Made by a program: the position numbers and the translations under genes | Source: Mesaphorura yosii | Lineage: Eukaryota > Arthropoda > Collembola > Poduromorpha > Tullbergiidae | DNA: 25,122 nt | Direction of reading: 5' to 3' | NCBI GenBank assembly: GCA_009869945.1 | Contig: WIXG01000715.1 | Coordinates: 1-25,122, forward strand | Notes under the pieces: generated by a model | The model's database searches: none | What the model saw: only the letters and a program-made list of their open reading frames with translations | Told to the model about the DNA's origin: nothing | Part shown: one piece after another, positions 1 through 25,122 of the stretch | Position numbering within the stretch: the stretch's first letter is position 1 | Layout of the letters: every line of letters starts with the position of its first letter

Positions 1-753
1 CTGGAAACTTATTGCTAAAGACGTATTTTTGTTTATTGCTGGAAGAATTAATTTTTCTATGGCTGAAAGGATTTTTCTCATCGACAAAAAAATATTAAGC
101 CTTAATAATCTTCCCTCTTCGCTCATGAGTAGGAGGCGCTCTTCCACGTCCCCTCCCTGCACCGACGTCAAAACCAAGATATCTACCGGCGGGGAGCCGA
201 ATCATCGTACAAAAGGCTGATGATATGTATGCGCAGACACTAAAAGATCGGAAATCATATCCCAAGCCAGGTCAAAACGCCAACGAGAATGAAGTTCATC
301 CGAACTTCTTGAACTTATCTGCTTGTTTCGCAATCAGCCTTTTCTTTCGATCTGTCTGCGTTAACACTATTTTACTGCGACACTATGAGTGACCATTCTG
401 TGGCACTATGCGTCCGAGTCGAGACCTGAGCACTCACTGCCACAGAGAAATATCCTCAAGCGTCAAGTATATCTCGCGTGAATGTATGCTGAAGCTGAGC
501 ATAATGACCTGCATATTTGACGTGACCGATACCTCTGCAAACAGCGAATTGTGCTCAGTTGACATACACACACCATGACTTTGCATGACTAACAACGTGC
601 AGGGTTTTGTTCACACCAGACTTCTGGCAGTGGAAGAGGGAATGCTTGTCATTTGTGCTCTTCTGCAATGGGCTAACTTTTTGAAGAAAAAGGAGATATA
701 ATAAAATGTTGCTTTGGATTTTATTATTGTTCTCCACTTAGTAAGTACTAGAA
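1..753. other. Intergenic stretch at left edge
   Basis: I see no credible gene here. The only open frames are short, AT-rich and without recognisable motifs. The right end holds the 3' flank of the minus-strand receptor-like gene, including a poly(A) signal at 720-725. Confidence 0.6.
720..725 (-). terminator. Poly(A) signal of the receptor-like gene
   Basis: TTTATT on the plus strand reads as AATAAA on the minus strand, about 30 bp past the stop codon at 754-756. Confidence 0.5.
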
Positions 754-1914
754 TTAAGCAGATAACAGCAAAATGTTCACGGTTCCCACGACAAGAAAAT
801 TAAGAAGAGTAAGCGGGGCATCTTTCTCCATGTCGTACAGCCGGCCGATATTGACTCGAATTGGGGGCAACGATCGGATGGTTAACTTTGAGTCCGTGTC
901 CATAGCAGCAGAGTGCAAATGTTTCAAGGCACTGCGACCACTGTGCCAGATAGAGCTCATCAGAGTCCCGACAGCGACGTTTCCTGGCCAAAGCACACAT
1001 GGCACGATGTAGAAAATAAACTTGACGAAAATCGAGCCGAGCTCGCCCGCCTTCATTCTGACTCCGATTGCAAACATGATCATTGACACGAAACCGATTG
1101 AGTATGTGCAAAATGGGACGCATTCCTTGCACATAAATTCATTGAACAACTTGCAAAGAATGAGTAGTCGGCGGTACTCGCGAGCTTTGATCCCTTCAGC
1201 TCTCAAGCCGTCGTTCGCAATCGCAGAAAAGTGGAAGCTGGTCACAATCGTGAACCCAAACACTCCCAACAAACCGAATAAGTATAAAAGACCAAGTACA
1301 GCGTGGAAGAAAGCAAACCAGATGTTCCAGCCGCTGGCGAATTTTATGAAGAACTCTGATCCAGCGATGATGAAGAAGCATACTGTGACTGCGGAGTAGA
1401 GTGCATCCATGCCGGTTTTGAAATACTTTGCCCTGGAAGTTGTGATGTCGCTTGTTTGCGACTGATCTGTCGTTTCATTGGCAATGTAAAATGGAAGCCT
1501 TTCCGGTGATACTCATGCTACCAGAGCTAACTTACCGATTTTTAAGCTGTCTCGCAGCATAATATTGAAAAGATACACAAGATCCTTCCGCCGGTACATG
1601 AAGATGAACTGAAGAATTGTGGCCAGACACGAAGCAGGCGCCATAAACACGTAAATCATACTTATCGTGGTATGACTCGTTTGATGCGGTGGTCCAGGTC
1701 CAGGGTATAGAAATTGTACCATTCCTTGCGTGTTATTGAATGCTTGGAGTGGACCCGAAATGATGAAGTAGAGCAGCAGATATTTCTTGAACCATGAGCT
1801 TGATGAGGACAATGTCTTTGTCTCGTTATTCCAATCCATGCCTAAAAGACTGAATTTGCCACCAGCCATTCTGCCGTGGTTCACAAGAATCTTTAGTTCC
1901 GTCGCAGTCAGCAT
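754..1914 (-). CDS. Seven-transmembrane chemoreceptor-like protein, two exons
   Basis: The exons are 1536-1914 and 754-1466. The 69 bp intron 1467-1535 starts GTAAGT and ends in AG, and joining them keeps one frame of 363 codons. The first in-frame ATG is at 1912-1914. The frame stays open upstream of it, so an additional 5' exon is possible. The product has about seven hydrophobic segments, for example KKYLLLYFIISG, ISMIYVFMAPAS, LYSAVTVCFFIIAG, VLGLLYLFGLLGVFGF, YSIGFVSMIMFAIG, FVKFIFYIVPCVLW and TLLNFLVVGTVNILLL. Length and layout match the insect gustatory/odorant-receptor superfamily, which detects chemicals at the plasma membrane of sensory neurons. I do not see the classical gustatory-receptor C-terminal TYhhhhhQF motif, so it may belong to a lineage-specific 7TM family. 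A multi-pass protein is well supported; the chemosensory role is inferred. Confidence 0.72.
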
Positions 1915-1974
1915 TTTAAAGACTTTTTTGACTTGTTTTGTTGACGCCTTACTTGAATTCACTGACTGGAATTA

Positions 1975-2870
1975 GCTTCAGTCTCCAATCCAACCTAAAT
2001 AATGAGAATTTGAATATTTCATGCGGCAAGATGAATATTTTCATGCACATGACCTTCAACTAGTAATTGATCGCAGATCCATTACCCAGAATTGTGAAAG
2101 CAGTAATTGACTTGACGTATCCAGCCTATATTGTCCTTCCAAACTACAAGTTCACATTTAAAAATAATTGCTAATGCTTGCTGTAACTTTTCAGACAAGC
2201 GTCGTGTCGTTTGAGTATTCAAGCCAGACGACTTTTAACAAGTACTTATAAATGAGTAAATAATTATGGTGACGCTGAACAGCAGTCGGAGACTACTTTA
2301 ATCTCATATACCCAATTGTGTTCGGATTATCGATCTTGGTAATTAAAGGGCGTGGAGTCGAAAGGTTGGTTTATTGCCTTTAGAAATTTGGAGCAAGGCA
2401 TGGGCACAGATAACCTAAATTATTACCCATAGGCTCAACTGAACTGAGCTGGTGGCTCGTGATCAGTTAAGCCATGCAATGAATTCCATTTATAAATCTT
2501 TTCATGACATTCCCTCGCATGAAATTTGCTCTAACAGTTCGATGCGGATCGCAAAATCAATGACCACAAATCGATTACGTTGCGCCTACGACAAATGACG
2601 TACGAAACGGGGTTTGCTTGTGAGTGTGAGTGGTCATCCACGCAATCGTAACTTCATTGCTCTCCCGTGAGTTCAAACAGCATAATTAACAGGTGAGCAT
2701 TTACAGCACATGTTTCGCAATTAAACTGTTTCAATTAACGCACTCGGCAAAGCCATCGCGGATGCAAACACTTGAGCGGGGGGTCCGTGATAATAAAACA
2801 TGGAATTGAAATATTATCAAACTGCTCCGGGTATGACTCGAGATTAACAAATATTTGCAATTTGCAAACA
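1975..2870. other. Intergenic AT-rich region
   Basis: This is about 900 bp without a credible ORF. It separates divergent genes and should hold the promoters of both the receptor-like gene and the first tandem paralogue. I found no repeats longer than a few bases. Confidence 0.5.
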
Positions 2871-2877
2871 AGGATGA

Positions 2878-2885
2878 CATAAAAG
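2878..2885 (+). promoter_or_regulatory. Candidate TATA box of first tandem paralogue
   Basis: CATAAAAG lies 87 bp upstream of the ATG at 2972, leaving room for a transcription start near 2910 and a 5' leader of about 60 bases. The call rests on sequence resemblance only. Confidence 0.3.
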
Positions 2886-2971
2886 CAAAAAGCATGGAGG
2901 CTGTCTTTTCATTTCCATCTTAGTCGGTTAAACCAAGTTGCAATTGTTGGTCATTTTGGTTGCGTTTTGCT

Positions 2972-4768
2972 ATGGCGGCTTCGAAACTCGTAGTTTTGTT
3001 CGCGCTGGCTTCTACATCTTGGACGCAAGCGACAGCTTCACCTCCAGAAGACCCCGCAGTGACTGAACTCCTCCCACGTGGGATTGACAGCGCCAACTCC
3101 GCGATCGCCCAGTTTATGAGGGACAATATTAAAGATTTCATTGTCGAACGGCCTATTCCGTGTGGCTCTGTGAGTTACTCAAACAACGGCAAGAAGCTAA
3201 TTAATATCGGAGGTTCTCTCAAGTAAGTCACGTCCATTCTGCTAAAATAAAGCTCGCTTAAAAAAATTAAAATCATCCACTTTTGCTCCGCAGTATTGAG
3301 GTCGCCTCTATTTGGCCAATCTTTGAAGAAGGGTGCGATGTGGACCTGAACACTGCGGGGGAAGGCTCGGCGCCGCACATCAAGATTTCAATGCGGGTTT
3401 GGAACGTGCTGATTTCGGGCACCCACACGCTGCATGGTGATGTGGGACAAAATGTGACGTTGGGCGAAGAAGGCAGTGGCGGGAGATTTACAATCATGCC
3501 GCCGGGACCTCCCAACACGCTCAATGCGACCTGCAATTTGAAAGTCGGCGTGGACGCGGGCGGGTACCTGCAACTCGGGAGCTGCTACTCGACTACCGGA
3601 CTCATTTCGCTGGCGGGGGCGGCCGTTGAGTTCTCTCCGAATTTGGTGGACGAGACTGATCTGGTGCAGGATGTACATGGTGTGGCGCTGACGCGCGGCG
3701 GGAGCACGATCGGAACCAGACTGGGCGTGGGATTTATGACGGCCATCGTCAATCACGTGCAAAGAGCATTCAGTGTAAGACTCGCATTTTTCTGACAACG
3801 CGGCCGGCAGGTCGTCTTGGGAGGCTGACGTTAATACAGTTTTGATACGCTGACGCAGGCTAGAAAGTTGGTGGACATCATTTCGGGGTCGTGGCTTCCG
3901 GTGGGAACCCCGGCGGTTACGATTTTGGAACAGGAAGGGGAAGGACTACGTTTTCCGAGAGTCCAAGTTGGAATTACGGAGGAAAAGGACGCGGGAGTAA
4001 TCGCGGACAGGATCGACGAATTTGCCCGCCAAGTCATTCTGAACGTTCTTGCTCCACTCGAGCCTTACTTGCCCAGCAGCGGGGCGACCCTCTCATACAA
4101 CAAGCCAGTTTTACAACTGGCAGGTCGTGTCTCGTAAGCTGACGATCGAGCATACAAAATTCCAAACTAAGACTTAAGTAAACGGCTTTAACAGGAACGT
4201 CGGTTATCGCGGCTTGGTTCAGAACTCCACCCTAACGATCAGCACGTGCCTCGAGTGCAGCAACGTTGTCGTGGACGTGAACCTCGGGGTGAGTGAGGGA
4301 GAACTGTTTGGCGATTTCGACTTCAACGGGACCATCGGCTCCGAAATTCCATTTCAAGCGGACGGCTCCTTCGTCCTCCGGAACATTAGCGCCAAATTCT
4401 GGTTCAAGCCCAAGTTTGACGTCGTGCAAGGCCGGTTTGCGCCGACTTCAACCTCGATGCTCCTTGCGAATTTCGAGTGGAACGGGGGCGAGGTGAACTT
4501 CCAGCCAGATGTCTTTGCAGGAGTCGATCTGGCCGAGCAGGGCAAAGCCTACCTGAACGACTTTGTGATGTGGATGATTGTGGACCAGTTGAGTATCGGA
4601 TATGCGAATGGGATCCGGGATGTAATGTACAGGGAGATTCTGCAAAAGTTCCGCGTAAGTTCCCACAATGAAATTTCCGATTAGAGTACGTGTGCGTATT
4701 GTGTAATTTATTGCACTCTTTTTCAGGATACGCCCGCACTTGATGTCATCCTTGGAGGGAATCACTGA
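2972..4768 (+). CDS. Secreted two-domain protein, possibly TULIP (takeout/Group-7 allergen-like); tandem copy 1
   Basis: Five exons (2972-3222, 3294-3774, 3859-4133, 4195-4654, 4727-4768) join through GT-AG introns of 61-84 bp with phases 2, 0, 2, 0, giving 502 residues. The start at 2972 gives a clear signal peptide (KLVVLFALASTSW, cleavage likely near ATAS). Each half begins with an amphipathic helix (AIAQFMRDNIKDF near residue 50; DRIDEFARQVILN near residue 300), followed by a glycine-led strand and a long beta-rich stretch with repeated G-x-F/V-x-L patterns. That order resembles the TULIP fold of takeout, mite Group 7 allergens and BPI, which bind lipids or hydrophobic ligands outside the cell. 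Several N-x-S/T sites suggest glycosylation. The next gene downstream is a clear paralogue. Secretion is well supported; the TULIP assignment is inference. No catalytic motif is visible. Confidence 0.75.
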
Positions 4769-4817
4769 CATTACGAATTTATGTAGTGTTTATGAACGAC
4801 ACGAAGCAATTGACCTT

Positions 4818-4823
4818 AATAAA
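4818..4823 (+). terminator. Poly(A) signal of tandem copy 1
   Basis: AATAAA lies 50 bp past the stop at 4766-4768. A second AATAAA follows at 4856-4861. Confidence 0.55.
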
Positions 4824-4861
4824 ATCCAGTTTGTCCAAAGTCTCGGACAAAGACGAATAAA

Positions 4862-5342
4862 TTTTACAAAATTCATAATTTGCAATAATTTAATTCATGG
4901 CAAGTAAATAACTCCTGGCAAAGGTGGCTCATTACGTAGTAATGCAACCACGACCATATCGTGTATCGACGCATCGCATCGAATCGAACATCCATACAAG
5001 TATCGAACAACAGTAGGGCACAAATACGTCAATTGATTTCAAAACCTTTTCACAGGAAAATCCTGATGAAGCAAGGATATCGTCACACTTGACGCAATCG
5101 AATTGAACATCGCTGTAACGAAATCTGAGCAGTGACGGCTGCAAACTAGCACGCGTCTCCTCGAGTCGAGTACAAACACCACAGCTACGGCGACAGCACA
5201 AGTGTTCCAATTGGTTAACGTTTGGGGAAATTAAAGCAATATGCTTATCAACGTTGTTTTTCCATACGAACTCGCTGCGATTTCGCAAAGGGTCCAAACA
5301 CCGTGCTCACCGTCACGGTATCATGGATGCGGGTACTTGAAC
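4862..5342. other. Spacer between the tandem paralogues
   Basis: This stretch has no supported gene. A 121-codon frame on the minus strand (4932-5297) is Cys-rich but shows no signal peptide or domain pattern. The spacer ends at the inverted-repeat element at 5346. Confidence 0.4.
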
Positions 5343-5609
5343 TTACGAGGGAACGTTGCCACCGATCCGACTCAGAATCAGCTCAAACTTTTACAAATTG
5401 TAACTATGGTCCTAAAACCATGATTGTGAGCGTGGGAGGTTGCAACGCTCAAAATTCGCCAAAATATGAATTTTTGAAAATGAATATCCCAATGCGAATT
5501 ATCAATGGAATTGTTGTAATTAATTGAACAAACAATTTGTTTTTTGTTTACATTTTGTTTACATGTTTTTTGAATTCTGAGTCGGATCGGTGGCAACGTT
5601 CCCTCGTTA
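5343..5609. mobile_element. Miniature inverted-repeat transposable element (MITE)
   Basis: The sequence CGAGGGAACGTTGCCACCGA and the 13 bases after it (5346-5378) recur as an exact 33 bp reverse complement at 5574-5606. The termini are flanked on both sides by TTA (5343-5345 and 5607-5609), read as a 3 bp target-site duplication. The 261 bp interior is AT-rich and has no transposase frame. It also contains a smaller hairpin (TGAGCGT...ACGCTCA, roughly 5427-5450). A TTA duplication would fit PIF/Harbinger-type (Tourist-like) elements, but the terminal bases are not a family signature I recognise. The element ends 38 bp before the ATG of the next gene, so it probably lies in that gene's promoter or 5' leader. 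Confidence 0.75.
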
Positions 5610-5647
5610 GATTGTAGTGACAAAACCCGTCATTAGTGATTGTTTTA

Positions 5648-7520
5648 ATGCAGATGACACTTGAAAGAAAGGCCGACTCTGCTGTGACAATCGATAAAAA
5701 GTTAAAAAGCAGTTACTGTGGCTGGCCATTCGCAAACTGTAGAAAGTACGCTACTTTGACGGTCGCTGTCATGGTTCTCAACTTGCTCATTGCATTCGTA
5801 ATCGCGTTGGTGTCGTGGACACAGCTTCTGCCAACTGCCTCCGCGTCAGGACGAGGATTCACCGAAGGTCATAGCGCCATCGAATCCTTTATCCGAGCGT
5901 CAATTCAAAGATTCCAAATCCAAGAACCGCTGCCCGGTGGTTACATCCAATTCACAAGCAATGGTAGGGACCTGGTCAACATTTACGGCTCAGTCAAGTA
6001 AGTCTCGCGAGGCCGCAGGGTATTGGCCGGCCAAGGCAAGGCGCTAAAGAACACTTCATTCTCGTCTTGTTTCCAGTGCCCACTTGGCCAGCTTCAGCCC
6101 AATTTACGAGCTGGGAGTGGATGTGAATTTGCACTGGCCTGGAGATGGCGGCACCGGATCTTCACAGGTGAAGATCACGATGCGGACATTCGGCGTTGTG
6201 ATCACGGGGCCGCACACTCTCAACGGAAATGTGGGGCACAACCTGACGCTCGGTGGCGAGGGTGGGAACTTTACTCTCATTCCACCAGCGGGGAACTTCC
6301 TGAAGGCGGACTGTTACATGCGAGCCAGCACCAGCTCTGATGGGCACCTGCAGCTTGGAGGTTGCCCCTCAGCAACGGGAGAGATTTCAGTCGAGGGAGG
6401 GACCGTTGATTTCACGCGTGATTTGGTGAATGACACAAGTTTGCAGGCTGATGTGAACCAAGTTGTGGTGAATCGGTTTGAAAATGCATGGCCGATTCGT
6501 CTGGGGTCCGGACTTGGCCGAGGCTTAATGGCGGCCATTGTAAATCATGTGCAGAGAGACTTGAATGTAAGTTCTGAGCAGAAAAGCTGAAACCCTTCGG
6601 CCCAACGCAAGTTTCTTTTTAAAAAATGCAGGCTACTAAAGTTCTGGATATAATTTCGGGAGTTTTGCCCGTGACTGACACGACGAGGGACGAATTACCC
6701 GAGCACGTGACTGCCATGCAGCGCGAACGGGAAGTCGGGCTCATCAATGAAAAACTTGGCGCCTTTGCTCGCAGCGCCATTTTAGACTTCACGAGCCACC
6801 ACGACCCATACTCCCCGGACGCACATGAAACGCCCATTTCGTACAACAAGCCGGCAGTCAGATTGGATGGCTACTTGTCGTAAGTCATGAGCCTGACTTT
6901 GCGCAGGTGACGTTGATATTGAAATAATTCCCTTGTCTGCTGCTTCAGAAACGTGGTCTTTCATGGCCTCAATACAAATCCGGCCTTGAACGTCAGCGCG
7001 TGCCACGATTGCAGCGGATTTCGGCTGCACATGCAACTTGACGCTGACGATTGCGAAGTGTCGGGAGATTTTGCGCTAAACGGAACAGTCAGCTCCCAAT
7101 TTCCATTCCAAGCCAGCGGTTCGTTCGTGCTGCGGGGAGTCGGTGCTAGATTTCGTTCAGAACGGGCGTTTAGTTTAACTGAGGGTCACTTCACGCCGAG
7201 CACCAGCGGCACGTGGTGGGTGCGTAGTTTTGACGGTGGTCTGGACGCACACTTCACGCCCGACATCCTCGCAGGGGTCGGCTTGTCTCAGCAGATGCGG
7301 GAGTACGTCGATGAGGTCGTGGGTTGGATGATCATCGACAAACTGAACACGTGGGATGGCTACGCGCATACGCTCGCGAACGAGATCAACGACCACCTGC
7401 AGGCGGAATTCGGGGTAGGTGAAATCTTGAACGCCGCTTTTTAAGAGGTAGGAATTGTGTTTTTATCTCAGAATTTGCTTCCTTTGCCAGGCGGTTCCAG
7501 CGTTGGATATTTTGCGGTGA
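5648..7520 (+). CDS. Two-domain TULIP-like protein, tandem copy 2
   Basis: Five exons (5648-5997, 6077-6566, 6632-6879, 6949-7414, 7491-7520) give 527 residues. Intron phases are the same as in the upstream paralogue (2, 0, 2, 0). Shared blocks include PHTLNGNVGHNLTLGGEG (copy 1: THTLHGDVGQNVTLGEEG), the LDIISG/VDIISG start of exon 3, SYNKPA/SYNKPV, and PALD in the last exon. The N-terminus differs: 41 extra residues precede MVLNLLIAFVIALVSW, which lines up with the signal peptide of copy 1. From 5648 the protein would be a type II signal-anchor membrane protein; from the internal ATG at 5771 it would be secreted. A third option is that TTTTAATGCAG before 5652 is a splice acceptor for an unseen 5' exon. 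The lipid-binding function is inferred, as for copy 1. Confidence 0.75.
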
Positions 7521-7581
7521 GGCTCTCCGTGTTCCTTGTTCGTCGGGTTCTCGTTTATGCCCTTCTTGATTTTGACGACTG

Positions 7582-7587
7582 AATAAA
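7582..7587 (+). terminator. Poly(A) signal of tandem copy 2
   Basis: AATAAA lies about 60 bp past the stop at 7518-7520. The opposing gene's signal is at 7644-7649, so the two transcripts converge within about 60 bp. Confidence 0.55.
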
Positions 7588-7643
7588 AATACATTTGAAA
7601 ATAATAGGTTTTGGTTTTTCGGATTCACTTGTTCACTGGAAAT

Positions 7644-7649
7644 TTTATT
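7644..7649 (-). terminator. Poly(A) signal of the deubiquitinase gene
   Basis: TTTATT on the plus strand reads AATAAA on the minus strand, about 90 bp past the stop at 7739-7741. Confidence 0.5.
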
Positions 7650-7738
7650 TCAAGCATATCTCTGACTGAGGTTAAGTGGTAAAGACAATGACATGTAGTA
7701 CGGTAAATGTTATTGGCTAAGTGCGTTTAGTGTAAGTT

Positions 7739-8597
7739 TTAGTCTGAGAATGCTGTAGTGAGGGCGAAAACCGCGAAGCGATACTCTTCCTCTGCTGTTG
7801 CTCCTCCAGCCTGCTGCGCCTGCTTCACTGAGCTCAACACGCTCTCCATCCTCTTCTGGCACAATCCAACCGCGTCCTTCAGCAGCGTCTCGGCACTGGA
7901 TGGTCCATGGTCCACGGGGCACGGCCTGCCGCCAGTCAACTCGATCAGCCGCCCCGAGCGGTGCACAAACGCAACGAAATGATTTCCGACGTGCTCGTCC
8001 GAATCGGGGGCGGGTGTTTGTCCAGCGACTGCCATGGCATGATGCAGGCTCTCGATCTCCTTCGCCTTCTCCAGCGCCTTGCCCCTCTCGTGCGGGTTGA
8101 GTCCGATGGACTGGTTGATGAAGTTGAGGAGCGGTGAGCCTTCGGCGAGCCCTGTCTCTTCTGCGTTGTTGGCAAGAGCGTGCATCACCGCGATCCCTCC
8201 GCATGCGTTTCTGATTGTTTGCACCATAAAGTAGACGCTGGGGTCAATCGCTGGCGGTGAAGCTCGAAGGTGATCATTTTCTTCCTTCACCGCCTGGTCG
8301 AATTGTGGGGTGGTGGCGTACAAGAAGATGACGGCCACGACGGGTTGCGGAATGCAGCTCAGCGCTTCGTCGTCGAATCCAAGCACATCGAGCCATGTGC
8401 CCTTTGCGGCTCCAAGCAACCTTCATAATAATTCGTACAATGATTAGGAGTTGATTGACTGTTAGTATCGTGATCAGTAGGCTCTGACTTGGTGTTTACC
8501 TCGAATACTCGGTCATGACGTCGGGATTCGACTCCAGTGGGATCCAAGCAACTCGATCAGCCGGATTGGCACCGGTGTCAGTTTTAGTAGTAGCCAT
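7739..8597 (-). CDS. Ubiquitin C-terminal hydrolase, UCH-L1/L3 type
   Basis: Exons 8500-8597 and 7739-8420 are joined across a 79 bp intron (GTAAAC...AG), giving 259 residues. The family usually has about 225-235; the extra length is an N-terminal leader, a Ser-rich linker and an Ala/Gln-rich stretch near residue 240. Family landmarks are clear: WIPLESNPDVMTEYSR at the N-terminus, oxyanion Gln100 and nucleophile Cys106 in VQTIRNACGG, the catalytic His180 in NHFVAFVH, and the crossover-loop segment ERGKALEKA. UCH enzymes are cytosolic thiol proteases that remove small adducts from the ubiquitin C-terminus. The third triad residue, normally Asp in a Leu-Asp-Gly context, is Thr195 here (IELTGGRP; codon at 7934-7936), so activity may be reduced. 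The family call is very secure; activity is uncertain. Confidence 0.92.
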
Positions 8598-9099
8598 GGC
8601 CAACAAACCTTAGCCTAATGTGTCCGACAATTTAATCAGTAATCGGTATTCAGCCAATCAATAACCACAAACACTAAAAGCACTTTGCAGTCTGCAGTAC
8701 AATTGACGTAGTTACTTACCTTTTCTTAATTGCAACTAACTCCGAACCTATAACACGTGGTGCACATTCAATTCAGTGGCAAAGCAACTGGTCAAAAATT
8801 TGACAATTTGGGAAGATATTAAAGACAAATGCAAAAGCCAGGGCAACACAAAACAAATGCAAGTCATGCGTCTGTCGAGTGAGATTCGTGCGGGCAAGTC
8901 AGTTGAATCTGAGCAAGGATCGTACAGCAAGGTATCAAGTCTCACGATTGAGATTAAACTCAATCATTTCGCGAATAGAAGGCATGGCGATACTTTTTAT
9001 CGCAGAGATAATAAAATATTTTTTCAAAGATATTAAAGGGCACTTTTTTTCAAAGGACTTGAATGCCAGAAAAAATTTTCCTGTTATTCGGATAATGAA
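8598..9099. other. Intergenic region with one weak exon-like segment
   Basis: Most of this is AT-rich and holds the deubiquitinase promoter. From about 8777 to 8931 on the plus strand there is an open segment between an acceptor-like TTCAATTCAG and a donor-like AAG/GTATCA. It encodes WEDIKDKCKSQGNTKQMQ and neighbouring residues. The spacing of Trp and Cys loosely recalls Myb/SANT-like DNA-binding domains, but no partner exon is visible. I treat it as a possible degraded transposon or gene fragment. Confidence 0.2.
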
Positions 9100-9441
9100 T
9101 CAAATTACGCTCCTTCGGCTTCGTCTCGGGAGTGTGAACTCGTACCCGGGGATCAGGCCTCCGTACTCGTCCAGTGCACTTGAGATCTCGCTCTCTCTCA
9201 AAATAGTGTGGAAATTGACATCGGAGCTGCGGTCCTGGCAATCAACCGAATACTGGCACCGCCGCTCACCCGCATGATTGAACCAGTTGAGAGCCCAGTT
9301 CGACCCGATCGGATTCCCGCTGCACCTCCCCGAACGACAGGCGCCAACAAACAGGCAAGGCGCTCCGCCCGGCAATGCTTGGTTCAATGGTGCCGCACTT
9401 GCGAGTGTCTGCACCAAAAACTGCCCAAGATGCATCCATAA
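9100..9441 (-). CDS. Possible small Cys-rich secreted protein or exon, unrecognised
   Basis: This open frame shows coding-like codon choice, with mostly G or C third positions. From the ATG at 9439-9441 it reads MHLGQFLVQTLASAAPLNQ, only weakly signal-like. Then come two cysteine clusters, CLFVGACRSGRC and CQYSVDC, around WALNWFN, and a basic end with two Arg pairs (PRRSRRSVI). GGTGCAG near residue 9 could instead be a splice acceptor, making this the last exon of a longer gene; I could not place a convincing first exon. The dibasic end could be a processing site or chance. I recognise no family. Confidence 0.35.
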   Translation of the reverse strand, partial: LWMHLGQFLVQTLASAAPLNQALPGGAPCLFVGACRSGRCSGNPIGSNWALNWFNHAGERRCQYSVDCQDRSSDVNFHTILRESEISSALDEYGGLIPGYEFTLPRRSRRSVI

Positions 9442-9465
9442 ATGTTTATTATAGACAAGGGACAA

Positions 9466-10043
9466 TTGTCATTGCCAAAAGTACCATAAAACACAATGCA
9501 ATGTGTATGGTTCTGGTCAAGCCCATCCAACACTACCAAATTCTCTGCAAAGCATTCTTTGTTTTGGTTTTGCTGGCGTCAAACTCGTACAGCAAAAAAG
9601 TTTGAAATTCTTGCCACGAATAAATACTCGAGCCGTCATTCCTTTCATTTCATTTGATCATCAGGGCGTAGTACAAGTTAAACCCACTTAATATTTTAGG
9701 TACATACACTTGACAATATACTGCTTTGGTAATTACTGTTAAGCTGATCGAGATAGGCATATCAGACTGTGTTTGAGCTGAGCAATCAGCTGAGCTCAGC
9801 AGCTGACTACCCAACTGGGTGGTAATTAATTGATGCTTTGCCTTGTCTTCAGTTTGAACCTGGGTTTCCTTAATTGACTCTTGACTGATCTGACTGACCT
9901 GATCTGTGACCTTAACTGTGATTTGTCATTTGCATGACAGTCGACTAGACTAAAAAGGTAAGTCGTGACGCCGAAGCCAACGGTTGGAAGCAATTAGCGC
10001 GAACACTCAGTTGAGGGATCAATCTATTTAGGCGTCAAGGATT
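9466..10043. other. Intergenic, upstream region of the DEAH-RBR gene
   Basis: No gene is seen. There are two CAGCTG E-box hexamers (9787-9792 and 9800-9805) in a GAGCTC-centred near-palindrome, and a run of degenerate TGACT/TGATC repeats at about 9870-9915. An arthropod-type initiator TCAGTT occurs at 10007-10012, about 35 bp before the ATG. No TATA box is obvious. Confidence 0.35.
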
Positions 10044-13000
10044 ATGGAACTGAGCCGTGCCCCCGCCTCCGCCACTGCGCTGCACCAGTGTCGACACGGA
10101 ACTTCTTGTCATACATTCGGCTGCCGATTCAATCACCCTGGCCGTGCTCACTGCAGACACGATCGGATTGGCTGCCTGAGAGTTGACTGCAAGTACAATC
10201 ACAAAGTGCTAATTTGCAAGCTTAATCCTGGTTGTAGGAAGAAGGCTTGCCCATATCGCCATGTACCTGCATCAGCATTAACCAAACCGGCCATGGCTCT
10301 GACTCCGTCAGGGCACAGGGGACCCTCAAAACTGCCAGCTCCTGCTGAAGAGCGGAAGTCTACCCATACTGCTCCTACTGCCGCTAAGAAGTATCCTGCC
10401 GAGCCTAGAGCGGGCTTCATCTGCAGGTTAGTCCGATTGCTTCAAATTGCCGTAAGCAGGAGAGCCGATGAGATTTAACAATTATCAATGTGCTTCTTAG
10501 ACCGAATGACAAACGAAACGAGGAAGTATCTGCCATCGCCCGTCACAAGCTTAAGCTGGCCGCTGAGAAACAGAAGCTCACCAAACTCAGCTTATCGCAT
10601 GAATTTAATAAGGCGGAACCCGATGCATTGAAGACTGCGGCTGCGTACCGGCTTCGTATCCAGGAGCTGGAGGCCCAGTTACGAGTGTTCCATCAAGTAA
10701 AGCTGAGAGCCATTCGGCACCTAACTAAGAACGAGCTCAGACTGCAGCTCTGCCGAGAATTGTATCGACTCTGCTCTGGCCTTCCAGCCCTCGGCAAGCG
10801 AGTTGAAATCGAGACTTGTGTAGATAACGAGACCTCAAGATTCCTGATTGTGCAAGGGGACACCGGTTCCGGAAAGAGCACGCAAATCGTCCAGTACCTG
10901 GCCGACCTCCCGCTTTTCAGAGGAAAACGAATCGTGTGTACGCAGCCGAGGAAAATCGCCGCCGTTTCCCTCGCGAATCGGGTCGCCTTTGAGTACGCGG
11001 GCGGAAGCGACCGTGCTAAGCCGGGATCCCAAATTGGGTTTCAAGTCGGAGGACAGCGCCGAAGCTTCAACCGCAAGCGTACGCGCATCGAGTTTGTCAC
11101 TGAAGGCATTATGCTGGAACGGATCATCGCCGGATCGAAGGAGCCGTTCATGGACGTCGGCTGCATTGTGATTGACGAGGCGCACGAGCGAAGCGTCACG
11201 TGCGATTTGCTTCTGGGCTGCTTCCGACTGGAAGACGAGAGATGGAAGGACATCAAGATCGTAGTTACGTCAGCAACAATTGACTTGGGTGTTTTCTCGG
11301 CGTATTTTGACGGGGCTCCAACGATAGAGATTTCGGGCCGCACCTTTCCTGTGGAAAACCACTATTGTCCGTTGCAGGAAGAGGGCGCCAACTTGCAAGC
11401 AGCCGTCGTATCCTGTGCGCTCAACATTCACAAAGCGGTCAAGCAAACGCCTGGTGACATTCTCTGCTTCCTACCTGGTCAAGACGACGTGCAGAAGGCC
11501 AAAGACTCCTTTGAAGCCCAGGTCGCTCGTCTGAGGGAACCAGAACACGCTCAGCTGCTTAAAACGACAACGCTCGCACTGTACGGGAGGCAGGACCCCG
11601 AAGAGCAAGCCCAAGTCTTCACGAAGCTCGCTGCAGGGCAAAGGAAAGTTATCTTCTCCACGGACATTGCCGAGACCAGCGTAACGATTGACGGAGTCGT
11701 GTACGTCGTCGACAGCGGAGTACGCAAAGAAATGACCTTCGACCCCAAGCGAAACATTTCCTCACTCAAACTGAATCAAATTTCTCGCGGGTCAGCCATT
11801 CAACGAGCGGGAAGAGCTGGACGTACGCAACCGGGCCATTGTTACCGCCTTTACTCCGCCGAGGACTACGAACGAATGGAGGCAAGCGCAGCCCCGGAAA
11901 TCTTTCGCCGTCCGCTTTCGCTCGCGATTCTGTCACTGAAAGAGATGAAGATTGACACGCAGGCATTCCGATGGATCAGTGTCCCGGATCAGGAGGCGGT
12001 CAAGGTAGCAGAGCAGGAGCTAGCTTGGCTTGGAGCAGTCAGCGAGGACTCATCGCAAGTGACGGAGCTCGGACGGCTTATCATACGGTCTCAGCAGGAA
12101 CCCAAACTCGTCCGCATGATACAGCGAGGTTGTGAGCTGGGTCTGGGCATGACCGCACTTACAATAGCCGGAGTGTTGTCCGTGTCCAACCTTTTTTCTG
12201 GCAGGGAAACACCCCCGAGTTAAAAGAAGAGGCAAAGTTACGCAGACAGCAGCAAAGTGACCCGGACGGCGACGTTGTGACCATTTACAAGCTGTACAAG
12301 CAGTGGCTGGCGATTCTGGAAGGAAGCATCCAGGCTGATGAGGGGCTACCTGAGATACTTCCTGAGCCTGAGGAGCCTCCGGTGACTCCAGCCTCGTACG
12401 AGGAGCCTGACAATGAGCAACAGTTCCACTTCATTGCACCAGTAGCACCCCCTGCCGACCTAGAATGGACTCACCAACATGACGAAGCAGGGCAGGAGCA
12501 AGACGAAGTATCCAATGCCGAAGGCGCTGACCAAGACCAGGACCAGCCACTTGTATTCGAGGAAGAGGAGCTCCAGCCGGATGACGAGTCAGAGACTCAG
12601 AGTCTCGCCCCGACAGAAGAATCAAACGGGCCTTCAACGCTGCAAGAAGCCGTCGAAGAAATCGACGTCGAGCTACCCTTGGCTGGAAAGAATAAAAGAA
12701 GGAAACGAGCAGCGGCTTTCTGTAGACTTAAGTACGTCAACGGAAAGGCAGTGTCAATCATCAAGTCTACCGTTTCCGAGCTTCAATTCATCTTCCGAAA
12801 CACGTCAGCGTGGAAGAGATCGCCGTCACAAGACCGAGAGCCCACGAGCGAAGAACTGAATCGCCTTGTCTGCGCTGGCTTCTACTTGCACTGTGCCCGG
12901 CTGTACCAGTCAAAGTCAAGGGCAAGCCAGTACTACGCCATCTTCTCGGACACGGTCGGCAAACTCGACTACAAATCCGCGCTTCAGCAGAGGCCCGATG

Positions 13001-16000
13001 AGCAGGACTGGATTGTATACGACAAAATCCTGCAGACATCGCTTGTCCTATTTCCGATGGCCGTCCCGATTCGACTGGAATGGATCGAGCAGGAGACTCG
13101 CCAAGTCAACCCACAACTGATGCATCTCTGCCTGGCAAAGGCGGCCGCCATTCCAACCGAAAAAGTGGTGGCCAACACCTCGGCCACTGTTCTCCGTTCA
13201 ATCTGTGGGAAATTCTTCAGTAAGCTGCCAGCTTTGGAGGAACAACTAGGCTCGAACCTGAATGTGGATTTGGCTCAAGGCACGATCGAAGTTTATTGCA
13301 CTGCTGCAAAGCGTGTAGAAGTGGAACGGGTCGTGCAAGAGAAGATCCGGGTCGTTGTGAGTGCGCTCGAGTCAGACACTGCTGAAGTTGCCGTCGATCC
13401 AGAAGCAGGAGCCGGTGGATCAGGGACGCGTGTGCTGGTTGGCGTAGGGTACAAGCTGAGGGAGGTGCTGTTTCCGGGCGAGTTCGCTACACTCCAACTC
13501 CAAAAGCTGCCTCGAGGCTGCACAGAAAAAGAATTGCTCCATTTTTTCTCTTCTCAGCGGCCCCCGATCGACGGACTACTCTCCATCAATTTAGTCGAGT
13601 ACCACACCGCGAGTGGAGCCACGCTAAAATTCGAGGGCAAGCAGAACGCACGGCGAGCCTTCGAGCAACTCCGCGGCCGACAGTTTCAAAACCGGACTCT
13701 AGACATCACTCAGCCTGACATGGCAACCAACACCGTCTCGTCGTACTGGCTTCGCCGCGGTCAGTCTTGTGGGCTGATTGTATCTTGGTCAACGTGTCCC
13801 TCCACTGGAAGAGCCTTCCTCACCTTCAGGACTCCGACGGATGCGAACCACGTGATTGAAAATGTTGACAGTTTGCTGTTTGGAGCCAGAATTCAGAAAG
13901 TACATGGCGAGAAGGACCCGACGCTGGCGTCAAACAGAGCTAGAGTTCCACACGTCCATCGCATTGCGCCACGTCGTTACAAATTTAACACGCAGCAGCC
14001 GTGGGCTGTGAACGACAACGTCAGGGTCCCGGAGGTCAACTACGTACTGACGGTGGCGGATCTTCCGCTGAATATAGACGAGCAGGATATACGGAAAGCT
14101 TTGGCACACGTTCCAATCACGCCCATGAAGGTGGTGCTGACAAGGGACCCCAACGACAAGGACGCCACGCCCACAAACCCGGCGACGACAAAAATGTTCC
14201 TTCGTCCACTGACCAGTCACTTGACTCCAGAGACAGTCCCCAACGAGTTTTCCCACAAGAACGGGCGTGCGGGAATAAGGGTTATGATCCCAGATCGAGA
14301 ACAGGCACTTGCAGCGTACGCGGCTGCGAGGCCAGAGTACTTGCGAATGGGTACTTTCAACCTGCAGCCAGTGCGTCTGGAATTTGAGCACACTCAGTGG
14401 ACATCGATTCACGTCGACTTGCACAAATTCTTCCAAACAGGCATCGAGCAAGTTATTGCGTACGCAAGGTCTCGTGCAGTCTTTACATCCACCGGAACCC
14501 AAGCGAGGCAGACTGACGCCGCTTCGAAATTCGCATCGATTTGTTTCCGATCACCAGACAACGAACTGCTCAACACAATTCAGGCTCGGCTGCACGCAGT
14601 GATCGCGTACCGAGCCTTCACGAACCCTGATCGTGAGCTTTTGTTCACTTGGACGGGAAGGCATTTCATGGAACAAATCTCCACTGAGCTCGGATTCATC
14701 TATTTTGACAGCCGCACGCGAATGATTCTCATGTACGGCACAGAGGAAGGGCAGGAGCTGCTGGAGTACCAACTTCGCGCCGTCATCGACCGACTCAAGC
14801 AACTGGAGTGCATTGACCAGCTTGTCGTCCTGCACACGCCCAAGGGGACGAATGTTAAAAAAACGGAGGAACAAATAGCCAAGATTTGCCGTACCAAAGG
14901 AGCTGTCCACTGGAACATGGTGCGGAACCAGTTGTACATCACAGGATCGCGGGCCGATTGCACGTCAATCGAAGATACACTACAGAAAGCTGGACTATTG
15001 CGCAAGAACCGGAACACCAAGGAACAAAATGGAGCAGCTGCAGAATGTGGAATTTGTTTTTGTGCACTCGACCGCAATTTCCACACGACTAGCATCTGCG
15101 GCCACAGATTCTGTGTCGAATGCATTCAGCCCATGTTTGAGACAGTCCCGCCGCCGAGCGTTCCCGTCGTCTGCCCGACCTGCGAACATCCACTTACAGT
15201 AAAGGACGTGATCAAGTTCGCGAGGTCGGAGGCGTTGCGCTGCGTCCTGGATCACGCCGTCAGACAGTACAGAACCGAGCACCCCGAGCTGGTCGCGCTT
15301 TGTCCTCAACCGGGCTGCAATCAGCTGCTCCCACCAGGAACTCCGACCAAGGGTAAGTTACTCCATGGTTGAAACCAAAGCCAATGATTTACCTGCTGTG
15401 TTGCAGTAACTCTCGTTCCTGTTGCAGGGTCGACCAGGTCGTTGTTACATTGCTTTGCCTGCAAAATTATGTACTGCGTCATGTGCACCGAGGCCACAGG
15501 CAAAGCATCAGAGGCACATCCAGGAGAGACGTGCGCCCAGAGTCAGAGGGGGTTGTCAAAAGCAGTCATGATTCACCTGCGCCATGTTCGTGAGAGCATC
15601 TTCAACAACCGCTGTCCACGATGCAAAACAGTCTGGTACAACTTTGAAGGCTGCTGCGCCGTCACGTGTGGAACATGTCAATGCGCCTTTTGTGGCATTT
15701 GTTTCGAGGACTGCGGCTCCGATGCACACGGCCACGTCGTCTTACGTTGCACACGTAACCCGACACAAGGCCAACTTTTCCTGGACGCGTCGACATTGAA
15801 GCAAGTGCACAACGCAGGTCGTGAGCAGCAACTTCGCGCGTACCTGAACAAACTGTCAGAAGAGCAGGCAGTGCATCAGGATATACTCCACGAAGTACAC
15901 AAGCACTTGACCCGTGACTTGATCGACCTGGGCCTGGACCCAGCACGGGTGTTTGCAGGGATCGGGGATTGGCAGCGAATTGCGGAAACCCAAAGACCCT

Positions 16001-16200
16001 GCGCGGCACTGCGTCCAGTCCCAGCACCACGTCCGGTTGCACATCGAACCCGGCGCCAAATCCCGCAACCCGTCGCCGTACCTGCTGCCCCACATCCGGC
16101 TCCACGCCCGGTCCTACATCCAGTCCCGCGACGCGCAGTCGTGCGCCCTGCCCCACACCCGGATCCACTCGAACGCGAACGCCCATGTGCAATCCTCTAA
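10044..16200 (+). CDS. CCCH zinc finger / DEAH-box RNA helicase / RBR ubiquitin ligase fusion (DEAH11/12-like)
   Basis: Exons 10044-10426, 10501-15352 and 15428-16200 give 2002 residues if one base is restored in the C-run at 12212-12216. Order: three C-x5/6-C-x4-C-x3-H zinc fingers of Nab2/ZC3H14 type (residues 16-73); a predicted coiled coil (about 138-200); helicase motifs GDTGSGKST (248-256), DEAH (353-356), SAT (385-387), DIAETSVTIDG and QRAGRAGR (562-569); winged-helix/HA2, split by an acidic insert (about 735-855) that ends in the basic NKRRKR; an OB-fold segment (CAGFYLHCARLY onward); RRM-like segments (about 1122-1200 and 1305-1365); RING1 (from C1644), IBR (from C1729), RING2 (from C1808, putative catalytic C1821); a Pro/Arg-rich tail; and C-terminal CAIL. 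Plant DEAH11/DEAH12 share the helicase-RBR order. Expected activities are ATP-driven RNA remodelling and ubiquitin transfer. The substrate is unknown. Confidence 0.88.
12212..12216 (+). other. One-base frame break in a C homopolymer inside the DEAH-RBR gene
   Basis: The helicase frame runs from exon 1 to a TAA at 12221-12223. The next frame continues without a stop from at least 12205 to 15352 and carries the conserved HA2 continuation (GDVVTIYKLYKQW). One extra C in this run of five would join them exactly. A splice explanation is poor: CTTTTTTCTGGCAG looks like an acceptor, but removing the preceding bases would delete the conserved helicase segment ALTIAGVLSVSNLFSG. Confidence 0.7.
16186..16197 (+). 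other. C-terminal CaaX prenylation motif (CAIL)
   Basis: The last four codons before TAA (16198-16200) encode Cys-Ala-Ile-Leu. CaaX motifs with terminal Leu are typical substrates of geranylgeranyltransferase I; G-protein gamma-2 ends the same way. The preceding residues ERERP are charged and Pro-rich. Prenylation is an inference from the motif. Confidence 0.5.
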
Positions 16201-16279
16201 CCACATTAACATAATTGTGTTCGGACATAGGTATAGGCACCACAGGATATAGGTATAGCTTATATGAAATTTCTCTTAT

Positions 16280-16285
16280 ATTAAA
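16280..16285 (+). terminator. Candidate poly(A) signal (ATTAAA) of the DEAH-RBR gene
   Basis: ATTAAA lies about 80 bp past the stop. A canonical AATAAA on the same strand follows at 16463-16468, inside the 3' end of the opposing kelch gene's region, so transcripts may overlap. The 16201-16260 stretch contains ATAGGTATAG twice. Confidence 0.35.
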
Positions 16286-16425
16286 ACTTTTAGCTGCATG
16301 CGAGTCTGGGCCTAATCAAATGTTTTTTAGAATCAGTGGGACCTAAGGTTTCTAAAAATACTTAATTTTTTAGTCTACTCGGAGGTGGCCCCAAAACGGG
16401 CCAAGTCCGGTAAGGTCCTTTGTTT

Positions 16426-16431
16426 TTTATT
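16426..16431 (-). terminator. Poly(A) signal of the kelch gene
   Basis: TTTATT on the plus strand reads AATAAA on the minus strand, about 40 bp past the stop at 16470-16472. Confidence 0.5.
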
Positions 16432-16469
16432 TCCTATTTCACAAATTTAAGTTTTTAATTACAATAAAG

Positions 16470-17420
16470 CTAAAGCTGAATGTAGTAAATGGCGTCAGTG
16501 GCGACCTCGGCAAAGCTCCGCCCTCCGAAGATGTATATTCGGTTTCTGCTCCGAACATACTGGCACGCCGTTCCATGGATTTCGGGCATGTTGGTCACTT
16601 GGAGTGTATGAACTTGTCCCGTTGGCCTAAACCTTACAATCTGGTTCGAGAAAGGAGTTCCGCCTAGGATATACGCCTCTGTGCCCGTCCACACCGCGCA
16701 GGTGTCTGCCATCGACCAGGGCAGCGGAGCCGCGAGCCTTCCAGTTTGCCCCGAGGTCGCATTATAGCTTAGAATGTCTTCCGTGGGCACACCTCCTTTC
16801 ACAAACCCGCCAAATATGTACGCCACCCCTCTTGTCGCGTCCCAGATGGCGGAGGTTGCTTCCACGGCCTGCGGCAGCGTTGCCACCTGCTCCAGCACTC
16901 CGTCGCGCTTGTTGTATCTGAACAACGTGTCCATGGGCTCTGTCCATGCCTGGTAGCCGCCAATCACATACACATTGTCGCCTCCGTCCCAAAGCAGCTT
17001 CGAAATCCTCATTTCTAAGGGTAGCGTAGCAGCCAGCCAGTCACTCGTGGCCGGGCTGGTCGGTCGAAGCCCCCAAAGTTCCGTTGGTAGATCTGTTCGT
17101 CTGTTCAAGCAGAATGCTTCATGGTCGCCTGCCCAGACCGCCTGATCGGAGTAACAATGAGGTTCCCCGCCAGGCACAGCGTCGATCGTGTTGGCAGTGA
17201 TGGAGTAACGCCAGAGTGTTCGGTTTTCGTTGTAGAAGCCGCCGAGAAGATAAATACCGTCATTCTCGTCGAATACAGCGGAGCGGTAAGCGAGTGGAAT
17301 CGGGAGCCTTATGGCGAGCAAGGTTGCCTCAAACTGTTGCCCCTGGCAGGGACAAGGCGGAAGGAGCACCGCCACAACCAACAAGGCAAAGACCTGAACA
17401 AATCCACGGGTAAACTCCAT
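16470..17420 (-). CDS. Secreted kelch-repeat beta-propeller protein
   Basis: A single intronless frame of 316 residues. It begins with a strong signal peptide (FVQVFALLVVAVLLPPCPCQ), so the product should be secreted. Six kelch-like blades follow: YLLGGF (near 60), a degenerate blade at EAFCLN (near 100) that lacks the Gly-Gly pair, YVIGGY (near 150), YIFGGF (near 200), YILGGT (near 250) and YIFGGR (near 300). Each is followed at the usual distance by an aromatic residue and a D/N-x-x-x-Y/F turn. Six blades are enough for a closed propeller. There is no BTB, BACK or F-box domain, so this is not a typical intracellular ubiquitin-ligase adaptor. The molecular role cannot be told from the sequence; an extracellular binding role is the reasonable inference. 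Confidence 0.88.
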   Translation of the reverse strand: MEFTRGFVQVFALLVVAVLLPPCPCQGQQFEATLLAIRLPIPLAYRSAVFDENDGIYLLGGFYNENRTLWRYSITANTIDAVPGGEPHCYSDQAVWAGDHEAFCLNRRTDLPTELWGLRPTSPATSDWLAATLPLEMRISKLLWDGGDNVYVIGGYQAWTEPMDTLFRYNKRDGVLEQVATLPQAVEATSAIWDATRGVAYIFGGFVKGGVPTEDILSYNATSGQTGRLAAPLPWSMADTCAVWTGTEAYILGGTPFSNQIVRFRPTGQVHTLQVTNMPEIHGTACQYVRSRNRIYIFGGRSFAEVATDAIYYIQL

Positions 17421-17455
17421 TTTCTAAATAATGCGGGTAAATGTTTGCAGCTGGA

Positions 17456-17462
17456 CTTTATA
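17456..17462 (-). promoter_or_regulatory. TATA box of the kelch gene
   Basis: CTTTATA on the plus strand reads TATAAAG on the minus strand, about 36 bp upstream of the ATG at 17418-17420. If used, it would leave a 5' leader of only about 10 bases. Confidence 0.5.
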
Positions 17463-17862
17463 TTGACAAGTGAAAATAGGTGGATTCATGAGCCAAATCA
17501 TGGCCAACTTGCGAAATATGTCAATGTCACAATGTTAATCACGTCAATTACAAGTACAAGGCTCAAATGTAATTAGTCAAGGCTAGGCATGACTAATATG
17601 GGTCTGTGATTCAGTAGCCACAGCAAAGTCCGAATGTGCGAATTATGCTTCGCTTTTGCAAGAAAAGTTGTAAAATGCTTTGCAAAAGCTACATGTTAAG
17701 CGGAGGTTACAGCCAGGGCTACACTTGTTCACTGAAGGCTGATAAGAATAGTGACGAGATACGAGAGCATGATGCTAAAGTACGTCAGCGGAGTGCGTCT
17801 CTCAATTTTGTATATCTAAATCATTTCGATTCCCAACCCGGGCGCTGACCTACCCGCCATCT
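17463..17862. other. Intergenic stretch
   Basis: I see no supported gene. Short plus-strand frames at 17636-17848 have no recognisable features. Confidence 0.45.
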
Positions 17863-18495
17863 TCACTTGCATGCAGTTGCCATTGCCGCTAGTAGGCGCT
17901 CCGAGCCAGTATGGACCTTTGCCACTCGGACAATGAGCGTGAAGAGCGTCCCGGCGGTCAGCACGGAGACAGTGAAGGAAAAGAGGAGGCGGACAGCTTG
18001 ATGCCAACGAAGAACCTCCAGCGGGGACATGCCCGAGCCCACGGCCTGATTCTGGGCTTCGACCTCGGCTCGAAGCACCGTCAACATGTTCCCCATCGTC
18101 TCGATGAAGAGGACGTGACGCACTCCACGACGAAGGCGCACCACTGAACACGATCTCGTACCCGACGGTGACAGCAATGAGCCTCCAGCCGCCCACCTCC
18201 TTCCACGTCTCGGGGAACCAAAGTAGACGAGATTCCTGCTTGCCAGAAACGCAACGACCATGAGTCCATACAAAATCACACCGACAACTTAAAATGTGAA
18301 GCAGAGTGACGCCACCATCTCGATCAGGATCCACGGGAGGACCAATCGCTGGCCTTCAGGTCCCCTTGGCTCGGCACGAAGGCGGTGCACAAACCCAAGC
18401 ATTTGGTTAATGGGCACGACAAGTTCCTGCTTCAGCCAAAAATGCAACCGAAATGCAGCGACGACGGAGTGATCCGAAACCCAGAACACATGCAA
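17863..18495 (-). pseudogene. Broken multi-pass membrane protein gene (receptor-like)
   Basis: Coding-like minus-strand sequence is interrupted. One frame runs from about 18495 (LKQELVVPINQMLGFVHRL, LVLPWILIEMVASLCFTF) into a TAA at 18289-18291. The same frame resumes at once as VVGVILYGLMVVAFLASRNL, so this is an in-frame stop inside what reads as a continuous membrane region. Near 18225 the coding signal moves to a second frame (WRLIAVTVGYEIVFSG), perhaps briefly to a third near 18150 (QWCAFVVECV), then returns to the first (RHVLFIETMGNMLTVLRAE to VRLLFSFTVSVLTAGTLFTL). GC-rich third positions mark the active frame in each part. Several hydrophobic segments suggest a 7TM-type receptor of the kind common in arthropods, but the family is not certain. 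Remnants may extend upstream to about 18620. Confidence 0.55.
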
Positions 18496-18846
18496 GAATT
18501 GAATGCTGTGTCCTGCAGAAATGTAACCTCGGAATTGACAGTGGAAGTCGAATACGATGGAGACGTAGTAAATCCACGAATACAGCGTAAGAAAGCGCCG
18601 TGCGCCTTAGCAGACACGAATCGGGGCGGGAGCGGGTGCTTTCTTTCGTCTTTGAGATTGCGATTGGTTTCATCGTGTGAGGATTTCGAGTGATGCAGGA
18701 AGGCAAGCCCGAATTCGAGTTAGAGGTAAAATCAAAACCCGATACGGGATGTGCAACATTATCGGGTATTCTTTATCGGAAACCATTCGCGCGTGGCGCA
18801 GTGGAGCGCGCAGGAGCTTCAGTTCGATTTGTGCATGAAAATAATG
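18496..18846. other. Flank of the broken gene, no intact gene
   Basis: Weak frames exist on both strands (for example minus 18432-18617), but none has a continuous domain signal. Some of it may be 5' remnant of the broken membrane-protein gene. Confidence 0.35.
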
Positions 18847-18852
18847 TTTATT
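18847..18852 (-). terminator. Poly(A) signal of the C-type lectin gene
   Basis: TTTATT on the plus strand reads AATAAA on the minus strand, about 80 bp past the stop at 18930-18932. Confidence 0.45.
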
Positions 18853-18929
18853 TAGTAAGTTTTAATTGCCTTTTGTATAACTTTAATTGTTCAGAGTTGT
18901 AAGTCATTCATCCGGATGCCCGTGTCTCA

Positions 18930-19576
18930 TTAGCGTGTCTCACAAAGGACGTAGTTGCCAATGTGGAGTGCTTCGAGGTCGAAATGATTAGCGTCAGGAT
19001 GGAAAGACACTGCAGTGCGGATGTCGTAAATTCCGGGGGCTCCTCCGTATCGAATCACGGCTCCGTTCGTGTCTTGCCAAACGACTTGTCTTTCGTCAAG
19101 AGCGTCTCGGCCTCCGGTCCAATAATCTATTCGCATTCACAGACAGATGCTATTAATTACTAATTATCAGTAATTAAGGTGGGCAGAATACTTTAATTAA
19201 CTTACATCCATCTGAGAGACGAGATACCAGGAAATTGTATTGAGCAGCGCTCGTAATGCTGGCCAGGCGCAGTCCTTCCAACCAACAAATCAACTCTGCG
19301 CTTTCCCAATTCTGAAAGACGCACAATAAATTTTCCTCTTAACACTTTGCACTGCCCAGCAATTAGCAATTAACTCACCACGAGAGCTGCTCTATCGGCG
19401 TAGAAGGTCTTTCCTTCGATGGTGCCCACGAAGTCCAGCTGGCGCTGGCGGTGGATCAGTTGTTCACGAGGAAGATCCACGCCGACCGTCTTTTTTGCTT
19501 CTTCTGCGACGGGCTTGGCGCTTACAATCCCGACGATGGCGTAGGCGATGACCAGGAGCATGGCGCGGGAATTCAT
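18930..19576 (-). CDS. Secreted C-type lectin domain protein
   Basis: Exons 19379-19576, 19206-19311 and 18930-19126 (introns of 67 and 79 bp, GTGAGT and GTAAGT donors) give 166 residues. The signal peptide is AMLLVIAYAIVGIVSA, followed by a short acidic/basic linker and one lectin-type fold: WESAELICWLEGLRLASI matches the alpha-1 helix and 'LASI' landmark, YWTGG the 'W-G' strand, and NYVLCET the terminal Cys-Glu. Cys residues in ELIC and VLCE would form the long outer disulfide. The inner Cys pair is absent, as are EPN/QPD and WND calcium/sugar-binding motifs (WQDTNGAVIRYG lies in that region). It therefore probably does not bind sugar in the canonical calcium-dependent way. Such proteins often act in immunity or as extracellular binders. 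Confidence 0.88.
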
Positions 19577-19672
19577 GGCGGTGGCGGAGTTTGGGACTGA
19601 CTTGTGCTGCCGGTTTGTCTTCTGTTGTTTGAGCTTTTAGCTTGAGATGGACCTCCGTTCGCTTCGTCGAAG

Positions 19673-19680
19673 TTTAAATA
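19673..19680 (-). promoter_or_regulatory. TATA box of the C-type lectin gene
   Basis: TTTAAATA on the plus strand reads TATTTAAA on the minus strand, about 97 bp upstream of the ATG. It leaves room for a 5' leader of roughly 70 bases. Confidence 0.5.
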
Positions 19681-19699
19681 CCCTAACATATTCGCTAAT

Positions 19700-20252
19700 T
19701 GCAACCGGGTCGTGTGCATCAAATGATCTAACATCCTCCCGCTTCATCGATTACGATAAATTTTGGAATTAATATATTAATGAATGAATGAATAGAATTA
19801 TGCAAAGCAATGCAATTGTTCGTAGACTGTGTGAGAGCTTGACGTAATTCGTTAGAGTCCAGACAGCAGCGAGAGAGATCAGCAATCAAGTGGTTTGTTG
19901 ACAGGAAAGGTTATGTCAGACTCTGCTCATCTTAGCTTCACGGGCGCACATTAAATAAAATGCAAATAGCGAACGAGGGCATTTCAAATTTTATGCAATT
20001 TTCTCGCCGATTTGGCCAAGTTGCCATTTTTCTGAAATTCCATTCCGTGCAATTATTCGGGGCCGATGGCGTGAACTCTCACCTTGTTTCTCGCACGAAA
20101 TCGTGTGTCCAAAACAATTTCGCGGATGTAGCACGATGTACGTTTTGTACGATTTCCGTACAAATTCAAGTTCTACCATAAATTCTTTAAAAGCAGCTAT
20201 TAGTAATCGAACGACACCTTTCGTCTAGCGCGTAGCCACCGGCTGTGTTCCC
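19700..20252. other. Intergenic stretch
   Basis: No gene is supported. A short GAAT tandem run (GAATGAATGAAT, near 19782-19793) is present. Frames of 60-73 codons on both strands around 19960-20181 lack coding features. Confidence 0.45.
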
Positions 20253-21203
20253 TTGCGATGGAACATCCGTACGCGGAAACTGCAGCATCTCCATGCCGGC
20301 ATGAATACGCTAGACTGTGGCCGACACATTTCCAAGCTTCAGGGCCTGCTCACCCTCGCCCGACCTGCCACGGCAGTAATTGAGGCTGAATTTATGCTTC
20401 TGCTGCTCGTGAGGTCGCTCTACGTTGTCACCGTTCACTCAGTGGAGTACGTTCGGGAAACACATACACGCGTACATGTCAGCATGGTACTCGAGGTGGG
20501 CCAGCTGGATATCATCGCAGGTGCCGCGGGGTTCGCCCTTCCGGTGATAAGCTTGCCTTACGGAGGAGATAATGCGCACGGGTAGCATTCTCATAGCAAT
20601 CAAATCAGCCGCGTCCACCAAGAACACCCGCCGCTTTAAGTTGCTTTGCAAATGCTACGTCGCCTTCAATACCCTTCAGCTCACGGCCTACCTTTACTTC
20701 ATGGCCGGGCCAGTCGGAGCCACCAGCACCTGCCTGAATCTGTGTTCGTACTTTATCGGTACCCACACCCATCCGTTGGGTTCCTTGCTCTTTTCCTTGG
20801 CTCTAACGTGTGCGGGCTTCAAAATGGCATGGCGCTGTTCGCTTACGTGTTTGTCCTGTACGAGCAGCGTCACTTGCACCGTAACACGTATGGCAACAGC
20901 TACCAGAGCCTGCAAGTATTCCACGCCCTGTTCCGCGAGTGTTTCAGCCCCGCCCTGCTCCCACTCGTCCTGCTCGTCTGTTTCTTGTGCATCGTCGCCG
21001 CCTGTGCGACCGTCATCTTCTTCCATAGCTACCTCACACCTGCGCAGCTAGGTTTGTACGCCCGCGGCGTGCTCTTGATTTCCGTGGACCTCGTGCTTGT
21101 GTTTGGGTTTATGAAGCGGATTCTAGAGGGCTCGGCTGCGGTGATTCCGGCCATGCCGCGCGCCACTAAATTCTACGTCACACGCTCACCTTCACCAGCC
21201 TGA
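20253..21203 (+). pseudogene. Broken multi-pass membrane protein gene (7TM receptor-like)
   Basis: Coding-like plus-strand sequence switches frame. Frame 3 from 20253 (EAEFMLLLLVRSLYVVTV) ends at a TAG at 20583-20585. The neighbouring frame reads on from 20572 (KLLCKCYVAFNTLQLTAYLY, then CLNLCSYFIG). Near 20760 the signal returns to the first frame (FLALFLGSNVCGLQNGMALF, SLQVFHALFRECF, LLPLVLLVCFLCIVAACATV, GLYARGVLLISVDLVLVFGF) and stops at TGA 21201-21203. The order Tyr-x-Ser-Leu-Gln helix, long hydrophobic segment, then a final segment plus short tail resembles the C-terminal half of the receptor-like gene at 754-1914. No splice sites explain the switches well. It may be a decaying receptor copy or a real gene with assembly indels. 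Confidence 0.5.
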
Positions 21204-21438
21204 AACCGACAGGACTTCGAGCAATTGTATATGAGCGTTGCTTTTATTCAATTAGAGATTTTCTGAGGCTGTTTGCACATTTTCAATCACAGGATCCCGA
21301 TCAAATTTGCCGAATAGTGTTGACAACTCGAAGGTTAATGCTGTTAGTCTGATGGAATCTCGCAGATGTAGCGGTACATGTAAGTTGGGTATAGACGAAT
21401 GTTGACAGTGCGGAGGTAGACCCATTGAGTAGACCAAC

Positions 21439-23305
21439 ATGGTGGCGCAATTTGGCCAATTTCTTGATCATGATTTGACACTGACGCCTGAGGGTGACAA
21501 ATCTTGCTGTACAACGGCAGTGGCTGAGATAGACTGCTGGTCCATTCCTGTCTACGCCAACGATTCTTTCTATTCTAATCGAATTCACCCCCAAACCTGC
21601 CTGGATTTTACGCGTTCAACCCCGTACTGTTTCCCAAGTATGTACACAAGCCAAGTACATGTGCTCAAGTAGTTTGTTGAATTAGCCGTTGTCATGTTTC
21701 TCAGCTGCATCTGGCGTACGTGAACAAATGAACGTTCTCACGGCATACGTTGACGCATCGATGCTCTACGGTTCCGATGCGGAGCGTGAATTTCAGCTGC
21801 GAGAATTCTCGCAAGGTCGACTCCGCGTCAACGGGCAGAATCCCAATCTGCTGCCAACTGTAGCGGAAGTGGAGGCGGCGATCGGTGAACACATTGAATT
21901 TATGGGAGACTTTCTTGCAGGAGACGAGCGTGTCAACGAAATGCCGGCGCTCACGACGATGCACACTTGTAAGCGGCGATAAATCATTTCAAACTGCTGT
22001 TTGAACTTGTGACTTGTAATTGTAGTAATGGTGAGGGAACACAATCGTGTAGCTGCGGAAATCCACGCCAGGCGCCCAACGTGGTCTGATGAAATCATTT
22101 TTCAAGAGGCACGACGTATTGTCATCGCCGAGTGGCAAAATATTGTCTATGGCGAGTATTTGCCCACAATTCTTGGTCAGACAGCCATGAGAAATTACGG
22201 TCTCGCCCTTCCCTCCAATCCCTCCTCCCACACTCTCTACAACCGAAATATTGACGCGACCATCTCACAAGAATTTGCAACGGCAGCTTATCGATTTGGT
22301 CACACGTTGATCAATGGACTCGTGAGACTCGTTCGAGGTTTGATGGAAGTCGGCAGCTATCAAGTGCGCGACAACTTTTTTGTGTCTGACCAGGTAACCT
22401 AACCAAGTTTTGTCCCAGCAAGAACCAACCCCTTGCACTCCATGCGACTCACTCCGCACTAGGTCACTCAACAAGGCGGTCTTGGCTACGAACTCATCCT
22501 TGGCGGCCTCATGACGCAAAACGCACAAACGTACGACGAGCACGTGACGGAGGATTTAACAAATTTCCTGCTTCGCGACAAAATGAATGATTTTGGGTCG
22601 GATTTGGTTGCCAGAAACTTGCAGGTGAGCCTTAGCTTTGATCAGGGCGGTATCCGTAAACGTGAAATGTAAATGCAGAGAGCACGTGACCATGGACTGG
22701 CAAGCTACAACGAATATCGCAAAGCGTGTTACATGACGAGTTTGACAACTTGGAGCAATCGTCCAGCTGAAATCCGCCCTCAAGTCTGGTCTCAATTCCA
22801 GTCACTGTACGACCTTCCCTCGGATATTGACCTGTTTTCAGGGGGTATTTCCGAGTACCCCGTCGTAGATGGCGTGAGCGGCCCCATATTTAATTGCATC
22901 AAGGTAATGCTAATCAATGTAATCCCACTAGAGTACTAGCACTAAACCGTGTGAATTATTCGCAGTCGCTGGAATTCTCGAGGCTTAAAGACGGCGACCG
23001 TTTCTTTTTCACACATCAAGATCAACCGAAACCATTTACACCAACACAGTTGAGTAATTTGCGCGGTCGAAGGCTGGGTGATTTGATTTGTGACAACAGT
23101 GGAATTGAATCAACTCCGGCCAACGTCTTTCGTACTGAAGCAGGCTACAATGGAGTCCCGTAAGTTAATTCCATTACAACTTCGCGTGGTCATAACTCGT
23201 AGCTGTTGCCCATCAAAGTTCGTTTCTTCTCCATTTAGGAATCCACGAATTCAGTGTAACGATCCTTCAAGAACACGCCTTAATTTTGACCAACTAGTTG
23301 GGTAA
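21439..23305 (+). CDS. Animal heme peroxidase, 5' end missing or broken
   Basis: Seven exons (21439-21637, 21705-21968, 22026-22393, 22463-22624, 22679-22903, 22966-23159, 23239-23305) join in frame across 54-79 bp introns to give 492 residues. The family domain is usually about 100 residues longer at the N-terminus. Landmarks: distal His11 in QFGQFLDHD, with Asp10 as a possible heme-ester residue; catalytic Arg142 and heme-linking Glu145 in GDERVNEMPAL; MVREHNR; proximal His247 in YRFGHTLI; QRARDHGLASYNEYR; and FSRLKDGDRF. These enzymes use peroxide to oxidise halides or Tyr residues, often in cuticle or matrix cross-linking or immunity. The frame hits TAG at 21430-21432, three codons before the ATG, while another frame there reads VDSAEVDPLSRPT, which would fit the preceding part. 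So a 5' frame break is likely and secretion cannot be judged. Confidence 0.85.
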
Positions 23306-23354
23306 AATTCCACGCGGCGTTAAGGTTGGAACGATGTAATGTACATCTACATTG

Positions 23355-23360
23355 AATAAA
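23355..23360 (+). terminator. Poly(A) signal of the peroxidase gene
   Basis: AATAAA lies 50 bp past the TAA at 23303-23305. Confidence 0.55.
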
Positions 23361-24859
23361 ATTGACAACTCCGTTGATAGCGAGTGTGGTTCGATAGTTC
23401 TCGTACCAACAAAGTTTTACTCAGCACCCGCCGCCGCAGCGTACGTCAAGGCCAGGGCAACGATGACCAAGACAGAAAATCAGCTTTGTTTGCATCTTGA
23501 TTCGATTCGCTGGAAGATCTTGAGTTTAAATAAAGTTTAAAGAATTGACAGAACTAACTTTGTAGATCTGTTTTTGGTTGAAATTGAGGAATGGATACCG
23601 AATGTCAGAACCCGAACCATCTTACCAAATTTCAGTCGTAGTCGCTTGTTGACGTCTTTACCGAAAACCCTGTTGACACAAAACAACAATTCGCGGAAGT
23701 TTGTTGGCTTATGATGACAATTGAATGACTAATCGGGGGTGTAGCGATTTCCCAGGAAAAGTGTGGCCGGCTCATGCCAGTGTTTTCGCAATTGGATTCA
23801 ATACGGCGCTGACAAACTGACGCTGAACTAAACTCGGCATCTCTCGCGAGCGAGCAATTCCAAATTTTTTCAGCTGGCGTTGAGTCCAAATTGATAAATT
23901 CTAATTCGAGTGCATGGTAGCAGTTGGCACATGTGTTACGAGTCTATTGTATTATATTACATTTGCATTACATTCCTATCGGGAGTGTAAAATATCACTT
24001 TTTCAGTCATTCAACCTTTTTTCAGTCACATATTCGAAGATCTTGATCCCAGCCTCCCTACTTGTGCCCTCCAAGTGATAAAGATGCAAAGAATTTGACG
24101 AAAATCTCAAGACTGAATGAGCCGGCTAGCAATTCATGGTGGTTTTATGCGAAAAAGCAGGAAATGATTATGATTACGCCAAAGCTATCGCTAACAGAAC
24201 CGCTGGCTTGGAATTGGATTAAACCTAATCGATTTCTCGCACTGGGCTGGCTTCTGAGATTGATTGCACGACGGCAGTTTCATGCTCTTTAGTACTTGCC
24301 ATTAAAAGCCTCACCAATCATTCAACTGCCTCAGCCCATAGTTCCAGTCTGACGTGCGAAGTCACACGAGTCGGTGCCTCAGTCCAAAACTATGTGGGCA
24401 TGAGCTTCGTTCAGTCAATATTTCCACCATTACGATGGCCTTAGAAATTTCAATCTCTGGTCCCCACAATTTTGGTGGCCGCCCACTTACAGTAATTTGC
24501 AACAATTCTGGTCGTGACCAGCCCCAGAATTCGGTACCCGCACCGCGCTAACCATGAACGGGACAGAATTCCACGCCATCGAAGTCAACCTCGCCAAATT
24601 TCGGGATTTTCAGGACTTTCTCAATTTTAAATTGTAGGCGCAACTATATTGCATCTATCCGAAATTTGAAAAGAGCGGCCGATGCTGGTGGTGTAATATT
24701 CTTTCTCATTCCTGAAGGTGACATAAATTAGTCTCAGTTTATTCCTAAAATTTAGCACGTGGTTAAAATGTACTGGAAATAATTTGACTGCTACGGCGAG
24801 GAGTATAATGGAGATAAGCATGATGGGGACGAGGGACAGGAGGTTGAGCGTGATGCTCA
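23361..24859. other. Intergenic region
   Basis: This is about 1.5 kb without a convincing gene. Frames of 60-85 codons occur on both strands but lack domain, signal-peptide or codon-use support. The exception is the right end: on the minus strand at about 24780-24860 a short C-rich-third-position stretch encodes a very hydrophobic run (ITLNLLSLVPIMLISIILLA). It could be a membrane-spanning exon or a shadow of the opposite strand. Confidence 0.4.
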
Positions 24860-25122
24860 ATGAGTGAGGAACAAGAGTCCTACAGCAGCAACTGCAACGA
24901 CGTCTGGGTCAAATCTGGGTCTTTGGGATACGAGTGGCTGGCTGACTACGCCGACAGCGGTGGCGGGGCCGCAACTACAAGTGCCTTGCTGAAGGTGAAG
25001 GACTCCGAAATGAGCAACCGTTTTCCAGCTCTCAGGTCTGTGTCCACTGACCTGGGCTTCATATTTGGCAACGCTGAGGTCAAGGTTGAAAACTCCGCGG
25101 CGACGGCGGGGGGGGGGGGGGG
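24860..25122 (+). CDS. Unrecognised ORF, open to the right edge (partial)
   Basis: From the ATG at 24860 the frame stays open for 87 codons to the end of the window. An in-frame TGA at 24851-24853 makes this ATG the first possible start in the exon. Codon choice is strongly coding-like, with G/C at most third positions. It begins MSEEQESYSSNCNDVWVKSG, then has an Ala/Gly/Ser-rich segment (ADSGGGAATTSA), then FPALRSVSTDLGFIFGN. No signal peptide or membrane segment is visible. The last codons run into the poly-G tract and are unreliable. I do not recognise a family. Confidence 0.5.
   Translation, partial: MSEEQESYSSNCNDVWVKSGSLGYEWLADYADSGGGAATTSALLKVKDSEMSNRFPALRSVSTDLGFIFGNAEVKVENSAATAGGGG
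25108..25122. repeat. Poly-G run at window end
   Basis: Fifteen consecutive G end the window. Together with the odd window length, this suggests a contig end at a homopolymer, where assembly is unreliable. Confidence 0.7.

Follow-up and report, generated by a model that had tools for sequence, protein, structure and literature searches.

How does an animal genome come to carry one gene that reads as zinc fingers, a helicase and a ubiquitin ligase together? The question is raised by a locus of the springtail Mesaphorura yosii, lying in a 25,122-nucleotide stretch of contig WIXG01000715.1 (hereafter the window), for which a first-pass annotation had proposed a protein joining CCCH fingers, a DEAH helicase and an RBR ligase, with a CaaX box at its end. 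The gene (10044-16200, forward strand) comprises four coding pieces and two short introns of GT-AG type (Table 1) and encodes a product of 2,001 amino acids when read in its two frames, since between exon 2 and the next long frame the reading is broken by one base, with no intron. Folsomia, Bradysia and Pseudolycoriella align through this break with one residue more than the window protein, which rules out an intron at 12190-12200 in its place; the proteins of Pythium and Saprolegnia show small gaps near the site.

Table 1 Features of the helicase-RBR gene (window coordinates)
Feature	Position	Strand	Remark
Exon 1: start codon, three CCCH fingers, linker	10044..10426	+	ORF, donor CAG|GTTAGT, phase fits exon 2
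Three CCCH fingers CRHGTSCHTFGCRFNH, CRHDRIGCLRVDCKYNH, CKLNPGCRKKACPYRH	10089..10262	+	Pattern count
Intron 1, 74 bases, GT-AG	10427..10500	+	Also in the partial copy on contig C712
Exon 2: DEAH helicase core and start of HA2	10501..12197	+	Phase fits exon 1
Walker A	10856-10882	+	In exon 2
DEAH	11174-11185	+	In exon 2
Six-T run with one-base frame shift	12192..12197	+	Alignment with relatives
Coding frame resumed: HA2, OB, folds of KH-like, RRM and RRM-like type, RING1, IBR up to intron 2	12198..15352	+	
RRM 1	13486..13713	+	
RING1	15046..15183	+	Little or no variation at the eight zinc ligands in alignment A1
Intron 2, 75 bases, GT-AG, phase 1, within IBR	15353..15427	+	Donor G|GTAAG
Exon 4: remaining IBR, RING2, proline/arginine-rich tail, CaaX box, stop	15428..16200	+	Phase fits preceding piece
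RING2 core	15613..15702	+	Catalytic cysteine codon 15652-15654; alanine, not histidine, two residues later
C-terminal CAIL, CaaX pattern	16186..16197	+	

The host is an animal, as had been assumed, and the gene resides in the springtail genome. In the genome to which the window belongs (93 Mb, 1,127 contigs) we found 66 arthropod cuticle-domain matches, four chemosensory-protein matches in one cluster and, on the window's own contig, a stretch of animal haem peroxidase; a search of the genome for the COX1 family gave no match. The genome's own DHX16 is sister to that of Allacma fusca (100/100; match of 1,426 bits, 81% over 99% of the query) in a tree of 27 of 120 listed matches, where Allacma is the sole named springtail. 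An Ixodes scapularis record topped the DHX16 scores (1,617 bits, 86% over 61% of the query), and the tree puts it with other ticks.

A search with the full-length protein gave 627 matches at E <= 0.001 among 7,987 scored candidates, of which the best 120 were listed. The top 23, here called the family, score 523-1,250 bits, followed by a drop to 415; they include, by name, Folsomia candida, two sciarid gnats, five oomycetes and Lithocolla, and three further rows fall with the gnats in the trees. Among the family, 18 of the 23 homologues reach RING2 within one protein of 1,649-2,268 amino acids; P0005 is one protein of 1,930 amino acids, and two single-protein homologues (Lithocolla P0015 and eukprot P0014) bear transcript-assembly names. 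The frame break and the two introns might be taken to mean that two adjacent genes, one for a helicase and one for an RBR ligase, have been misread as one, but single-protein homologues in springtail, gnats, oomycetes and Lithocolla speak against this, and the alignment with relatives places the break in the helicase-associated part and not at the helicase/RBR junction, which makes such a misreading extremely improbable. The proposed fusion of helicase and RBR in one animal gene is real, and relatives keep it as a single protein.

The window product carries the DEAH/RHA helicase core with HA2 and OB, exon 2 encoding the SAT and QRAGRAGR motifs as well, and its C-terminal part holds the zinc ligands of RING1, IBR and RING2 together with the RING2 catalytic cysteine. 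The helicase motifs and the RING1-IBR-RING2 pattern that had been read by eye were recovered by pattern and by alignment. All four helicase motifs were detected by pattern in the window and in 20 of the 23 family homologues, the misses being two fragments and P0021, whose sequence reads GQIGSGKS. The window RING and IBR score under the Pfam cut-offs, RING1 with 26.9 bits against 27.3 for zf-RING_2. As to the fingers, described earlier as Nab2-type, the three CCCH patterns stand, whereas the profile match of the region to PF14608 (zf-CCCH_2; E 0.0036, 18.2 bits) stays below the cut-off of 25.8. Between helicase and RBR lie RRM and putative KH-like folds, the latter assigned from how strands and helices succeed each other in two AlphaFold models. 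Missing KH matches in comparisons with the PDB are uninformative, because these comparisons covered mainly the helicase-associated and RRM parts, and the profiles KH_DEAH11 and RBD_DEAH11 gave no window match at E up to 1, a range in which the HMMER filters drop most weak matches.

Helicase-RBR fusions of the DEAH11/DEAH12 type are the obvious comparison, and the first-pass annotation had drawn it. The gene could accordingly be an ordinary animal DEAH11/DEAH12-type helicase-RBR that was inherited vertically, diverged in springtails and gnats and was frequently lost in other animals. The plant and animal proteins of this type have DEAH helicase, OB, RNA-binding folds and RBR ordered as in the window, weak matches to DEAH11 profiles occur in relatives of the window protein (PF24641 in P0015, PF24475 in P0020), and helicase RBRs have often been lost in animals, as stated in the available part of one study (PMC2904391). 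Trees of the helicase (508 columns) and of the RBR (234 columns) were built apart from 40 of the 120 listed matches (23 family, 17 of the 97 others) and the window, the RBR tree without P0021; they agree on the main splits, and both separate the family from the DEAH11/12-like rows with 100/100. The arthropod clade, in which the window stands with Folsomia and the sciarid gnats, lies next to the oomycetes and obtained 97/96 in the helicase tree and 96/85 in the RBR tree, where P0005, P0014 and Lithocolla had no settled place; long branches meet the outgroup in the RBR tree as well as in the joined tree discussed below. N-terminal CCCH patterns were found in 15 of 20 testable family matches and in 0 of 79 other rows, counting rows with a found Walker A (three family and 18 other rows had none by pattern). 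Most of the listed DEAH11/12-like proteins contain the KH_DEAH11 profile, which gave no match in the window at E up to 1, and their RING2 differs. The 97 rows beyond the family, several titled DEAH11 or DEAH12, comprise by name lancelets, molluscs, spiders, a ribbon worm, a soft coral and plants. We regard vertical descent from a DEAH11/DEAH12 ancestor as distinctly unlikely; judged by the two trees, the window protein belongs instead to a separate lineage common to oomycetes and other protists. A search of the literature collection at hand for this CCCH-type helicase-RBR lineage found no description of it.

Closest to the window among the proteins compared are the uncharacterised product of Folsomia candida LOC110845722 and two sciarid proteins, Bradysia LOC119082138 and a Pseudolycoriella protein named 'PRP43', all with the same domain order and with 55-59% identity in the helicase core and about 40% in the RBR. 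Unlike the window protein, the Folsomia protein P0001 (one isoform) contains neither CCCH fingers nor a CaaX box, and the gnat proteins possess a second RING2. The oomycete proteins (Pythium, Saprolegnia, Achlya) combine DEAH and RBR with the window's RING2 signature; three of the five named ones (P0006, P0009, P0013) show CCCH patterns, and RING2 occurs twice in each of the three Pythium forms. P0020 contains seven CCCH patterns and, between helicase and OB, a UBA domain, a further link to ubiquitin.

Regarding the origin of the gene, we joined the alignments in a tree of 25 rows and 1,505 columns (without P0011, P0016, P0021, P0023 and 12 of the 17 outgroup rows), to be read with the caution that 13 rows have unusual composition. 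The arthropod rows and P0005 form one clade (100/99) with the oomycetes as its sister (together 100/100), and a topology that joins the arthropods to Lithocolla, an opisthokont, is rejected (p-AU 1.35e-57). Folsomia and the gnats group without the window (96/94; 90/90 in a narrower tree of 12 matches plus the window), but springtail monophyly is not rejected (p-AU 0.088 in the joined tree, 0.156 in the narrower set), and a transfer from springtail to gnat is therefore favoured, short of demonstrated. In the gnat-like ORFs P0004, P0008 and P0011 the protein alignment breaks off at the residue of window intron 2, as it would at a phase-1 intron, and this intron is probably common to them and the window. 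Tree shape, patchy presence and the probably common intron together favour transfer from an oomycete-like source, although the sister relation of oomycetes and arthropods leaves room for other donors and, to some degree, for massive loss. The lineage might be old in eukaryotes and retained by few arthropods and protists after many independent losses, with no transfer at all, which would suit members in groups as distant as oomycetes, the rotosphaerid Lithocolla and others, and arthropod and oomycete proteins that are sisters and not nested. Against this count the rejected grouping with Lithocolla, the favoured position of the gnats inside the springtails and the fact that, within the best 120 of 627 matches, the only animals named among the 23 of the family are one springtail and two sciarid gnats; we consider the loss scenario rather unlikely. 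Exchange of other genes among springtail, gnat and mite is published, as far as the available parts of two papers go (PMC12051294; PMC13389597). It is likely that the helicase-RBR gene reached arthropods by horizontal transfer, and both an oomycete-like donor and the direction from springtail to gnat are plausible. On balance we lean towards the gene being the springtail member of a separate CCCH-DEAH helicase-OB/KH/RRM-RBR lineage whose other holders are oomycetes, sciarid gnats and a small number of further protists, with horizontal transfer as the most likely source of the springtail gene.

The one-base break in this assembly also raises the question of decay. Contig C712 contains a shortened second copy (L035 3679-5077). 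It covers window 10020-11403 including intron 1 and stops early; it is 7 bases short in Walker A, and in its first finger H is replaced by Y. Both the break and this copy would fit a gene that is decaying, or already a pseudogene, in the springtail. The coding sequence of about 6 kb is otherwise open, however, with intact splice sites and catalytic motifs, the break falls within a homopolymer, and the two copies differ with a Ka/Ks of 0.37 (41 synonymous and 52 nonsynonymous differences over 425 codons), which implies that at least one copy was constrained for part of the time since duplication. Decay of the window gene thus appears unlikely, and the purifying selection that had been named as a supporting sign is seen for the 5' part of the gene, where the shortened duplicate allows comparison.

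In the family the RING2 loop mostly reads F-x-D-F-x-G-C-x-(A/S/C)-(V/L)-x-C, and a histidine two residues after the cysteine is found in 0 of 25 copies (24 copies in 18 rows and one copy of P0023; 19 of 24 rows examined, five rows showing no RING2). The same position in the 97 DEAH11/12-like rows is histidine in 60, K, N or R in 19 and without the motif in 18, i.e. GC-x-H occurs in 60 of the 79 rows showing it. HOIL-1 has a tryptophan at that position, a C-terminal zinc cluster supplying another histidine, and no helicase. Ordinary lysine transfer is uncertain for the RING2 of the window protein, which has no general-base histidine. In the available part of one article (PMC9853177), most RBRs are said to use this histidine as their general base, and HOIL-1 (RBCK1), the maker of ester links, to do without it, as the window protein does. 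The histidine is likewise absent from two further RBR-type genes of this springtail (GCNIMFC and GCNKVTC), hence its loss need not mean ester transfer; GCNIMFC belongs to the springtail's own Ariadne-like RBR on contig C11 (865-2430). A second RING2 follows the RBR in the gnat and Pythium-type proteins P0002, P0003, P0006, P0007, P0009 and P0010, and since the oomycete one has a two-residue insertion absent from that of the gnats, the gnat and oomycete copies may stem from separate duplications.

A cysteine fourth from the end occurs, besides the window, in five of the 120 listed matches: CCIL, comparable to the window's CAIL, in Bradysia and Pseudolycoriella, CTIA in P. oligandrum as the only oomycete, and CFDY and CTIL in two DEAH11/12-like rows. 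In the arthropod clade, three of the five proteins with a given C-terminus (window and two gnats) bear the CaaX box proposed at first, and Folsomia P0001 and P0005 do not. A leucine at the last position of CaaX favours geranylgeranylation, and prenylation is predicted for the window and gnat tails.

From the anatomy of the protein, we infer an RNA-guided, perhaps membrane-anchored E3 ligase. The CCCH fingers and the KH/RRM block would hold RNA, the DEAH motor would move along it or remodel it by ATP hydrolysis, and the RBR would take ubiquitin from an E2 onto the RING2 cysteine and then pass it to a protein on the held RNA; a geranylgeranyl-type tail would place the window and gnat forms on an internal membrane. 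Such an enzyme may serve the clearance of RNPs or the defence against foreign RNA. A bolder version, in which the gene passed from an oomycete-like donor to springtails and on to fungus gnats as a membrane-anchored RNA motor with its own ligase, whose histidine-free RING2 ubiquitinates hydroxyls of RNPs (serine, threonine, possibly RNA or sugar) and not lysine, is in our view very improbable as a whole. The data indicate at least two deep lineages of helicase-RBR fusion proteins, the second of which combines CCCH fingers with an unusual RING2 and has a patchy presence in animals that fits gene exchange among soil organisms. As springtails and fungus gnats are laboratory animals, an RNA-guided ubiquitin ligase could be tested directly, as could a possible action of RBRs lacking the histidine base on non-lysine targets.

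Head to head with the E3 gene lies a UCH-L3-like deubiquitinase gene (window 7742-8419, reverse strand), which reads ELTGG where its relatives P0121 and P0132 have ELDGR, the Asp of which is catalytic. Its best named match is again Bradysia, and UCH matches occur on six contigs of the springtail genome. A co-transferred partner was considered and found no support, as a small tree with long branches, for which two of the five other genome copies were usable, groups it with a further UCH copy from this genome (97/94). Window 3283-4684 and 6084-7444 contain similar adjoining genes with paired ORFs, e.g. GTHTLHGDVGQNVTLG and GPHTLNGNVGHNLTLGG; a Pfam scan of three of the four paired ORFs gave no match, and the pair is likely a tandem duplicate of proteins outside the Pfam families matched.
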